Below the pieces are notes generated by a model. That model saw nothing but the letters and a program-made list of their open reading frames with translations, was not told the DNA's origin and ran no database searches. A stretch of DNA of 64,000 bases from Chitinophagaceae bacterium (GTDB lineage: Bacteria; Bacteroidota; Bacteroidia; Chitinophagales; Chitinophagaceae): assembly GCA_014879565.1 (NCBI GenBank), contig JACSRW010000043.1, positions 1 to 64,000 of the forward strand, read 5' to 3'. The position numbers and the translations under genes are program-made. Below are positions 1 through 64,000 of this stretch, piece after piece. Numbering within the stretch: position 1 is the stretch's first letter; each line of letters begins with the position of its first letter.

Positions 1-142
1 TGGACGCAGCAACCCCTCAACCCCTTCCACCTTCGCCAGAGGCTTCGGTGGACGCAGCAACCCCTCAACTCCTTCCACCTTCGCCAGAGGCTTCGGTGGA
101 CGCAGCAACCCCTCAACTCCTCAACCCCTCAACTCCTAAACC
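1..142. repeat. 48-bp tandem repeat running into CCCCTCAACTCCT words
   Basis: A 48-bp unit starting TGGACGCAGCAACCCC occurs at 1-48 and 49-96 with one substitution and begins again at 97, where it dissolves into alternating AACCCCTC and AACTCCTC words up to about 142. The array may continue beyond the window edge. Read on the minus strand it lies downstream of the pyrophosphatase stop codon and its terminator and is purine-rich. Bases 106-133 equal, in inverse orientation, 28 bases of the repeat at 8268-8312. No reading frame or promoter is evident here. Confidence 0.9.
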
Positions 143-187
143 TATCCCAACGAAGCAAAAAATAAAAATCCTATCATGCATCACGAC

Positions 188-221
188 CAAAAACAAAAAG
201 CCCCCCTGTAGATACAGCGGG
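188..221 (-). terminator. Rho-independent terminator of the pyrophosphatase gene
   Basis: On the minus strand, CCCGCTGTA and TACAGGGGG form a hairpin with one mismatch and a two-base loop, followed by GCTTTTTGTTTTT. It lies about 35 bases beyond the stop codon of the pyrophosphatase gene. Confidence 0.7.
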
Positions 222-255
222 ACTTAAGTAATGGTTCTGATTAAGAACTTGCGTC

Positions 256-2517
256 TTATTGGTAGAAAGCGGTGGTCTTCAGGTCGAGTTTGGCGACCGG
301 TTCCGCGTTCATTTTGTATTCAATTTTGCCTGTTTCTTTGGGAGGAGCGGGAACCTCGGCCGGTTTTTCGGATTTGTGGGCTCCGCCGCCATACATCTGG
401 GCCAGGGTGGGGGCGATGACCAGGGAAACGATGGACATCAGTTTGATCAGGATGTTCATGGAAGGTCCGCTGGTATCTTTAAAGGGATCACCCACGGTAT
501 CACCGGTTACAGAAGCCTTGTGCGGTTCGGATTTCTTGTAATAGGTTTCGCCGTTGATCTCCACGCCTTTTTCAAATGATTTTTTGGCATTGTCCCAGGC
601 GCCGCCGGCATTGTTCTGGAACATCCCCATCAGCACCCCGCTCACGGTAGCGCCGGCCAGGAAACCACCGAGGGCTTCGGGACCAAATACAAATCCGATC
701 AGCAGGGGAGCGATAATGGTAATCGCACCGGGAGCCAGCATCTTTTTGATGGAAGCCTGGGTGGAAATGGCCACACATTTATCGTATTCGGGTTTGCCCT
801 GTCCTTCCATGATACCGGGAATCGTGCGGAACTGACGGCGCACTTCTTCCACCATACTCATGGCGGCTTCACCTACCGCGCGGATGGCGAGAGAGGAGAA
901 GATCATCGGGATCATACCTCCGATAAAGAGAGCGGCCAGTACTTCGGCTTTATAAATATCAATATGCTGGTTATCCGGCATGGCCACACCCACAAAAGCC
1001 GCAAACAGCGCAAGGGCGGTCAGGGCCGCGGAGGCAATGGCAAAACCTTTACCGGTGGCGGCAGTCGTGTTACCCACCGCATCCAGCACGTCTGTTTTTT
1101 CGCGTACATCCTTCGGCAGTTCGCTCATTTCGGCGATACCACCGGCGTTATCCGCAATAGGACCAAAAGCGTCAATAGCCAGTTGCATGGCCGTAGTGGC
1201 CATCATACCGGCGGCGGCTATAGCCACGCCATAGAGACCGGCAAACTGGTAAGAACCCCAGATACCACCGGCCAGCACAAGAATCGGCAGGAAAGTGGAT
1301 TCCATACCTACGGCCAGTCCACCGATGACGTTGGTGGCATGTCCGGTGGAGGACTGACGGATAATGGAGTTCACGGGTCTTTTACCCATGGCGGTATAGT
1401 ACTCGGTGATAATACTCATTAAGGCACCTACCAGCAGACCTACACCAATCGCGCCCAGTACACCCCATTTGGTGAACATGGTGCCGCGCAGTTCCATGGC
1501 CTCCGGCATCAGGAAATACACGAGACCGGCCGCTGCACCGGCAGTCAGCACGATGGAACCCCAGTTACCCATATTGAGGGCTTTCTGCACATTATCGGTA
1601 TTGATACCGGCTGCATCGCTGACACGTACAAACCAGGTACCTACGATAGAGAAAAGGATACCCACACCGGCAATCAGCATCGGGAGTACAATGGGAGAAT
1701 AACCACCCAGCACATCATCGCCGAATGTAACCGTGGTCTGCTGACCCAGTACGATGGTGGCCAGCACCGTGGCCACATAGGAACCGAAAAGGTCAGCGCC
1801 CATACCGGCAACGTCACCCACGTTATCACCTACGTTATCGGCAATCGTGGCGGGGTTGCGGGGATCATCTTCCGGGATACCGGCTTCCACTTTACCTACG
1901 AGGTCGGCGCCTACGTCGGCCGCCTTGGTATAAATACCCCCGCCCACACGGGCAAAAAGGGCAATGGATTCAGCGCCCAGGGAGAAACCGGTCAGCACTT
2001 CAATGGTGCGGATCATTTCTTCCGAATTCACATCGGCCGTGGGGGCAAAAATTTGTTTGAGTACGATGTAGAGACCACCGAGACCCAGTACCGCAAGACC
2101 GGAAACACCCAGTCCCATAACGGCGCCCCCGGTGAAGGATACATTCAGGGCCTTGCTCAGGCTGGTACGGGCGGCCTGTGCGGTACGCACATTGGCGCGG
2201 GTGGCTACTTTCATACCGATATAACCGGCAGTGGCACTGAATACCGCGCCCACCACAAAGGCGATCGCGATCATCCAGTGAGAATGCGGATTGGCCTGGG
2301 CCATAACAGCCAGCAGGATGCCCACAATGACAACGAAATAGCCGAGAATTTTCCATTCGGCCTTGAGGAAGGCCATTGCCCCTACAGCAATGTAGTTGCT
2401 GATTTCTTTCATGCGGTCGTTACCCGCATCTTGTTTGGAGACCCAATTGAACTTTACGAGGGTGTAAAGAAGTCCTATCAGTCCCATAAGGGGTACCAGG
2501 TAGATCAGTTTGTCCAT
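256..2517 (-). CDS. hppA: K+-dependent membrane-bound pyrophosphatase (ion pump)
   Basis: Hydrolyses pyrophosphate and couples this to Na+ and/or H+ transport across the inner membrane; 753 residues with many hydrophobic helices, the usual family length. The signature [11 protein letters not shown] is at about 201-211, followed by the Asp-rich [11 protein letters not shown] segment and a second Asp cluster [10 protein letters not shown] near 451. The segment [10 protein letters not shown] (about 482-491) has Ala at the position where K+-independent enzymes carry Lys, so K+ dependence is predicted from the family rule; the pumped ion cannot be read with certainty. The start is ATG 2517; an in-frame extension to 2610 would run through the promoter at 2580-2611. 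Monocistronic, with its own terminator. Confidence 0.96.
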
Positions 2518-2579
2518 AATAGTTTTCAGTCGATTCTTGAGTATGTATACGTTAGCAGTTGGCCGGTTTGGCCGGGCGG

Positions 2580-2611
2580 CAAAGATAGGGGTTGAGGTCC
2601 AATACCCCAAA
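2580..2611 (-). promoter_or_regulatory. Bacteroidota promoter of the pyrophosphatase gene
   Basis: On the minus strand TTTG (2611-2608), 20 bases, then TATCTTTG (2587-2580): a complete match to the TTTG/TAnnTTTG consensus. The ATG is about 60 bases downstream, which decides the start codon. Confidence 0.8.
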
Positions 2612-2680
2612 CCCCCGACAGGCTTTATTTTCAGGGGATTGAAGCCTTGTTTTTCCTGCCCGGGAACGACCTGACCAGGG

Positions 2681-4195
2681 TTAAAAAAGCCCTTTCAGCA
2701 AACGCCAGGCCGGGGGCAGATAATCTATAATATCCCCGGCTACCAGGGATTCTTCGGCTCCCTCCCGGGCGGCGAGGTCACCGGCCAGTCCATGCAGATA
2801 AACCCCGGTACAGGCGGCGGCGGCCGGTGCATAGCCCTGGGCCAGTAAGCCCGTAAGCATGCCCGTGAGCACATCCCCGCTGCCGGCAGTCGCCATACCG
2901 GGATTGCCGGTGGCATTGAAATAACCGTGACCGTCCGGCAGGGCGATAAAACTGTGATGCCCTTTCAGGACAATTATTACCTGATGTTCCCGGGCTTTTT
3001 CCATCGCTTTTTCAATCCGGTCAACATCATTGGCCGAAGCCCCGAAGAGCCGTTCAAATTCTTTGGGATGCGGAGTAAGGATGGAGCCGGCAGGCAACTG
3101 GTTTAAAAGGGTCGCCTCGGTGGCCAGGATATTCAGGGCATCGGCATCCAGCACCAGGGGCTTTTTACTTTTTTCCAGCAGTTCTTTCAGGAAAGCCCGG
3201 GTTTCGGCCGCTGTACCCAATCCGGGGCCAATGCCACAGGCGTCGTATGAGCCGGGATCGGTGGCCAATTGCGTAAGAAAAGAGGAGTGGAAATCAGTGA
3301 AGACCATGGCTTCGGGTACAGCCGTTTGCATAATGGCATAAGCCGAAGATGGCAGCTGACAGCTCAGCAGACCCGCTCCGCTGCGCAGACAGGCCCGGGC
3401 GGCGAGCACGGCAGCCCCGGTTTTGCCGTAACTGCCGGCTAACAGTAAGGCATGACCGAAAATTCCCTTGTGGGCAAAACGGGAACGGGGCCGGTAAAAT
3501 TGATAAACCAGATTGTCATCCAGTAATTCAAAACGGCCGGGGTTTTCTTTTTCATATCCGGGGTGTAAACCGATATCCAGGATCTCCACATTCCCTATAG
3601 CCTTTTCATTTTCAGCCACCAGGAAAGCGGGTTTATAACACTGAAAACTCAGGGTGGTTTCGGCCTGCACCGTAAGATTGCCGCGGGAGGAATGATCGGT
3701 GAACAATCCGCTGGGAATATCAATGGAAATAACCGGGCAGCCCGATTGATTGATATGCCGGATCAGCGCGGCGGTGAGTCCCTCCACGGCCCGGTTGAGC
3801 CCGGAACCAAAGAGCGCATCCACGATCACCTGTCCTTCGGTGAAAGGATGAAAATGTTCTTCGCTTTGTACAAAATGAATATCCGTATCCGGCAGGGCAT
3901 GGAGCCGGGCCAGGTTTTGCTGAAAATCATCCGTACCCTTATGTCCGAATTCGAGAATGAAAACAGAAACGGGATAATCTTTTTCCTGCAGCATCCGGGC
4001 AATGGCCAGTCCGTCGCCGCCATTATTCCCTTTCCCGCAGAAGATGGCGAAAGAAGCAGCGTCCTTTTTGTTTTCCAGCAGCCAGTTGCTGCAGGCCGTG
4101 GCGGCTCTTTCCATCAGGTCAAGGGAGGAAACGGGTTCATGGGTGATCGTGTACTGATCCCATAAACGGATGGCTTCAGCGGAATAAACTTTCAT
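2681..4195 (-). CDS. nnr: Bifunctional NAD(P)H-hydrate epimerase / ADP-dependent dehydratase
   Basis: Repairs hydrated NAD(P)H: the N-terminal YjeF_N domain epimerises S/R-NAD(P)HX and the C-terminal carbohydrate-kinase-like domain dehydrates it. The trimmed protein has 504 residues, normal for the fused form. Epimerase motif IFCGKGNNGGDG is at about 51-62; the dehydratase part shows GSYGKTGAA, LDADALN, LTPHPKEFERL and NATGNPGMATAGSGD (from about 427). ATG 4195 gives the usual MKVYSAEAIR start; the longer in-frame Lys/Arg-rich extension upstream overlaps the end of the neighbouring hydrolase in another frame and is rejected. It starts 46 bases after the serine hydrolase stop, so the two may be co-transcribed. 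Confidence 0.95.
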   Translation of the reverse strand: MKVYSAEAIRLWDQYTITHEPVSSLDLMERAATACSNWLLENKKDAASFAIFCGKGNNGGDGLAIARMLQEKDYPVSVFILEFGHKGTDDFQQNLARLHALPDTDIHFVQSEEHFHPFTEGQVIVDALFGSGLNRAVEGLTAALIRHINQSGCPVISIDIPSGLFTDHSSRGNLTVQAETTLSFQCYKPAFLVAENEKAIGNVEILDIGLHPGYEKENPGRFELLDDNLVYQFYRPRSRFAHKGIFGHALLLAGSYGKTGAAVLAARACLRSGAGLLSCQLPSSAYAIMQTAVPEAMVFTDFHSSFLTQLATDPGSYDACGIGPGLGTAAETRAFLKELLEKSKKPLVLDADALNILATEATLLNQLPAGSILTPHPKEFERLFGASANDVDRIEKAMEKAREHQVIIVLKGHHSFIALPDGHGYFNATGNPGMATAGSGDVLTGMLTGLLAQGYAPAAAACTGVYLHGLAGDLAAREGAEESLVAGDIIDYLPPAWRLLKGLF

Positions 4196-4241
4196 GGTAA
4201 GACTAAGTTCCGCTATTTCCGCTAAAGAAAAAATGACTAAC

Positions 4242-5474
4242 TCACCGGGCTTTTTTCTGTGTCGTTTTTTTCGCGGGACTTTCTTTTTCCTTTTTCTCTG
4301 CAGGCAGGCTGTCACTTTCTTCCTCACTGGCGGCCGACTGGAAATAGTCGCCAAACAGATCATAGGCCCGGTGAGCTGCATAATAAATACCCCGGTTAAA
4401 GCGGTTCCCCAGGATGATGATCACTGCTTTTTCATCCGGCAGCCGGGCAAAACAGGCATTATTGCCATGCCAGCGGCCAAAATGGTAAATAATTTTCTTT
4501 CCGTTGGGCAATTGCATCAGCCGGAAACCCAGTCCGTAATTGTGCATGGACGGTCTTTCAAAGCTGTAGGGGGTAAAGGCAGCATCCAGCAGGGCGGGAG
4601 AGAGCAGCTGGCCGGAATAGAGGGCCTGATCCCAGCGCAGCAGATCCCGCGCTGTGGAATAAATATTCTTGTCTCCGTAGGTGAGATCCAGGAAATCAAA
4701 TTGCCAGAAATTTCCTGAAGGACCAAAGGAGGGCGTGGCCCGGCTGCTGTCGGCCCTGGTGAAAACATAAGTATCCTTCATCTGCAGGGGACCGAATAAT
4801 TTTTCCTGCATATAGACCGGGTAGGACTGGCCGCTGAGTTGTTCGATCAGCAGGGCCAGCAGGATATAGTTGGTATTGCAGTAACTGAATTTCCGGCCGG
4901 GGGCGGCTTCGGGGTTGGGTCTTTGTTTAATCAGGATATCCAGCACATCCTGGTTGCTGCAATACTGTTTGGTATCCCAGCCTGTTTTATCCATAAAATG
5001 CACATAGTTGGGCAGTCCGCTGCGGTGATTCAGCAGCATTTTCACCGTAATACCCTTGTAGGGTAATAAAGGAAAGTAACGGCTGATGCTGTCATCCAGT
5101 TGCAGTTTACCTTCCTGCACCAGCCGCAGGATGGCGATACCGGTAAAGGTTTTACTGGCCGATGCGATATGCAGAGAGGTGGCCGCGTCCATGCTGTCTT
5201 TTTTCCGCACATCTTTAAATCCCGCGTATTTTTCATAGAGCACGGTGCCTTCTTTGGCCAGCAGGATCTGTCCGCTGAAGGGGCCTTTCAGCAGGGTACT
5301 GTCAAAAAAAGCGCTGATACGGCGGTAATACTCCCGGAATGTTTCTTTATCCATTACGGCCGGTGTGGGCGGATAATACTGCAGGGAATCGTCGGGTTGT
5401 TTTTTATCTGATGCCGGGCCCATACAGGCCGCTGTCAGGAATACGAGTACAGTTATGCGAAGGAAAATAGTCAA
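4242..5474 (-). CDS. Serine hydrolase lipoprotein, beta-lactamase/class C PBP fold
   Basis: A 410-residue protein of the Beta-lactamase (PF00144) family. SASKTF supplies the SxxK nucleophile (Ser105, Lys108), YCN at 198-200 the YxN motif, and HFG at 331-333 replaces the usual KTG-like third motif, as in many esterase/DD-peptidase members. The N-terminus is a short hydrophobic segment ending in a lipobox (LTAAC, Cys17), so a lipid-anchored protein facing the periplasm is predicted. The C-terminus is a Lys/Glu/Ser-rich tail of about 25 residues. The start is TTG 5474; no in-frame ATG lies before the lipobox. Substrate cannot be inferred. Confidence 0.85.
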   Translation of the reverse strand: MTIFLRITVLVFLTAACMGPASDKKQPDDSLQYYPPTPAVMDKETFREYYRRISAFFDSTLLKGPFSGQILLAKEGTVLYEKYAGFKDVRKKDSMDAATSLHIASASKTFTGIAILRLVQEGKLQLDDSISRYFPLLPYKGITVKMLLNHRSGLPNYVHFMDKTGWDTKQYCSNQDVLDILIKQRPNPEAAPGRKFSYCNTNYILLALLIEQLSGQSYPVYMQEKLFGPLQMKDTYVFTRADSSRATPSFGPSGNFWQFDFLDLTYGDKNIYSTARDLLRWDQALYSGQLLSPALLDAAFTPYSFERPSMHNYGLGFRLMQLPNGKKIIYHFGRWHGNNACFARLPDEKAVIIILGNRFNRGIYYAAHRAYDLFGDYFQSAASEEESDSLPAEKKEKESPAKKTTQKKAR

Positions 5475-5632
5475 GTAGATTCGTTGGTTTCGGGCAAAAA
5501 TAAAAGCATCCGGTATAATGGCTTTTCTTTTTTTGCGGTTTCACTGCAAATATGGACAGAAAACAACTGTTAGTGTTAATATTTTGGGCAGGAGTTTTCC
5601 CGATATGGGTAAAACCGCTTTTACGAGCTTAG

Positions 5633-5640
5633 TATATTTG
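5633..5640 (+). promoter_or_regulatory. -7 box of serA
   Basis: TATATTTG fits TAnnTTTG and ends five bases before the ATG at 5645, so the transcript would be leaderless or nearly so. No clear TTTG lies about 20 bases upstream. Confidence 0.55.
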
Positions 5641-5644
5641 CGGT

Positions 5645-6886
5645 ATGACGAAAGTTGTCAATACCACCAGTTATCCCAAAGAGAAGATCCGCATTCTGTT
5701 TCTCGAAAACATCAGCGACAGCGCGGTTAAAAATTTCCGCCATCACGGGTATGTGAAAGTGGAAAAGATTACCAAAGCGCTTACAGAAGAGGAGCTCATT
5801 CATGAGATAAAGGATGTACATATCCTGGGGATCCGTTCCAAAACACAGGTAACAAAAAAAGTGCTGGAGGCCGCGAAAAAACTGCAGGCCATAGGTTGTT
5901 TCTGCATCGGGGTCAACCAGGTGGACCTGAAAGCCGCTACCCGAAACGGGGTGGTGGTATTTAACGCGCCCTATTCCAATACCCGCAGTGTGGCCGAACT
6001 GGTGATTGGGTTATCCATCATGCTCATTCGCCGTATACCGGACAAAAACAAAGCCGCGCATGAGGGGATCTGGATGAAGGATGCCAAAAACAGTTATGAG
6101 CTCCGGGGCAAGACCCTGGGGATTGTGGGCTATGGCAATATCGGAAGCCAGGTGAGTGTACTGGCCGAAGCGCTGGGGATGAAAGTGTTGTTTTATGATG
6201 TGGAGACCAAACTGCCGCTGGGCAATGCAGAAGACGCCCGCAATCTGAAGGAACTGATGAGCCGGGCCGATGTGATTACCCTGCATGTACCCGAGACCAG
6301 TCAGACCAAAAACCTGATCAATAAGAACAATTTAAAATATTGCAAGAAGGGCGCCATCCTGCTCAACTATGCCCGGGGTGAAGTGGTGGACCTGGACGCC
6401 TTGCGGGACAAGATCATTGAGGGACAGATCGGCGGGGCCGCGGTGGATGTATTTCCCTGGGAGCCCGAGAAAAACGGGGACCGTTTTCAGACGCCCTTAC
6501 AGGACCTGCCCAATGTGATCCTCACCCCGCATATCGGGGGCAGTACTGAAGAAGCCCAGATGAATATCGGGGAGGATGTTGCGGCCAAACTCTTCAATTA
6601 CCTGGAAAAGGGTATTACATTTGGTTCACATACGGTGCCGGCGCTCGCTTTACCGCCGCAGGAGGGGAGTCACCGGATCCTGCATATCCATAAAAATGTA
6701 CCTGGTGTACTGTCTGCGATCAATACCCAGTTGTCCAAAGCCAATATCAATATCCTGGGTCAGTACCTCAAGACCAATGAGGAAATCGGGTATGTGGTAC
6801 TTGATGTGGACAAAAAGCTTTCTACCCAGGCATTACATTTATTGAAAGAGGTGCGGGAGACGATTAAAGTCAGGGTACTTTATTAG
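5645..6886 (+). CDS. serA: D-3-phosphoglycerate dehydrogenase
   Basis: First step of serine synthesis: oxidises 3-phosphoglycerate with NAD+. At 413 residues it matches the E. coli-type enzyme (410). The nucleotide-binding motif GYGNIG is at 162-167; NYARGEVVD carries the active-site Arg and TPHIGGSTEEAQ the catalytic His. The last 70 residues form an ACT domain (NVPGVLSAIN and following), the usual site of serine feedback. The long intervening domain of the Bacillus/mammalian type is absent. The start is the ATG just after the -7 box. serC is not in the window. Confidence 0.95.
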   Translation: MTKVVNTTSYPKEKIRILFLENISDSAVKNFRHHGYVKVEKITKALTEEELIHEIKDVHILGIRSKTQVTKKVLEAAKKLQAIGCFCIGVNQVDLKAATRNGVVVFNAPYSNTRSVAELVIGLSIMLIRRIPDKNKAAHEGIWMKDAKNSYELRGKTLGIVGYGNIGSQVSVLAEALGMKVLFYDVETKLPLGNAEDARNLKELMSRADVITLHVPETSQTKNLINKNNLKYCKKGAILLNYARGEVVDLDALRDKIIEGQIGGAAVDVFPWEPEKNGDRFQTPLQDLPNVILTPHIGGSTEEAQMNIGEDVAAKLFNYLEKGITFGSHTVPALALPPQEGSHRILHIHKNVPGVLSAINTQLSKANINILGQYLKTNEEIGYVVLDVDKKLSTQALHLLKEVRETIKVRVLY

Positions 6887-6887
6887 T

Positions 6888-6919
6888 TTGCCTGCTGCCC
6901 ATTGCCTGCTCAGCATTGC
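6888..6919 (+). repeat. 14-bp word repeat after the serA stop
   Basis: TTGCCTGCTGCCCA (6888-6901), TTGCCTGCTCAGCA (6902-6915) and a partial TTGC follow the serA stop codon (6884-6886) directly. Unlike most of the other stop-adjacent words here it is pyrimidine-rich in the sense strand. Confidence 0.7.
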
Positions 6920-6975
6920 GTAGTGCCCTTTAAAAAATAATTTCCTGAATTTTCGGAAAATATTGAAAATTGATC

Positions 6976-6983
6976 TACCTTTG
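6976..6983 (+). promoter_or_regulatory. -7 box of the NDH-2 gene
   Basis: TACCTTTG fits TAnnTTTG; a TTTC lies about 20 bases upstream. The ATG follows 18 bases after the box. Confidence 0.6.
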
Positions 6984-7001
6984 TGCTGAAAACACAGCAC
7001 T

Positions 7002-8285
7002 ATGAAAGTTGTAATAGCCGGCGCGGGTTTTGGCGGTTTGCGGTTGGCCCGGGCCCTGAACAATAAACCAGGCTTTGAGGTTCTGCTCCTGGACCGCTTC
7101 AATTATCACCAGTTTCAGCCCTTGTTTTACCAGGTAGCCACGGCCGGACTGGACGCCAGTAATATATCCTTCCCGTTACGGAAGATCTTCCAGAAAAGCC
7201 GCAATGTGCGGATCCGGCTTACGGAACTGAAAGAGATCCGGCCGGCGGAAAAGAAAATCATCACCCATAATGAAGAAATCAGCTATGATGTGCTGGTGCT
7301 GGCCACCGGGACGGACACCAATTTTTTCGGGAATGAAAAGCTGGCCACCCATGCCTTCCCGATGAAATCCACCGTAGAAGCCCTGCAGATCCGGCACCGG
7401 CTGCTGCAATTATTTGAACAGGCCCACCGCATTACTGATCCGGAAGAAATGCAGCGGGTCATGAATATCGTGGTGGTGGGAGGCGGCCCAACGGGTGTGG
7501 AAGTCTCAGGAGCCCTGGCAGAAATGAAAAAATATGTGTTACCCCGGGATTACCCTGAACTGGATTTTTCAAAAATGAATATCTATTTGCTGGAAGGCGG
7601 TTCAAAACCCCTGGCCGGTATGCGGGAGGAATCTTCCCGGCGTTCTGTGAACTACCTTCAGAAGCTGGGTGTACAGTTGCTCTCCAATACCCTGGTAAAG
7701 GATTATGATGGAAAAGATGTGGAGCTCAGCGATGGGAAAAAGATAGCTGCCGCAACGGTTATCTGGGCAGCCGGCATTAAAGGTAATATTCCAAATGGCA
7801 TTGATAAATCATTAATAGCGAGAGGAAACAGGATAAAAACAGACCGCTTTTGTCAGGTACTGGGTTTGCCGGATGTTTATGCGATAGGTGACCTGGCCTG
7901 TATGGAAACCGCGCAATATCCGCATGGCCATCCGCAGGTTGCTCCGGCGGCTATTCAGCAGGCCGAATTGCTGGCGAAGAATCTGCGATTGCTGGCTGGG
8001 CATAAAGACAGGGATCGTTTACGTGAATTTGTATACCGTGACAAAGGTTCGATGGCCACGGTGGGGCGCAACCTGGCGGTGGTGGATATGCCCAAACCGC
8101 GCTGGTCACTGGGTGGTTTTCCGGCCTGGCTGATCTGGATGGGGCTTCACCTGATGCTGATCCTGGGGGTCAAGAACCGTTTTTTTGTGTTTATGAACTG
8201 GCTGTATAATTATGTTACCTATGATCAGCATTTACGGCTGATTTTCCGGGAATTCGGGAGGGAGCAGGAGGGGTTGAGGGGTTGA
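7002..8285 (+). CDS. Type II NADH dehydrogenase-like FAD oxidoreductase
   Basis: A 427-residue pyridine nucleotide-disulphide oxidoreductase of the NDH-2 group, which passes electrons from NAD(P)H to quinone at the inner face of the membrane without pumping protons. GAGFGG at 7-12 binds FAD, FQPLFYQVATAG is typical of NDH-2, VVVGGGPTGVE binds NAD(P)H, and YAIGDLA is the second FAD contact. The C-terminal part has a hydrophobic segment (WLIWMGLHLMLILGV) and an amphipathic tail for membrane attachment. The last codons and the stop lie inside the GGGGTTGA repeat at 8268-8312, so the extreme C-terminus is repeat-encoded. Confidence 0.88.
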   Translation: MKVVIAGAGFGGLRLARALNNKPGFEVLLLDRFNYHQFQPLFYQVATAGLDASNISFPLRKIFQKSRNVRIRLTELKEIRPAEKKIITHNEEISYDVLVLATGTDTNFFGNEKLATHAFPMKSTVEALQIRHRLLQLFEQAHRITDPEEMQRVMNIVVVGGGPTGVEVSGALAEMKKYVLPRDYPELDFSKMNIYLLEGGSKPLAGMREESSRRSVNYLQKLGVQLLSNTLVKDYDGKDVELSDGKKIAAATVIWAAGIKGNIPNGIDKSLIARGNRIKTDRFCQVLGLPDVYAIGDLACMETAQYPHGHPQVAPAAIQQAELLAKNLRLLAGHKDRDRLREFVYRDKGSMATVGRNLAVVDMPKPRWSLGGFPAWLIWMGLHLMLILGVKNRFFVFMNWLYNYVTYDQHLRLIFREFGREQEGLRG

Positions 8286-8312
8286 GGAGTTGAGGGGTTG
8301 AGAGGTTAAGGA
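8268..8312 (+). repeat. GGGGTTGA/GGAGTTGA word repeat containing the stop codon
   Basis: Alternating GGGGTTGA and GGAGTTGA units start inside the last codons of the dehydrogenase, include its TGA (8283-8285) and continue about 27 bases beyond. Twenty-eight bases recur in inverse orientation at 106-133. Confidence 0.9.
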
Positions 8313-8385
8313 GCCAGTCAAGGTGCTGCCAACCCCGGAGGGGTTGACTGAATAAGCAGGAGGGCGAAGCCCGGATGCCCTTTGC

Positions 8386-8408
8386 CATGCTTCGGCGCGC
8401 TCAGCATG
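8386..8408. repeat. Small palindromic intergenic repeat CATGCT..AGCATG
   Basis: CATGCT and AGCATG enclose TCGGCGCGCTC. From memory this resembles a short GTCATxCTGAGCGxxxCGAAGxAT-type repeat seen between genes of many bacteria, here degenerate. It lies 23 bases before the DUF2071 start. A second hairpin, CAACCCC-gga-GGGGTTG, is at about 8330-8346 without a T-run. Confidence 0.5.
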
Positions 8409-8430
8409 ACAACATAACCCGTCTCACAAA

Positions 8431-9162
8431 ATGAATCTTAATCGTAAACAGATGGAAAAGAAAGTATTTCTGACCGCAAGCTGGGAGCACCTGATAATGG
8501 CCAATTATGAAATCAACCCGGATATCCTGAAACCCTTTGTCCCGGCGGAGACGGAACCGGACTTTTTTGCCGGTAAGAGCTGGGTGAGCCTGGTGGGTTT
8601 TTTGTTCAACCATGTCAGGTTAAAAGGTATTTCCGTTCCGTTTCATACCCGCTTTGCAGAAGTGAATCTCCGGTTTTATGTCAGGCGCAAAGAAAACGGG
8701 CAATGGAAAAGAGGGGTTGTTTTTATCAGTGAAATTGTACCTAAACGCATGATCAGCCTCGTGGCCAATACCCTGTATAAGGAACATTACCGTACCTTGC
8801 CTGTAATCCAACTGATCGGGCAAACGGGCAATCAGCTCTGGGTATCTTATAAATGGAAGACAAGGAAAAAAGAGCATACACTGGGCGTAAAGGCTGCAGT
8901 GAGGCCGGAAGTGTTACAAAGCGGCAGTTTTGAAGAATTTATCACTGAACATTACTGGGGCTATTCCGGAAGAGAAGGAAAAAAAACCGTGGAATATCAG
9001 GTGGACCATCCGCGCTGGGACATCCATCCGGTAGAAGATTTTACGGTGGACTGTGATTTTGAAGCACTCTACGGGTCTGCTTTCGGCTGGATGAACCAGG
9101 CATCGCCGGCTTCCGTTTTTCTGGCCCATGGTTCACCGGTCCGGATTTTTAACCGTAGTTGA
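8431..9162 (+). CDS. DUF2071 (YqjF-like) protein
   Basis: A 243-residue protein with the DUF2071/YqjF pattern: the N-terminal ASWEHLIMANYEINP, the central WVSLVGF and the segment around VNLRFYVR all fit. It has no signal peptide and no membrane segment, so it is probably cytoplasmic; the fold is related to acetoacetate decarboxylase, but activity is not established. Start ATG 8431, with a second in-frame ATG at 8452 (MEKKVFLTAS) that matches family N-termini as well; the choice is open. It converges on the HEAT-like gene. Confidence 0.75.
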   Translation: MNLNRKQMEKKVFLTASWEHLIMANYEINPDILKPFVPAETEPDFFAGKSWVSLVGFLFNHVRLKGISVPFHTRFAEVNLRFYVRRKENGQWKRGVVFISEIVPKRMISLVANTLYKEHYRTLPVIQLIGQTGNQLWVSYKWKTRKKEHTLGVKAAVRPEVLQSGSFEEFITEHYWGYSGREGKKTVEYQVDHPRWDIHPVEDFTVDCDFEALYGSAFGWMNQASPASVFLAHGSPVRIFNRS

Positions 9163-9177
9163 CACCAGGTACAATGC

Positions 9178-9228
9178 TGCACATCTGCACATCTGCACAT
9201 TTGCACATCTTCACATTTGCACATTTTC
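9178..9228. repeat. CACATCTG/CACATTTG word repeat between convergent genes
   Basis: Six units of 8-9 bases, CACATCTG and CACATTTG variants, fill the gap between two convergent genes. Read on the minus strand they are GATGTGCA-type words directly after the stop codon (9227-9229) of the HEAT-like gene. The same word type recurs at 41071-41137. Confidence 0.9.
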
Positions 9229-9727
9229 ATAGTAGTTTCCTCGCTCTTGAGCGGAAAGCCGGACTTTCCAGATCCCAGCGTTCTTCGATAATGGTTTTGA
9301 GTTCCTGGCGGATTTCCGGGTAATCGTCGGCCAGTTTATTCAATATAGTCAGCGAAAAGGCCTTGACGGCAGGTTTTTCGCGGATATCAGTGATAAAATT
9401 AAAACAGCTGTTCATGAGCCGGCCACGAAGCCTTTCAGGAATGGATATATGCTCCAGTGCCCGGACCGTGTTGCGTTTAAACGCGTCCTGGAGCCCTGGC
9501 TGTTCCAGTTTTTTGATGACGGCGGCGAGGTGTTTAGTGAGCAAAGGGGGATGAGCCTGTACGGCATAACTGAATGGCCAGGCGGCCCGCTGTACCAGTT
9601 TTTTATCTTCACCGAGAAAGATTTTCATGAGCGTGTCGAAACGTTGCTGACTCTTTCCGATCCAGCTGACCACGCGCAGGCATTGAGCTTTGGAATGTTC
9701 TTCCAGCAGGAATTCGCTCAGGTTCAT
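9227..9727 (-). CDS. HEAT-repeat-like hypothetical protein
   Basis: A 166-residue, helix-rich protein without signal peptide. The spacing of hydrophobic and charged residues, with segments such as VQRAAWPFSYAV, RNTVRALEHISIPE and VKAFSLTILNKLADDYPEI, suggests four to five HEAT-like helical repeats, as in adaptor proteins or DNA-alkylation-repeat proteins; no catalytic motif is visible. ATG 9727 is preferred; an in-frame extension to 9787 is possible but not conserved-looking. Its end runs into the word repeat at 9178-9228. Function unknown. Confidence 0.6.
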   Translation of the reverse strand: MNLSEFLLEEHSKAQCLRVVSWIGKSQQRFDTLMKIFLGEDKKLVQRAAWPFSYAVQAHPPLLTKHLAAVIKKLEQPGLQDAFKRNTVRALEHISIPERLRGRLMNSCFNFITDIREKPAVKAFSLTILNKLADDYPEIRQELKTIIEERWDLESPAFRSRARKLL

Positions 9728-9860
9728 AGAACCGAAGCTATTATAAGTCAGGGAGACTTCCAATACCCATAATATCTTTACTTTCAAAGCAGTATATTTT
9801 TGTAAATTTAGAAAATATTTCTCATAATTTATATTATGTTAAGTAATGAAATGAAAGTCG

Positions 9861-9868
9861 TACCTTTG
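9861..9868 (+). promoter_or_regulatory. -7 box of a candidate small RNA
   Basis: TACCTTTG fits TAnnTTTG. A TATG lies about 22 bases upstream in place of TTTG. No coding start follows; hairpins and a terminator do. Confidence 0.5.
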
Positions 9869-9872
9869 CACT

Positions 9873-9969
9873 GTCATAACTAACCAGCCTCGGGGTTGGT
9901 CCGGGGACTGTAATCCTGCAGTCCCCTGCTCTTTACAGGCATAAAAAAAGACCGCCGGAGCGGTCTTTT
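9873..9969 (+). ncRNA. Candidate structured small RNA, about 97 nt
   Basis: Seen directly: a -7 box at 9861-9868; hairpin 1 from ACCAGCC (9883-9889) and GGTTGGT (9894-9900) with a TCGG loop; hairpin 2 from GGGGACTG (9903-9910) and CAGTCCCC (9919-9926) with an eight-base loop; then a terminator hairpin with T4 ending at 9969. I recognise no reading frame in between. It does not match tRNA, tmRNA, SRP RNA, RNase P or a riboswitch I can name. It could be a trans-acting regulatory RNA; the 5' end is inferred from promoter geometry. It faces the convergent TPR gene and shares its terminator. Confidence 0.5.
9943..9969. terminator. Bidirectional terminator
   Basis: A7, GACCGC, loop CGGA, GCGGTC, T4. 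On the minus strand the T-run is seven long and ends the TPR/gyrA transcript; on the plus strand it would end the candidate small RNA. Confidence 0.85.
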
Positions 9970-9986
9970 CAAAATCTATTCCGTGA

Positions 9987-11330
9987 TTAGTTTTTGATGG
10001 AGTCATACACCTCATTCCACTTCTTTTCTTCAGCAGCCCATTTGGCCTGATCCGCGGGTTTGCCTTTTGCCATTACTCTTTTGAAGGAATAAATATCGGC
10101 CAGGTAACTGGCGGCTTTTTTATACTGTTGCTTATCGCGCATTTCCAGTTTTTCGCGTGCGGCAAAAATAGCGGCCGCTTTTTCATAAGGTTCTTTGGCG
10201 CCTTCCAGGGTTTCCAGGTATTCGCGGTCGAGTGCTTCCCTTTTGGCTACATCTTCCTTGGACGCCATGGTTCCGGGTTTGGTGCGGGCCTTCATGTCTT
10301 TGGCATGCGCATCGCGTTTGTCATTCACTTTGGAAGCCTTGTTGATAAAATGGTCGCCGATATACAAATAAGGAATTTCGTATCCGGGTTTGCCTTTGGC
10401 AGATTTCAAAAAGGCCTCAATCATTTTCTTTTCCAGTTCAGGGGCATTGGCCGGGGGTACGACTCCCTCATCGGCATGTTTGGGATTCAGGGTATCATAA
10501 ATAATCTCTCCCAGCACCTGGTTGGCTTTCTGATTTTCGGGGTCTGTGGCGAGCACTTCATTCAGGGCCGCCAGTTTCTCATCAAATTTGTCGGTAAGAC
10601 CTACCGCAAAATCAATTTTATCGTAATCAAAATACTGGCTTTCCGGGAAAAGTTCTTTTCCGTAGGCTTTGTACTTTTCAAAATTGGCCATGTCTTTATG
10701 GGCAAATGACTGGCTTACCATAAAACGGTAAATCCCTTCAAACCCTTCTCCGCCCACTTTGGCATCAGCCAGGCGTTTGTAGAAAACCATCGCGTCTTCG
10801 TTGTTCCCGGTTTTTTCTGCAGTAATACCGGCCAGGATCAGTACGTTCGTGTCAAGGCTTACGGTAAGCAGTTTCCGGCTGATGAGCAGGTCGGAATATT
10901 CCACCGCTTTTTTCAGTTTCACCAGGCCGGTCTCCCATTTGCTCTTGCTGTAATCCTGGTAGCCTGTAGTATAATAATTGGAATAAAGATTGATGGGGCC
11001 GTTCTGGTAAGACGGATCACTCATCAGCGTCATGGCGGGATCCATGGATTTGAATTTGGCAAAGGCGGAATCTGCAGCGGCAATCAGCTGTTCGGCTTCC
11101 GGGGTGTTCTTTTTCCCTTCCGACATAGCGTAGCCGGCATAAATAGCCGTTTTGAGGATAAAAGCTTCTGGCTTAGCGGCATATTTGGCATTGTTCATAC
11201 CCTTGTCCACTTCTGCTTTAGCCTTATCATACTGGTTCAGCATCAGGAGGGTCTTGGCATTGTCGTAGTTCTGCGCGGCAGCGGTCATTGTAACCAGACC
11301 GGCTGTCAAAAGAAGGAAGAACCTTTTCAT
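9987..11330 (-). CDS. Exported TPR-like protein downstream of gyrA
   Basis: A 447-residue protein with a cleavable signal peptide (hydrophobic run ending in TAAAQ near residue 20), so periplasmic or surface-exposed. The body is alpha-helical with TPR-like spacing, e.g. LLMLNQYDKAKAEVDKGM near the N-terminus and KKAVEYSDLLISRKLL further on; the C-terminal third is Lys-rich and lacks clear repeats. No catalytic motif is visible. It starts 25 bases after gyrA and ends at a strong terminator, so it is probably co-transcribed with gyrA. Proteins of this kind are common in the phylum and poorly characterised; a role in envelope assembly would be a guess. Confidence 0.7.
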   Translation of the reverse strand: MKRFFLLLTAGLVTMTAAAQNYDNAKTLLMLNQYDKAKAEVDKGMNNAKYAAKPEAFILKTAIYAGYAMSEGKKNTPEAEQLIAAADSAFAKFKSMDPAMTLMSDPSYQNGPINLYSNYYTTGYQDYSKSKWETGLVKLKKAVEYSDLLISRKLLTVSLDTNVLILAGITAEKTGNNEDAMVFYKRLADAKVGGEGFEGIYRFMVSQSFAHKDMANFEKYKAYGKELFPESQYFDYDKIDFAVGLTDKFDEKLAALNEVLATDPENQKANQVLGEIIYDTLNPKHADEGVVPPANAPELEKKMIEAFLKSAKGKPGYEIPYLYIGDHFINKASKVNDKRDAHAKDMKARTKPGTMASKEDVAKREALDREYLETLEGAKEPYEKAAAIFAAREKLEMRDKQQYKKAASYLADIYSFKRVMAKGKPADQAKWAAEEKKWNEVYDSIKN

Positions 11331-11355
11331 TTTTGTGAGTTGAGTTGTTTATTGA

Positions 11356-13968
11356 TTATTCCGTAACACTTTCTCCGGTAGATGCGTTTTCATCCCCGTT
11401 GGTTGCGTTAGCAGAACCATTATCCGTATTTTCTGCGGCCGTTTCTTCCCCGGTTTCAGGTTGTGAATGGCCGTTCCCGTTCTGGGTCTGGTCATCCAGG
11501 CAGGTGATGGCCGCGATTTCATCACCTTCATCCAGACGGATCAGTTTTACCCCCTGTGTGGCCCTTCCCTGTTCACTGATCCCGCTGACCGGCATCCGGA
11601 TGGTTACCCCGCTTTTACAGGTGATCATGATATCCTCTTTCTCTTCCACGGCCAGTAACCCCACGAGGGAACCGGTTTTGTCTGTTACGTTGATGGTCTT
11701 CACCCCTTTTCCACCGCGGTTGGTAAAGCGGTATTCATCCACCGGGGTACGTTTGCCAAATCCTTTTTCACTGACCACGAGTACGGTTCTGGATGCATCG
11801 GTCTCAGGGTTTACACAGATCATGCCGATCACTTCATCGGTTGCGTCATCCACTTCAATACCCGCTACCCCGATGGCACCCCGGCCGGTAGGTCTGACTT
11901 TATCTTCCGAGAACCGGATCGCACGGCCGCTCTTCACCGCCATCATGATTTCAGATTTGCCATCTGTCATCCGGGCTTCAAGCAGTTCATCCCCTTCTAC
12001 AATGGTAATGGCATTGACCCCTGTCTGCCGCGGCCGGCTGAAATCTGCCAGTTCGGTTTTTTTGATAATCCCTTTACGGGTACAAAGTACGATATTGTGG
12101 GCGTTGACAAATTCCTCGTCCTTCAGGTCTTTTACATCCAGGATGGCCCGTACCTTATCATCCGGAGGCAACTGAATCAGGTTCTGAATAGCCCGGCCCT
12201 TTCCGGTCTTCTCCCCTTCCGGAATCTCGTAAACATTGAGCCAGTAACACCGGCCTTTTTCTGTAAAGAAAAGCATGGTATGGTGCGTGGAAGCCACAAA
12301 AAGGTGTTCAATATAATCTTCCTCGCGGGTGCGTCCGCCCATCACTCCCCTGCCCCCGCGGCGCTGGGCCCGGTACTCTTCCGCCGGTGTACGTTTGATA
12401 TAACCCAGGTGGGAAATGGTGATCACCACATCTTCTTCCTTGATCAGGTCTTTAATTTTTACCTCATTATCCAGGAAGGTAATTTCCGTTTTACGGGCAT
12501 CCCCGAATTTTTCCTTTATTTCCAGTAATTCGGTTTTGATCAGCTCAAACCGCATATGTTCATTGCTGAGCAGTTCATTCAGGTGGGCGATCAGTTTCAT
12601 CAGTTCATCATATTCTTCCTTGATCTTATCCCTTTCCATGCCTGTCAGCCGCTGCAGCCTTAATTCCAGGATCGCCTTGGCCTGCACTTCATCCAGTCCC
12701 CAGCCGGCATTCACCAGGTTTTCTTTGGCTATTTCCGGGGTGGCTGACTGCCGGATCAGGCTGATAACCTCATCCAGGTGATCCAGGGCGATCAGGTAAC
12801 CCCGCAGGATATGCGCTCTTTTCTCCGCTTCATTGAGTTCGAAACGGGTACGCCGTACCACCACTTCATGACGGAATTCCACAAACTCGCTGATCAGGTC
12901 TTTCAGGTTCAGGATACGCGGACGGCCTTTTACAATGGCTACATTATTGATGCCATAGGAGGTCTGCAGATCCGTATGCTTGAACAACTGGTTGATGATC
13001 ACATTGGCAATCGCGTCACGTTTCAGATCAAGTACAACGCGGGTGCCTTCTTTCTCATTGGATTCATTGTTCACATGGGCAATGCCCTCAATAATCTTTT
13101 CATTGACCAGTTCCCCGATCCGGTTGGTCAGGGCATCGCGGTTTACCTGGTAAGGCACTTCCGTGATAATGATCTGCTCCCGGCCGCTGGGTTTGGTTTC
13201 CACCGTCAGTCTTCCCCTTACCACCACCCGGCCCCGGCCGAAATGCATGGCGGCTTTCACCCCCTCCATTCCGTAGATGATACCCCCGGTGGGAAAATCA
13301 GGCGCTTTGACATGCTGCATCAGTTCATCAATGCTGATTTCCCGGTTGTCTATATAGGCCACACAGCCGTCTATCACTTCGGACAGATTATGCGGCATCA
13401 TATTGGTGGCCATACCCACGGCAATACCACTGGAACCATTCACCAGTAATTGCGGAATACGGGTGGGCAGTACCGTCGGTTCTTTTTCCGAATCATCAAA
13501 GTTGAGCTGGAAATCCACCGTATCCTTTTCAATATCATCCAGCATATGTTCCGCGAGCCGCTCCAGCCTCGCTTCGGTATAACGCATCGCCGCAGGGCCG
13601 TCACCATCCTGGTTTCCGAAGTTCCCCTGGCCGTCAATCATCGTATAGCGCAGGTTCCATTCCTGGGCCATCCGCACCATGGCATCATAAACCGAACTGT
13701 CCCCATGCGGGTGATATTTACCCAGCACTTCCCCCACAATACGGGCCGACTTTTTAAAGGGCTTGTTGTAATGGATACCCAGTTCGTTCATTGCAAATAA
13801 CACCCGGCGGTGAACGGGTTTCAGCCCGTCCCGTACATCGGGCAGGGCCCGGCCCACAATCACCGACATGGAATAGTCGATATAGGCCGTTTTCATCTGC
13901 TCCTCTATGTTGACAGGAATGATCCGGTTATGGTCACTTGTTTCCTGCGGCTGTAAATTCTCTTCCAT
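11356..13968 (-). CDS. gyrA: DNA gyrase subunit A
   Basis: Breaks and rejoins DNA for negative supercoiling as part of GyrA2B2. The 870 residues match the usual length. Catalytic Tyr130 is in [10 protein letters not shown]. The quinolone-determining region reads [19 protein letters not shown], with Ser91 and Asp95 at the positions of E. coli Ser83 and Asp87, so the common resistance changes are absent. The C-terminal beta-pinwheel has the GyrA box QRRGGRG within [13 protein letters not shown], which separates gyrase from topoisomerase IV. An acidic, Asn/Thr-rich tail of about 45 residues ends the protein. No clear promoter box is visible upstream. gyrB is not in the window. Confidence 0.98.
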
Positions 13969-14170
13969 TTGTCTTTTTTTCCGTCGCTTTTAAAGGTTGG
14001 TTTTTGGGTCAGCCACCCGTTTTTTTAGGGCTTTCCGGGGGCCTGCAAATCTACTTTTTTAGCCCCTGAAAACCTGATATAAACCCCCTTTTTTCCCGCT
14101 ATTTTATCCACCTTTGTTAATACCGGTATGCCCCGTATTTTCCCTGCGGAAAACCGCCGGATTCCTCCCC

Positions 14171-14217
14171 GAAAAAAAGCAGCCGCCTTCTCTCCGTTTC
14201 CGGAAAAAAAGGCGGCT
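14171..14217 (-). terminator. Terminator of the beta-barrel gene
   Basis: On the minus strand AGCCGCCTT and AAGGCGGCT pair around an inner TTTCCGGAAA palindrome and are followed by GCTTTTTTTC. It sits 25 bases beyond the stop of the beta-barrel gene. The rest of 13969-14241 shows no supported gene. Confidence 0.8.
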
Positions 14218-14241
14218 GAAATCCGCGTTGAATGGAACACC

Positions 14242-14826
14242 TCAGCGTTTCGTCAGCGGGATATAGACACTCAGCTGCACCACCCCGTTTTTAAAATCGG
14301 GATCTATTGCTGATGTACTGAAATCGCCCACTTTACTCAGACCGGCAGTATACCGGGCGCCGATCCCGAACCCTTTTTTGCCCTGGTAACCCAGTCCGGC
14401 AGCCGCTGCGAGGTCAAGGTTTTTGGCAAATTCGTTGATGGTATTATCGCCCAGTTCGTCGGAGATTTTAAAGCCTACCTGCGGACCGGCTTCCAGGTAA
14501 AACCCTGTCAGTCCCCGGTACCGTAACATAACAGGCACCGTTACATAGGTCACTTTCCAGTTATGGGTACCCAGGCTGCCGCCGGAATCAATTTTGGCCC
14601 CCTGCGTGGAGACCATGATTTCTGGCTGCAGTCCCAGTTTTCCGAATTTGAAATTCAGGTATAAGCCGCCGTGATAACCCACGAGGGCATTTTTTTTCAC
14701 TGCATTAAAATCACCTCCGGAGAAATTACTGATATTGGCCCCGGCTTTCAGGCCGAGCTGGAAACTTTGCGCACGCCCGGCCTGCAGCAGCAGCAGGGCA
14801 AAAGCCATCACAATGATTTTTTTCAT
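14242..14826 (-). CDS. Outer-membrane beta-barrel protein (PorT/OMP_b-brl_2 type)
   Basis: A 194-residue protein with a signal peptide ending at about residue 20 (LLLLQAGRAQ). It begins the barrel with FQLGLKAGANISNFSGGDF, typical of the PF13568 outer-membrane family, and shows alternating hydrophobic strands with Gly/aromatic turns (YHGGLYLNFKFGKLGLQPE, GFYLEAGPQVGFKI, GFGIGARYTAGLSKV). About eight strands are predicted. The last strand ends in VQLSVYIPLTKR. Function unknown; such proteins are abundant in the phylum. It has its own promoter and terminator. Confidence 0.8.
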   Translation of the reverse strand: MKKIIVMAFALLLLQAGRAQSFQLGLKAGANISNFSGGDFNAVKKNALVGYHGGLYLNFKFGKLGLQPEIMVSTQGAKIDSGGSLGTHNWKVTYVTVPVMLRYRGLTGFYLEAGPQVGFKISDELGDNTINEFAKNLDLAAAAGLGYQGKKGFGIGARYTAGLSKVGDFSTSAIDPDFKNGVVQLSVYIPLTKR

Positions 14827-14863
14827 GGTTTGTGTTTTCGGGTTTAAAAAGATTAACGGTAGT

Positions 14864-14871
14864 CAAAGATA
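14864..14871 (-). promoter_or_regulatory. -7 box of the beta-barrel gene
   Basis: TATCTTTG on the minus strand fits TAnnTTTG and lies 37 bases before the ATG. Confidence 0.6.
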
Positions 14872-14953
14872 AACCCGGTAATTTCAAAATCAACCTTGAT
14901 ATTTGTTAAAGAAAAGGCGGCCTCCTGTTCGCCGCAGCTAAACTGTGTTGCAT

Positions 14954-16468
14954 ATGAAAACCATTCTCTTGTTTGGAGCGGGAAAATCCGCCACCGTACT
15001 GATTGATTACCTGATCGCCGAAGCGCCGGCCGAAAACTGGCATCTCCTGCTGGTGGATGCCAGCCTTGAACTTGCCTTGTCCAAAACAGGAGGATCTCCG
15101 TATGCCACGGCCCTCTCCTTTGATATCCGCGAATCTGCGGAGAGAGCAGCCCATATCAGTAAAGCGGATATTGTGATTTCCTTACTCCCTCCTCACCTGC
15201 ATATTGAAGTGGCCCGGGATTGTGTACGGTTGAAGAAAAACCTGCTCACCGCTTCCTATATGGACCCGGAAATAAAAAAACTGGAAACGGACATACAGGA
15301 AGCCGGTCTGTTCTTCCTCTATGAAATGGGACTGGACCCGGGAATTGATCATATGAGTGCCATGCAGCTGATCAACAATATCCGTGCAAAGGGCGGGGAA
15401 ATCCATACGTTCCGCTCGCATTGCGGGGGACTGGTAGCGCCGGAAAGTGATGACAATCCCTGGCATTATAAAATCAGCTGGAATCCCCGGAATATCGTAC
15501 TCGCCGGAAAAGCGGGTGCGCATTACCGTGATAACGGACAGGAAGTCAACATACCATATGAACAGCTTTTTAACAATGAACAGCTGGTCAGTATACCCGG
15601 ACTGGGAACCCTGGCCTGGTATGCCAACCGGGATTCCCTCAGTTATACAACCCTCTACGGTCTGGAAAATACCCGGACCTTTGTCCGCACCACCCTGCGT
15701 CACCCGGATTTTCTTTACGGGTGGAATAATATTATTGAACTGAAACTGACCGATGAGACCCCGGCCTATGCCTCCGACGGAATGACCCTGCGGGAACTCT
15801 TCCATGAACACCTGGAAAAACAGGGTTTTGGTCAATGGATTAACCGGAAAATCAGTGAACGCCTGGAGCAAACCCGGGCCTTACTGGAAAAACTGACGGA
15901 ACTGGACGATGTGGAAACCGCGGCCGGAGAAGCCGGTGAGCGCCCCTCTTCCTCCTTTATGGCCGCCGACGCAAAAGGGAATCTCGTGGAATACGATACG
16001 GAAGCGGTAAAAACGGACGCAGCAGCCACCCTCGCACATAAAATGCATGAAGCCAACCTGACACTGAAACAACTTTTTTTCCTCGGACTGGATGATGAAC
16101 AAACCCTGGTGAATAAAGGTTTCTGCAGTGCCGCAGATATACTGCAACTGGCCCTGGAGAAAAAACTGGTGTTGCATCCGGATGACCGGGATATGATTGT
16201 AATGCTCCACGAAATCGGCTATTCACTGAAAGGAAAAGAGAAAACTATCCGGAGCTCCCTGGTGGTGAAGGGCGAAAATAATCTGCGTACCGCCATGGCC
16301 AAAACGGTGGGACTGCCCCTTGGCATTGCGGCAAAAATGGTCTTAAGCGGAGTAATAAATATGCAGGGACTTCATATCCCCACTTCTGCCGGCATCTATG
16401 AACCGGTGCTGAAAGAACTGGCAGGGCTGGGGGTTTGTTTTGAAGAGAATGAGGAGGGTGAGCAGTGA
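14954..16468 (+). CDS. Saccharopine dehydrogenase-like protein
   Basis: Resembles the NADP+-dependent, glutamate-forming saccharopine reductase family. The Rossmann motif LLFGAGKSAT is at the very N-terminus from ATG 14954, and MGLDPGIDHMSAM is the family segment at about 135. The GTG upstream (14945) would add only three residues. The 504-residue length is normal for the two-domain enzyme plus about 60 further residues near 300-370 rich in Glu/Ala. In lysine metabolism it would act on 2-aminoadipate semialdehyde or saccharopine, but partner genes are not here, so the direction is unknown. The downstream word repeat separates it from the sirtuin. Confidence 0.82.
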   Translation: MKTILLFGAGKSATVLIDYLIAEAPAENWHLLLVDASLELALSKTGGSPYATALSFDIRESAERAAHISKADIVISLLPPHLHIEVARDCVRLKKNLLTASYMDPEIKKLETDIQEAGLFFLYEMGLDPGIDHMSAMQLINNIRAKGGEIHTFRSHCGGLVAPESDDNPWHYKISWNPRNIVLAGKAGAHYRDNGQEVNIPYEQLFNNEQLVSIPGLGTLAWYANRDSLSYTTLYGLENTRTFVRTTLRHPDFLYGWNNIIELKLTDETPAYASDGMTLRELFHEHLEKQGFGQWINRKISERLEQTRALLEKLTELDDVETAAGEAGERPSSSFMAADAKGNLVEYDTEAVKTDAAATLAHKMHEANLTLKQLFFLGLDDEQTLVNKGFCSAADILQLALEKKLVLHPDDRDMIVMLHEIGYSLKGKEKTIRSSLVVKGENNLRTAMAKTVGLPLGIAAKMVLSGVINMQGLHIPTSAGIYEPVLKELAGLGVCFEENEEGEQ

Positions 16469-16500
16469 GCTTGCCTGCCGGCGAGGCAGGCAGTGAGTCG
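16459..16500 (+). repeat. GTGAG word repeat interrupted by a GC-rich palindrome
   Basis: After the dehydrogenase stop, GTGAGCAGTGAG is followed by the palindrome TGCCTGCC-GGCGA-GGCAGGCA (16472-16492) and then CAGTGAGTCGTGAC. CAGTGAG occurs on both sides (16463-16469 and 16491-16497), as if the palindrome had entered a pre-existing word. Confidence 0.8.
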
Positions 16501-16539
16501 TGACCAATCCGCTGACTTGTTATTAAAAAAAATGCGGGA

Positions 16540-17226
16540 ATGAAGAAACTCGTAATCCTGACCGGCGCAGGGATCAGCGCTGAAAGCGGACTCAAAACCT
16601 TCCGGGACAGTGATGGTCTCTGGGAAGGCTATAATGTGGAAGATGTAGCCACCCCCCGGGCCTGGAAAAAAAATCCGCAGCTTGTACTTGATTTTTATAA
16701 TTACCGGCGGAAAAACGTACTGGACGCAGTACCCAACGCCGCGCATTACGGTCTTGCGGAACTGGAGAAAAGTTTTGACGTACACATCATTACCCAGAAT
16801 ATTGATGATTTGCATGAACGGGCCGGTTCAACCAAAATCATGCATCTCCACGGAGAAATATTCAAGATGCGCAGTGAGAGAAATACCAACCTTGTATATG
16901 AAATACGCGGCGATATACAGCTGGGCGATAAAGCGGCCGACGGCGCGCAGCTTCGTCCCCATATTGTATGGTTTGAAGAGCCGGTGCCTATGATGGAAAA
17001 AGCCGTGCCCCTGGTGCTGGAAGCCGATCTGTTTGCCGTCATCGGCACTTCACTGGTTGTTTATCCGGCTGCCGGACTTGTACATTATGCCCGGCCTGAG
17101 ATTCCCCTTTTTGTACTCGACAAGAAAATCCCCTATATCAGCAACAATGCCCGGCTTACAACGATTGAAAAACCCGCCACAGAAGGTATAACCGATCTGC
17201 AGCAGGCCTTACAACCCTATTGCTGA
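16540..17226 (+). CDS. cobB: Sir2-family NAD+-dependent protein deacylase without zinc cysteines
   Basis: Removes acyl groups from lysines with NAD+. The 228 residues carry GAGISAESGLKTFR (7-20), QNIDDLHERAGS and the catalytic-His motif HLHGE. FYNYRRKNV has Tyr and Arg where SIRT5/CobB bind succinyl or malonyl groups, so desuccinylase activity is possible. The zinc-binding part, normally two CxxC pairs, contains no Cys (IFKMRSERNTNLVYEIR and following), a pattern I recall from other Bacteroidota sirtuins. The conserved WFGE is WFEE here. The fold is clear; the symbol is by family and the substrate open. Confidence 0.88.
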   Translation: MKKLVILTGAGISAESGLKTFRDSDGLWEGYNVEDVATPRAWKKNPQLVLDFYNYRRKNVLDAVPNAAHYGLAELEKSFDVHIITQNIDDLHERAGSTKIMHLHGEIFKMRSERNTNLVYEIRGDIQLGDKAADGAQLRPHIVWFEEPVPMMEKAVPLVLEADLFAVIGTSLVVYPAAGLVHYARPEIPLFVLDKKIPYISNNARLTTIEKPATEGITDLQQALQPYC

Positions 17227-17234
17227 TCCACTCA

Positions 17235-18113
17235 CTACATCCGCTTCCGCTTCATCAGCCAGAAAGCCAGCCCGGCGCCAACCAATACCAGTGGCCATAC
17301 ACTTACAATTCCGATACCGGCATCCAGCAGCCAGTTCGCACCTGTTTTAAAGGCAGCCCCCAGTCTTTTAAAATAACCCGGACGTTCATTCGCTGCATTT
17401 TCATCGGTTATTTCATAATAAGTGAGGTTAATTGTGCTGTAGGCGGCTGACTGAGAAAGGTATTGCACCCGCCCTGCCGCCGCGTCAATCTCTTCCTGAA
17501 TGGTATTAATATAACTTTGTACCTGCAGGATCTCTTCAATATTTTTTGCCTGTTTCAGCAATTCAAGGTAACGAAGTCTGACTTGTTTTTTGGATTCCAT
17601 CCTGGCCCGGGTATCCACAAATTCAGCCGTTACATCCTCTGAACGGATACTGCGTTCTTCGGTTTTTTCCACGGACGCTGATATACCATTCAGCGCTGCG
17701 TCAAACTGATCCACGGGTACTTTGATCACAAGGCTGGTCTCTTTGCGCCAGTCGTTTTCCGTTTGTTCTTCTGAGGCTACATAGCCCCCGTATTGTTTTA
17801 CTTTTTCCCGGATTGTTTTATAATAATCAGTCCCGTTTTTAACCTGCACACGCAGGGTGGCTGTTTTGATAATTTTTTTATCCCAGTCGGGACGCGGTGC
17901 CGGTACAGGGACCGGTTCTTTATCATTCCGCTGCTCTTCTTTATAATCTCCGGTTATACCCGCTGTGTCAGCGGCCGGTTTACCTTGCTCCTGCTGGTTG
18001 TTCAAGGATGGCACGTCAACAGGGGCTTCGGTTTTTTGATCACTGTTTTTGGCATTACAGGCAACGATCAGCAGCAACAGCATACCGATCCCTGTCAGGA
18101 AATATTTTTTCAT
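17235..18113 (-). CDS. DUF4349 lipoprotein with C-terminal membrane anchor
   Basis: A 292-residue protein: lipobox LIVAC (Cys19), a Pro/Glu-rich linker, then the DUF4349 domain from about 80 with KIIKTATLRVQV, a central coiled coil (ESKKQVRLRYLELLKQAKNI and onwards) and SAAYSTINLTYYEI. A transmembrane helix near the C-terminus (VWPLVLVGAGLAFWLM) is followed by RKRM. The topology, lipid anchor plus C-terminal helix, points to the periplasmic face of the inner membrane. Family function is unknown. It converges on the sirtuin with an eight-base gap. Confidence 0.82.
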   Translation of the reverse strand: MKKYFLTGIGMLLLLIVACNAKNSDQKTEAPVDVPSLNNQQEQGKPAADTAGITGDYKEEQRNDKEPVPVPAPRPDWDKKIIKTATLRVQVKNGTDYYKTIREKVKQYGGYVASEEQTENDWRKETSLVIKVPVDQFDAALNGISASVEKTEERSIRSEDVTAEFVDTRARMESKKQVRLRYLELLKQAKNIEEILQVQSYINTIQEEIDAAAGRVQYLSQSAAYSTINLTYYEITDENAANERPGYFKRLGAAFKTGANWLLDAGIGIVSVWPLVLVGAGLAFWLMKRKRM

Positions 18114-18158
18114 GGCAATTATTTAGGGTTAGATGAGGATTTTGCTTTTTTGCACAAA

Positions 18159-18202
18159 GAATGCCCCGGCAGAAATAAATTTTATTCCCGGCCGGGGCAT
18201 TC
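18159..18202. terminator. Long inverted repeat, probable terminator
   Basis: GAATGCCCCGGC (18159-18170) and GCCGGGGCATTC (18191-18202) form a 12-bp perfect stem with an AT-rich loop. CTTTTTA follows on the plus strand; the minus-strand tail is weaker. It separates the DUF4349 gene from the gene at 18207. Confidence 0.65.
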
Positions 18203-18206
18203 CTTT

Positions 18207-18608
18207 TTACTGTATGCGACCCAGCTGAATAAAAAGCGGGTCGCCGCTGGCGGAGCGGAGCGAGAGGCTGTCTTTTCCGTTCGCGGTTACCTTAAAATAA
18301 CCAGCGGCCGTATCGGCGGGATTGGATTTCAGTTGCAGTGTTGCTTCCTTGGTCCACGCATAATACAACGTGTCTGTGCGGCTGCTGTCGCCCGTTGTAC
18401 GGTAGGCCTTCCCGTTATCATCAAACTGGTAGTGGTAAATCAACTGCATACTGTCTGTTACCGGTTCATACTGCAGGGTCCGCCAATTACCGGTGAGTTC
18501 AGGTGTTTCAAGGCCCGCAGGGGGACCGGCTTTTTTTTCCCGGATAAAAAGAAAATAAGCGGCTGTTCCGGCTACTACAATCAGCAGCCCGATGAATACT
18601 TTTTTCAT
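18207..18608 (-). CDS. Small membrane-anchored hypothetical protein
   Basis: 133 residues. The N-terminal helix (IGLLIVVAGTAAYFLFI) is followed by a charged stop-transfer and a beta-rich domain starting LTGNWRTLQYEP, which recalls lipocalin-like domains in Bacteroidota (GxW near the start of the first strand). No Cys for lipidation. It has its own start 102 bases beyond the EVE gene end, and a strong inverted repeat follows its stop. Function unknown. Confidence 0.6.
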   Translation of the reverse strand: MKKVFIGLLIVVAGTAAYFLFIREKKAGPPAGLETPELTGNWRTLQYEPVTDSMQLIYHYQFDDNGKAYRTTGDSSRTDTLYYAWTKEATLQLKSNPADTAAGYFKVTANGKDSLSLRSASGDPLFIQLGRIQ

Positions 18609-18710
18609 GGCTATACTTTTAAAGTGAAAGAGGTGGTTACGTCCATTGATTCCGTAAACCTGAAAAAAGTAACCCCGCGAATTTGTTAAAAGAAATACAG
18701 GGACGGCGGC

Positions 18711-19121
18711 TTATTTTTCACCGGCCATTTGAAGTACGATCGCCCATTCTTCCTCTGTAACGGGTTGTACAGAAAGCCGGCCAAGGCGTATCAGGGCCAT
18801 ATTGGAGAGCCGTTTCTCGGCCTTGATCCGGGCGAGACTGACGGGGCTTTTTAATTTTTTATACGGACTGAAGTCCACCGCCACCCAGGCTTCTTCTGTA
18901 GTGGTTGGGTCCTGGTAAGCCTCTCCGACCACTTTGGCGATCCCTACAATTTCCAGTCCTTCATTGCTGTGATAGAAAAAAGCCAGGTCGCCTTTTTTCA
19001 TTGAACGCAGATTATTACGGGCCGCGTAATTGCGTACACCGTCCCAGAAGGTTTTCTTGTCTTTTTCAAATTGTTCCCAGGAATACTTGAAGGGTTCGGA
19101 TTTAATCAGCCAGTAAGCCAT
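18711..19121 (-). CDS. EVE domain protein
   Basis: A 136-residue EVE (PF01878) protein from its start MAYWLIKSEPFKYSW to GRLSVQPVTEEEW. The family, related to PUA/YTH domains, binds modified bases; the aromatic cage-like residues W5, F16-type and FFYHSN (about 48-53) are present. Stand-alone EVE proteins occur in many bacteria as housekeeping proteins of unknown role and, elsewhere, fused to restriction enzymes; nothing here suggests defence. It is the last gene of a run pdhA-TPR-ribH-CCG protein-EVE, 20 bases after the previous gene. Confidence 0.88.
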   Translation of the reverse strand: MAYWLIKSEPFKYSWEQFEKDKKTFWDGVRNYAARNNLRSMKKGDLAFFYHSNEGLEIVGIAKVVGEAYQDPTTTEEAWVAVDFSPYKKLKSPVSLARIKAEKRLSNMALIRLGRLSVQPVTEEEWAIVLQMAGEK

Positions 19122-19141
19122 GTGAAGATTATTTATAAAGA

Positions 19142-19861
19142 TCAGTAACCGGAGGCCAGTACATCGGCAAGGTGCAGGGTTTTCAGGGTATGTCCCTTAG
19201 TTTTGATATAGCCCTGCAGGTGCATCAGGCAGGACAGATCGGTGGAGATCAGGTAATCGGCGCCGGTAGCGATGGCATTTTCTACTTTTTGTTCGCCCAT
19301 TCCCACCGAGATCGCGTCGAATTTAATAGCAAATGTGCCCCCGAATCCGCAACAGGTTTCCACATCGTTCATTTCCACAAGGGTCAGACCTTTCACATGT
19401 GAAAGCAGTTTCCGCGGGCCCTGTTTGATCCGGCACTCGCGCAGGGCGGCACAGGAATCATGATAGGTGGCTTTGCCTTCCAGGGTGGCGCCAAAATCTT
19501 CCTGTTTGAGTACTTCGGTCAGGAATTCGGAGAATTCAAAAATGCGCTTATTCATTTCCTGCACCTGGTGATGCAGGGAAGAGTTATCAAATAATTTGGC
19601 GTAATAATTCCGGATAAAGCCCACACAACTGGCGCTGGGGCCCACGATATAATCTGTTCCGCTGAAGTCTTTAAGGAATTTGCCGCAGACAGACTTGGCA
19701 TCATCCCAGTAGCCGGCGTTAAAAGCGGCCTGTCCGCAGCAGGTCTGATCGGTATTATAACTGACGGTACAGCCCGCCTTTTCCAGCACTTTGACCATAT
19801 TGAACCCGGTTTCCGGATACAACTGGTCCACAAAGCAGGGAATGAATAACTGTACGTTCAC
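19142..19861 (-). CDS. CCG-domain (LutA/GlpC-like) iron-sulphur protein
   Basis: A 239-residue protein with two cysteine-rich (CCG) domains: TCCGQAAFNAGY at about 40-51 and ETCCGFGGTFA at about 167-177, each preceded by single Cys residues. It matches LutA/YkgE, one of three subunits for lactate oxidation, but lutB and lutC do not lie beside it, so this assignment is by family only; it could serve as an electron-transfer subunit elsewhere. The start is GTG, three bases after the ribH stop, supported by the conserved VQLFIPCFVDQLYP; the next ATG would remove this. Translational coupling to ribH is likely. Confidence 0.85.
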   Translation of the reverse strand: MNVQLFIPCFVDQLYPETGFNMVKVLEKAGCTVSYNTDQTCCGQAAFNAGYWDDAKSVCGKFLKDFSGTDYIVGPSASCVGFIRNYYAKLFDNSSLHHQVQEMNKRIFEFSEFLTEVLKQEDFGATLEGKATYHDSCAALRECRIKQGPRKLLSHVKGLTLVEMNDVETCCGFGGTFAIKFDAISVGMGEQKVENAIATGADYLISTDLSCLMHLQGYIKTKGHTLKTLHLADVLASGY

Positions 19862-19864
19862 GGT

Positions 19865-20362
19865 TTAGTTTTTAAAGCTTTCCAGCAGGTCAATCATTTT
19901 CAGGGCCGTCAGGGCTGCCTCCTCCCCTTTATGGCCATGACGCCCGCCAATTCTTTCCATCGCCTGTTCTTCAGAATTGACGGTCAGTACCCCAAAGATA
20001 ACAGGTACAGGCAAAGTCAGATTCAGTTGCAGCACACCCTGGTTAACAGCCTGGCAGACATAATCAAAATGCGGGGTTTCCCCTTTGATCACACAACCGA
20101 GTGCAATATAGGCATCCGGTTTTTCGGCTTTTGCCCGGTGCGTTTGAAAAGCGCTGATCGCGAAAGGAATTTCAACAGCTCCCGGCACGGTCAGCACGAT
20201 AATTTTCTTTACCCCCTGCTGTTCCAGTATGGCAATGGCGCCGCGCTCCAGCTGGTCGGTGATAAAGGCATTCCATTCGGTCTTGATCAAAACAACACAG
20301 GCATCCTTCTTCAGAATGCCTGTATCGGGCAGAGCCCTGTTAAAATTGCTGTTACTGGCCAT
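19865..20362 (-). CDS. ribH: 6,7-dimethyl-8-ribityllumazine synthase
   Basis: Condenses 3,4-dihydroxy-2-butanone-4-phosphate with the ribitylamino-pyrimidine to form lumazine, the riboflavin precursor. 165 residues, family-typical. VPGAVEIPFAI and LGCVIKGETPHFDYVC are the substrate-binding motifs (His in the latter is the proton donor); NSEEQAMERIGGRHGHKGEE closes the subunit contact. Other rib genes are not in the window. Two bases separate it from the TPR gene upstream, three from the CCG gene downstream, so one transcript is very likely. Confidence 0.96.
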   Translation of the reverse strand: MASNSNFNRALPDTGILKKDACVVLIKTEWNAFITDQLERGAIAILEQQGVKKIIVLTVPGAVEIPFAISAFQTHRAKAEKPDAYIALGCVIKGETPHFDYVCQAVNQGVLQLNLTLPVPVIFGVLTVNSEEQAMERIGGRHGHKGEEAALTALKMIDLLESFKN

Positions 20363-20364
20363 AA

Positions 20365-21057
20365 TCAGTCTTCAGTATTGTACACACCCAGCTGGGCCAG
20401 GTAGTTGTCGGCATCAAAAGCCTGCTGGCTGCGGGGATATTTTTCCTTGATTTCTTTGTAAAGTTTGATGGCTTCTTCCTTATTCTTCAGTACCCGGTCG
20501 GCGAAATAGGCTGCGGTAAAGAGATATTCGGGAGAATTTGCCTCATCTTTTTCAAACTGACGACCGGCTTTTTTATAATAGGTCAGCGCGTCGTCGTTTT
20601 TACCCCAGTCCGCGTATGCATCGCCGATCAGTTTATAGGCACGGGCCTGAATGAGGTCTGAACCGGTATCAAATTTTTTAAGGTGTTTTACCGCCTTTTC
20701 ATATTCATTGAGTTTCAGGTAACAGCTGCCGGCATAAAAGCTGGCCAGTTTACCCGCTTTGGTACCGCTGTATTTTTCAGCGATTTTTTCAAACCCCGGG
20801 TTCTGGCCATCTCCGTTCAGGGCCAGTTTAACCGAATCATTCCGGAAATATTCTTCTGCCCGGAACATGGCTTCCACCGCTTTGCTTTCTTTCGGTTTTA
20901 CCACAAAGTTCTGGTAGGCATACCAACCCCCGACCGTCACGATCAGGAGAAGGGATACAATCATCAGGGGTTTGCTGTATTTATCCCAGAAATTCTTCGC
21001 TTTCGCGATCACCGCTTCACTGCTGTCCTGTTCAATCACATTTTTGTTGTCTGCCAT
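20365..21057 (-). CDS. Inner-membrane TPR protein (YfgM-like topology)
   Basis: 230 residues: a short cytoplasmic N-terminus, one transmembrane helix at about 32-51 (PLMIVSLLLIVTVGGWYAYQ), then a periplasmic helical domain with TPR repeats (KLASFYAGSCYLKLNEYEKA, ARAYKLIGDAYADWGKNDDA, EEAIKLYKEIKEKYPRSQQA). The layout is that of YfgM-type ancillary factors of the secretion translocon, but sequence identity to them cannot be judged here. It lies between pdhA and ribH in one operon, which gives no direct hint. Confidence 0.78.
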   Translation of the reverse strand: MADNKNVIEQDSSEAVIAKAKNFWDKYSKPLMIVSLLLIVTVGGWYAYQNFVVKPKESKAVEAMFRAEEYFRNDSVKLALNGDGQNPGFEKIAEKYSGTKAGKLASFYAGSCYLKLNEYEKAVKHLKKFDTGSDLIQARAYKLIGDAYADWGKNDDALTYYKKAGRQFEKDEANSPEYLFTAAYFADRVLKNKEEAIKLYKEIKEKYPRSQQAFDADNYLAQLGVYNTED

Positions 21058-21085
21058 ATTTGGATTGTTGCGTTTTTAAAATGAA

Positions 21086-22087
21086 TTAGTCTACAATAAA
21101 AGGATAATTAGCATCTACATAAACATCTTTCAGCACTTCACTGTCATCCGGCCAGGGGCTCTCCTCGGCAAATTTCACCGACTCCGCCACGATCGCATCT
21201 ACCCGGTGGTTGATGGCATCAATTTCTTCCTGGGTGGCGAATTTATGATCCAGGATAGTTTTCAGTACCTGCTGAATGGGGTCTTTGCCGCGGTATTCAT
21301 CCACTTCCTCTTTGGTTCTGTATTTCTGCGGATCGCTGATGGAGTGACCTTTATAGCGGTATGTTTTAATTTCAAGTAAAGTAGGTCCGCCGTTTTCACG
21401 GGCTCTTTTCACAGCGCGGCTAACGCCATCGTGCACGGCTTCCGCGCTCATCCCGTCAATCGTATCGGCGGGCATTTCATACGCATCAGCCAGTTTGTAA
21501 ATATCAATCACATTAGAGGTACGTTCTACCGAGGTACCCATCGCATAGTTGTTGTTTTCACAAATGAAAATCACCGGCAGCTTCCAGAGCATGGCCAGGT
21601 TAAAGGTTTCATGCAGCATACCCTGGCGTGCGGCGCCGTCACCGAAATAGGCCAGCACTACATTGTCGGTTCCGCGGTATTTTTCCGCGAAAGCCAGCCC
21701 GGCGCCGGTTCCGATCTGCGCACCCACGATGCCATGTCCCCCGTAAAAATTACATTCCTTGCTGAAAAAGTGCATACTGCCTCCCTTCCCTTTCGCGCAA
21801 CCGGTGGCCTTGCCATAAAGTTCCGCCATACAACTGTTGACGGAAACGCCTTTGGCAATCGCCAATCCGTGATCACGGTAAGCTGTAATAAAGAGATCAT
21901 CGGGACGCGTGGCGGTCAGACAGCCCGCGGCAATTGCTTCCTGGCCCACATAAGCATGGAAAAAGCCACGGATCTTTCCTTCCATTTTGTACTTCTCTTC
22001 CGCCATCAGTTCAAACTGGCGGATCAGCTGCATCAGTTCATACCAGTAGAGGTATGTTTCTTTGGAAAATTTAGCGACCACAGGCAT
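21086..22087 (-). CDS. pdhA: Pyruvate dehydrogenase E1 component, alpha subunit
   Basis: Thiamine-diphosphate enzyme that decarboxylates pyruvate and acetylates the lipoyl group of E2; alpha2beta2 type. 333 residues. The ThDP/Mg motif is GDGAARQGMLHETFNLAM to ENNNYAMGTS; the active-site loop contains RYKGHSISDP, whose Ser residues are the phosphorylation-loop serines of the eukaryotic enzyme. GGHGIVGAQIGTGAGLAFA is a family segment. The beta subunit and E2 are not adjacent, as often in this phylum. First gene of a five-gene run, with a good -7 box upstream. Confidence 0.94.
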   Translation of the reverse strand: MPVVAKFSKETYLYWYELMQLIRQFELMAEEKYKMEGKIRGFFHAYVGQEAIAAGCLTATRPDDLFITAYRDHGLAIAKGVSVNSCMAELYGKATGCAKGKGGSMHFFSKECNFYGGHGIVGAQIGTGAGLAFAEKYRGTDNVVLAYFGDGAARQGMLHETFNLAMLWKLPVIFICENNNYAMGTSVERTSNVIDIYKLADAYEMPADTIDGMSAEAVHDGVSRAVKRARENGGPTLLEIKTYRYKGHSISDPQKYRTKEEVDEYRGKDPIQQVLKTILDHKFATQEEIDAINHRVDAIVAESVKFAEESPWPDDSEVLKDVYVDANYPFIVD

Positions 22088-22100
22088 TAAATTTGAGCCG

Positions 22101-22108
22101 CAAAAATA
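22101..22108 (-). promoter_or_regulatory. -7 box of pdhA
   Basis: TATTTTTG on the minus strand fits TAnnTTTG and ends 13 bases before the pdhA ATG. Confidence 0.6.
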
Positions 22109-22212
22109 AGGGGAAAAAAGGAATTTTAATACGGTGATTTTGAGGAACTAAAACCGGACAAAGGCGATTCATAAAAAGGCCTTCCCGGTCTTTCCCCTAA
22201 CTTGCATTCCTG

Positions 22213-23325
22213 ATGCTCAGGGTTAGCCAGATATCGCTTTTTCAGTTTAAAAACTACAGCAACCGTTCTTTTGATTTCAGGGAACGGATTGTGGGAATCT
22301 GCGGCAAAAACGGGGTGGGAAAAACCAATCTCCTGGATGCCCTTTATTATCTCTGTTTTACCCGTAGCTATTTCACCCGTACTGATACACAGAACGTTAA
22401 GCAGGGTTATGCCGGTTTCAGGCTGGAAGCGCTGCTGGAAAAAAACGGGCAGGCGGAAAAACTGGTTTGTATTCTCCGGGAAAACGGCCGGAAGGAATTC
22501 CTGGTCAACGGGGAGCCTTATACCCGTTTTTCACAGCATATCGGCCGGTATCCTGGTGTAATCATTGCGCCGGATGATGCGGAACTGGTGACGGGTGACA
22601 GCCGGAGCCGAAGGGCTTTTCTGGATGAACTTTTATCCCAGCTCGACCCGGAATACCTCGCCCAGCTGATCAGTTACACCCGTGTTTTACAGCAACGGAA
22701 TGCCCTGCTGAAAAAATGCGCGGAAACCCAAAGCCGGGATGAAGCCCTTTTGGATGTGCTGGATGCCCAGCTGGCAGGCCCCGGTGATTATATTTTTACC
22801 CGCCGCCGCGATTTTCTCCTGTCTTTTTTGCCGGATGTAAAACAGCTGTACCTGACGATCGCGCAGGCGGCTGCCAGTGGTGAACAGCCCACAGAACCCC
22901 TCAGCCTGGTGTATGAAAGCGAACTTTTTCAGGCCTCCATGGCGGAATGGCTGAAGAGCAGCCGGCAGAAGGATTATTTTGCCCAGCGGACCCTTTCCGG
23001 TATCCACCGCGATGAACTGGATCTGCGTTTTGGCAATCTGCCCTTCCGGAACATCGCTTCGCAGGGACAAAGAAAAAGCCTGCTATTCGCCCTTAAACTG
23101 GCAGAAATGGACCGGCTCAGTAAAGAAAAGGGATTTGCCCCCCTCCTGCTGCTGGATGATGTGTTTGAAAAACTGGATGAAGAAAGAACGGCCAATTTAT
23201 TGCAGAAAGTCTGCCGTGAAAATGACGGGCAGGTTTTTATCACCGATACCCATGAAGAAAGATTGCGTGAGCAACTGGAAAAAACAGGTGAGGCTTTTCA
23301 GCTGATAAAGGTGAGTGGGGAGTAG
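22213..23325 (+). CDS. recF: DNA replication and repair protein RecF
   Basis: SMC-like ATPase that helps load RecA at gapped DNA. 370 residues. Walker A GKNGVGKT at 31-38, the signature region RNIASQGQRKSLLFALKLAE, and Walker B LLLLDDVFEKLDEERTANLL near 312 are all present. ATG 22213 follows a near-consensus TAACTTGC. The stop codon (TAG) lies inside a GAGTGGGGAGT word repeat. The DciA-like gene follows 46 bases later, so both are probably transcribed together. Confidence 0.96.
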   Translation: MLRVSQISLFQFKNYSNRSFDFRERIVGICGKNGVGKTNLLDALYYLCFTRSYFTRTDTQNVKQGYAGFRLEALLEKNGQAEKLVCILRENGRKEFLVNGEPYTRFSQHIGRYPGVIIAPDDAELVTGDSRSRRAFLDELLSQLDPEYLAQLISYTRVLQQRNALLKKCAETQSRDEALLDVLDAQLAGPGDYIFTRRRDFLLSFLPDVKQLYLTIAQAAASGEQPTEPLSLVYESELFQASMAEWLKSSRQKDYFAQRTLSGIHRDELDLRFGNLPFRNIASQGQRKSLLFALKLAEMDRLSKEKGFAPLLLLDDVFEKLDEERTANLLQKVCRENDGQVFITDTHEERLREQLEKTGEAFQLIKVSGE

Positions 23326-23346
23326 CGAGTGGTGAGTGGGGAGTGT
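23311..23346 (+). repeat. GAGTGGGGAGT word repeat containing the recF stop
   Basis: GTGAGTGGGGAGTAGCGAG then GTGGTGAGTGGGGAGTGT: two main copies of GTGAGTGGGGAGT, the first including the recF TAG (23323-23325). A similar word occurs in the same relation to rplT at 41192-41238. Confidence 0.88.
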
Positions 23347-23371
23347 CCGTTGCTTATCCTAATTTTACAGT

Positions 23372-23653
23372 ATGGGTGAATACTCTTTTAAAGAAGCGAT
23401 GCAGCAATTCCTGGACGGCAGCCGGATCAAGGGCGGCATTCAGGCTTTACAGATTGAAGAGATCTGGGAAGAGATAATGGGCAAAACCATTGCCCGGTAT
23501 ACGGACAAACTGCAACTGATTGGTGACAAACTGATCATCACCACTTCGGTAGCGCCGCTTAAAAAGGAACTGCTTTATCAGAAAGATAAAATACGCCAGC
23601 GCGTCAATGAAGCCATGCGCCGGAATATTGTACATGAAGTGATCATTCAGTAA
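23372..23653 (+). CDS. DUF721/DciA-like protein
   Basis: A 93-residue protein of the DUF721 family, whose studied member DciA loads the replicative helicase DnaB in bacteria without DnaC. Segments WEEIMGKTIARYTDKLQL and LIITTSVAPLKKELLYQK match the family core; the length equals the minimal domain. Its place directly after recF supports a replication role. The family is more variable than DciA proper in Bacteroidota, so the helicase-loader role is inference. Confidence 0.82.
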   Translation: MGEYSFKEAMQQFLDGSRIKGGIQALQIEEIWEEIMGKTIARYTDKLQLIGDKLIITTSVAPLKKELLYQKDKIRQRVNEAMRRNIVHEVIIQ

Positions 23654-23675
23654 CCGGTCCGGCGGATAGCTGCGC

Positions 23676-24083
23676 CTAATCAAAAATGGCAACCCGGCGG
23701 GTAATGGCTTCATCCAGGATATCATCCGTGGATACAATGCCCATGAATTTAAAATGCTGGAATACCGGCAGGTGTTTTACATGGTGTTTTTTCATAACAT
23801 TCATGCATTGCTCTACCGTATCCCCCGCGTCTGCAAAAGGCAGTTTGGTGCTCATGATTTCCCTGACATTGGTATCATCCAGCGACCGGTTCATGAAAAG
23901 GGCTTTACGGGCCACATCCTGTTCGGTAATGAGTCCGAGAAATTGTTCTTTCTCGTCCATCACAATCAGGTAATCGGTGTTCTGGGTACTCATCCTGCAG
24001 AGGGCATCACTGACACTTGACTTGGGAGAGATGCTGCGGAAATGCGGCAGCTGCCTGGCAAGAATTTCATTGATTTTTTCCAT
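23676..24083 (-). CDS. Two-CBS-domain protein
   Basis: 135 residues made of two CBS motifs (about 8-62 and 70-130), with GLITEQDVARKAL and GIVSTDDILDEAI ending them. Such Bateman modules bind AMP, ATP, SAM or other adenosyl ligands and act as sensors; no effector domain is attached and no partner is adjacent. Cytoplasmic. It converges on the DciA-like gene with a 22-base gap. Confidence 0.9.
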   Translation of the reverse strand: MEKINEILARQLPHFRSISPKSSVSDALCRMSTQNTDYLIVMDEKEQFLGLITEQDVARKALFMNRSLDDTNVREIMSTKLPFADAGDTVEQCMNVMKKHHVKHLPVFQHFKFMGIVSTDDILDEAITRRVAIFD

Positions 24084-24225
24084 CTCAGCGGATTTTAATG
24101 AAGGAATAGGGTCAAATCTGCGTACTCCTTCAATTTACTTTTTTTCAGGGAGAAAAAATCTGATTCGCCGCCGGAAGCAGGAAAATAAGTACCTGTTTAC
24201 AGAAACTTTACAGTTTGGTTACATA

Positions 24226-25290
24226 CTAACGTATGCGGATACGGGGGTCTACCAGTCCGTATAAAATATCGGCCAGCATATTTATCAGGATAAAAAAGCC
24301 GGCAGAGATCAGTACCGATCCCATCACAACCGGGTAATCCAGCTTCTCCAGGGCATCCACCGTTACCTTTCCAATACCCTGCCAGCCAAATATATATTCC
24401 ACAAAAAAAGCCCCGGCCAGCAGTTCTGCAAACCAGCCGGTGATGGCGGTAATAACCGGATTAAGGGCATTGCGGAGGGCATGTTTCCAGATCACGCTGC
24501 GGGCAGAAAGGCCTTTGGCATAGGCGGTGCGTATATAATCCTGGTCCAGCACATCCAGCATGGCGCTTCGGGTAAGCTGGGTGATAATTGCCAGCGGTCT
24601 TATACCCAGGGTCACAGCCGGCAGAATAAGGTTTTGCATGGTCAGCCTTTTCTGGCCTTCATCATCGAGTACAAACCAGCTGCCGGCCACAGACAGGCCG
24701 GTCCAGTCGCTGAGAACAAAACCAAACAGATATACCATCACAATGCCCATGAAAAAGGATGGCGCGGATATGCCCACAATACTGCTGAATATGGCCCCGG
24801 TGTCCATCCAGCTGTTTTGTTTTACGGCTGCCAGCACACCCAGGGGTATGCCTACAAGAGCGGCAATCAGCATGGCCGAAAAGGCAAGCAGCAGGGTGCC
24901 GGGCAGGGCCTGCAGGAGGATTCCGCCCACGTCTCTTTTGCTCTGGTACGATTTGCGTAAGTAAGGCCATTTCAGTCCGGCTTTTTTTTCTCCCCCGAGG
25001 AAAATTCCCCGCAGGTTTTTTTTCTCAATATCCTCCCGGCTGTGTACACAAAGGGGCGAGATATCATTCAGGTAATAGAGGAATTGCCGCCAGGTGGGTA
25101 TGCTCTCCCCTTTTTCATCAATCAGGTACAGTTCTTTCTGAATATTGGCCTGGGTGGCGGAATCGCCGGTCTGCCCCATTACAATACGCGAGGGATCACC
25201 GAATCCCTGGAACAGGAAAAAAACCAGTACTACCACTCCGAGCAGAACCAGGATCCCATAGGCCAGTTTGCGTAATAAAAATGGCAGCAT
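24226..25290 (-). CDS. ABC transporter permease, DppB/OppB/NikB type
   Basis: A 354-residue inner-membrane permease of the peptide/nickel importer class. The first helix (YGILVLLGVVVLVFFLFQGF) is followed by a long periplasmic loop (about 35-125), then five further helices. The EAA loop that docks the ATPase is at about 240-265 (DYIRTAYAKGLSARSVIWKH). The second permease, ATPases and binding protein are not nearby. It overlaps the DoxX gene by one base (TAATG), so it is translated with it. Confidence 0.88.
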   Translation of the reverse strand: MLPFLLRKLAYGILVLLGVVVLVFFLFQGFGDPSRIVMGQTGDSATQANIQKELYLIDEKGESIPTWRQFLYYLNDISPLCVHSREDIEKKNLRGIFLGGEKKAGLKWPYLRKSYQSKRDVGGILLQALPGTLLLAFSAMLIAALVGIPLGVLAAVKQNSWMDTGAIFSSIVGISAPSFFMGIVMVYLFGFVLSDWTGLSVAGSWFVLDDEGQKRLTMQNLILPAVTLGIRPLAIITQLTRSAMLDVLDQDYIRTAYAKGLSARSVIWKHALRNALNPVITAITGWFAELLAGAFFVEYIFGWQGIGKVTVDALEKLDYPVVMGSVLISAGFFILINMLADILYGLVDPRIRIR

Positions 25291-26456
25291 TATTCTGTAA
25301 CCGGTTGAATGGATAAACTGTCTTTTACCGGTGCGGGCATAGCCGGAATACCGGTCAGCAGCTGTTCTGCAGCAGACAGGTCAGCCCCGCTCCATTTCCC
25401 TTTGACGGTAGCCTGCTGAAGAATATACAGGGTGGGATTGGCCCGGGCCGCTGTACGGATGGTCGTATTATCGCAGGTAAACACCGGCAGCGATGCAAAA
25501 GAAGTTCCGCTGATCAGCCGGTAAGCATCCTCCGGTTTACCGCAGATAATAAAAGCCGGAATATTTTTTTGAGCGGCCGCTTTGTATACCCGTTCAAATT
25601 TTTCTTTCCAGCCGGTATCTTTTTCCGGCAGTTTTTCCGCGATCAGCAGCAGAACGGTTGGCTGGAGCAATACGGGTAATGTAGAATCTGCTCCGGAAAT
25701 TCCTTTCAGGTCAAATCCTTTGATCGGGGCTTCAGCATTTCCTTTCCGGATCAGTCTATCCCTTCTGCTTACAAAAGTATATGTGCCCAGATCGGCGGGT
25801 AAATCCAGCTGTGAAAATTCATATTCCTTTCCGCCTTTTGTATATATAAAACGGATGGCGAAGCTATCGGGTACAGAACCGGGCGGTATATTCCTTTTTT
25901 CAAGGATATTATTCCCCTTTTTAAAGGGAAGACAATCCACCACAGGCAGATGCCGCAGGGTATAATACTGAAAATACAGGCTTCCGGCTGTAACCAGCAA
26001 CAGGATAAAGCCAGCCGCTTTTGCCGGAATAACGGACCTGATCTGCTGCCGCCTGGCAATCAGCAATCCGATAAATATCAGCAGTACCAGATCTTTCAGG
26101 AATGAAGTCAGCGAACTGATCGGCAAACAGTCGCCAAAACAACCACAGTTCTTGGGCAAACCGGTGAAATAGGTGTACCCGGTAAGGAATGTAAAGAATA
26201 CAATCAGTAAAAAAAGCAGCCAGCTGAAAAGCCTGAACTGCCAGCCCAGCAGCAGGGCGAAACCAGCAATGATTTCAAAAGCATTCATGGCAATCGCCAT
26301 CGGAAGGGTTAGATGGTCCCACCCGGGAAAATGCCAGACTTCAAAAAATTCCTGCATTTTATAACTCAGTCCCAGCGGGTCATTGGCCTTTACCAGGCCG
26401 GAAAAAAAGAAGAGTATCCCTGTAATGACCCGAATTAGCTGCAGGATGTATTTCAT
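25290..26456 (-). CDS. DoxX/MauE-like membrane protein with periplasmic-type C-terminal domain (BT_3928 type)
   Basis: 388 residues. Four helices in the first 150 residues form a DoxX-like unit with NCGCFGDCLPI at about 103-113, a Cys-rich loop typical of MauE/DoxX relatives involved in thiol-disulphide exchange. After a fifth helix near 150-170 comes a domain of about 200 residues with a thioredoxin-like layout (VLLLIAEKLPEKD, NIPAFIICGKPEDA, ASLPVFTCDNTTIRTAARAN, PTLYILQ) but no CxxC. Together with DUF1599 and folP it forms a neighbourhood known in Bacteroidota. A role in thiol redox is inference. Confidence 0.75.
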   Translation of the reverse strand: MKYILQLIRVITGILFFFSGLVKANDPLGLSYKMQEFFEVWHFPGWDHLTLPMAIAMNAFEIIAGFALLLGWQFRLFSWLLFLLIVFFTFLTGYTYFTGLPKNCGCFGDCLPISSLTSFLKDLVLLIFIGLLIARRQQIRSVIPAKAAGFILLLVTAGSLYFQYYTLRHLPVVDCLPFKKGNNILEKRNIPPGSVPDSFAIRFIYTKGGKEYEFSQLDLPADLGTYTFVSRRDRLIRKGNAEAPIKGFDLKGISGADSTLPVLLQPTVLLLIAEKLPEKDTGWKEKFERVYKAAAQKNIPAFIICGKPEDAYRLISGTSFASLPVFTCDNTTIRTAARANPTLYILQQATVKGKWSGADLSAAEQLLTGIPAMPAPVKDSLSIQPVTE

Positions 26457-26986
26457 TATATCAGTATTAATGCAAAAGCTGCGTAGTTGATAATATCCAG
26501 GTAATTGGCATCAATGCCTTCACTGACAAGTGTTTTGCCCTGGTTGGCCAGGATCTGCCGGATCCGAAGCAGTTTCATCAGGATCAGATCGGTGAAACTT
26601 TCCTGGCTCATCTGGCGCCAGGCTTCCCCGTAATCATGATTTTTATCCTGCATAAGGCTCTTTGCCCGGCTGATTATTTCATCATAAAGACGGGCCACTT
26701 CCGCTGTCTTTAATTCTTCCGGGGCACCTGCAGGTAGTTCCAGCTGAATAAGGCCGATAACGGCATAATTGAGAATACCCCGGAACTCCGCTGTGATCCC
26801 GTCTGATATTTTTTGCTCCCCTTTCTCCTGGATGGTGCGTATCCGCTGCGCTTTTATAAAAATCTGGTCCACGATGGAGATGGTGCGCAGTACCCGCCAG
26901 GCTGTGCCATAGTCGGATGCCTTTTTTATAAACAAATCCCTGCAGGAATGTACAGCCTGGTCATATTGCTGGTTGGTCTGGCTCAT
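26456..26986 (-). CDS. DUF1599 protein with two internal repeats
   Basis: A 176-residue DUF1599 protein. Two halves repeat each other: KASDYGTAWRVLR (about 22) with KNHDYGEAWRQMS (about 113), and GITAEFRGILNYAVIGLIQL with GIDANYLDIINYAAFALILI. The Asp/Glu-rich helices recall all-alpha nucleotide pyrophosphatases (MazG class), but the classic ExxE motif is not obvious, and activity is unknown. It is the first gene of the group with the DoxX protein and permease, and is divergent from folP. Confidence 0.85.
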   Translation of the reverse strand: MSQTNQQYDQAVHSCRDLFIKKASDYGTAWRVLRTISIVDQIFIKAQRIRTIQEKGEQKISDGITAEFRGILNYAVIGLIQLELPAGAPEELKTAEVARLYDEIISRAKSLMQDKNHDYGEAWRQMSQESFTDLILMKLLRIRQILANQGKTLVSEGIDANYLDIINYAAFALILI

Positions 26987-27044
26987 GTTAGTGTATAATT
27001 ACCGGAAAAGCGAACCGGTAATACGCCGGCTCATTAACTTAGCT

Positions 27045-27052
27045 CAAAAATA
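27045..27052 (-). promoter_or_regulatory. -7 box of the DUF1599 gene
   Basis: TATTTTTG on the minus strand fits TAnnTTTG. A near match for folP in the other direction, TAACTTAG (27035-27042), overlaps this region, so the two promoters would be back to back. Confidence 0.5.
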
Positions 27053-27065
27053 ACGAAGTAAGCGC

Positions 27066-27902
27066 ATGTTTACATTGAATTGTAAGGGACGGATTTTACT
27101 GGTGGACAAACCACTGGTGATGGGAATTCTGAATATTACTCCTGATTCCTTTTACAGCGGCAGCCGGGCGGAAACACTGGCTGATGTGGTTCGGAAAGCA
27201 GAACAGATGCTTACCGATGGCGCGGCCCTGCTGGACCTGGGCGGACAAAGCACACGCCCGGGCAGTGAGCGGGTATCAGCGGATGAAGAAGCAACCCGGG
27301 TGGTTCCGGCTGTTGAAGCAGTCAGAAGCCGTTTTCCTGACTGTTTTATTTCGGTGGATACATTTTATGCCTCTGTGGCAGCCGCTGCAGTAGCTGCCGG
27401 CGCTGATATCGTGAATGATATCAGCGCCGGCAGCCTGGATCCGGAACTCCTGCCTGCAGTTGCCCGCCTGGGTGTACCTTATGTGCTGATGCATATGAAA
27501 GGCAGTCCGCAGGATATGCAGGAAAAAGCCGGGTATAACGACGTCACCCTGGAGGTGTACGATTACCTGGCGGAAAAGAAAAAACAACTGCAGGATGCTG
27601 GCATTCGGGATATCATACTGGATCCGGGCTTTGGATTCGCCAAAAACAGCGGTCATAATTTTAAATTGCTGAAACAACTGCGTTTACTGTCTGCGTTGGA
27701 TGCGCCTCTCTTACTGGGAATTTCCCGCAAATCGTTTATCTGGAAAACACTCCGCACGGAGGCCGGTTCGGAAGCCACCCTGCAGGGTACAACTGCTTTA
27801 CACATGGCCGGTTTGCTGAACGGCGCCTCCATTTTACGGGTGCATGATGTGGCGCCGGCAGTACAAACAATCAGGCTGTACCGCGAATTGCAAATGGCAT
27901 AA
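27066..27902 (+). CDS. folP: Dihydropteroate synthase
   Basis: Joins para-aminobenzoate to the pterin diphosphate in folate synthesis; target of sulfonamides. 278 residues. GILNITPDSFY (about 20-30), LLDLGGQSTRPGS (about 56-68), FISVDTF, VNDISAG, LDPGFGFAKN and GISRKSF are the ordered pterin- and pABA-site motifs, all intact. The stop codon runs directly into a strong terminator, so nothing is co-transcribed downstream; the diadenylate cyclase gene often found next to folP in this phylum is absent here. Confidence 0.97.
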   Translation: MFTLNCKGRILLVDKPLVMGILNITPDSFYSGSRAETLADVVRKAEQMLTDGAALLDLGGQSTRPGSERVSADEEATRVVPAVEAVRSRFPDCFISVDTFYASVAAAAVAAGADIVNDISAGSLDPELLPAVARLGVPYVLMHMKGSPQDMQEKAGYNDVTLEVYDYLAEKKKQLQDAGIRDIILDPGFGFAKNSGHNFKLLKQLRLLSALDAPLLLGISRKSFIWKTLRTEAGSEATLQGTTALHMAGLLNGASILRVHDVAPAVQTIRLYRELQMA

Positions 27903-27931
27903 AAAAAACCCCGGCGAACCGGGGTCGTTTT
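27902..27931 (+). terminator. folP terminator
   Basis: A-run, ACCCCGG, loop CGAA, CCGGGGT, then CGTTTT, starting at the folP stop codon. Confidence 0.85.
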
Positions 27932-28077
27932 CCAAAGAAATTGAAATCAAAGCCTGCTGTTATACAGCTGGTTTTTCAGCGATCGGATCAATCAATATAA
28001 GTACGGTGGAATTTCGGACCGGAAGTTTTCAGGGGAACGGCGGGTTAGTAAGATTTGGACTAAAAACGGGACCGCTC

Positions 28078-28108
28078 AAAAAAATACCCGTCTTTCACAA
28101 GACGGGTA
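28078..28108 (-). terminator. Terminator of the FKBP gene
   Basis: On the minus strand TACCCGTCTT and AAGACGGGTA form a 10-bp stem with a four-base loop followed by T7. It is 33 bases beyond the FKBP stop. Between here and the folP terminator (27932-28077) I see nothing. Confidence 0.9.
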
Positions 28109-28140
28109 CAAAGTTCAGGAATTCTTCTATTAAAACCTTA

Positions 28141-29076
28141 TTATTTTGGTTGAGGAGTATCAATTTTCTGCACCTGAGGTCCGGGAGCTGGCAGCGCGGG
28201 GGCTTTCTCCTTTACATCCAATATGGTCAGGTCAAAAACCAGGTTTTCATACGGTTTGATAACGGTTGATCCGGGAGGAGGATTGCCACCATAAGCAGCC
28301 AGAGAAGGCACATAAATACGGGCCACAGCACCCGGACGCAGCAGGCGAACCGCTTCGTCAAATCCCTTGACCATTTCCCCGGCACCCACCGTGAAATTGA
28401 GGGGCTGCACATGGTTAAATGCGGAGTCAACATTACTGTCAAATTTCTTTCCTTTAAAAGTTGTCCCTGTATAATTCAGCGAAACCCATTTGCCAGAGTC
28501 AGCCAGTATACCGGTTCCCGGGTTGATGATTTCCACGAACACCCCGGACTGGGTTTTTTCTGTTTTGACATTTTTAGATTTCACAAATTCTTCCACCACT
28601 TTTATTTCAGATTTGGAGAAAAGATCTCGTTCTTTCTGCTCATCGGCAAAGCGGGCGCTGTCGCTGGTAAACACAGCCAGCACTTTTACAAAAGTCCGGA
28701 TCCGGTCGCCTTTTTTAAAATGAGGAGGCATATTACCGGGATAACGCTTGAGGAAGGTATCCATCATCTGGGTAGTTACCAGGCTGTCGCCAACATGGAG
28801 TTTCGTCCATACTTCCGAGATATCATAAGGCTGACTCTGTCCGGAAATCGGAATATAAACCGGGATATTGCCCACAGAGGAAAAATAAAGGCTGTCATTG
28901 ATTTTTTGTGTCAGGTGCAGTTTCAGGAAATTACCTGCCCGTACGGCCTGGGTGTCTTTACCGGCAAAAACCTGGTAAGGCATCCCACCCGGGGTCTTTT
29001 TGTAACTGGCCTTGCCACAGGAAGCGAGTATCAGTCCTGCCAACAATAAAAAGGACAAATTTTTGATCTTGTTCAT
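28141..29076 (-). CDS. FKBP-type peptidyl-prolyl isomerase lipoprotein
   Basis: A 311-residue lipoprotein (lipobox LILASC, Cys20). The first half is a helical/extended region that may serve dimerisation or substrate binding; the C-terminal FKBP domain (about 185-295) shows WVSLNYTGTTFKGKKFDSN, VKGFDEAVRLLRPGAVARI and YVPSLAAYGG. It should assist protein folding in the periplasm or at the outer membrane. A Pro-rich tail follows. It lies 13 bases after the DHH phosphoesterase gene, in one operon. Confidence 0.88.
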   Translation of the reverse strand: MNKIKNLSFLLLAGLILASCGKASYKKTPGGMPYQVFAGKDTQAVRAGNFLKLHLTQKINDSLYFSSVGNIPVYIPISGQSQPYDISEVWTKLHVGDSLVTTQMMDTFLKRYPGNMPPHFKKGDRIRTFVKVLAVFTSDSARFADEQKERDLFSKSEIKVVEEFVKSKNVKTEKTQSGVFVEIINPGTGILADSGKWVSLNYTGTTFKGKKFDSNVDSAFNHVQPLNFTVGAGEMVKGFDEAVRLLRPGAVARIYVPSLAAYGGNPPPGSTVIKPYENLVFDLTILDVKEKAPALPAPGPQVQKIDTPQPK

Positions 29077-29089
29077 ACTGGGTGTTTAA

Positions 29090-30097
29090 TTATTGAAGAA
29101 GTTTTTCGTTTTCTTTCATCGCTTGTTTAAAACGCGCTACGGTATTTTCCAGGCTGTCGCTGCTGCGGCCGCCGGCGGCATTATAATGACCGCCCCCTTC
29201 AAAATACCTGCGTGCAAAGGTATTGCAGTCAAAGTCTCCTTTGCTCCGGAAACTCCATTTTCTTTCCTCATCCCGGTCAATCACCAGGGCCACCAGTTTG
29301 ATCCCCTGTATGGATTGAGGAAAATTCACCAGCCCCTCGGTATCGCCGGTTTTGATATGGTATTTGAGTAAATCGTTTTTGGGAATGGCAATCAGGGCTG
29401 TATTGTACTCATAGAAAATTTCCATCCGGTGCAGCAGCACATGCCCGATGAAACGCAACCGGTTTTCCAGAAAATTATCAAAGAGTCCCTCGTGGATTTT
29501 TCCATGGTTCAATCCCCTGGATTTAAGGTCGGCTACCAGGGTATGCACCCCCGCATGCGCGGAAGAAAAACGGAAGGAACCGGTATCTCCCACCACACCG
29601 GCATAGATACATTCACTGATTTCCTCATTGATTTTATCTCCGTAACCGGCCTCCGTGATGAAATCATAGATCATCTCACAGGTGGAACTTTTGGACGTAT
29701 CGCTGATCCCGTAGTCAAAGGAGGCCGTATCCGGTTCCTGGTGGTGATCAATAAGGATTTTGGTACAGGAAAGGCTTTTCAGCTTTTCGGTCATGTTTTT
29801 GGTGCGGTGAAAAATATTGAAATCCAGACAGAAAAGCCAGTCTGCCCTGTCAAGGATTTCTTCCGCCCTGGTTTTTTCCTTTTCATAATCCAGCACCTCC
29901 CGGGTTCCGGGCATCCAGTTCACCCAGCCGGCCCAGTTGGTCGGCGAAATCACGGTAACCGTATGTCCCAGCTGCCGGAGAAAATGCATCAGGGCCAGGG
30001 AGGAACCCATGGCATCCGCATCGGGTTTCTGGTGGGTCGTGATCACAACCCGGCTGGGTTGGGTAAGGAGGGGGAAAAATTGCTGTATGGACTGCAT
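29090..30097 (-). CDS. nrnA: DHH/DHHA1 phosphoesterase, NrnA type
   Basis: 335 residues. The family degrades short RNA (nanoRNA) and 3'-phosphoadenosine 5'-phosphate, or cyclic-dinucleotide products such as pApA. KPDADAMGSSLAL and ILIDHHQEPDT are the metal-binding DHH motifs; GGGHYNAAGG is the DHHA1 signature near the C-terminus. ATG 30097 is chosen because the alternative TTG at 30109 lies inside the TACCTTTG promoter box. Substrate preference cannot be read from sequence. Confidence 0.92.
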   Translation of the reverse strand: MQSIQQFFPLLTQPSRVVITTHQKPDADAMGSSLALMHFLRQLGHTVTVISPTNWAGWVNWMPGTREVLDYEKEKTRAEEILDRADWLFCLDFNIFHRTKNMTEKLKSLSCTKILIDHHQEPDTASFDYGISDTSKSSTCEMIYDFITEAGYGDKINEEISECIYAGVVGDTGSFRFSSAHAGVHTLVADLKSRGLNHGKIHEGLFDNFLENRLRFIGHVLLHRMEIFYEYNTALIAIPKNDLLKYHIKTGDTEGLVNFPQSIQGIKLVALVIDRDEERKWSFRSKGDFDCNTFARRYFEGGGHYNAAGGRSSDSLENTVARFKQAMKENEKLLQ

Positions 30098-30106
30098 AAA
30101 AGTAGG

Positions 30107-30114
30107 CAAAGGTA
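30107..30114 (-). promoter_or_regulatory. -7 box of nrnA
   Basis: TACCTTTG on the minus strand, nine bases before ATG 30097; it decides the start codon. Confidence 0.7.
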
Positions 30115-30250
30115 AGGGAAAGACCGGAGACGGGAGTCTTTAGACCGGAGACTGAAGTTTGGTGCCTGTAATCCAAAAATGTTTCCGGAAAGTGAGCCTT
30201 TTCCGGTATCCGGGCTCCCGACTCCGTACTGCAGACTCATGTCTTTCCCT

Positions 30251-30258
30251 TACCTTTG
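30251..30258 (+). promoter_or_regulatory. -7 box of ndk
   Basis: TACCTTTG on the plus strand, 23 bases before ATG 30282, in the same 19-base context as the nrnA box. Confidence 0.7.
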
Positions 30259-30281
30259 CGGCGCAAAATCAATCAAAAAAT

Positions 30282-30698
30282 ATGAGTAACAGAACTTTTA
30301 CCATGATCAAGCCCGACGCCATGCGGAACGGACATGCCGGTGCGATCATTGACCGTTTTATTAAAGAGGGCTTCCGTATTGTCGCCCTGAAGCAGACCAA
30401 ACTCAGCCAGGAAAAAGCCGGTGAATTTTACGCCGTACATAAAGAAAGACCCTTTTACGGAGAACTCGTGGAGTTTATGAGCAGTGGGGTGATTATCGCC
30501 GCCATCCTGGAAAAGGAGAATGCCGTAACCGCCTTCCGCGAACTGATCGGCGCCACTAACCCTGCCCAGGCGGCAGAAGGAACCATCCGGAAACTCTATG
30601 CCACGTCGGTTGGTGAAAATGCTGTTCACGGCAGCGACAGTGATGAAAACGCTAAAATAGAAGGTTCCTTCTTTTTCAGCGGACTGGAACAATTCTGA
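30282..30698 (+). CDS. ndk: Nucleoside diphosphate kinase
   Basis: Transfers the gamma-phosphate of ATP to nucleoside diphosphates through a phospho-histidine. 138 residues, the normal length. [13 protein letters not shown] at the N-terminus and the catalytic-His motif [10 protein letters not shown] near the C-terminus are intact. ATG 30282 follows the -7 box; the in-frame extension upstream would read through the repeat-rich promoter region. A bidirectional terminator follows. Confidence 0.97.
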
Positions 30699-30714
30699 TT
30701 CAAGTGAATTCATT

Positions 30715-30747
30715 AAAAAAACCGCCGGTATTGCCGGCGGTTTTTTT
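30715..30747. terminator. Bidirectional terminator between ndk and the DUF2141 gene
   Basis: A7, CCGCCGG, loop TATTG, CCGGCGG, T7. It serves both convergent genes and overlaps the stop codon of the DUF2141 gene (30746-30748). Confidence 0.92.
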
Positions 30748-31189
30748 AATATCTTATCCTGATCTGTATAGTGGTAAGGGACTGGCTCCTGTGTGAAAAA
30801 CGGGCCCGGTTCCAGGAGGGCGGACCAAAAGCACCGACCACATTATTGGAAAATCCATAGCCCTCCCGGGGCAGTCCCAGGTTATTTTTATTCATTTTCT
30901 GATCATCATTCTCATCATGGAGAATGGAAACCGCATATTCTCCTGCCGGTAACCCACTGAATAAAACCGATGCTTCGCCGTTGCTGATATCCACCTGTGC
31001 TTTCCGGAAAGCAGCAGAAGGATTATCCGGATACCCTTTATTATCCCGGTAGAGACTGATCAGCATATGTCCTTTCGCGGAACGGACAGCTTTTACGGAT
31101 ACCCGGATTCCGTCTTCGGCATTCCGGGTAAAGGAAGTAAACAGAATAAGCGCAAATACGCCTGAAAGTAATCGGATCATGCTGTTCAT
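30746..31189 (-). CDS. DUF2141 exported protein
   Basis: 147 residues with a signal peptide (LLSGVFALILFTSFTRNA) and a DUF2141 beta-sandwich: GHMLISLYRD, SGLPAGEYAVSILHDEN and LGLPREGYGFSNN are diagnostic. Periplasmic or surface location; function unknown, although the family is found near carotenoid and membrane genes in other species. Two possible ATGs, 31189 and 31180; the second gives a more typical signal peptide start. Confidence 0.85.
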   Translation of the reverse strand: MNSMIRLLSGVFALILFTSFTRNAEDGIRVSVKAVRSAKGHMLISLYRDNKGYPDNPSAAFRKAQVDISNGEASVLFSGLPAGEYAVSILHDENDDQKMNKNNLGLPREGYGFSNNVVGAFGPPSWNRARFSHRSQSLTTIQIRIRY

Positions 31190-31227
31190 AGCGCTATAAC
31201 AACTGCTTCCTCTTTTTTGTTGGAGAA

Positions 31228-32142
31228 TCAGATCGTCCGGTTTTTTACTTTTTTATTGTCCACAGGGCTGACGGTATAACCCGCTTTCTGTAAGAGCCTG
31301 ATAACCCCTTTTTCGCCGGGCAGATGGCCGGCGCCAACGGCAACAAGCAGGGATTTTTCCTTCATCAGGTCGTTCAGCCTGGTCACCCAGTTGATATTCC
31401 GGTTAAACAACATGATATCCGCGTATTCCGTCATCCCGGATGCCGGGTCATTCATAAGTGCATCCAGCGAATCAAGGTCCTGGTTCCGGTAGGCGGAAAA
31501 AAGCGCTTCCATCATTTTGTCCTCTCCCCCGTTCTGATCCGCGCTGTCCACATATTTCAGCAATTCGCCGGCCTGGTAACGATAAGGAATACTGTCGAGG
31601 AATCCGGCCTGCTGGGCAATGGTTTCCAGTCCTTTGATCCGTTTCCCTTTTTCTTTGGCGGTCTGCATAATCACCTGCTCCATGGAGACCGCTCCTTCAC
31701 AGGGCATTGCCGATTCGGATAACAGGGAAGAAGCCATCATGGGTTTGTAGGTTTCAATTACCCGGAAAGGGATGGCCGTACTTTTTTTCTCAAAAAAAGC
31801 TTTGACTCTTTCATATTCTGCCGGGCTGAGCAGGTCTTTGAGGGTCGTATCTCCGCGCATCCGGAGTTTGGTCATGCCGCCCAGTATTTCCAGGAAATTA
31901 TCCAGGTCCATTTCAAAATAGACATGGTCAACCTTGCTGATTACCGAATTCAGGTTATCGCTCAGGTCCGCATCTTCCTTACAGATCATATGGATGGTGC
32001 CAAATAACCAGGAGGGTTTTTCCAGTCCGTTGCCTTCAATCTTCCAGAGCAGTGTTTTCCCGGGTTCGGCTGGCTGGGCCATACAGCCCAGGCTAAGTAC
32101 CCCAAGCAGGAGTAAGCTGCTCCACTTCTTCATTGTATTCAT
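31228..32142 (-). CDS. TraB/GumN-family lipoprotein
   Basis: 304 residues of the TraB/GumN family (PF01963). The N-terminus ends in LSLGC (Cys20), a lipobox. WLFGTIHM (about 46) and VAVGAGHLPGEKGVIRLL (about 265) are the two conserved GxxH-containing motifs, which in the related TIKI proteases bind metal; a metalloprotease function is therefore possible but not shown. Start ATG 32142 or 32133. It lies 38 bases from the DUF2141 gene on the same strand. Confidence 0.83.
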   Translation of the reverse strand: MNTMKKWSSLLLLGVLSLGCMAQPAEPGKTLLWKIEGNGLEKPSWLFGTIHMICKEDADLSDNLNSVISKVDHVYFEMDLDNFLEILGGMTKLRMRGDTTLKDLLSPAEYERVKAFFEKKSTAIPFRVIETYKPMMASSLLSESAMPCEGAVSMEQVIMQTAKEKGKRIKGLETIAQQAGFLDSIPYRYQAGELLKYVDSADQNGGEDKMMEALFSAYRNQDLDSLDALMNDPASGMTEYADIMLFNRNINWVTRLNDLMKEKSLLVAVGAGHLPGEKGVIRLLQKAGYTVSPVDNKKVKNRTI

Positions 32143-32254
32143 GTGTTGAAATTAGATGATCAGACATCCCGCCGCCGGTTAAGGTTGTGTGGGCGGCCTT
32201 AAAGCCGGACAAAAAGCAATCCATAAAAAGAATAATGCCGGAATGTCAGTCGCT

Positions 32255-33331
32255 TTAGTAAAAAACTTCCTGCCAGTATCGGGAAAAACGGGTACCCCAT
32301 TTAACCCGGAGATCATTTTCCTCAACTGGGAAACCAGCCTCCTGCCGTACCGCAAGCAAAGGCAGGTTGACCCCGGCCCCCAGGGCCGCGGAAATGGTTC
32401 CCTGAACCCGGGGATTGATTTCGAGAAGCAGGTAGTTACCGACGGCCGCCTGTTTAACCTGGATACCAATATTCCCATGGAGTTTCAGTTCGGCAATGAT
32501 TCGCCGGGAGTAATTAATTATTTCTTCTTTTTCTTCAAATACCCCTTCTACAGTTATGCCATTCACCATTTTACGACGAAGGCGGGGAACAATGAGCCGG
32601 GCTTCTCCCTGGTAACAAAGACAATCCACTGAATATTCGTCACCGGGCAGGTACTCGCTTACCAGCAGTTCCGGGAACGGGGCTTCCTCCAGTATCCGTA
32701 AGGCTTCAGCAGCCCGCATCCAGAGATGCCCTGGCTTTTGCTGAAAGAGCAGGGCTGATTCGCTGATATCTTCCCGCAGTATCCGTACTCCCCGGCTGCC
32801 ATTGGAAACAGAGGGCTTGAAACAAACAGGTTTTCCGGGATATCCCAGTTCATGAAGGGCCTGCCGGAACTGTTCCGTGTTTTCAACGACCCGGTATGCC
32901 GGCACTTCGATCCCTCTCCATTCCAGGAACTGGTATAGCCGGCTTTTATTATTGGCAATTTCAAGGGAAGGCGCATCGGACACCAGTATTTTCGTACCGG
33001 CAGCGGCAAAACTTTCTTTATGAAGAGCGAGCGGTATGAGTTCTTTGGTCACCAGCGGCATCAGTATTTGTATGTCCCGGTCCCGGCACAAGTCGAGCAG
33101 AACAGGTACAAAGGCAGGATCATCTCCCCGGGGGATTTTTACAAAATCATTTGCCAGATAACGTCCCACACTGTTTTCACTGGCATCGGCCACTGTAACT
33201 TTCAGGGCGGGTTCCTGCCCCAGGCAATGAAGGATTCCGGCTGCGCCGGGAGCACCGGCGCCTGTCATCAGAACGGAAATTTTTACCGTTTCCTGAACAC
33301 TGTTTTTTATCGGTTTACCTGCTGTGGTCAT
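32255..33331 (-). CDS. ATP-grasp ligase-like protein (CarB/PylC type)
   Basis: 358 residues. The N-terminal Rossmann-like part has VLMTGAGAPGAAGIL, followed by VKIPRGDDPAFVP and LMPLVTKE as in carbamoyl-phosphate-synthase-like ligases. The ATP-grasp fold follows with FKPSVSNGSRGVRIL, EYLPGDEYSVDCLC and the metal-binding EINPRVQGT. Such enzymes join a carboxylate to an amine or other nucleophile. It begins one base after the UbiD gene, so the two are translationally linked. The substrate is unknown. Confidence 0.82.
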   Translation of the reverse strand: MTTAGKPIKNSVQETVKISVLMTGAGAPGAAGILHCLGQEPALKVTVADASENSVGRYLANDFVKIPRGDDPAFVPVLLDLCRDRDIQILMPLVTKELIPLALHKESFAAAGTKILVSDAPSLEIANNKSRLYQFLEWRGIEVPAYRVVENTEQFRQALHELGYPGKPVCFKPSVSNGSRGVRILREDISESALLFQQKPGHLWMRAAEALRILEEAPFPELLVSEYLPGDEYSVDCLCYQGEARLIVPRLRRKMVNGITVEGVFEEKEEIINYSRRIIAELKLHGNIGIQVKQAAVGNYLLLEINPRVQGTISAALGAGVNLPLLAVRQEAGFPVEENDLRVKWGTRFSRYWQEVFY

Positions 33332-33332
33332 A

Positions 33333-35270
33333 TTAACTCACTACGGCTTCCTCCCCGTACATCTGTGCTTTATATTTTAATGAAGGGGATGGCAGGAAGG
33401 GTCCGAGACCCAGTTGCGTCCATTTCTCATCTACCGCACGGATAGTGGCATCATCTGCCACAATGATATTGGGCCAGTCACGCTGGAAATTGTCCAGTTC
33501 TTTTGTTTTACGGGTGCCATCCAATCCCATACAGGCAATATATCCTTTTTCTGTGTTCTTTTTAAACAGATGATAATCCCTTTTCGGATCCAGGTTATTG
33601 CAAAAACGCCATAAAGCCGAGGTCAGGTCATTCACATCCACAGTATGCTCCAGGTAAAGTATCATTTTAATCCCCTGGGTAGCAGCATCCGGGGCCAGTT
33701 GTGCATGCAGTTCCCCGATATGCCCGGGTCTGTTTTTTTCAACAGCCACCAGGAGACAGGGTATATCCCATGCCGGCAGCGAAATATTCACGGCTTTTAT
33801 TTCAGCGTATTGCTGCAACCATTGTTGTCCGGTTTTTTCCGGGTTAAATATTTCCAGTCCCTGTATATACCCCTCTTCGGTTTCTTCCTCATACTTCCGG
33901 GTGCCGTCAATACACATTTTTCCGCCAAAACCGGTTTTACTGCAACTATGATCCAGCACATCCATCGGACCGGTGGAAAAATAAATATCTGCAGCCGGAT
34001 TCAGATTACGGAATATTTCCTGTGCCAGAGGCAGGAAATCTGTGAGCCGAACCTGCTGCTGAAAAGCATCATCTCCACCGGCCAGTACCAGGATTTTGTT
34101 AAACATCATCTGCCCTGCCCCCCACATGGCATTCATCACTTTTTGCCCCTGCCCGGCATAGTCTTTCCGGATTTTGGTAATAACCAGGTTATGAAACACC
34201 CCTTCAACCGGCATTTCCATATCAGTTATTTCCGGCACCATGGTCATCTTGATCGGGGCAAGGAATATTCTTTCGGTCGCTTTACCCAGCCAGGCATCTT
34301 CCTGCGGGGGAATACCTACAATAGTGGCCGGATAAACCGGATTTTTTTTATGCGTAATGGCGGTAATATGAAAGCGGGGATACCAGTCGGGCAGCGAATA
34401 ATAACCGGTATGATCACCGAAGGGACCTTCCCAGATCAGTTCATCGGCCGGATCCACATAACCTTCTATGACAAAATCTGCATCGGCCGGTACTTCAATA
34501 TCCGGCTGGCTGATACACTTTACCAGTTCCACTTTCTTTTTTCGCAGAAAACCGGCCAGCATGTACTCATCCACATTATCCGGGAGCGGTGCGGTGGCGG
34601 AATAGGCGTAAACAGGATCTCCGCCAAGGGCCACGGCTACCGGCATTTTTTGTCCCAGTTTTTTGTATTCGGAAAAATGCCTGGCACTCACTTTGTGTTT
34701 ATGCCAGTGCATGCCGGTAAGTTTCGGACCAAAAACCTGCATCCGGTACATCCCCACGTTCCTTGTTTTGGTTTGGGGGTCGCGGGTGTGAATAACGGGC
34801 AGGGTCACAAAGGGGCCACCGTCTTTCGGCCAGCAGGTAATCACCGGCAGTTTACTGATGTCGGGATCCTGCATGATCACTTCCTGGCACTCCCCTCTTC
34901 CCTTTTTCACTTTCGGCATCCAGCTGGCAAACTGGCCCAGTTTGGGTAAGAGTTTCAGTTTATCGGTCAGACTTTCTTTGGGGGAGGAAAGCAGGTGAAA
35001 GAGACTTTCAATTTCACGGGCCACTTCATCCAGCTCCTGTACGCCCAGTGCCATACACATCCTTTTTTCACTGCCATAGGCATTCATTAATACAGGAAAA
35101 TCATACCCGGTATTTTCAAATAAAAGGGCTTTCCCTCCGTTTCCGGATTTGCTGATCCTGTCAGTAATTTCTGCGATTTCCAGGCGGGGATTTACATAAC
35201 TCCGGATGCGGATCAGTTCCCCTGCTTTTTCCAGGGCTTCAATAAAAACTTGCTGATTTTTCCAGGCCAT
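33333..35270 (-). CDS. UbiD-family decarboxylase
   Basis: A 645-residue UbiD protein, longer than E. coli UbiD (about 497) and close in length to the group often called menaquinone biosynthesis decarboxylase. GMYRMQVFGPKLTGMHWHKH near 180, EGPFGDHTGYYSLPDWYP near 280 and PPQEDAWLGKATERIF follow the family order; these form the prenylated-FMN and metal site. A UbiX partner is not in the window. ATG 35270 is chosen since the longer frame start lies upstream of the -7 box. The link with the ATP-grasp gene suggests a small pathway that is not canonical ubiquinone synthesis. Confidence 0.88.
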   Translation of the reverse strand: MAWKNQQVFIEALEKAGELIRIRSYVNPRLEIAEITDRISKSGNGGKALLFENTGYDFPVLMNAYGSEKRMCMALGVQELDEVAREIESLFHLLSSPKESLTDKLKLLPKLGQFASWMPKVKKGRGECQEVIMQDPDISKLPVITCWPKDGGPFVTLPVIHTRDPQTKTRNVGMYRMQVFGPKLTGMHWHKHKVSARHFSEYKKLGQKMPVAVALGGDPVYAYSATAPLPDNVDEYMLAGFLRKKKVELVKCISQPDIEVPADADFVIEGYVDPADELIWEGPFGDHTGYYSLPDWYPRFHITAITHKKNPVYPATIVGIPPQEDAWLGKATERIFLAPIKMTMVPEITDMEMPVEGVFHNLVITKIRKDYAGQGQKVMNAMWGAGQMMFNKILVLAGGDDAFQQQVRLTDFLPLAQEIFRNLNPAADIYFSTGPMDVLDHSCSKTGFGGKMCIDGTRKYEEETEEGYIQGLEIFNPEKTGQQWLQQYAEIKAVNISLPAWDIPCLLVAVEKNRPGHIGELHAQLAPDAATQGIKMILYLEHTVDVNDLTSALWRFCNNLDPKRDYHLFKKNTEKGYIACMGLDGTRKTKELDNFQRDWPNIIVADDATIRAVDEKWTQLGLGPFLPSPSLKYKAQMYGEEAVVS

Positions 35271-35287
35271 AATCTTGTTGTAGGGTG

Positions 35288-35295
35288 CAAATGTA
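35288..35295 (-). promoter_or_regulatory. -7 box of the UbiD/ATP-grasp operon
   Basis: TACATTTG on the minus strand, 17 bases before ATG 35270. Confidence 0.65.
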
Positions 35296-35324
35296 CAACA
35301 AGGCCGGAGCAATATGGTTGGCTG

Positions 35325-36176
35325 TCAGTACACATTCACCGGGCAGCCATTCCTGTTTTTCCGCATGGGGTCGCCTCCCACGGCCGGTATAATGCGGTAG
35401 GTTAGATGCAGCCCGGTGAAATAATAGATATCCTTGTATTTCGGACTGCCCCGCTGAGCACCTTTAGCCGGATAAAGAAAAGATCCGCCGGCCTCATCCG
35501 AGCGGTACGAAAGAGCTACCGAAGCCGGTCCCCGCTGTGTCAGCAAATCGGCCTCATCCGCATAGTTGCCACTCACATCATCCAGATAATCGGTAAAAAG
35601 TTTACGTAAACCCAGCTCCAGTCCCAGCCGCAACTTGTCATTGATCCGGTATTTGATACCCCCTCCGAAAGGAATGGCAAGTTGGGTCAGACTATACGGT
35701 TTAACGGTATAACCGGTGAGTCCCTGTCCCTCTGTACTGAGCGGTTTCAGGAAAACCTTGCCCCCGGTTCCGTCGTAGGTATAAGGATTAAACCGGTAAA
35801 CTGCCAGCCCGGCAAATGCATAGGGGGATATACGGTAACTGTATAAGTTCCGCAAATAGTATTCACCGGAAAAACTTAGTTCAACAATACTGGTCTCAAA
35901 AGAAAGATTCCGCAATACAAGGTCCGGTTTTTTATTGTAGCGGTCAGCGCCGCCAACAACTGTATAGGAAAGTCCTGAACGGATAAAGAACTGGTCACGC
36001 AACTCATAACTGGCCGTAATGCCGATTACGCCGTTTGATACTTTTTTCGGGAAGAATTTATCTGTAAGGTCTCCGTTATACGCGGATACACCTCCGAAAA
36101 GTCCCAGGTGTAAACGCTGGGCCATGAGGTTTGCCTGGGCGGTCATTAAAAGTATCAGTACAATCTTTTTTAACAT
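35325..36176 (-). CDS. PorG-like (DUF6089) outer-membrane protein
   Basis: 283 residues with a signal peptide ending at LMAQ (about 19) and a beta-barrel rich in aromatic strands. GLFGGVSAYNGDLTDKFF near the start and RGSPKYKDIYYFTGLHLTY near the end are typical of DUF6089, the family that includes PorG of the type IX secretion system. PorG proper cannot be separated from paralogues without alignment. Own -7 box; 54 bases separate its gene from the UbiD start, so it is downstream of nothing else on this strand. Confidence 0.75.
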   Translation of the reverse strand: MLKKIVLILLMTAQANLMAQRLHLGLFGGVSAYNGDLTDKFFPKKVSNGVIGITASYELRDQFFIRSGLSYTVVGGADRYNKKPDLVLRNLSFETSIVELSFSGEYYLRNLYSYRISPYAFAGLAVYRFNPYTYDGTGGKVFLKPLSTEGQGLTGYTVKPYSLTQLAIPFGGGIKYRINDKLRLGLELGLRKLFTDYLDDVSGNYADEADLLTQRGPASVALSYRSDEAGGSFLYPAKGAQRGSPKYKDIYYFTGLHLTYRIIPAVGGDPMRKNRNGCPVNVY

Positions 36177-36190
36177 CTGTGGCTGTATAA

Positions 36191-36198
36191 CAAATTTA
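36191..36198 (-). promoter_or_regulatory. -7 box of the PorG-like gene
   Basis: TAAATTTG on the minus strand, 14 bases before the ATG. The rest of 36199-36381 is AT-rich and shows no gene. Confidence 0.55.
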
Positions 36199-36381
36199 AG
36201 GCCGTATTCCTACCCGATTCACATAATCGGAAATTTGTATATCAGGGTTGTCAACCTGTATTGACAATCAGGGGCGGCCAATGTTTAATTAAAACAGGAA
36301 ATCCGGCTTTGTCGTATAAAAGGGTGAAGCGCTCTCCTGAGTTTTTTTAGAGTAAACAAGGTTTTAGTTTAAGAACTGTAC

Positions 36382-37407
36382 TTATTTGTGATACAGCCCT
36401 TTGTATGTTATTCCCAGGCCCGGTTTCCCGGAATAGCTGATCTTCCCGAAGTCATACCCGATACCGGTGGCCAGGTCTTCCTCGAGCAACAAGGGGCCAT
36501 CCATGTCCACATGATCAATAAAGGGCAGTAAATGGGCGATGGCTGCCGCCCCGACCGTGGATTCATTCATACAGCCTACCATTATTTTCATATCCAGTTC
36601 CCTGGCCCTTCGGATCATCCGCCTTGCCGGGGTAAGTCCGCTGCACTTGGTCAGTTTAATATTTATGCCATGAAAATGATCCCTGCAGCGCTCCACGTCT
36701 TCTTCATATACACAGGCTTCATCGGCATAGAGGGGTAAAACGGATTCTTTAAACAAAACTTTCATACCCTCCCAGTTGTCTTTGGCCAGTGGCTGTTCTA
36801 CCAGTTCCACTCCCAGCTCTTTCAGTTGCGGTATCAGTTGCAACGCTGTTTCCAGGTCCCAGGCAGCATTCGCATCCACCCGCAGTACGGCATCTGTGTT
36901 TTCACGAAGGGCTTTAATAATGGCGATATCATCTGCCGTACCCACTTTGACTTTATACACTGGCCAGGGTTTTTCCTTCATTTTGGCCACCATCTTTTCC
37001 ACCGGATCTATACCAATAGTATAATCACAAACCGGGTTATTCCGGGTATCTCCGCCCCAGACTTCATAGAGCGGTTTTCTTTTCAGTTGTCCCCAGATAT
37101 CCCAGGCGGCGATATCCAGCGCGCAAACGAGGAAATTGTTCCGGGGAAATAAATGATGCAGGTAATGCCAGTAGCGTTCCGGATCGGTAAACGCAAACTT
37201 CTCCACCATGGTCTTCCGGGCTTCCAGGTCGGCAATCATTTTCTCAACCGGAATATTATAATAGCTGATGGCCGGCGCCTCCCCGTATCCTTTTATACCC
37301 ATATGCTCCAGTTCCACAATAAGGGTGGGCTGATGGGTTTTGGTGCCTTTGGATATGGTAAAGGGATAGCGGAATTTCAGGCTGAAGGGCCAGTATTGTA
37401 CTTTCAT
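36382..37407 (-). CDS. Enolase-superfamily dipeptide epimerase
   Basis: A 341-residue enolase-superfamily member, probably an L-Ala-D/L-Glu or other dipeptide epimerase used in murein peptide recycling. YKVKVG provides the catalytic KxK pair, LRVDANAAWD, ELVEQPL and LYADEAC the three metal ligands (Asp, Glu, Asp), NIKLTKCSGL the opposite Lys, and HVDMDGP the substrate-binding DxD. ATG 37407 is preferred over the in-frame TTG 37428. The adjacent word repeat at 37439-37500 separates it from malQ. Substrate should be confirmed by modelling. Confidence 0.88.
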   Translation of the reverse strand: MKVQYWPFSLKFRYPFTISKGTKTHQPTLIVELEHMGIKGYGEAPAISYYNIPVEKMIADLEARKTMVEKFAFTDPERYWHYLHHLFPRNNFLVCALDIAAWDIWGQLKRKPLYEVWGGDTRNNPVCDYTIGIDPVEKMVAKMKEKPWPVYKVKVGTADDIAIIKALRENTDAVLRVDANAAWDLETALQLIPQLKELGVELVEQPLAKDNWEGMKVLFKESVLPLYADEACVYEEDVERCRDHFHGINIKLTKCSGLTPARRMIRRARELDMKIMVGCMNESTVGAAAIAHLLPFIDHVDMDGPLLLEEDLATGIGYDFGKISYSGKPGLGITYKGLYHK

Positions 37408-37438
37408 GGCTACGAAGATAAAACCCAATCAACTACGA

Positions 37439-37500
37439 AGTACAGACTCCATACTCCAGACTCCTGACTCTGTTCTCCCGACTCAGTACTCCTAACTCCG
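37439..37500 (-). repeat. GGAGT(C/A) word repeat at the malQ stop
   Basis: On the minus strand GGAGT words recur every 7-9 bases: GGAGTTA, GGAGTACTGAGTC, GGGAGAACAGAGTC, AGGAGTCTGGAGTA, TGGAGTCTGTA. The first includes the malQ TAG (37492-37494); the last lies upstream of the epimerase start. A related, inverted piece occurs at about 30220-30240. Confidence 0.88.
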
Positions 37501-40194
37501 TCCGCTGTTCTGTAAATACCCTTTCAGTTCATCATTGAATGTGTCCTGTTCCAGCAATGATTCTAAACTGAAATGCATCCGGTACTGCCAGTAATTCCGG
37601 GGATTGGCGGGGGTATTGATGCGCTCTTCCTGTGGTTTTTCGCGGCGAAGGGTTTCGCTCATACCCAGCAAATCCTGTAACTGGAAAACACTCCACATGG
37701 CGGGCGAATAAAGATGCTGAAGGATGATAGCCCGGTTAATCCAGGCTTCGCAATAAGCGGGGGCCTCGCCCCATTGTCCCATGACATGGTTATAGAAATG
37801 CTGTGTCTTTTCGCGGTTTTCTTCCCACCAGCCCCGGATGGTACTCATATCGTGGGTGGAAGGGGTAATCACAGAAAGGTAGGGGGCGTCATTGGGATGG
37901 AAGAATTCCTTCTCCGGATCTTTGGGCATGCGTTGTATTTCCAGGCTGAGTATGCCGGTCTGCCGCATCACATCGGGTACACAACCCGGCACCATACCCA
38001 GGTCTTCTCCGCAAACCAGCATATTGGTGGCGGCTTTTAACACCGGCAGTTTGTGCATAGCCTCACGGAACCAGAACTGATCCTGGCGCCGGTAGAAATA
38101 ATTGATATAGAGTTCCCGCAGTTTTTCCTGGACATGGGGAATCAGGTGCCGGAAGGAGGATGTTTTATCCATCGCGATCCGGAAATGATACTCCTGCCCC
38201 ATTGAACCGGACTCTTCAAACAAAATCACATTGGATATAAGGTCAAACAAACCGGCTTTCACCGCCTCATTTTCGGGCGTATTTTCCAGGTCGCTGAAAT
38301 ATTTTTCTACCTGTACCTGGGTAGCATAATCAGGAGATAATTCATAATAGCCGCCGTCTGCGGGCAGCAGGAACTGTTCCTTTACCCATCCGGACCTTTC
38401 ACCGAAGATTTCCCAGAGTACTTCTTCAATAATAAAGGGTTTGCAGAAACGCTGTGTATCAAACCAGATACCCATCTCCCCGAATTCATTGATATGAACG
38501 GGCAGACAGGGAACAAAGCGGCCCATGATACCCTGTACGGCATGAGCAGGTATACTCCAGATCCGGAAAAAGCCAAGAATATGATCTATCCGGAACGCAT
38601 CAAAATACCGGCTCATTTGCTCAAATCGCTGTTTCCACCAGGCAAAACCGTCTTCCTGCATGCTTTTCCAGTTATAGGTGGGAAAGCCCCAGTTTTGTCC
38701 AACGGCCGCAAAATCATCCGGCGGAGCACCGGCCTGCCAGTCCATATTATAGAGTTCCGGCTGCACCCAGGCATCACAGCCATGCCGGTAAATGCCAATC
38801 GGAATATCTCCTTTAATAACCACTCCCTTTTTATGCGCATAATCCACCGCATCCTGCAGTTGAAGGTGCAGGTGATACTGAACAAAACAGTAAAAACCTA
38901 CGGCATCGTAAGCGGCATGGGTACTGCTGAACATTTTTTCTATATCCGTGCGACGGTAACTGCGGTGTGTTTTCCACTCTTCAAACCTGGCAGAACCATA
39001 TTTATCCCGCAGGTAGCAGAAAGCGGCATAAGGCTGTAACCAATGCTGGTTATTCCGGAAAAATTTGCGATAATCATCTGAAGCCAGGCATTCCCCGCCC
39101 ATGACTGCATACAGTTCTTTTAAAACGGCCAGTTTAACCTTCATCACTTCTTCATAGTCCACTACCGCTTCTTCATTCAGGTGTTTTTGCTTTTTCTTCA
39201 GGCTACCCAGTGCGGATGCATAGGTTTTACCGGCTACTTTGGGCAGGTTGATATAAAGCGGGTGCAGGGCAAAGGCGGAAATTGCCGCATAGGGATAGGA
39301 ATCCAGCCAGGTATGGGTGGCGGTCGTATCATTCACCGGCAGTAACTGAATCAGTTTTAAACCTGTTTTTTTGGCCCAGTCAGCCAGTAAACGAATATCA
39401 TTGAATTCACCCACACCAAATCCATTTTCAGAGCGCAGGCTGAAAACAGGAATGGCTACCCCGGCACCCTTCCAGGTATTGTTGGGAAGTCGGGCAAAAC
39501 CATCGTGCAGGATACAGACCCTACCTTCCGTGGCTTCCTGCGTAATCAGACGGTTGTCCCCCTCTTCAAAACGGACAAAACTTTTCTCTTTCTGATTCCA
39601 GACCAGGTATTTGTAGGCTACAGGGAAATGGGCATCCTGAAGAGGCAAGCGGATCTCCCACCAGTTTCCCTTTCTTTCCATCCGCAGCGGATTGTTCTCA
39701 TCCCAGTCACGCAGCCATTCCGTACTGCCCGTCAGCGCCAGCACTTCATTCTTTTTCAGTAAAGGGGCTTTCACCCGGAATATATGCGTATATTTTTTCG
39801 ATGAGTCGGATTTCCCCTTCCCGGTATGACTCGTCAGCAGCACATCCGCAAAAGGAGCGGTAAAAAAAGCATTTTCAAATTCACCGGCATGGTTCCAGGT
39901 ATCCACTACCCATACTTCCCTGTTGCCGGTAATACCAGGCTGCAAATGCCGGTCATTTCCCCATTCGGTAACGCTTTCCCCGTTTTCATCTTTCAGATGA
40001 TAACGGTATATAATATTATCCTGGTCTGCCGGAGATTCGGTTTCGGTGACCCCATACCAGTATTCATCACTCAGGTAATTAAGGGCAAGGGCTTTGGACG
40101 GATCATTGTTTCCCAGTGCATCGGTATTACCGCTTACATGAAGACTTTGACCATAGCGGGTACTAAACCGTATGTAAAAATGTATCTTAATCAC
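37492..40194 (-). CDS. malQ: 4-alpha-glucanotransferase with two N-terminal CBM20 domains
   Basis: A 900-residue GH77 disproportionating enzyme that transfers maltosyl/glucan units. Two starch-binding CBM20 domains lead (about 1-110, and 135-225 with LTGSTEWLRDWDENNPLRM), as in plant DPE2; the catalytic barrel begins near 245. AFRIDHILGFFRIWSIP holds the nucleophile Asp, CGEDLGMVP the acid/base Glu, and THDMSTIRGWW the third Asp. DPE2-type enzymes act on maltose and branched glucan in the cytoplasm; no signal peptide is present. The start is GTG 40194; no ATG is near. The stop lies in a word repeat. Confidence 0.93.
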   Translation of the reverse strand: MIKIHFYIRFSTRYGQSLHVSGNTDALGNNDPSKALALNYLSDEYWYGVTETESPADQDNIIYRYHLKDENGESVTEWGNDRHLQPGITGNREVWVVDTWNHAGEFENAFFTAPFADVLLTSHTGKGKSDSSKKYTHIFRVKAPLLKKNEVLALTGSTEWLRDWDENNPLRMERKGNWWEIRLPLQDAHFPVAYKYLVWNQKEKSFVRFEEGDNRLITQEATEGRVCILHDGFARLPNNTWKGAGVAIPVFSLRSENGFGVGEFNDIRLLADWAKKTGLKLIQLLPVNDTTATHTWLDSYPYAAISAFALHPLYINLPKVAGKTYASALGSLKKKQKHLNEEAVVDYEEVMKVKLAVLKELYAVMGGECLASDDYRKFFRNNQHWLQPYAAFCYLRDKYGSARFEEWKTHRSYRRTDIEKMFSSTHAAYDAVGFYCFVQYHLHLQLQDAVDYAHKKGVVIKGDIPIGIYRHGCDAWVQPELYNMDWQAGAPPDDFAAVGQNWGFPTYNWKSMQEDGFAWWKQRFEQMSRYFDAFRIDHILGFFRIWSIPAHAVQGIMGRFVPCLPVHINEFGEMGIWFDTQRFCKPFIIEEVLWEIFGERSGWVKEQFLLPADGGYYELSPDYATQVQVEKYFSDLENTPENEAVKAGLFDLISNVILFEESGSMGQEYHFRIAMDKTSSFRHLIPHVQEKLRELYINYFYRRQDQFWFREAMHKLPVLKAATNMLVCGEDLGMVPGCVPDVMRQTGILSLEIQRMPKDPEKEFFHPNDAPYLSVITPSTHDMSTIRGWWEENREKTQHFYNHVMGQWGEAPAYCEAWINRAIILQHLYSPAMWSVFQLQDLLGMSETLRREKPQEERINTPANPRNYWQYRMHFSLESLLEQDTFNDELKGYLQNSGRS

Positions 40195-40358
40195 AATCGT
40201 TAGTCTGAAGGTTCTCGATCCTTTTATTGTGTTTTACGAACACATTAACACGAAAGTAAACAAAATCAAACGTAAAGACGTCAAAATAAACCTGATTTTT
40301 TTTAGAAATACATATGCAATCGTATGATTTTTAGTCATAAAGCCTTAAAAAACGTTTT

Positions 40359-40386
40359 TTGATTTAACCGGTGGCCCTTATTTTTG
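40359..40386 (+). promoter_or_regulatory. Promoter of the 51-residue membrane protein gene
   Basis: TTG (40359-40361), 17 bases, then TATTTTTG (40379-40386). The ATG follows 18 bases later. The preceding 40195-40358 is AT-rich and contains nothing else that I can recognise. Confidence 0.65.
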
Positions 40387-40404
40387 CGTAAATTTTTTAA
40401 AACA

Positions 40405-40560
40405 ATGGAGCAGACAAAAAAATACAAAGGAATCTGGTGGCTGGTATTTCTCGCCTCTACGGCAGCTCTCGGACTTGCTATTTACACACACTGGGAATGG
40501 CTGACCCTGATTCTTCCCTTCCAGACCACCGCTTTTGTAAAGGCGATGGATATTATGTAA
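40405..40560 (+). CDS. Small membrane protein, 51 residues
   Basis: An open frame of 51 codons: basic N-terminus MEQTKKYKG, hydrophobic helix IWWLVFLASTAALGLAIYTH, then WEWLTLILPFQTTAFVKAMD, a second hydrophobic stretch. It has its own promoter (40359-40386) and a strong terminator 31 bases after the stop, so it is a complete monocistronic unit. No homologue is recalled. The adjacent gene encodes a Pmp3-domain membrane protein, so both may act at the inner membrane. Aromatic residues near the helix ends fit a real membrane protein. Confidence 0.7.
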   Translation: MEQTKKYKGIWWLVFLASTAALGLAIYTHWEWLTLILPFQTTAFVKAMDIM

Positions 40561-40590
40561 TCAACCGGCTCCTGAACATAGTTGTATCAT

Positions 40591-40615
40591 CCCGCTTTCC
40601 GGCGGGTTTTTTTTT
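40591..40615 (+). terminator. Terminator of the small membrane protein gene
   Basis: CCCGC, six-base loop, GCGGG, then T9. Confidence 0.88.
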
Positions 40616-40625
40616 GATTCCGGCA

Positions 40626-40633
40626 TATTTTTG
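40626..40633 (+). promoter_or_regulatory. -7 box of the Pmp3-domain gene
   Basis: TATTTTTG directly downstream of the previous terminator, 30 bases before ATG 40664. No separate upstream TTTG is visible. Confidence 0.55.
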
Positions 40634-40663
40634 GCGAACAATAATTCATTAAATCCTACTGAC

Positions 40664-41071
40664 ATGAGATCAATTGTACTTGTGCTGATGGCCGCCGGCC
40701 TGCTCTTTGTTAGCTCTCCCGTATCCGGGACAGTTTTACCAGTATCAACCACCACCCATGCAGAACCTGATCCGGCTAAAGTAAAAGCCGCCATGGAGGA
40801 ATTCAGGAGTCTTTCCCGCAAAGAGAAAAGGATGAAACTGAAAGAAGTCCGGAAAGAAATCCGGCAATACAAAGAAGCCAGGAAAGCCGGCCGCGAAGCG
40901 GATACCGATACCCTGTTGCTTGTCATCCTGGCCATCCTGCTGCCCCCGCTGGCTGTATACCTGTATGAAGGTGAAATCAACAACCGTTTCTGGATCAGTG
41001 TCATCCTGACCCTTCTTGCCTGGGTACCCGGGATTGTTTATGCGCTGGTGCTGATTCTGGGAAACCACTAG
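40664..41071 (+). CDS. Signal-peptide protein with C-terminal YqaE/Pmp3 domain
   Basis: 135 residues: signal peptide (MRSIVLVLMAAGLLFVSSPVSG), a charged helix rich in Lys/Glu/Arg (EFRSLSRKEKRMKLKEVRKE), and a YqaE/Pmp3 (PF01679) domain with two helices: LLLVILAILLPPLAVYLYEG and WISVILTLLAWVPGIVYALV. Pmp3 proteins are normally about 50 residues and help keep membrane potential under salt or cold stress; the extra exported N-terminal part recurs in this phylum. ATG 40664 follows the -7 box. Confidence 0.82.
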   Translation: MRSIVLVLMAAGLLFVSSPVSGTVLPVSTTTHAEPDPAKVKAAMEEFRSLSRKEKRMKLKEVRKEIRQYKEARKAGREADTDTLLLVILAILLPPLAVYLYEGEINNRFWISVILTLLAWVPGIVYALVLILGNH

Positions 41072-41137
41072 GAGATTTGCAAATTTGCAGATGTGCAGAT
41101 TAGAAGATGTGCAGATTAGCAGATGTGCAGATTAGCT
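41071..41137 (+). repeat. GCAGATGTGCAGATTA word repeat after the Pmp3 gene stop
   Basis: Starting at the TAG (41069-41071), units such as GATTTGCA, GATGTGCAGATTAGAA, GATGTGCAGATTAGCA and GATGTGCAGATTAGCT follow in sense orientation with a 16-bp period. It has the same word type as 9178-9228. Confidence 0.9.
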
Positions 41138-41146
41138 GATAAAGAA

Positions 41147-41173
41147 AGAGCCTTCCGCACGGAAGGCTCTTTT
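41147..41173. terminator. Bidirectional terminator (Pmp3 gene / rplT)
   Basis: AGAGCCTTCC, loop GCAC, GGAAGGCTCT, TTT. It lies between two convergent genes, each of which has a word repeat between its stop and this hairpin. Confidence 0.85.
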
Positions 41174-41191
41174 AAGTTTAAAACGATACTG

Positions 41192-41238
41192 TCCCACTCC
41201 CCACTTTCCACTCCCCACTTTCCACTCTCCCCTCTCCT
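41192..41238 (-). repeat. GAGTGGGGAGTGGAAA word repeat after the rplT stop
   Basis: On the minus strand, directly after the rplT TAA: GGAGAGGGGAGAGTGGAAA then GTGGGGAGTGGAAA and GTGGGGAGTGGGA, a 14-bp period. It has the same word type as 23311-23346. Confidence 0.9.
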
Positions 41239-41582
41239 TACTTCACACTATCCACCAGGCTCTTAAAGGTCTCGGGATTGTTCATCGCGAGATCAGCCAG
41301 GACTTTACGGTCCAGTTCAATACCTTTTACCTGGAGTTTGTTGATGAATTCGGAATAAGTCAGACCTTGTTCACGTACAGCGGCATTGATACGGGCAATC
41401 CACAGCTGGCGGTATTCGCGCTTTTTGTTTTTGCGGCCTACATACATGTAGGTCATCCCTTTTTCCACTACGTTTTTGGCAACGGTCAGTACATTTTTAC
41501 GTTTGCCATAAAAACCTTTGGCCTGGTTTAATATTTTTTTGCGGCGGGCTTTGGAAGCCACTGCATTTTTTGAACGGGGCAT
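41238..41582 (-). CDS. rplT: 50S ribosomal protein L20
   Basis: 114 residues, complete. [18 protein letters not shown], the basic RNA-binding N-terminus, is followed by [11 protein letters not shown] and [14 protein letters not shown]. It binds 23S rRNA early in assembly and in several bacteria represses its own operon by binding an mRNA structure. It follows rpmI after 59 bases; the structured leader upstream of rpmI is a plausible target. Confidence 0.98.
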
Positions 41583-41641
41583 AATTCAGTTTTTTGAGTT
41601 GTCAGCAACCTGACAGGTTAAGAATGAAGTTTACAAAGCGC

Positions 41642-41839
41642 TTATTTCAGGCGCAGGAGACGTTTTACAAAATCAACATGTGATTTGGCAACCGTTCCGT
41701 CCAGGCGCATATTACGCTTGCGCTTTTTGGACTTCTTTGTAAGGATGTGACGTTTGAAACTTTTCTGATGCATGATCTTTCCGGTGGCCGTCACTTTAAA
41801 GCGTTTTTTGGCACTGGAATTCGTTTTTACTTTAGGCAT
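41642..41839 (-). CDS. rpmI: 50S ribosomal protein L35
   Basis: 65 residues, the normal length, very basic. [17 protein letters not shown] and [15 protein letters not shown] match the family. It is the first gene of rpmI-rplT, separated from infC by a terminator, a promoter and a structured leader. Confidence 0.97.
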
Positions 41840-41940
41840 GATACCTTGTATTTGCTGTTACACCCTTGAGGCATTCCCCACCGGGGGACCTTTTTCGAAC
41901 CTCTTCAGGCAATGAAGCCGGTTATACCCGGCTTTTAAGG
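41840..41940 (-). promoter_or_regulatory. Structured 5' leader of rpmI-rplT
   Basis: The roughly 100-base leader contains a perfect 7-bp hairpin AAGCCGG/CCGGCTT (41915-41921 with 41928-41934) and a second one TCCCC/GGGGA (41875-41879 with 41884-41888), which could sit inside an outer GAGG/CCTC pairing (41868-41871 with 41900-41903). Autogenous control by L20 is known in other phyla for this operon; binding here is inference. No T-run follows the hairpins, so control would be at translation rather than termination. Confidence 0.55.
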
Positions 41941-41944
41941 GCTG

Positions 41945-41976
41945 CAAAGATAGGAGTTAATTCAGAATATTCCAAA
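41945..41976 (-). promoter_or_regulatory. Promoter of rpmI-rplT
   Basis: On the minus strand TTTG (41976-41973), 20 bases, TATCTTTG (41952-41945): full consensus. Confidence 0.8.
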
Positions 41977-42054
41977 CCCCTTTTGAATTAGAATCGGAAA
42001 GATATATAATTGTTTGTCAATTATTTACGCCTTAAATATCTACCTTAATACGGC

Positions 42055-42088
42055 AAAAAAATATCCGGCCGTTTCCAGACAGCCGGAT
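42055..42088 (-). terminator. infC terminator
   Basis: On the minus strand ATCCGGC and GCCGGAT pair around a 12-base loop, followed by ATTTTTTTG. It lies 20 bases after the infC stop and separates infC from rpmI-rplT. Confidence 0.82.
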
Positions 42089-42108
42089 AAATTTCATATA
42101 CTGCAGGA

Positions 42109-42768
42109 TTATCCCTCTTTAGTGGTCTTTTTCTTGCCGCTTTTCGGAGCAAACATGGCCAGCATCCTGCGTCCTTCCATTTTGGGCATATTTTCCAGCA
42201 CCCCGGCCTCCGCCAGTCTTTCCGCGAATTTCAGTAACAAAAGTTGTCCCCGGTCCTGGAACTGGATAGCTCGTCCCTTGAACTGTACATAGGCTTTTAC
42301 CTTATTGCCTTCTTTCAGGAATTCAATGGCATGTTTGGCTTTGAAATCAAAATCATGGTCATCGGTATTCGGCGTAAAGCGGATTTCCTTTACTTCGGAA
42401 ACCTTACTCTTGGCCTTCATTTCCTTTTCTTTCTTCTTCTTATCGTAGAGAAACTTGTTATAATCAATAATCTTGCAGACCGGCGGGTCCACTGTCGGGG
42501 AAATTTCCACCAGATCCAAACCCTGATCCTGGGCCATCCGCATCGCTTCCTGGGTACTGTAGATTCCTACTTCCACATTGTCGCCCACCAGCCTGACCTG
42601 GGGAACCCGGATAAAATGATTGATGCGGTGTTCTGCTTCTTTGCGGGGCATAAACCGTCCCCTGTTAAAACCGCCTTTGTTAAAACCGCCGCCGCCACCG
42701 GGCCTGAATCCACCGCCCTGTCCGGCCGGCCTGTTGAACCCGCCACCGGGTTTTTGAGGTACTGCCAT
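42109..42768 (-). CDS. infC: Translation initiation factor IF-3 with Gly/Arg-rich N-terminal extension
   Basis: Binds the 30S subunit and checks start-codon pairing. 219 residues; the usual IF-3 begins near residue 44 (EHRINHFIRVPQVRLVGD). Core motifs DLVEISPTVDPPVCKIIDY (N-domain/linker) and KEIRFTPNTDDHDFDFK (C-domain) are intact. The first 40 residues are Gly/Phe/Asn/Arg-rich with RGG-like pieces (GGGFRPGGGGGFNKGGFN), an extension that may bind RNA. The start is ATG, not the rare AUU used for autoregulation in enterobacteria; an internal ATG at 42651 would give the short form. thrS lies upstream after 91 bases. Confidence 0.95.
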   Translation of the reverse strand: MAVPQKPGGGFNRPAGQGGGFRPGGGGGFNKGGFNRGRFMPRKEAEHRINHFIRVPQVRLVGDNVEVGIYSTQEAMRMAQDQGLDLVEISPTVDPPVCKIIDYNKFLYDKKKKEKEMKAKSKVSEVKEIRFTPNTDDHDFDFKAKHAIEFLKEGNKVKAYVQFKGRAIQFQDRGQLLLLKFAERLAEAGVLENMPKMEGRRMLAMFAPKSGKKKTTKEG

Positions 42769-42859
42769 TTAGATTTTTTGAGTGAAGCATAACCCCCTGC
42801 AGGTATGCACTTGCTTGTTTTAATTTTTACCGGCCAGGAACCGGCTGCTAAAATAAGGT

Positions 42860-44800
42860 TTATTCGCTTTTTCTTTCTTTAATTTCCAAAACCGCGGCCC
42901 TGATAAAATCGTCTACCGCCAGTGCCCCGGCATCCCCTTTACCCTGCCTTCTGACCGCGACCTGCTGTTCATTCATCTCTTTCTCTCCTACGACCAGCAT
43001 ATAGGGCACCCGCATCAATTCGGTATCCCGTATTTTTTTACCAATTTTTTCATTGCGGTCATCCACTTCAGCCCGGATATCGGCCTGTTTGAGACGGGTT
43101 TCCACCTCGCGGGCATACGGAAGGAATTTATCACTGATCGGCAGCACTTTTACCTGAACCGGCGCCAGCCAGAGCGGGAACCGTCCGGCATAGTGTTCCA
43201 GCAGGAAGCCGATAAACCGTTCATGGGTTCCCAGCGGTGCCCGGTGAATGATCAGGGGTACTTCCGGCTGATTCTGCTGGTTGGTAAAACTCAGTTTGAA
43301 CCGGCGGCCCTGCGCAAAATCCACCTGGTTGGTGGCCAGGGTGAATTCACGGCCGATCGCACTCCAGATCTGCACATCAATTTTTGGTCCGTAGAAGGCG
43401 CCTTCTCCTTTTACTTCCACAAAGGGTACTTTAGTGTCAATCAGCACCTGGCGTACCAGCTCTTCGGTTTCCAGCCAGAGTTCGGGTTCATTGATATATT
43501 TCTGACCCAGTTTGGCGGGATCATGCAGCGAAAGACGCATGACGTATTTCTCAATACCGAAGATTTTAAAATACTTCAGGTACATTTCATTCACTGCTTT
43601 GAACTCCTGCGCAAACTGCTCTTTGGTGCAATAAATATGCGCATCATTCATATGCAGACAGCGCACCCGCATGAGGCCGAAAAGCTCCCCGCTTTGTTCA
43701 TAACGATAGCAGGTGCCGTATTCAGCCAGCCGTAAAGGCAGATCTTTATAACTCTTCGGTTCGGCATCAAAAATCTTGTGGTGATGCGGACAGTTCATGG
43801 CTTTCAGGTAATACTTCTCCCCGTCCATTTCCATAGCCGGAAACATACTGTCGGCATAATAAGGCAGGTGACCACTGGTGAGGTACATACTCTCCTTGGC
43901 AATATGCGGGGTTACGACCCGCTTGTATCCCGCCGCCAGCTCTGTTTCCTTTGCCAGTTTTTCCAGCTCTTCAATGATTACGGTTCCGTTGGGAAGCCAG
44001 AGGGGCAACCCGGGACCTACATCATCATCCATGGTGAAAATGCCCAGTTCTTTGCCGAGCTTGCGGTGATCTCTTTTTTTGGCCTCTTCCAGCATGGTCA
44101 GGTGCTCATCCAGTTCTTTCTGGGAAGGAAAACTCACCCCGTAAACCCGGGTAAGCTGTTTGTTTTTTTCATCCCCTTTCCAGTACGCTCCTGCAATACT
44201 GGTGAGTTTGATGGCTTTGATCAGCCCGGTATGCGGGATATGCGGTCCCCGGCAGAGATCCGTAAAATTGCCCTGGCTGTAAAAAGTGATTTCTCCGTCG
44301 GCCAGGTTCGCCAGCAGGTCCAGTTTATATTCATCGCCCTTGCCCGAAAAATAATTCAGCGCTTCCTGTTTCGGCATTTCTTTCCGCACATAAGCATTCC
44401 CCTGTTTGGAGAGTTCATGCATTTTCTTTTCGAGCGTGGCCAGGTCTTCTTCCGTCATTTTCCGGTCGCCCAGATCCATATCATAATAAAATCCCTTCGG
44501 GCTTTCCAGTGCGGGCCCTACCCAGAACTTTACACCCGGAAAAACTGATTCAACCGCCTCCGCCATCAGGTGGGCCGATGAATGCCAGAAGGTCATTTGT
44601 CCGTCGGTATCATTCCAGGTCAGTAATTTCAGTTGCGCATCCTGCTGAATCGGCCGGCTGGCGTCCCATACTTCACCGTTCACCTGTGCGGCCAGCACTT
44701 TCCGGGCCAGTCCCTCGGAAATCGACTTCGCAATGTCAAGCGCGGTCACCCCGGATTCATATTGCCGGACGGCCCCGTCTGGCAGTGTAATGTTAATCAT
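42860..44800 (-). CDS. thrS: Threonyl-tRNA synthetase
   Basis: Charges tRNA-Thr; 646 residues, normal length. The TGS domain (1-60) is followed by the editing domain with HSSAHLMAEAV (zinc-binding/editing His pair near 74-78), the class II core with MNCPHHHKIF and HRAPLGTHERFIGFLLEHY (motif 3), and the anticodon-binding domain from about 540. ATG 44800 is preferred to the preceding GTG. Own promoter; infC follows. No thrS-like tRNA mimic or T-box is visible in the short leader. Confidence 0.97.
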   Translation of the reverse strand: MINITLPDGAVRQYESGVTALDIAKSISEGLARKVLAAQVNGEVWDASRPIQQDAQLKLLTWNDTDGQMTFWHSSAHLMAEAVESVFPGVKFWVGPALESPKGFYYDMDLGDRKMTEEDLATLEKKMHELSKQGNAYVRKEMPKQEALNYFSGKGDEYKLDLLANLADGEITFYSQGNFTDLCRGPHIPHTGLIKAIKLTSIAGAYWKGDEKNKQLTRVYGVSFPSQKELDEHLTMLEEAKKRDHRKLGKELGIFTMDDDVGPGLPLWLPNGTVIIEELEKLAKETELAAGYKRVVTPHIAKESMYLTSGHLPYYADSMFPAMEMDGEKYYLKAMNCPHHHKIFDAEPKSYKDLPLRLAEYGTCYRYEQSGELFGLMRVRCLHMNDAHIYCTKEQFAQEFKAVNEMYLKYFKIFGIEKYVMRLSLHDPAKLGQKYINEPELWLETEELVRQVLIDTKVPFVEVKGEGAFYGPKIDVQIWSAIGREFTLATNQVDFAQGRRFKLSFTNQQNQPEVPLIIHRAPLGTHERFIGFLLEHYAGRFPLWLAPVQVKVLPISDKFLPYAREVETRLKQADIRAEVDDRNEKIGKKIRDTELMRVPYMLVVGEKEMNEQQVAVRRQGKGDAGALAVDDFIRAAVLEIKERKSE

Positions 44801-44826
44801 CACTAAAAACTTGATTTTTAAGAGTG

Positions 44827-44834
44827 CAAAGGTA
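44827..44834 (-). promoter_or_regulatory. -7 box of thrS
   Basis: TACCTTTG on the minus strand, 26 bases before ATG 44800. Confidence 0.65.
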
Positions 44835-44845
44835 ACGAATAATGC

Positions 44846-45532
44846 CTAAAGATGGCGCAGTATCAGGCGGTCAACGGATTGCTTTTTACGGGTAATCCTC
44901 CGGAGACGGGGAGTTGCTTTGTCCGGATTATCAAACATCCGGTTTGCCAGTCTGAATTGTCGCTTCCGCCAGTGCAGCAGTTTCCAGTGACCGTAATACC
45001 TGCTTAAACCGGCAGAAAGCATATGCAGGGTTCTTCCCGGGCCTTTTTCCCGGATAGTTTCCTCATAACGGGCATTAAACTCCTTCCGCAGCGCCTGCTG
45101 AAAACGGATCAGCAGCCGTCGGCCCTGTTTAAATTCCTCATAACTGAAATGCCGGTACAGGGCCTGCCAGAGGTCCCCGTTAATATGGGCATTCATCCCC
45201 AGTAACTGGTAGTGCAAAATGGTTCGGCTGCTGTCGCTGTAATAAGCTTGCCAGTTGAGTGAAGGTAGCTGGGCTGACTGAAAAAAGTAGTCAGCAAAAA
45301 CCAGCATAAACCGGTGAGCAATGGCGCTCTCTTCTGGCCGGGCATTACGGTAATAGGTAAATGCCCGGGCACTGGTTCTTCTGTAAAGTGATGCAAAATG
45401 GGAAGCAATGCTTTTCGTATGGGCAACGGAGTCCAGCCTGTTCAGCAGAAGCTGTTCAGGGGACTGAGCCCATGCAGTCAAGAAAAGCAAATGCCAAAAA
45501 AAACAGGCGATGATGGCGGTGCTGATGCGCAT
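44846..45532 (-). CDS. Exported hypothetical protein (DUF5995-like)
   Basis: 228 residues with a signal peptide (FWHLLFLTAWAQ, cut near 23). LLGMNAHINGDLWQAL near 110 is the part that makes me think of DUF5995; the rest is helical and very basic towards the end (WRKRQFRLANRM, LRRITRKKQ). Periplasmic location is predicted; function unknown. It is divergent from the tandem paralogues at 45624-47659 and ends just upstream of the thrS promoter. Confidence 0.55.
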   Translation of the reverse strand: MRISTAIIACFFWHLLFLTAWAQSPEQLLLNRLDSVAHTKSIASHFASLYRRTSARAFTYYRNARPEESAIAHRFMLVFADYFFQSAQLPSLNWQAYYSDSSRTILHYQLLGMNAHINGDLWQALYRHFSYEEFKQGRRLLIRFQQALRKEFNARYEETIREKGPGRTLHMLSAGLSRYYGHWKLLHWRKRQFRLANRMFDNPDKATPRLRRITRKKQSVDRLILRHL

Positions 45533-45601
45533 AGTTTAAAGGGCTGTTAAAATTAGGCAACTATTGTTCCATTCCCGTTCTTTCTTCATCTCATGTTTCA
45601 G

Positions 45602-45609
45602 TAAATTTG
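45602..45609 (+). promoter_or_regulatory. -7 box of the first GIWRG paralogue
   Basis: TAAATTTG fits TAnnTTTG and ends 14 bases before ATG 45624; it argues against the longer in-frame start at 45564. Confidence 0.55.
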
Positions 45610-45623
45610 TTTTTCTGAATCGT

Positions 45624-46739
45624 ATGCGGTACCTGAAATTTTTTATGGGTCTTTTGCTGTTTGTTATTTCCCTGTCCGGATCGGCCCAGGATCTGACGGG
45701 CATCTGGCGCGGCTATTTTGTGACAGAATCATTCGACCATTACAAATTTGAAGTGCAGATCCGGCAAACCGGCAACTCGGTTTCCGGGGTTTCTTATTCC
45801 TATCTCAGTACCGTGTTTTACGGCAAAGCATCCCTGACGGGCAGCTACAACAAAGCCGGGAAAAAAGTGCTGATCCAGGAAATCCGGACTGTAGAATTGC
45901 GGATGGCCGGTGGCTCGCAGGCCTGTATCATGAAATGCAGTTTTGAGTATTCCCGATCGGGCAAAGAAGAATTCCTGGAAGGAACTTATACCAGTAAGTT
46001 TGAAAAAGACGGGGTGATGAACAAACAGGGTGATAACTGTGGTGGCGGGAAAGTGTACCTGCGGCGGGTGACAGAATCCGATTTTTATATCGAACCCTTT
46101 TTACGCGGAAAGGTTAAAAAAGGGCCTGTATATGAAAACCAGGCACCGGTTAAGAAAAGCCCGGTTACCAAACCCCTTCCCCCTTCCCCGCTGGTCAGTA
46201 AACCGCCTGTCAAAAAAGACAGTGCACAGCTCAGTAAAAAAGTCACTCCCAAAAAAGAGGTAATTGTCAATAAACCCCCGGAAAAAAAGACGCCAAAAGA
46301 TCCGGTAACCACTGCTGTTCCGGAAAAAACCGAACCTGTTTTACAGAATACCAAACCGGCTGCACCCCTTACACCGGCCCCCCCGGTAATTCGTGACCGT
46401 ACCAATGAACTGGTTAAGACCTTAACGATCAGCAGCAACAAAGTAACGGTGAAACTTTATGATAACGGGGAGGTGGACGGTGACACCATTTCCGTGTACC
46501 TCGACAATAAACTGGTACTCTCAGAAAAAAGACTGACGGCCGCGCCCCTGGTACTGCAGTTTGAAATGGATGAGGAAAATGATATACACGAACTGACCAT
46601 GGTTGCAGAAAACCTAGGAACCATTCCTCCCAATACATCCCTGATGATCGTGGAAGCCGGGGCCAAACGTTTTGAAGTGCGTATCACTTCCACCGAACAG
46701 AAGAATGCCGTGGTTCGCTTCCGCTACCAGCGGCCCTGA
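45624..46739 (+). CDS. Exported two-domain protein with Lys/Pro linker (GIWRG paralogue 1)
   Basis: 371 residues. A signal peptide ends at SGSAQ. An N-terminal beta domain of about 140 residues begins LTGIWRGYFVTE and reads like a lipocalin-type barrel. A linker of about 100 residues rich in Lys/Pro/Thr (KKSPVTKPLPPSPLVSKPP and onwards) follows. The C-terminal domain has VKLYDNGEVDGDTISVYLDN and ENLGTIPPNTSLMIVEAG. It shares both domains with the next gene, which lacks the linker. A cell-wall-spanning linker is plausible; function unknown. Confidence 0.72.
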   Translation: MRYLKFFMGLLLFVISLSGSAQDLTGIWRGYFVTESFDHYKFEVQIRQTGNSVSGVSYSYLSTVFYGKASLTGSYNKAGKKVLIQEIRTVELRMAGGSQACIMKCSFEYSRSGKEEFLEGTYTSKFEKDGVMNKQGDNCGGGKVYLRRVTESDFYIEPFLRGKVKKGPVYENQAPVKKSPVTKPLPPSPLVSKPPVKKDSAQLSKKVTPKKEVIVNKPPEKKTPKDPVTTAVPEKTEPVLQNTKPAAPLTPAPPVIRDRTNELVKTLTISSNKVTVKLYDNGEVDGDTISVYLDNKLVLSEKRLTAAPLVLQFEMDEENDIHELTMVAENLGTIPPNTSLMIVEAGAKRFEVRITSTEQKNAVVRFRYQRP

Positions 46740-46798
46740 TCCTGCCGCTGCTGTAAATTTTCAGGAACAGGGCTTTTTTTCTGTATTTTTCCACCGTT

Positions 46799-47659
46799 AT
46801 GGCAAGGTTCCTAATTCCGGCGCTTTTCATTTTCTGTGCGTTCAGCAGCCCGGCCCAGGATATCAATGGTATCTGGCGCGGTAAACTGGTAATGGCACCG
46901 AGCGGTTGTTTTCCTGTTTATAATATTGAACTGCAACTGCAGGTTGCCGGCAGCCGGATCACCGGCACGGCCTATCATTTCTCAGATTCCCTGAACTATG
47001 TGAAGGAAAATTTTGAAGGAACCTGGAACCGGGACAGTAACCTGATCATCATAAAGGAAATCGGTATTGTTACGTTCCGGATTAAAGAGGATTGTGTTCC
47101 CTGTATCAAAACATACCGGCTTTCCTATCACCGGGGTGGCGGCAACGTGGTAACAGAAGAACAACTGAGAGGCAGCTGGTCCACTCCCACCGGAAAGGCG
47201 ATCGACGGCAAAACAGTATGTGATCCCGGTACCCTGGTACTGACAAGATTTGAAAAAGCGGCTTTTAAACCGGAACTTAAACTTCCGCTCAGCCTGACCG
47301 GCAGAAAGGCCGAACTGGTACGTGAAATAAAAGTGGATACCGGAACGGTAAAAATTGACTTCTATGATAACGGGCAAATTGATGGCGATACGGTTTCCGT
47401 ATATGTAAACAGTATGCCGGTGGTGAGTAACCGTATGCTCAAAACACAACCCATCAGTGTGAATGTGCGTGTCAGCCTGAAGCAAACCATACAGGAAGTG
47501 ATCATGGTGGGTGAAAATCTCGGCTCTATTCCTCCCAATACTGCGCTTATGATTGTAACAGCGGGAACAAAACGCTACCAGTTATATCTTACCTCCGATG
47601 AAAAAAAGAATGCCATGGTTCGCTTTATATACGAAAAACCGGCCCCCGGTAATCAATAA
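46799..47659 (+). CDS. Exported two-domain protein (GIWRG paralogue 2)
   Basis: 286 residues. Signal peptide to about 19 (FIFCAFSSPAQ), then INGIWRGKLVMAP with the same barrel-like domain as its neighbour, including two Cys (CVPC near 100) that could form a disulphide, and the C-terminal domain VKIDFYDNGQIDGDTVSVYV ... ENLGSIPPNTALMIVTAG. It lies 59 bases after paralogue 1 with a near-match TATTTTTC upstream. The long Lys/Pro linker is absent. Recent tandem duplication with linker gain or loss is inferred. Confidence 0.72.
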   Translation: MARFLIPALFIFCAFSSPAQDINGIWRGKLVMAPSGCFPVYNIELQLQVAGSRITGTAYHFSDSLNYVKENFEGTWNRDSNLIIIKEIGIVTFRIKEDCVPCIKTYRLSYHRGGGNVVTEEQLRGSWSTPTGKAIDGKTVCDPGTLVLTRFEKAAFKPELKLPLSLTGRKAELVREIKVDTGTVKIDFYDNGQIDGDTVSVYVNSMPVVSNRMLKTQPISVNVRVSLKQTIQEVIMVGENLGSIPPNTALMIVTAGTKRYQLYLTSDEKKNAMVRFIYEKPAPGNQ

Positions 47660-47756
47660 TGCCGGGTGATCTCTTTTATGTATAAGTGATATTTTAAATT
47701 TAATACATGATTACGCTTAATTTAACAGCAATCATGTCAAATAGTGACTTTAATAA

Positions 47757-47869
47757 TTGGCCAGGTTAAACCCTTCCCCTACTTTTATCGGGCAAACAAT
47801 TTTAAATTCCTCAATTTATTGACGCAGAAAGCGGCTGTTATAATCACTGGTAACAGCCCTTTTTGTTTT
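47757..47869 (+). ncRNA. Possible short transcript ending in a strong terminator
   Basis: TTG (47757-47759), 20 bases, TACTTTTA (47780-47787, one mismatch to TAnnTTTG), then about 75 bases without a clear reading frame, then a terminator: GGCTGTTA (47833-47840), ten-base loop, TAACAGCC (47851-47858), CTTTTTGTTTTTTT. The terminator is almost 180 bases beyond paralogue 2 and could simply end its long 3' end. The transcript is therefore only a possibility. Confidence 0.25.
47833..47869 (+). terminator. Rho-independent terminator
   Basis: An 8-bp perfect stem with a ten-base loop and a T-rich tail on the plus strand. Together with the preceding AT-rich 170 bases this is all I see in 47660-47879. 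Confidence 0.82.
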
Positions 47870-47879
47870 TTTGCAGTTC

Positions 47880-50234
47880 TCAGAATTTAAAATTCCAGGT
47901 GACGGATGGCAGTACAGGGAATAAAGAGACCTGTTTGCCGGTTATGGTCAGATTCCCTTCCGCTATACTTCCTTCCTGATCATAATACAGGAAATAGGGA
48001 TTTAACCGGCTGTAAAGATTGTATACACTGAATACCCACTGGCTGCTGATTTTTCTTTTTTTCTTTGGTACCGGTGTATAGGTAGCTGAAAAATCGAGCC
48101 GGTGATAAGCTTTCATCCTGTACTGGTTGAGCCGGCTGTATTCCTGTGTCAGCACTCCGTTGATTACATAAAACCGTTCCGGCAGGGTTACCGCATTGCC
48201 CGTGCCATATACAAATACGGCTCCCATTTTCCATTTACGGTTCAGCTCCCAGTTACCAACCACTGAAAGATCATGCCGCCGGTCGTACCGGGCAGGGTAT
48301 TTAAGGCCTTCATTGAGATCGGGAAAGCGGCGCCAGGTCCATGAGAGGGTATACCCCACCCAACCGGTCCATCTGCCTTTGGTTTTATTTATGAGCAGTT
48401 CCGCGCCGTAACTCCAGCCCCTGCCAAATACAAATTCTTCCTCCGGGTCGGCCAGTGAAGGGGTATATCCTTCTTTGTATTCCACCTGGTTCTGCATATC
48501 CTTGTAATAAACCTCCAGGGAGGTTTCAAACGTATTATTGGCAAAATTGCGGAAATAACCGGCGGCATATAACCAGCTTACCTGGGGCCTGACCAGGTAG
48601 GTACTGGGTACCCAGAGATCGGTGGGCAGCGTGGTTCCGGCATTGGTCACCAGGTGTATATACTGGTAATTACGGGTGATGGCTGCTTTCAGGGAACTTT
48701 CATCATTCAGCGCATACCGGAATGTAAACCGGGGCTCCAGCCCGCCATAGGATTTAACTTTCTGAAGAGAAGAATAATAGATACTGTCGGTCTTATTGCC
48801 ATTGGCATCGCGGGTGTACCGCATATAGGGTCCTGTCTGGGTAAAATTGCTCCAGCGCAGGCCATAATTAATTTTTATTTTCTCCCCGATCTCCCAGTCG
48901 TCCTGGAGGTAAAGGGCTGTTTCCGTAGCATACTTGGCGCCCTCGTTATTGGGACTAAAGACCACAGAATCCTGCCGGCCGCTTACCACATTGGGTATGA
49001 ATTTGTGAAATGTCAGTAAGCCGCCAAAACGCAATTTATGGGCCGGAACCGGGTAATAATCAAAATCAGTTTTAATACTCATATCCCGGATCCCGGAGTT
49101 TAATCCGATTTCCAGGTTTTCCTGTGAGGCGGCAAATCTGAAATTATAATCATTATACACAGCCGTAGTGTTGGCGAACATCCGGCGGCTGAACACATGA
49201 TTCCAGCGCAGCGTGGCAGTGGAATTTCCCCACGGTATATTGGTTTTAAACGAACGCCGGGCATTCCGGAAGTCAAAAACATCCCTTCCGAAATAACCAC
49301 TCAGATAAAGACGGTCCTTATCCGAAAAACGGTAATTGACTTTCGCATTCAGGTCATAGAAATAATACCCGGAACCGTAAAAACTGCTGTTTTTGTTTAC
49401 AAAAGGTTTTACGAGCGCGTCTATATACGTGCGGCGGGCGGAAACAATAAAGGAAGATTTATCTTTTTTCAACGGCCCCTGCAGGGAAAACCGGGAGGCA
49501 ATCAGTCCGATGCCCCCTTCTCCCTGTAACGTATTCATATTTCCTTCTTTCATGGAAACATCCAGTACCGAAGATAGTCGTCCGCCATACTGGGCCGGCA
49601 TACCGCCTTTAATCAGGGAGACATTCTTTATAGCATCCCCGTTGAATATGGAAAAGAAACCAAATAAATGTCCTGTATTGTACACTACGGCATCATCCAG
49701 CATGATCAGGTTCTGATCCGGTCCTCCGCCCCGTACATAAAAGCCGGCATTGCCTTCACCGGCACTCTGCACACCGGGCAGCAGCTGAATGGCTTTGAGA
49801 ATATCCACTTCTCCCATAAACGCGGGGATCGCTTTTACCTGGCTGATGGAAAGATCAGAACGTCCCATCTGTGCATTTTTCACATTTCCATCCCTCTTTT
49901 TGCTGTACACCACCACTTCCCCGATCTGTGCCGAACGGGAAAGCAGTTCCACATTCAGCGACCTGTCCTGCTGAAGACTGACCTTAATCACTTTTCCGGT
50001 ATAGGAAACATGCGAAACCTGAACCAGGTATTCTCCGGCTTCAAGGGTCAGGGAGTAAAACCCATACTGGTTACTCGCCACGCCCCGGGATTGACCATAA
50101 ACGGCAATGCTGGCGCCGGCTACGGATTCACCGGTAAGACTGTCCTTAATAAAGCCATTCAGGGTAACCCTGTCCTGGGCGCAGACAGAGGTGAGGAGCA
50201 TAAGCAGTACAAACGTACTGAAACAACGGTACAT
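47880..50234 (-). CDS. TonB-dependent receptor with N-terminal CarboxypepD_reg domain
   Basis: 784 residues. Signal peptide to about 20 (LLMLLTSVCAQ), a CarboxypepD_reg-like beta-sandwich (about 24-100; LNGFIKDSLTGESVAGASI), the plug (about 115-225) with ILKAIQLLPGVQSAGEGNAG and YVRGGGPDQNLIMLDD, and a 22-strand barrel ending in the aromatic TWNFKF. It imports an unknown ligand across the outer membrane with TonB energy. No SusD partner follows; instead a lipoprotein gene precedes it by 39 bases. ATG 50234 is chosen rather than the two upstream TTG codons. Confidence 0.92.
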   Translation of the reverse strand: MYRCFSTFVLLMLLTSVCAQDRVTLNGFIKDSLTGESVAGASIAVYGQSRGVASNQYGFYSLTLEAGEYLVQVSHVSYTGKVIKVSLQQDRSLNVELLSRSAQIGEVVVYSKKRDGNVKNAQMGRSDLSISQVKAIPAFMGEVDILKAIQLLPGVQSAGEGNAGFYVRGGGPDQNLIMLDDAVVYNTGHLFGFFSIFNGDAIKNVSLIKGGMPAQYGGRLSSVLDVSMKEGNMNTLQGEGGIGLIASRFSLQGPLKKDKSSFIVSARRTYIDALVKPFVNKNSSFYGSGYYFYDLNAKVNYRFSDKDRLYLSGYFGRDVFDFRNARRSFKTNIPWGNSTATLRWNHVFSRRMFANTTAVYNDYNFRFAASQENLEIGLNSGIRDMSIKTDFDYYPVPAHKLRFGGLLTFHKFIPNVVSGRQDSVVFSPNNEGAKYATETALYLQDDWEIGEKIKINYGLRWSNFTQTGPYMRYTRDANGNKTDSIYYSSLQKVKSYGGLEPRFTFRYALNDESSLKAAITRNYQYIHLVTNAGTTLPTDLWVPSTYLVRPQVSWLYAAGYFRNFANNTFETSLEVYYKDMQNQVEYKEGYTPSLADPEEEFVFGRGWSYGAELLINKTKGRWTGWVGYTLSWTWRRFPDLNEGLKYPARYDRRHDLSVVGNWELNRKWKMGAVFVYGTGNAVTLPERFYVINGVLTQEYSRLNQYRMKAYHRLDFSATYTPVPKKKRKISSQWVFSVYNLYSRLNPYFLYYDQEGSIAEGNLTITGKQVSLFPVLPSVTWNFKF

Positions 50235-50273
50235 AAATTTTTTCAACAACGGAACGTTTTAAATGTTTTCAGC

Positions 50274-50840
50274 TCACCACTTTTCCCTGACCAGCGGTGT
50301 TTCCCTGCCCGGAAAAGGACCGGGAGCTGAAGGATCAGCCGTCAGCCACTGGCCCGGTTTGCCCTCTCCGAATACATCCGGTTTTTCAAGCAGGCTGAGA
50401 CCGGTTTTTGTGTAATGCACCGCCCGCAGCAGATTAAAAAGTTCCCAGCTGAGCAGGTGCAGGGACATTCTTTTCTCTGTCAGTTCAGGGTCGGCAATGA
50501 TCGCCTCATTTTCCGCCAGGCAGTTTTCTTTTTCCACCCAGATCGCTTCATATAAGAGACTGTCGCCGGCAAATCTGTCCAGTTTCAGCTGCCGCAGTGA
50601 CCGGCCAAATACCTGTGCTTTTTCCTCTATCTCCGCCGGTATACCGTAGGCAAAAGCATGGATCAGACTGAAATAATCCCTCAGCAGCGAATCCAGCTGC
50701 TGGTTGACGGTACTGTCTCCTTTTACAGCCTGCCGGTCGGTTGACAGGGAGGGTGAATGATCCGCTGCATCCCCGCAGGCGAAAAGGCTGCATAAAATAA
50801 ATGCCGTCAGTATTAAAAAACTACGAAACTGGCTTTTCAT
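50274..50840 (-). CDS. Lipoprotein encoded upstream of the TonB receptor
   Basis: 188 residues from ATG 50840 (MKSQFRSFLI). Lipobox CSLFACG places the lipidated Cys at about 22. The mature part is helical (LDSLLRDYFSLIHAFAYGI, LTEKRMSLHLLSWELFNLL) with the Cys-free DUF3347-like look but no metal ligands I can confirm. Its position ahead of the receptor, in one operon, suggests it acts with it, as a surface or periplasmic accessory to the receptor. Two upstream ATG/TTG codons lie at or in the -7 box. Confidence 0.68.
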   Translation of the reverse strand: MKSQFRSFLILTAFILCSLFACGDAADHSPSLSTDRQAVKGDSTVNQQLDSLLRDYFSLIHAFAYGIPAEIEEKAQVFGRSLRQLKLDRFAGDSLLYEAIWVEKENCLAENEAIIADPELTEKRMSLHLLSWELFNLLRAVHYTKTGLSLLEKPDVFGEGKPGQWLTADPSAPGPFPGRETPLVREKW

Positions 50841-50849
50841 ACGCATAGT

Positions 50850-50857
50850 CAAAGATA
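50850..50857 (-). promoter_or_regulatory. -7 box of the lipoprotein/TonB receptor operon
   Basis: TATCTTTG on the minus strand, nine bases before ATG 50840. Confidence 0.65.
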
Positions 50858-50886
50858 AACCCCTCCCGCCGCTCGGGCGAATCCTT

Positions 50887-50894
50887 TATTTTTG
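50887..50894 (+). promoter_or_regulatory. -7 box of the ABC-F gene
   Basis: TATTTTTG on the plus strand, 20 bases before ATG 50915; divergent from the box at 50850-50857 with 29 bases between them. Confidence 0.6.
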
Positions 50895-50914
50895 CAACTT
50901 GTTAAATTTTATTT

Positions 50915-52876
50915 ATGCTGGCAGGTTTGCAAAATGTGACTTTTGAGTTCGGGGCCCGTACCATTGTGGAGGATGCCACCTGGCATATACAGCCGGGGGA
51001 AAGAATCGGGCTGATTGGTTATAACGGAACCGGGAAATCCACCCTTTTAAAATTACTGGTGGGAGAATACCAGCCTTCATCCGGAACGGTGGAAAGAAGC
51101 CGCAGTACTTCCATTGGTTATCTGCACCAGGACCTGCTGAGTTTTGATACGGAAGATTCAATTCTGACGGTAGCCCTGGGGGCTTTTGAAAAAGTGCTGC
51201 AACTGGAAAAAGAAATTGAAGTACTGGGAAAGGAACTGGAAAAGACCGGCGATGAAAAAACCCTCCATGCGTACAGCGATAAACTGCATGAGCTGGAAAC
51301 CCTCGGCGGGTACACAATGCATCACCGCACGGAAGAAGTGCTGCAGGGCCTGGGGTTTTCCAACAGTGACCTGCAAAGGCCTTATAAAGAATTCAGCGGA
51401 GGCTGGCGGATGCGGGTATTGCTGGCCAAAATGATCCTGCAGCAACCCGACCTGCTTTTACTGGATGAACCAACCAACCACCTGGATCTTCCTTCCATTG
51501 AATGGCTGGAGAAATACCTGCAGCATTACCAGGGCGCCGTGGTGATTGTAAGCCATGATAAATACTTCCTGAACCGGATGGTGACCAAAATTGTGGAGGT
51601 ATACCAGCAACAACTGCATATCTATACCGGCAATTATGATTACTACGAAAAAGAGAAAGCCATCCGGGTGGAAATGCAGCAGAAGGCCTATGAGAACCAG
51701 CAGGACTATATCCGCCAGAACGAACGCCTGGTGGAACGTTTCCGGGCCAAGGCCAGCAAGGCTGCCATGGCCCAGAGTATAATAAAGAAACTGGACAAAC
51801 TGGAGAGAATTGAGGAAGCGGAAATTGAAAGACCGGATATCCGTATCAATTTCCGGGTAGATAAACAACCGGGGAAAGTACTGGTGGAACTGCACCATGT
51901 TTCCAAAGCATTTGGCGACAATGTGATCATCGAAAACAGTTCTGTGGAGATTGACCGTGGTGATAAAATAGCCCTGATCGGTGCCAACGGAAAAGGAAAG
52001 TCCACACTGCTCCGGATCATTGCGGGGGTGGAACAGTTTTCAACGGGTGAACGGAAATGGGGGCATAATGTGGAAGAAAGCTTTTATGCCCAGCACCAGC
52101 TGGAAGCGCTGAACCTGAACAACACGATCCTGGATGAAATGAAAGAATGCGGCAGCCAGATGACTGAACTGGAGCTGCGTGGTTTACTGGGCTGTTTTCT
52201 TTTCAGCGGGGATGATGCGGACAAAAAAATCAGAATCCTCAGTGGCGGGGAAAAAGCCCGGGTGGCACTGGCCAAGGTTATTGTGAGCAAAGCCAACTTC
52301 CTGATGCTGGATGAGCCCACCAACCACCTGGATATGCATAGCTGTGACCTGCTGATTGAATCGCTGAACCGTTACCAGGGCACCATCATCCTGGTCAGCC
52401 ACGACCGTTATTTTGTGGCCAAAACAGCCAATAAGATCTGGGAAATAGTGGATCACCAGATTAAGGAATTCAAAGGCGGCTATGAAGAATGGGTGGCCTG
52501 GAAAGAACGGATGGCCCGGCTGGAACAGGAAAACCGTAAACAGGAAAAGCAGGTAACAGCTGCCCCGGCAGCAGAAAAACCGGCAGAGAAAAAACCGGAG
52601 CCCGTCGTAAAGCACGCGCCGGTCGCTATAGACAAGGAAAAGAAAAAAGAACTCCAGAAAATACAACGCCAGTTTCAGCAGGTGGAAACTGAAATTGCTG
52701 CCCTGACATCCCGGAAGGCGGAACTGGAAGCTTCGCTTGCCGACCCTTCCACCTATTCAGACAAAACCCGTTTCCTGGAAGCGGAAACCGCGTACAAAAA
52801 AGCAGCGGAAGAACTCGTAACCCTGAACCGCCGGTACGAAACACTGTTTGAAAAAATCATGGAAATGGAAGAATGA
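50915..52876 (+). CDS. ABC-F family ATPase
   Basis: 653 residues with two ABC domains and no membrane segment. Walker A: GYNGTGKST (about 35) and GANGKGKST (about 355). Signatures: FSGGWRMRVLLAKM and LSGGEKARVALAKV. The P-site tRNA-interaction linker lies between (about 245-300, rich in Lys/Glu/Arg). The C-terminal coiled coil (about 575-653) with a Lys/Pro/Ala spacer is typical of Uup-type members. ABC-F proteins act on ribosomes; this one is probably a housekeeping Uup/EttA relative rather than an antibiotic-resistance type, although sequence alone cannot exclude that. Its stop abuts the hutG stop with no gap. Confidence 0.93.
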   Translation: MLAGLQNVTFEFGARTIVEDATWHIQPGERIGLIGYNGTGKSTLLKLLVGEYQPSSGTVERSRSTSIGYLHQDLLSFDTEDSILTVALGAFEKVLQLEKEIEVLGKELEKTGDEKTLHAYSDKLHELETLGGYTMHHRTEEVLQGLGFSNSDLQRPYKEFSGGWRMRVLLAKMILQQPDLLLLDEPTNHLDLPSIEWLEKYLQHYQGAVVIVSHDKYFLNRMVTKIVEVYQQQLHIYTGNYDYYEKEKAIRVEMQQKAYENQQDYIRQNERLVERFRAKASKAAMAQSIIKKLDKLERIEEAEIERPDIRINFRVDKQPGKVLVELHHVSKAFGDNVIIENSSVEIDRGDKIALIGANGKGKSTLLRIIAGVEQFSTGERKWGHNVEESFYAQHQLEALNLNNTILDEMKECGSQMTELELRGLLGCFLFSGDDADKKIRILSGGEKARVALAKVIVSKANFLMLDEPTNHLDMHSCDLLIESLNRYQGTIILVSHDRYFVAKTANKIWEIVDHQIKEFKGGYEEWVAWKERMARLEQENRKQEKQVTAAPAAEKPAEKKPEPVVKHAPVAIDKEKKKELQKIQRQFQQVETEIAALTSRKAELEASLADPSTYSDKTRFLEAETAYKKAAEELVTLNRRYETLFEKIMEMEE

Positions 52877-53932
52877 TCAGCGAAACGCAAGACCCGCTTT
52901 AATAAAATCCGTCACCAGGTAGGCTGCCAGTTTACCGCTCTGCGGATCCGTACGCCCGTCCGGTAAACGGGTGGCCCCTTCACAAATATGCAAATAAGCA
53001 GCTTTGGCATCCGCCGCAGCAAAACTCACATACTGTCTGGCCTGCACCGGACTGATCCCCACGGGGGTCATGGCACTGCTGAGGGTATGCTGAATGGCAT
53101 CCATATCCAGTTCAATACCGGTCATGCTGTCTTCTGTAAAACCGGTAGCATGGGCAACTGCCTGTAAGAAGGTTCTTTTCTGGTGAATAAAAATATCTTC
53201 AAAGGTGATACAATCAATAAAGGGATTGTTCACAATATCCACCCAGCTGTTTTGCGGAATATAGTTTTCATGTAAGCCAATAACACAGTATTTCTGCAGG
53301 TAGCCGTCTTCCTCTGCATACCGGAAAGCGTTGCCGCTATGCCTCCCTTCCAGCGGGCGGTAATCAGCATGGGCATCCAGGCTGATGCAGTTAAGCTGGG
53401 CAAGGGGGATACGTCCGGCTTTATGCCAGCCTTTGGCAGCGCCTTTAATCAGCGGATACGCATTATTATGGCCGCCGCCGATAACAATCGGTATTTTCTT
53501 CGCTGCGGTGATCAGTTTTACCAGGTTCTCCACTTCGTCATCAATGGTAAGTACCGCATGCCGGTAGGCTTCAATCCGCTCATCCTCCCCCTTGGCTTTG
53601 GTGTCAATCACGTATTGCATGTCGCCGAAATCAAAATGCCCCACCAGCAATATTTCATAGCCATCAAGAAAGTCGTTACTCTGCAGGTTGAAAAAACTTT
53701 GCAGAAAGGGAATCCATAATGTATCACATCCACCGCTGCCAAAATTCCCGCGGGCGCCCAGGTCTTCCGGCACACCGAAAAGTACATACCGTGCAGGAGA
53801 TCCTTCAAAAGATTTCAGCAGGTCATTTTCATCCGTCACTACCTGCAGCCTTTCACCCATTTTTGTTTCAAAACGACGGATGCGGGTCAGGGAAAGCAGG
53901 TCCTGCCGGTTATATATTTTCAGGTGTTTCAT
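52877..53932 (-). CDS. hutG: Formimidoylglutamase-like arginase-family hydrolase
   Basis: 351 residues of the ureohydrolase fold. GGGHNNAYP, LDAHADYRP and ELDMDAI carry the manganese ligands in the usual order. In histidine breakdown it cleaves formimidoyl-glutamate to glutamate and formamide. The adjacent ftcD gene uses the same substrate with folate, so the host has two routes at this step or the hydrolase has another substrate (agmatine-type or guanidino compounds). It starts 31 bases after ftcD in one operon. The assignment rests on context plus fold. Confidence 0.8.
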   Translation of the reverse strand: MKHLKIYNRQDLLSLTRIRRFETKMGERLQVVTDENDLLKSFEGSPARYVLFGVPEDLGARGNFGSGGCDTLWIPFLQSFFNLQSNDFLDGYEILLVGHFDFGDMQYVIDTKAKGEDERIEAYRHAVLTIDDEVENLVKLITAAKKIPIVIGGGHNNAYPLIKGAAKGWHKAGRIPLAQLNCISLDAHADYRPLEGRHSGNAFRYAEEDGYLQKYCVIGLHENYIPQNSWVDIVNNPFIDCITFEDIFIHQKRTFLQAVAHATGFTEDSMTGIELDMDAIQHTLSSAMTPVGISPVQARQYVSFAAADAKAAYLHICEGATRLPDGRTDPQSGKLAAYLVTDFIKAGLAFR

Positions 53933-53963
53933 ACTGCCGTAATTAAAGTCAGCCGGTTTCTTA

Positions 53964-55616
53964 TCAGCTTCCGATTTTTGAATTGACGAGAGCCATAATC
54001 TCTGCTTCAGCAGCGATCGTCTGTTGTTCTATAGCTCTTCCCTTTTCCACTATTTCCGTCACAAATGCAGCATCCTGGTAACCGGTGGCATTGATCCGGA
54101 CATTCATGAAAGCCCCGATTACAGCTGTCCGGGCACAGAGGGCACCCACGCCGGCATCGGTTACGGAATTGGGATTGCCCTTTTCCACCATCGCCCGGAT
54201 AACTTCCATGGAGCGGAAGGAAAGTTCCATAACCCGGAAGGGAATTTCCATTGCGAGCCGGGTTGCCTCCTGGATGGCCTGTGTGCGGATTTGTTTTTCA
54301 GTGTCGGTTGCTTTTGGTAACGCAAAGGCCTGCATAATCCGGTTAAATGCCAGGGTATCTTCATCTACCAGCTGCAGCAATTCCTGTTTGATCGTTTCTG
54401 CCTTTTCCGCCCATTCGCTGAATTCCTCCCATCGCTCATCCCAGCCTTTTTTATGGGAGGATAAATTCGCCACCATTCCGGCCAGGGCGGTACCCAGGGC
54501 TGCAACAAAGGCAGATACAGAACCGCCTCCGGGCGCAGGACTTTCACTGGAGGTTAAATCCGCAAAGGCTGACAAGGTCAGGTTAACGAGTTTTCCGGCT
54601 GTTTTGTCCCTGAGCTGGTATTCAATTATCCGTTCCTCCGGGTTAAAGGGAGCGAGTTCATCCAGTCCCATTGACTTCACCGCGATTTTTATCAGTTCTT
54701 TTTCAGGCACCCCGGTGGATCGTTGTTGTTTCCGTAAGAAATATTTGCCGGCATCAGTAAGTGCCTGCAGGGGAACCAGTCCCACCAGTTCAGAACCCGT
54801 AACCCGTAAACCCCTGGCCTCCGCCTTGCGGCATACCTCATCAAAAGCGATATGCAGCGGGGTAACCCGGATATTGGTCAGGTTCATACTGATCTGCGCG
54901 ATGCCATACTCTTCTATATACCAGCCAATCGCCTTCACACTTTTCAGACTGCCTGGTTTATTCACTTTAACTCCGTTCTCCAGTACGTTCCGTCCGGCTT
55001 CGCGAATATCGAATGCAACCGCATTGGCACGGCGGGTACTGGTAGTATTGAGATTTACATTATAGGCTATCAGGAAATCACGCGCTCCGATCACTGTTGC
55101 GCCACGGCGAATATCCATTTCTGCGGGACCGAAATCCGGTTTCCATTCCGGTTCATGAATTTTTTTAAAGAACCCTTCATACTCACCCGCCCGTATAACC
55201 GAAAGATTACTGCGTTTTTTATCCGGCTGGGCTTCTTCATAGAGATATACAGGCAGGGAAAGCTCCTCTCCCACCCGGCGGGCCAGTTTCCGGGCCCAGG
55301 CGGCGGTTTCTTCCATACTGATACCGGAAACCGGTATCAGCGGACAAACATCCGTCGCCCCCATCCGCGGGTGTTCTCCTTTATGCCGGCTCATATCAAT
55401 CAGTTCACCGGCTTTCCGGATAGCCTGGAAAGCAGCTTCCACTACCGCTTCCGGATGACCAACAAAGGTCACGACGGTACGGTTGGTGGCTTTACCGGGA
55501 TCCACATTGAGGAGGCGGACGCCTTCCACCGACTCAATCTGGCTGGTGATTTGTTTAATTACAGCAGGATCATTTCCTTCCGAAAAATTGGGAACACATT
55601 CAATCAGGGGCAGCAT
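53964..55616 (-). CDS. ftcD: Bifunctional glutamate formimidoyltransferase / formimidoyl-THF cyclodeaminase
   Basis: A 550-residue fused enzyme: formiminotransferase N- and C-subdomains (about 1-320) with ECVPNFSEGND, HPRMGATDVCPLIPV and RAGEYEGFF, then the cyclodeaminase (about 350-550) with SSESPAPGGGSVSAFVAALG. It moves the formimino group from formimidoyl-glutamate to tetrahydrofolate and releases ammonia, giving 5,10-methenyl-THF. The fusion is as in mammals and many Bacteroidota. Followed by hutG. Confidence 0.93.
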   Translation of the reverse strand: MLPLIECVPNFSEGNDPAVIKQITSQIESVEGVRLLNVDPGKATNRTVVTFVGHPEAVVEAAFQAIRKAGELIDMSRHKGEHPRMGATDVCPLIPVSGISMEETAAWARKLARRVGEELSLPVYLYEEAQPDKKRSNLSVIRAGEYEGFFKKIHEPEWKPDFGPAEMDIRRGATVIGARDFLIAYNVNLNTTSTRRANAVAFDIREAGRNVLENGVKVNKPGSLKSVKAIGWYIEEYGIAQISMNLTNIRVTPLHIAFDEVCRKAEARGLRVTGSELVGLVPLQALTDAGKYFLRKQQRSTGVPEKELIKIAVKSMGLDELAPFNPEERIIEYQLRDKTAGKLVNLTLSAFADLTSSESPAPGGGSVSAFVAALGTALAGMVANLSSHKKGWDERWEEFSEWAEKAETIKQELLQLVDEDTLAFNRIMQAFALPKATDTEKQIRTQAIQEATRLAMEIPFRVMELSFRSMEVIRAMVEKGNPNSVTDAGVGALCARTAVIGAFMNVRINATGYQDAAFVTEIVEKGRAIEQQTIAAEAEIMALVNSKIGS

Positions 55617-55670
55617 GCAATTCGATTTGTATGCTAAGATATTGTTTGTACCCCGAATTACGGCTTCCTT

Positions 55671-57377
55671 TCAGAGATGGCCTTTTTTCAGTTCTTTCAC
55701 CGCATAAGCACAGGCCCTGGCCGTAAGTGCCATATAGGTCAGCGATGGATTCTGGCAGGGGGACGAAGGCATACAGGAACCATCGGTGACGAAGAGATTT
55801 TTTATATCGTGCGACTGGTTCCATTTGTTCAATACGGCCTGCCGGGGGTCATTTCCCATTCTGGCCGTTCCCATTTCATGGATAACGGATCCGGGAATCA
55901 TCCCGTAATCAAACCGGTTTACCCAGTCCATACCGGCCGCCTCCAGCATTTCAACGGCTGAATCCTGCATATCTTTCCGCATTTTCTTTTCATTCTCCCC
56001 GTATTCCATGCTGATGACCGGTAAGGGCAAACCCCATTTATCTTTTTTATCGGGGCTCAGACGTATCGTATTGGTAACTGCCGGCAGGGTTTCCCCATAA
56101 GCTTCAAAATAGGCAATCCATTCACCAGGATGTGTAAGCGCATCCTTCCAGTCCGCCCCGAGCCCGGCATTGTAAAAGCCGCGTGTCCAGTCAGACCGGC
56201 TGGTATAATTCTCGTACCCAAAACCGCGTAAATAATCCCGGTCATTAGTATGCAGATTTCGGAAACGGGGTATATACACACTGGCCGGCCGCTGCCCGTG
56301 ATAATAATGATCCTGTAAACCGCTAAAGCCCCCCAGCGCGCCAATCATGGCATGATGATCCATCAGGTATTTGCCCAGCGCCCCGCTGCTGTTGGCCAGC
56401 CCGTCGGGATACTCAGGAGTAGCCGACTGCAGGAGAATCTGTGTACTGCCAATGGTGGAGGCATTGAGGAAAAGGAGACGGGCGTAAAATTCTGCCGGCT
56501 TCCCGTTCTCAGTATCAATAATTCTTACTCCTTTCACACGGTTCGTCCCGGGATCATACAGCAACCGCTCCACAATGGAAAATGGCCGGAGGGTCAGGTT
56601 GCCAGTCCTGGCCGCATCCGGCAGGGCTGCCGCATTGCTGGAATACGGCGCCCCGAATACACAGCCCCGGTAACATAGATTGCGGGCATGACAACGGCTG
56701 CGTCCGTTATGATCCCGGGTGAGTATAGCCATCCGGCCTATCACCAGGTCGCGTTCCGGAAATTTTTTCCGCATCCTTTCCCTGATCTGTTTCTCAAAAA
56801 CATTCATTTCAAAAGGGGGCAGGAACTGTCCGTCTGGAATCTGCGGAATACCATCCCGGTTTCCGCTTATGCCTATATACCTTTCAATATGATCGTACCA
56901 GGGCGCCAGATCTGCATACCGGAGCGGCCAGTCAGTTCCGATTCCTTCTCTGGCATTGGCTTCAAAATCCAGGTCACTCAACCGGTAACAATGTTTAGAC
57001 CAAAGCAGGGAACGGCCGCCAAGCTGGTAACCCCGGTACCAGGCAAATGGCTTTTCCTGTATATACGGGTGATCTGCATCATTCACCAGGAAATGTTTAC
57101 TGTCCTGACCGAATAAATACAGGTTCTTCTGTACAGAATAGGCTTCTTTCTCTTCCAGGGAAACCATATTCCGGAGAGGAAGTTCCCAGGGATCTTTCAT
57201 CACGGTCGGATAATCCTTTATATGTTCCACCATCCGCCCCCTTTCCAGCACCAGCACTTTTAATCCGGCTTGTGTGAGTTCTTTGGCCGCCAACCCTCCG
57301 GTAATACCGGAACCGATTACAATGGCATCATAACTATTTTCTTTTTCAGCTTTTCCGAGTATATGAAAACCGGGCAT
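55671..57377 (-). CDS. GMC-family flavin oxidoreductase (gluconate 2-dehydrogenase-like)
   Basis: 568 residues. Rossmann motif VIGSGITGGLAAKEL (about 21-35) binds FAD; GYQLGGRSLLWSKHC, the middle CHARNLCYRGCVFGAP and the C-terminal VIHEMGTARMGNDP/HDIKNLFVTDGSCMPS fit the GMC_oxred_C family. It oxidises a sugar or alcohol group in the periplasm or cytoplasm, passing electrons to a cytochrome; no signal peptide is evident, but export could occur with its partner gene, which starts upstream and ends ten bases before. The pair is a common module in Bacteroidota with often unknown substrate. Confidence 0.88.
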   Translation of the reverse strand: MPGFHILGKAEKENSYDAIVIGSGITGGLAAKELTQAGLKVLVLERGRMVEHIKDYPTVMKDPWELPLRNMVSLEEKEAYSVQKNLYLFGQDSKHFLVNDADHPYIQEKPFAWYRGYQLGGRSLLWSKHCYRLSDLDFEANAREGIGTDWPLRYADLAPWYDHIERYIGISGNRDGIPQIPDGQFLPPFEMNVFEKQIRERMRKKFPERDLVIGRMAILTRDHNGRSRCHARNLCYRGCVFGAPYSSNAAALPDAARTGNLTLRPFSIVERLLYDPGTNRVKGVRIIDTENGKPAEFYARLLFLNASTIGSTQILLQSATPEYPDGLANSSGALGKYLMDHHAMIGALGGFSGLQDHYYHGQRPASVYIPRFRNLHTNDRDYLRGFGYENYTSRSDWTRGFYNAGLGADWKDALTHPGEWIAYFEAYGETLPAVTNTIRLSPDKKDKWGLPLPVISMEYGENEKKMRKDMQDSAVEMLEAAGMDWVNRFDYGMIPGSVIHEMGTARMGNDPRQAVLNKWNQSHDIKNLFVTDGSCMPSSPCQNPSLTYMALTARACAYAVKELKKGHL

Positions 57378-57387
57378 GATCCGTTAA

Positions 57388-57939
57388 TTAGAAATGAAGA
57401 CTGGTATTTGCGTTATTCAGGGTTTCCGGTCCGGCCGGAATATCCGCTTTCCATTCATCCGGCACTTTGGTATAAAGAGCGGCTTTCACAGACCCTTGTT
57501 CAGAGGTGAAAAATCCGATCAGCGTGAATTTTTTAAAATCCCTGAACCAGCGTTCCTGCTCCCGGTTCGCAAAGGCGTTTTTATCCAGTTCAGTAATCCG
57601 CTTTACCTTTTCAGCCGAAGCTAAACGATCCCAGCCGGATGCCGTTTCCTTTAAACCCTTCCGCAGGGCTGTCTGTTCTTCTTCGGTTATACATAGCCGG
57701 TACACCTGATCCAGCAGCACCGGTGTGAATACCTGTGTGGCCGAAGGGGTACCGGTTTCGGGTATAATTATATCCGTGATTTCGGTGACCAGCCGGTATT
57801 CCGGTTCCGTAAAGAAGAGCGGTGTATACCCTTGTATATCCCCGTTCCGGCAGGAAGCCAGAAAATGGCTCAGTACGGAAGGAAAAAGCAGGGGCCCGCC
57901 GATAAATCCCATGTTCTTCAGCAGCTCTCTTCTGTCCAT
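57388..57939 (-). CDS. Gluconate 2-dehydrogenase subunit 3-family protein
   Basis: 183 residues. MDRRELLKNMGFIGGPLLF has the twin-arginine-like RRELLK motif plus hydrophobic stretch, and LASC nearby could be a lipobox, so export by Tat with its flavin partner in tow is likely. The Gluconate_2-dh3 domain (about 40-170) shows EYRLVTEITDIIIPETGTPS and QVFTPVLLDQVYRLC. ATG 57939 lies downstream of a -7 box; the in-frame TTG upstream lies within it. Confidence 0.84.
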   Translation of the reverse strand: MDRRELLKNMGFIGGPLLFPSVLSHFLASCRNGDIQGYTPLFFTEPEYRLVTEITDIIIPETGTPSATQVFTPVLLDQVYRLCITEEEQTALRKGLKETASGWDRLASAEKVKRITELDKNAFANREQERWFRDFKKFTLIGFFTSEQGSVKAALYTKVPDEWKADIPAGPETLNNANTSLHF

Positions 57940-57960
57940 CTTTATATTATTCAGTATTGC

Positions 57961-57968
57961 CAAATGTA
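57961..57968 (-). promoter_or_regulatory. -7 box of the gluconate dehydrogenase-like pair
   Basis: TACATTTG on the minus strand, 21 bases before ATG 57939; it decides the start. Confidence 0.6.
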
Positions 57969-58019
57969 CCGGTTTCCAGACAGGAAATACCTGATTAAAA
58001 TCGTTAACAGTGCGGATTA

Positions 58020-60089
58020 TTATTTATCATCATCCGTTACGGTACCTGAACCGGACAGCGGTCTGTAAAGAACGGAAGCTGCCGGTCGCGGGGGCAGGAA
58101 AAACTCACGGGGATGACGGAAGAAATACCGGAAAATGATCCGCACAAGACGGGGATACTGTGAAAGGTGTATGCCCCGTGATTTTATGGCCACGATAAAC
58201 GCAAGGGTAAAGCTGATGGCAAAGTTAAAAAAACCGATACCGGCCACGCCTGCCAGTACACCCAGCATAAACTGGGGAGGCAACTGGTCCAGCCCTAAAC
58301 CATACATCCCAATGGATACATTCCCGGAAGCGATGGTGATATGCCGGATATCAAAAGGGATACCGAAAATTTTACCCACAACACCTGAAAAGCCGAGGAA
58401 AAAACCAAGGGCGAGACTGCCCGCGATAGCACCGGTGTTCCTTTCTGTAAAATTAGCCAGCCATGCCAGTCTTCCGGAAGAAAGGGAAACATTGAGTAAG
58501 GGATGTCTTAACAGCCGTTCCCGGATACGCCCGTAACGTATTTTATTTTGCCAGTACCCAGCAATAATACCGCTGGCAAAGAGGAATACGCCGGTAAAGC
58601 AGGCATACAAAAGAGAGGGACTGCGCCACAAATGCTGGTCTTTCAGTAACCGGAATGCGGCCTCTCCTTCGCTGATCTTTTGTCCGGACAGCTGATGCCA
58701 GGCCCAGGCCAGCAAAAAAGTTACCGGAAACACAATAACGAGGTTGCCGAAAAAGGAAGCAAGCTGACTGCGTGAAACCCTGGCCACCGTTGCCGCCAGT
58801 CCTTCAAGATCCGGCTCTCCCTCCGTTTTTCTGACATCCAGTGAGGCCGCTACCGCACTTGCGGTAAAAGCCGGCTGCTTGGTTGCCAGGGTGGAATTCG
58901 TCTGCTCTATCAGAATAAAGCCTGCGCTGTAGTTCACACTGTACAGGAAACCGAGGGGAAAGGGAGCCAGCTTAAGTTTACCGATCAGATTTTTAGCGAT
59001 AGCGGTAAAACATATAATCAGCCCGCCCCACATGGCGCTGCGCAGCATTTTGAAAAATTCGCCGCGTGTTTCCGTGATGTATTTATGTCCTTTATGGCCC
59101 TTATGTTCGGCTATCTGGTAGGCGATATAGCCCAGTCCCTGTGACAGGAATTCAAGGATACTGTTTTTCCTTTTTTCATTCCGCACAAGCATCCGGAAAA
59201 TATCCGTGAGCCTTCCGGCATCAAAATGGGTATCGGCATCCAGTACATCTGCGATCAGTTGCATCCGCTCCAGCCGGTTATTGAGTATCAGAAGCAGATA
59301 GGTTTGCTGGAGGCTGGCGCCGTTTTCCGAATGACTTTCCTGTATGTACTCCACCAGGCGGTAACAGTCCTTTATCTGCTCTTTCAGGAATCCGGAAGCT
59401 TCAAGCATTACCGCGTCGCTTTCATCCGCCTGTAAAGCTTTTCCCAAAGCCTGCACAGCCTGATGCTGTCCGACAAAAGCATTGTCGGTATCCCTGATAG
59501 CTTCCGGCAGGTAATGAAGCACTTCCCTTTCCAGTCCCAGTTGCGCTACCTGAAAGGATAAGGTGCGCAGCGCACGCATCAGATCCGTTTTTATACGTTT
59601 GTCTGTACCCTTTATCCGGAAGCCGGTTGTTTCAAAAAAACGGATCCAGGAGGAGCGGGAAATGGCTTCCACCCATTTATAATCCGTCTTTTTAAAAAAG
59701 ATACTGTTCAGCACATAAAGAAAATCCGTCTCATCCTGGAGCGGAGGAATAATTTTATGCTTGAGCCGGTTAGATAATTCCTGCCAGAATCCGCGTGATA
59801 ACGGTATACCGCTTTCTGTAATGGCCGATTGAAGTTTGCTGTTGATCAGTTGGGAATAGATGGCCTGTTGCAGACATCGGAGCAGGGCAGGATGTGCCTG
59901 GAGCTTGTCAATCACAACTCCCATATTTTTTTCCGCGTCCCGGTTCTTACGGCCCGGCTTGGGACGAATTTCCCCGAAAAAAGAAACCAGGAATTCCTTT
60001 CCTTCCGTCCGCTGATCCGGGAATATAACCCGTTCCTCCCGGATTACCTGGTCAAGAAAGCCTTCAGTATTTTTCCGAAACCTGAACAT
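58020..60089 (-). CDS. PF10136-family polytopic membrane protein (named site-specific recombinase)
   Basis: 689 residues. The first 350 are soluble and helical; the second half has about seven hydrophobic helices (GGLIICFTAIAKNLI, LVIVFPVTFLLAWAW, LLYACFTGVFLFASGIIAG, GAIAGSLALGFFLGFSGVVG, FMLGVLAGVAGIGFFNFAIS). The family carries the label site-specific recombinase (gcr of Neisseria), but I see no serine- or tyrosine-recombinase motif and the topology is that of a membrane protein, so the label is doubtful. EHKGHKGHKY near 327-336 comes from a 9-bp tandem repeat. No clear operon partner. Confidence 0.85.
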   Translation of the reverse strand: MFRFRKNTEGFLDQVIREERVIFPDQRTEGKEFLVSFFGEIRPKPGRKNRDAEKNMGVVIDKLQAHPALLRCLQQAIYSQLINSKLQSAITESGIPLSRGFWQELSNRLKHKIIPPLQDETDFLYVLNSIFFKKTDYKWVEAISRSSWIRFFETTGFRIKGTDKRIKTDLMRALRTLSFQVAQLGLEREVLHYLPEAIRDTDNAFVGQHQAVQALGKALQADESDAVMLEASGFLKEQIKDCYRLVEYIQESHSENGASLQQTYLLLILNNRLERMQLIADVLDADTHFDAGRLTDIFRMLVRNEKRKNSILEFLSQGLGYIAYQIAEHKGHKGHKYITETRGEFFKMLRSAMWGGLIICFTAIAKNLIGKLKLAPFPLGFLYSVNYSAGFILIEQTNSTLATKQPAFTASAVAASLDVRKTEGEPDLEGLAATVARVSRSQLASFFGNLVIVFPVTFLLAWAWHQLSGQKISEGEAAFRLLKDQHLWRSPSLLYACFTGVFLFASGIIAGYWQNKIRYGRIRERLLRHPLLNVSLSSGRLAWLANFTERNTGAIAGSLALGFFLGFSGVVGKIFGIPFDIRHITIASGNVSIGMYGLGLDQLPPQFMLGVLAGVAGIGFFNFAISFTLAFIVAIKSRGIHLSQYPRLVRIIFRYFFRHPREFFLPPRPAASVLYRPLSGSGTVTDDDK
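59079..59105 (-). repeat. 9-bp tandem repeat in the PF10136 gene
   Basis: On the minus strand CATAAGGGC, CATAAAGGA, CATAAATAC encode His-Lys-Gly, His-Lys-Gly, His-Lys-Tyr. The CAxAAAGGx word recalls intergenic words seen in related genomes, here in frame inside a gene. Confidence 0.75.
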
Positions 60090-60135
60090 GGGTCCGAAAA
60101 TACGATTTCACTTTTGCTTCCCGGTAAACTGAATG

Positions 60136-60522
60136 TTAATAGTCAAGGCGTACAACAGTGCCCCCCACAGTGGGGCTGTCTTTACAGATACAACTGTATG
60201 TATAGGATCGGGCCGTTGTGGCGATAATCCGGTATGTATAATGTGCCCTGTTCCATTTACGCCGCTCCCGGATATTGGTCCATACCTGTGTCAGCCTGTA
60301 TTCACATTCATTCAGCCAGAGAATACGGAACTTCACGGTCTTGCCTGTTTTCTTATTAGTTTCTGTCTGTCTTTTTCCATTCCGGCTGAGTTCCCAGGTT
60401 ATATTGTTTTCATCTGTATATAAAAAATTGCCGGACCGGAAGGAACTGCAGGGTTCCGTTATCTGGGTTTTACCTTGCGTAATAGCAAAGCAAAACATAC
60501 ATAGCAGCAGGGTATATTTCAT
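60136..60522 (-). CDS. Small secreted protein overlapping hutI
   Basis: 128 residues from ATG 60522, whose ATGA overlaps the hutI stop, so translation is coupled. Signal peptide to about 18 (LLLCMFCFAITQGKT). The mature part begins PCSSFRSGNFLYTDENNITW and has WLNECEYRLTQ in the middle; this recalls a small secreted Bacteroidota family often mislabelled DNA topoisomerase IV (CxxFKxGxF and WxxxCEYxL). Six Cys could form disulphides. Role in histidine use is not implied by sequence. Confidence 0.7.
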   Translation of the reverse strand: MKYTLLLCMFCFAITQGKTQITEPCSSFRSGNFLYTDENNITWELSRNGKRQTETNKKTGKTVKFRILWLNECEYRLTQVWTNIRERRKWNRAHYTYRIIATTARSYTYSCICKDSPTVGGTVVRLDY

Positions 60523-61760
60523 AACCATTCTCCGTTTAGCATGACTTTATCAATGTGCGACTGACCAAAAGCATAAAACAGGTATGCCAGGCCGGGAACC
60601 TGTTTGGTCAGTATAAAACTGGCTTTTTTCCCGGCAACCAGGCTCCCGTAATCCTTTTGCAGCTCCAGCGCAAACGCTCCGTTGAGCGTTGCGGCATTGA
60701 TCACTTCTTCCGGCAGCATTCTCATCTGAATACAGCTCATTGCTGCTACCAGGTTCATATTACCACTGGGGGATGAACCGGGATTATAATCTGTAGCCAA
60801 AGCGATGGCGCAACCGGCATCAATCAGCTGCCTGGCGGGCTGGTAAGGCATCCGCAGAAAAAAGGCCGCGGTCGGCAATAAAGTGCCAATAGTATCAGAA
60901 CCGGCCAGCGAGCGGACAGCCTCCTCATCCATACTTTCCAGGTGATCCACACTGATGGCGCCCAGTTTTACCCCGGTCTGTACTCCGCCGGACGCATGCA
61001 GCTGGTTGGCATGGATACGGGGCTTTAACCCAACAGCCATGCCGGCAAGACAGATTTTTTCCGTTTCTTCCGGCGAAAAAAAACCTTCCTCACAAAACAC
61101 ATCAATATAATCAGCCAGCTTTTCCCCGGCAATCAGCGGCAGCATTTCTTCGGTAAGCAGCCGGATATATCCTTCATGATTTTCCTTGTATGCGGGGGGA
61201 TAGGTATGAGCGCCCAGGAAACTGGCTTTGATGGCCACCGGTGACTCTTCTTTCAGTTTTTTTATAACCCGCAGCATCCGGATCTCACCTTCGGTGGTCA
61301 GGCCGTATCCGCTTTTGATTTCCACCACCCCTGTGCCCATCCGGCTTATTTCATCCAGTCGTTTACGCGATTCATTTAACAAATCTGATTCGGACATGGC
61401 CTGCAGCTTTGCCGCAGAATTGAGTATGCCCCCTCCTTTTGCCGCAATCTCCGCGTAACTGAGCCCCTTTATTTTATCAATGAACTCCTCTTCCCGGCTG
61501 GCCGGAAACACAAGATGGGTATGACTGTCGCACCAGGCCGGCAGCAGCAGTTGCCCGGATGCATCTGTAACGGTTGAGAAATGACCTTCCCGGTAAGGAA
61601 GCTCATTCATGGAACCGGTAGCCGCTATGATACCGTCTTCAATTATCATATACGCATCAGGTATACAGGGCAATTCCTGCATTTCTTTTCCCCTGAGCGG
61701 TTTTTCCGTTGAACGGGTGTTCACCAATAACCGGATATTTTGTATTAAGGTGGCTGCCAT
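60519..61760 (-). CDS. hutI: Imidazolonepropionase
   Basis: Opens the imidazolone ring to give N-formimidoyl-glutamate, the substrate of the hutG/ftcD products some 5 kb away. 413 residues of the amidohydrolase superfamily. SHTHLVFP holds the first metal His pair, HANQLHASGG and SVDHLESM the further His residues and LATDYNPGSSPSGN the Asp. ATG 61760 is preferred to the upstream start at 61799, which sits in the terminator region of the next gene. hutH and hutU are not seen. Confidence 0.95.
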   Translation of the reverse strand: MAATLIQNIRLLVNTRSTEKPLRGKEMQELPCIPDAYMIIEDGIIAATGSMNELPYREGHFSTVTDASGQLLLPAWCDSHTHLVFPASREEEFIDKIKGLSYAEIAAKGGGILNSAAKLQAMSESDLLNESRKRLDEISRMGTGVVEIKSGYGLTTEGEIRMLRVIKKLKEESPVAIKASFLGAHTYPPAYKENHEGYIRLLTEEMLPLIAGEKLADYIDVFCEEGFFSPEETEKICLAGMAVGLKPRIHANQLHASGGVQTGVKLGAISVDHLESMDEEAVRSLAGSDTIGTLLPTAAFFLRMPYQPARQLIDAGCAIALATDYNPGSSPSGNMNLVAAMSCIQMRMLPEEVINAATLNGAFALELQKDYGSLVAGKKASFILTKQVPGLAYLFYAFGQSHIDKVMLNGEWL

Positions 61761-61797
61761 CAGCACTAAATTAAACGGAAAAAAGCAAGTGGCATAC

Positions 61798-61831
61798 AAA
61801 AAAGCCCGTGGTAAATTCCACGGGCCTTTTT
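61798..61831. terminator. Terminator after the Asn/Thr-rich lipoprotein gene
   Basis: A-run, GCCCGTGG, loop TAAATT, CCACGGGC, then CTTTTT on the plus strand and a T6 run on the minus strand. Confidence 0.85.
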
Positions 61832-61851
61832 ATTATGAGTTAAAAGGAGTT

Positions 61852-62784
61852 TTAATAAGGCAGGATGACGGTACGGGTGTTGCCGCCCTGGCCGGTCCAT
61901 TCCACTTTCATATAATAGTTGCTGTTTCCCGGACAAGCGGTCGGGTTGCCGGCAGCATCCAGACCGAAAGTAGTGGATGCGGTATAGGCAGGGGTGGTAT
62001 GTACCACTTTACCTGATCCGACACGGAAGGCGCAATCCTGACGAAGCACTACAGGCTGGTCAATACGGGTTGTGAAAGTCCGGCCGAAACGGTTTGTTCC
62101 CCACTCTGTAATACCGGTAACACCATTTTCGCTGTGTAGTCCGTTGATGGTGATCACCACCCCATTGCTGTAGGTATAAACCCGCTGACGGGCTACCTGC
62201 CAGGTGCGTTGGGTGCCGTTATCAAAAGTGACGGACATATTGCTGCTGGTGGCAGTGTGGGTGATATTGTTCAGGTTGGGCAGGTTAATAAGCAGTCCAC
62301 CACTGACATTGGTATATGTCATAGTGCCGTTAAATGTCAGACTCTTATTATCCCGCACACGGGTTACTTTATAGTTCTGGAAAGTCAGGCTTACCGATGC
62401 ACCCGGCTGGTTCCAGCGTGTACCCTGGGGCATGGAAAGTATGATGACACCGGTACGGGTCCGGTTACCCAGGCAATTGGTACCGTCAAATGTTACTGTG
62501 ATGGTGCGCGGATTGCCACTGGTGTCAACAACCACCGTCGCATCACAGAAAAGGGATTGCAGATCACCGGGTTTACCGGTAAAACCGGCAGTCAGTTCAA
62601 GTACAGTATTCGCATCATTGGCTGCAGCATCGGCTTCGGCAGAGAAGCGGGACTGATCATCGGAGTGTGTGGAGGTTTCAGCGCTTAAATCTTCATTGCT
62701 GGTACTGCCTTCCTTTTTACAGGAACTGAAGAAAAGAGTCAGTGCCAGCAGGCTGAAAGCAGCAGAGAAAATACGGAGTTTCAT
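61852..62784 (-). CDS. Hypothetical lipoprotein
   Basis: 310 residues with lipobox FFSSC (Cys22) followed by KKEG and an acidic, Ser/Thr-rich linker. The mature part is beta-rich and full of Thr/Asn/Gly (VTFDGTNCLGNRTRTGVIIL, GGLLINLPNLNNITHTATSS), ending in a hydrophobic strand RTVILPY. Four Cys outside the lipobox could form two disulphides. No known domain; lipoproteins of this layout are common in Chitinophagaceae. A strong terminator follows. Confidence 0.7.
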   Translation of the reverse strand: MKLRIFSAAFSLLALTLFFSSCKKEGSTSNEDLSAETSTHSDDQSRFSAEADAAANDANTVLELTAGFTGKPGDLQSLFCDATVVVDTSGNPRTITVTFDGTNCLGNRTRTGVIILSMPQGTRWNQPGASVSLTFQNYKVTRVRDNKSLTFNGTMTYTNVSGGLLINLPNLNNITHTATSSNMSVTFDNGTQRTWQVARQRVYTYSNGVVITINGLHSENGVTGITEWGTNRFGRTFTTRIDQPVVLRQDCAFRVGSGKVVHTTPAYTASTTFGLDAAGNPTACPGNSNYYMKVEWTGQGGNTRTVILPY

Positions 62785-62980
62785 AATCGGGGTTTAGATT
62801 TATAAATGGCTATCAGGTTAACGGTACATAGACCTTCACCGGTCTTCCGGGTTTAAAATAAAAACCGGAAAGCCGGAAAAAATAGTCTTCCGCCTTAAAA
62901 AACGTATTAATAAAAGAAATAGTGCCTGCAACGAATGGAAAAAATACGCTGCCTGCCTGTAGATATACGAAGGAATTTCA

Positions 62981-63499
62981 TCAGAGCCTTTTAGCCAGCA
63001 GCCAGTCGGTCTGTTTATCATTCCCCAGCAGAAAGGTATGCTCCCCGAATTTTTCAAAACCCCATTGCCGGTAAAAGCGGATGGCTTTTTCATTTTTTTC
63101 CCAGACTCCCAGCCAGAGCAGGCGGGCATTGAGTGACAAAGCGAGATCAATAGCTGCCTGCATCAGGATTTTACCCCCTCCCTTCCCCTGCCCGGACTGT
63201 CGGATATAAATCCGGGCAAGTTCGGCAGCCGGTGTGCCGGGAAATTCTTCCAGATCGGCCCTTTTCTTAAGTTTCAGGTAACCCAGGGGGTGTTCCTCAT
63301 CCATCAGCAGGAGAAAAATATTTTCAGCCTGTTCCACTTCACGCATCAGGGACTCCCGGGTAAACTGTTCAGCCATGAATTTATCCATATCCTCCTTCGT
63401 ATTGAAGGGGGCAAAGGTATCATAGAATGTCTCCCGGCTGATATCAGCGATCAGGGCTGCGTCACCCGGCTGAGCCGTTTTAATTTTAAGTTCAGACAA
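62981..63499 (-). CDS. GNAT-family N-acetyltransferase
   Basis: 172 residues with the GNAT fold: ELARIYIRQSGQGKGGGKIL is the acetyl-CoA-binding motif (R/QxxGxG/A type), and LWLGVWEKNEKAIRFYRQWGF the second. It acetylates an amine of unknown identity in the cytoplasm. The start appears to be TTG 63499; no ATG is near and the N-terminus ELKIKTAQPGDAALIADI fits the family. The 196 bases between here and the lipoprotein gene hold no gene I can support. Confidence 0.85.
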   Translation of the reverse strand: MSELKIKTAQPGDAALIADISRETFYDTFAPFNTKEDMDKFMAEQFTRESLMREVEQAENIFLLLMDEEHPLGYLKLKKRADLEEFPGTPAAELARIYIRQSGQGKGGGKILMQAAIDLALSLNARLLWLGVWEKNEKAIRFYRQWGFEKFGEHTFLLGNDKQTDWLLAKRL

Positions 63500-63556
63500 G
63501 AGATAAGGAGTTTACAGTTGGCAGACAGTAGTCTGCACCCTCTTATAATTGGTATT

Positions 63557-64000
63557 TCAGTTTGCTGTGTTTTCGATCACCAGAGCGCTTGCCCCACCGC
63601 CGCCATTGCAGATACCAGCCGCTCCGTATTTTGCCTTATTAGCCCTGAGTACATGCAGCAGGGTAACAATAATACGGGCGCCGCTGCAACCCAGCGGGTG
63701 ACCGAGAGAAACGGCTCCGCCATGTACATTAACAGTAGCAGGATCCAGTTTCATCCGCCTGGTGTTTTCAATACCTACAACGGAGAAGGCTTCATTGAGT
63801 TCCCAGTAAGCTATGTCTTCCATTTGAAGACCCGCTTTGGCAACTGCTTTGGGCACTGCCAGGGAAGGCGCGGTTGTGAACCATTCGGGCGCCTGTTCCG
63901 CGTCGGCATACCCTTTTATCCGGCCAATGGGTGTAAGCCCCAGTTCCGCAGCTTTTTCCGCACTCATAAGCACCAGTGCGGCTGCCCCGTCATTCATTGT
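63557..64000 (-). CDS. Acetyl-CoA acetyltransferase (thiolase), 3' part
   Basis: The C-terminal 148 codons of a thiolase; the 5' part lies beyond the window. NDGAAALVLMS, LNEAFSVV (active-site Asn/Glu/Ala/Phe), VHGGAVSLGHPLGCSGAR (catalytic His) and GICNGGGGASAL (second catalytic Cys) are intact. It either condenses two acetyl-CoA or cleaves acetoacetyl-CoA; direction depends on the missing context. The ATG at 63997 is internal to the real gene. Confidence 0.92.
   Translation of the reverse strand, partial: TMNDGAAALVLMSAEKAAELGLTPIGRIKGYADAEQAPEWFTTAPSLAVPKAVAKAGLQMEDIAYWELNEAFSVVGIENTRRMKLDPATVNVHGGAVSLGHPLGCSGARIIVTLLHVLRANKAKYGAAGICNGGGGASALVIENTAN

Follow-up and report, generated by a model that had tools for sequence, protein, structure and literature searches.

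A candidate lineage-specific small RNA beside the dif site of a Chitinophagaceae bacterium

Bacteria separate joined chromosomes at the dif site, which is also a known hotspot for Xer-dependent elements. In Bacteroides thetaiotaomicron, intergenic small RNAs (sRNAs), GibS among them, have their own TAnnTTTG promoter and a terminator stem and lack a long open reading frame (ORF); the sections of PMC7366714 drawn on here report a canonical promoter in 76% of the intergenic candidates and classify 27 of 49 high-confidence members as strain-specific; such members are common there. Extra DNA directly at dif is also described: microviruses of Bacteroidetes reportedly use dif-like sites for integration, giving proviruses (PMC3091885, in excerpt).

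The locus analysed here has features of each of these. It lies in a 64,000-nucleotide stretch of a Chitinophagaceae contig (JACSRW010000043.1, positions 1 to 64,000), called the window below. Like the B. thetaiotaomicron sRNAs of the PMC7366714 sections, it is intergenic, with a TAnnTTTG promoter of its own, a candidate terminator stem and no long ORF; it differs in base composition (G+C of 0.55 for 9858-9940 against 35% in that set), in being known from sequence alone, in having no sequence relative in the collections searched and in lying beside dif. It adjoins a 28-bp site with both Xer arms, near a turning point of GC skew, in common with the dif/XerCD site of PMC3025954; the consulted portions of that paper mention no RNA unit at dif. 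As in the microvirus proviruses of the PMC3091885 excerpt, extra DNA stands directly at dif, but here it amounts to only about 100 nt, with no genes and no second dif-like site found. A literature search on dif with small RNA, judged by title, returned nothing on the subject.

What is this unit? On slightly better than even confidence, it is read as a candidate for an orphan, young, lineage-specific intergenic sRNA beside dif, and it is probably one that has so far been seen only in this species. The candidate is of an ordinary kind in an unusual place. As an orphan sRNA it is one of many, and its location is the useful result.

Promoter, hairpins and 3' end of the putative RNA

The -7 box TACCTTTG can be read directly at 9861-9868 on the plus strand, where the initial annotation had placed a promoter. 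In the Flavobacterium map, TAnnTTTG boxes occupy -12 to -5 (PMC9723704, excerpt), and this spacing puts the predicted +1 at 9873, the start that the annotation had also given. The promoter is of the Bacteroidetes type and is absent from the list of a sigma-70 scan. Its company gives the box the look of a genuine sigma-A promoter: each of the six other TACCTTTG boxes in the window lies 9-138 nt before the ATG of a same-strand ORF of at least 100 aa, a distance given with no random control. For the six other TAnnTTTGCA sites, equally with no random control, the distance to the ATG is 17-138 nt in five and 362 nt in one. This longer motif is moderately enriched in the window (7 against 3.12 expected, with as many in 2 of 100 shuffles); the bare TAnnTTTG is not (42 against 44.75). 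In the whole genome GTACCTTTGCA has three other copies, each at the 5' end of a long ORF; one of these copies lies 22 nt into its ORF as called mechanically. The box followed by TCATAA has no second copy in the genome. A -33 TTTG is missing from 9834-9845; the box places the -33 region at about 9837-9842, a distance occupied by the XerD arm of dif (9834-9844). According to the same sections of PMC7366714, F. johnsoniae likewise yielded no -33 TTTG, which is therefore not treated as defining for a Bacteroidetes sRNA.

Two hairpins follow on the plus strand. The first, ACCAGCC-TCGG-GGTTGGT (9883-9889/9894-9900), has seven pairs, one of them G-U, around a TCGG loop, and direct reading of the letters bears out its earlier description. 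The second (9903-9912/9917-9926, loop ATCC) had been described as an 8-bp stem; those pairs are present, and two further ones extend the stem to ten, one being G-U. With the terminator included (9872-9969), the minimum free energy is -43.9 kcal/mol, whereas shuffled sequences average -27.1; z is -5.43, and none of 200 shuffles does as well. The hairpins without the terminator (9872-9932) give z -4.14, with none of 500 shuffles as good. Only 8 of 6394 plus-strand windows of 61 nt, taken at steps of 10, fold at least as well, and two of the eight overlap this site. A stronger 61-nt fold at 27381 was dropped, as it lies in a coding stretch by reading alone. Over 9872-9932 the plus strand folds to -28.1 kcal/mol and the minus strand to -22.7, a difference expected for a plus-strand RNA with two G-U pairs.

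The unit had been said to contain no recognisable reading frame and to match no named RNA family. The first statement holds for ORFs of at least 60 aa, none of which overlaps the unit in the ORF list of the window. The second agrees with Rfam, where no family reaches its gathering score anywhere in the window; at E<=10 nothing over the unit comes near threshold, the best plus-strand match being AaHKsRNA41 with 16.9 bits against 97.

Where would the RNA end? The stem 9946-9955/9960-9969 is perfect and is common to the unit and the convergent gyrA-linked gene; it is followed by seven T on the minus strand and by TTTT on the plus strand. The proposal that one terminator serves both transcripts is thus sound for the minus-strand gene and weaker for the plus-strand RNA, whose 3' end is uncertain because only four U follow. 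A consensus terminator scan lists 9946-9969 on neither strand. It does list hairpin 2 with the tail TGCTCTTTAC as terminator-like on the plus strand, which may put the 3' end earlier, near 9935. A 97-nt noncoding transcript at 9873-9969 on the plus strand, predicted from the box and the terminator stem, is plausible, and transcription is judged likely. RNA polymerase would start near 9873, and the structured product would be about 97 nt long if it runs to the common stem, or shorter if it stops near 9935 after hairpin 2. If such an RNA is functional, it could pair in trans with other RNAs through its exposed parts: the single-stranded 5' end GUCAUAACUA (9873-9882), the loops of both hairpins and the linker 9927-9945.

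The dif site and the gyrA-linked gene

The unit is flanked by dif on one side and by the terminator of the gyrA-linked gene on the other. The dif site was overlooked in the initial annotation; it surfaced on reading orthologous regions downstream of that gene, as a block common to most of them. It occupies 9817-9844 on the plus strand, with the XerC arm at 9817-9827, the centre at 9828-9833 and the XerD arm at 9834-9844, and it shares 22 of its 28 letters with the E. coli dif given in the consulted part of PMC3025954. With at most one mismatch allowed, 116 of 147 genomes contain the dif core pattern, and the genome of the window contains it once; the control, the pattern read backwards, gives 12 matches in 10 genomes and none in the genome of the window. 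Cumulative GC skew of the contig has its maximum at 9585, near dif, on a contig with only 9.8 kb to the left of the site and negative skew in its first 2 kb. In a relative assembled as a single contig and treated as a circle, 8 of the 10 samples before dif have positive skew and the other two slightly negative skew; all 10 after it are negative. The genome has a XerD gene that scores over its model cut-off; for a second recombinase XerC is the best model, but its 293 bits fall short of the cut-off of 335. The dif site itself is ordinary.

On the other side, the unit faces the 3' end of a 447-aa gene (9987-11330, minus strand) downstream of gyrA. The label TPR given to this gene earlier is weak: at E<=0.001 the protein matches neither a Pfam nor an NCBIfam family, the best being TPR_19 at E 0.038. 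The gene mostly ends beside dif. Among 42 genus genomes, 40 have it at E<=1e-100, with 78% identity over the full length in the nearest relative and 84% over a C-terminal fragment in another; searches with the protein yielded 13 loci in genome contigs, with no new species, and none in viral contigs.

In 31 of the 40 genomes, counting G009 by a gene fragment and G004 by a C-terminal fragment, a dif core with at most one mismatch lies on the same contig within 174 nt of the end of the gene, and in G001 and G037 dif stands beside the gene with two mismatches. The site and the gene end are close neighbours in 33 of the 40. Other DNA separates them by about 0.8 and 1.5 kb in G028 and G039, and the contig ends at this position in G008, G010 and G026. 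There are two clear exceptions, G019 and G041, since there dif is on another contig and reading 1.5 kb past the gene reveals none. The pairing is a landmark of the terminus, and it reveals which dif-adjacent spacers have grown. From the dif core to the end of the gene match, the gap has a median of 53 nt among the 31 genomes and is 147 nt in the window; it reaches 127 nt or more in only five, the window included, the others being G027 (127), G004 (151), G020 (168) and G018 (174).

Search for counterparts in relatives

Is the unit conserved? The initial annotation proposed a covariance search among Chitinophagaceae relatives; this produced no homologue in the collections searched, and hence no compensatory changes to count. 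A lack of such changes had been named as evidence against the RNA, and the lack holds only in the sense that these collections offer no relative to compare. Promoter class, fold and absence of an ORF of at least 60 aa make the proposed compact noncoding transcription unit plausible, and its conservation is unsupported. Absence of homologues weighs against an RNA conserved over a long time but is no objection to a young one.

Orthologous intergenic regions of the genus mostly contain dif and a terminator; none of those examined has a two-hairpin counterpart. The two nearest relatives, G027 and G004, also have long spacers, and these show no hairpins and no significant alignment to the window. 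Pairwise alignments among the spacers of the window, G027, G004 and G018 are all without significance, the smallest p, 0.052, being that of the window with G027; for the alignments with the window, p is 0.052-0.93 over two scoring schemes. Folded without the terminator, the plus-strand spacers give z of +0.5 (G027), +1.5 (G004), -2.3 (G018) and +1.4 (G020) against -3.3 for the window; the minus strand of the G027 spacer has z -2.3.

A DNA search of 147 relatives found some match at E<=1 in 118 genomes. Among the matches listed, most fall on 9930-9975 or towards dif; the hairpin region itself has a few, all short (about 17-42 nt), and none spans both hairpins. A covariance model of 83 positions, built from the window sequence alone as two identical rows, recovered only its own copy as a strong match in the 147 genomes under stricter filters, and the window alone in 44 sources. 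Three other matches in the 147 genomes, with 20-21 bits and E 0.2-0.46, were taken as chance. The 91-nt unit has no counterpart in a DNA search of 394 family genomes. The one other match (E 0.0018) is 25 nt long and takes in the box with its flanking letters; it was not counted as a homologue, being made up of box-like letters, and its locus is an upstream region by reading of the letters. In viral contigs, exact patterns for each hairpin and for the XerD arm plus box have no match, and blastn against phages and plasmids has none.

Competing explanations and other DNA at dif

The sRNA reading gains from a fold that beats all shuffles with and without the terminator and is stronger on the plus strand, from the position of the other box and GTACCTTTGCA copies before or at the 5' ends of long ORFs, from the 25-nt match in an apparent upstream region and from the strain-specific sRNAs and canonical promoters of B. 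thetaiotaomicron. Counted against it are the absence of a homologue in the collections searched, of a -33 TTTG and of more than four U on the plus strand, the chance frequency of bare TAnnTTTG and the one TAnnTTTGCA site with an ATG distance of 362 nt. That it stands next to dif is probably incidental, this being an intergenic position that tolerates extra DNA.

A serious rival, to which we give a real though clearly minor chance, is that the stretch from dif to the terminator is the remnant of an insertion at dif, its promoter and hairpins being leftovers or chance and any RNA functionless. The microvirus reports in the PMC3091885 excerpt are in keeping with this, as are the short median dif-to-gene gap of the genus and the rarity of long ones, the four compared long spacers that align without significance and the larger DNA stretches that adjoin dif elsewhere, as in G028 and G039. 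Against this rival, apart from dif and its own reverse complement no dif-like site above 17 of 27 is present in 9501-10300, nor do the viral contigs, phages and plasmids searched contain a match. Two clean hairpins and a well-formed promoter in one direction are also much to ascribe to chance.

Could the unit serve dif itself? As a device of the terminus it would act in cis, keeping read-through of the gyrA operon off dif or linking RNA polymerase to XerD, the latter proposed because the -33 region of the promoter overlaps the XerD arm. The unit and its terminator do separate dif from the operon, but the idea is improbable: relatives manage without the unit, the XerD arm has no -33 consensus, and among 69 dif loci a TAnnTTTG occurs within 70 nt downstream on that strand in only two, the window and G028, where it is taken to lie in an insert. 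Eight of the 69 have a TAnnTTTG on the other side, pointing away. A narrower form, in which the overlap of promoter and XerD arm makes XerD binding and transcription at the terminus exclude each other or signal to each other, is more improbable still; if the overlap were functional, transcription would be linked to dimer resolution. That the unit encodes a short peptide or leader instead of a noncoding RNA is very improbable: the 10-codon frame (ATG to TAA, 9851-9883, plus strand) begins upstream of the predicted +1, the 20-codon frame on the minus strand (9880-9942) has no TAnnTTTG closely before it, as that strand has none between 9868 and 10163, and no plus-strand ORF of at least 60 aa starts between the unit and 10128.

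Apart from the sRNA candidate, other DNA at dif in the family deserves mention. At five loci (L158:3730, L159:4160, L162:4043, L163:6068 and L164:3530) the dif-adjacent DNA begins loosely alike, approximately AYAGGCGCAC, with ACGCTTCT later in some. They may belong to one family of small elements that have inserted at dif. Of eight ORFs tested near these five and two other dif sites, seven have no Pfam match and all eight have no PHROGs match. At two further loci a pair of inverted dif-like sites is spaced about 100-130 nt apart (L160:437 and 536; L161:7188 and 7320). The excerpt of PMC3091885 likens the inverted dif-like pairs of some Bacteroidetes microvirus proviruses to CTX-like phages.
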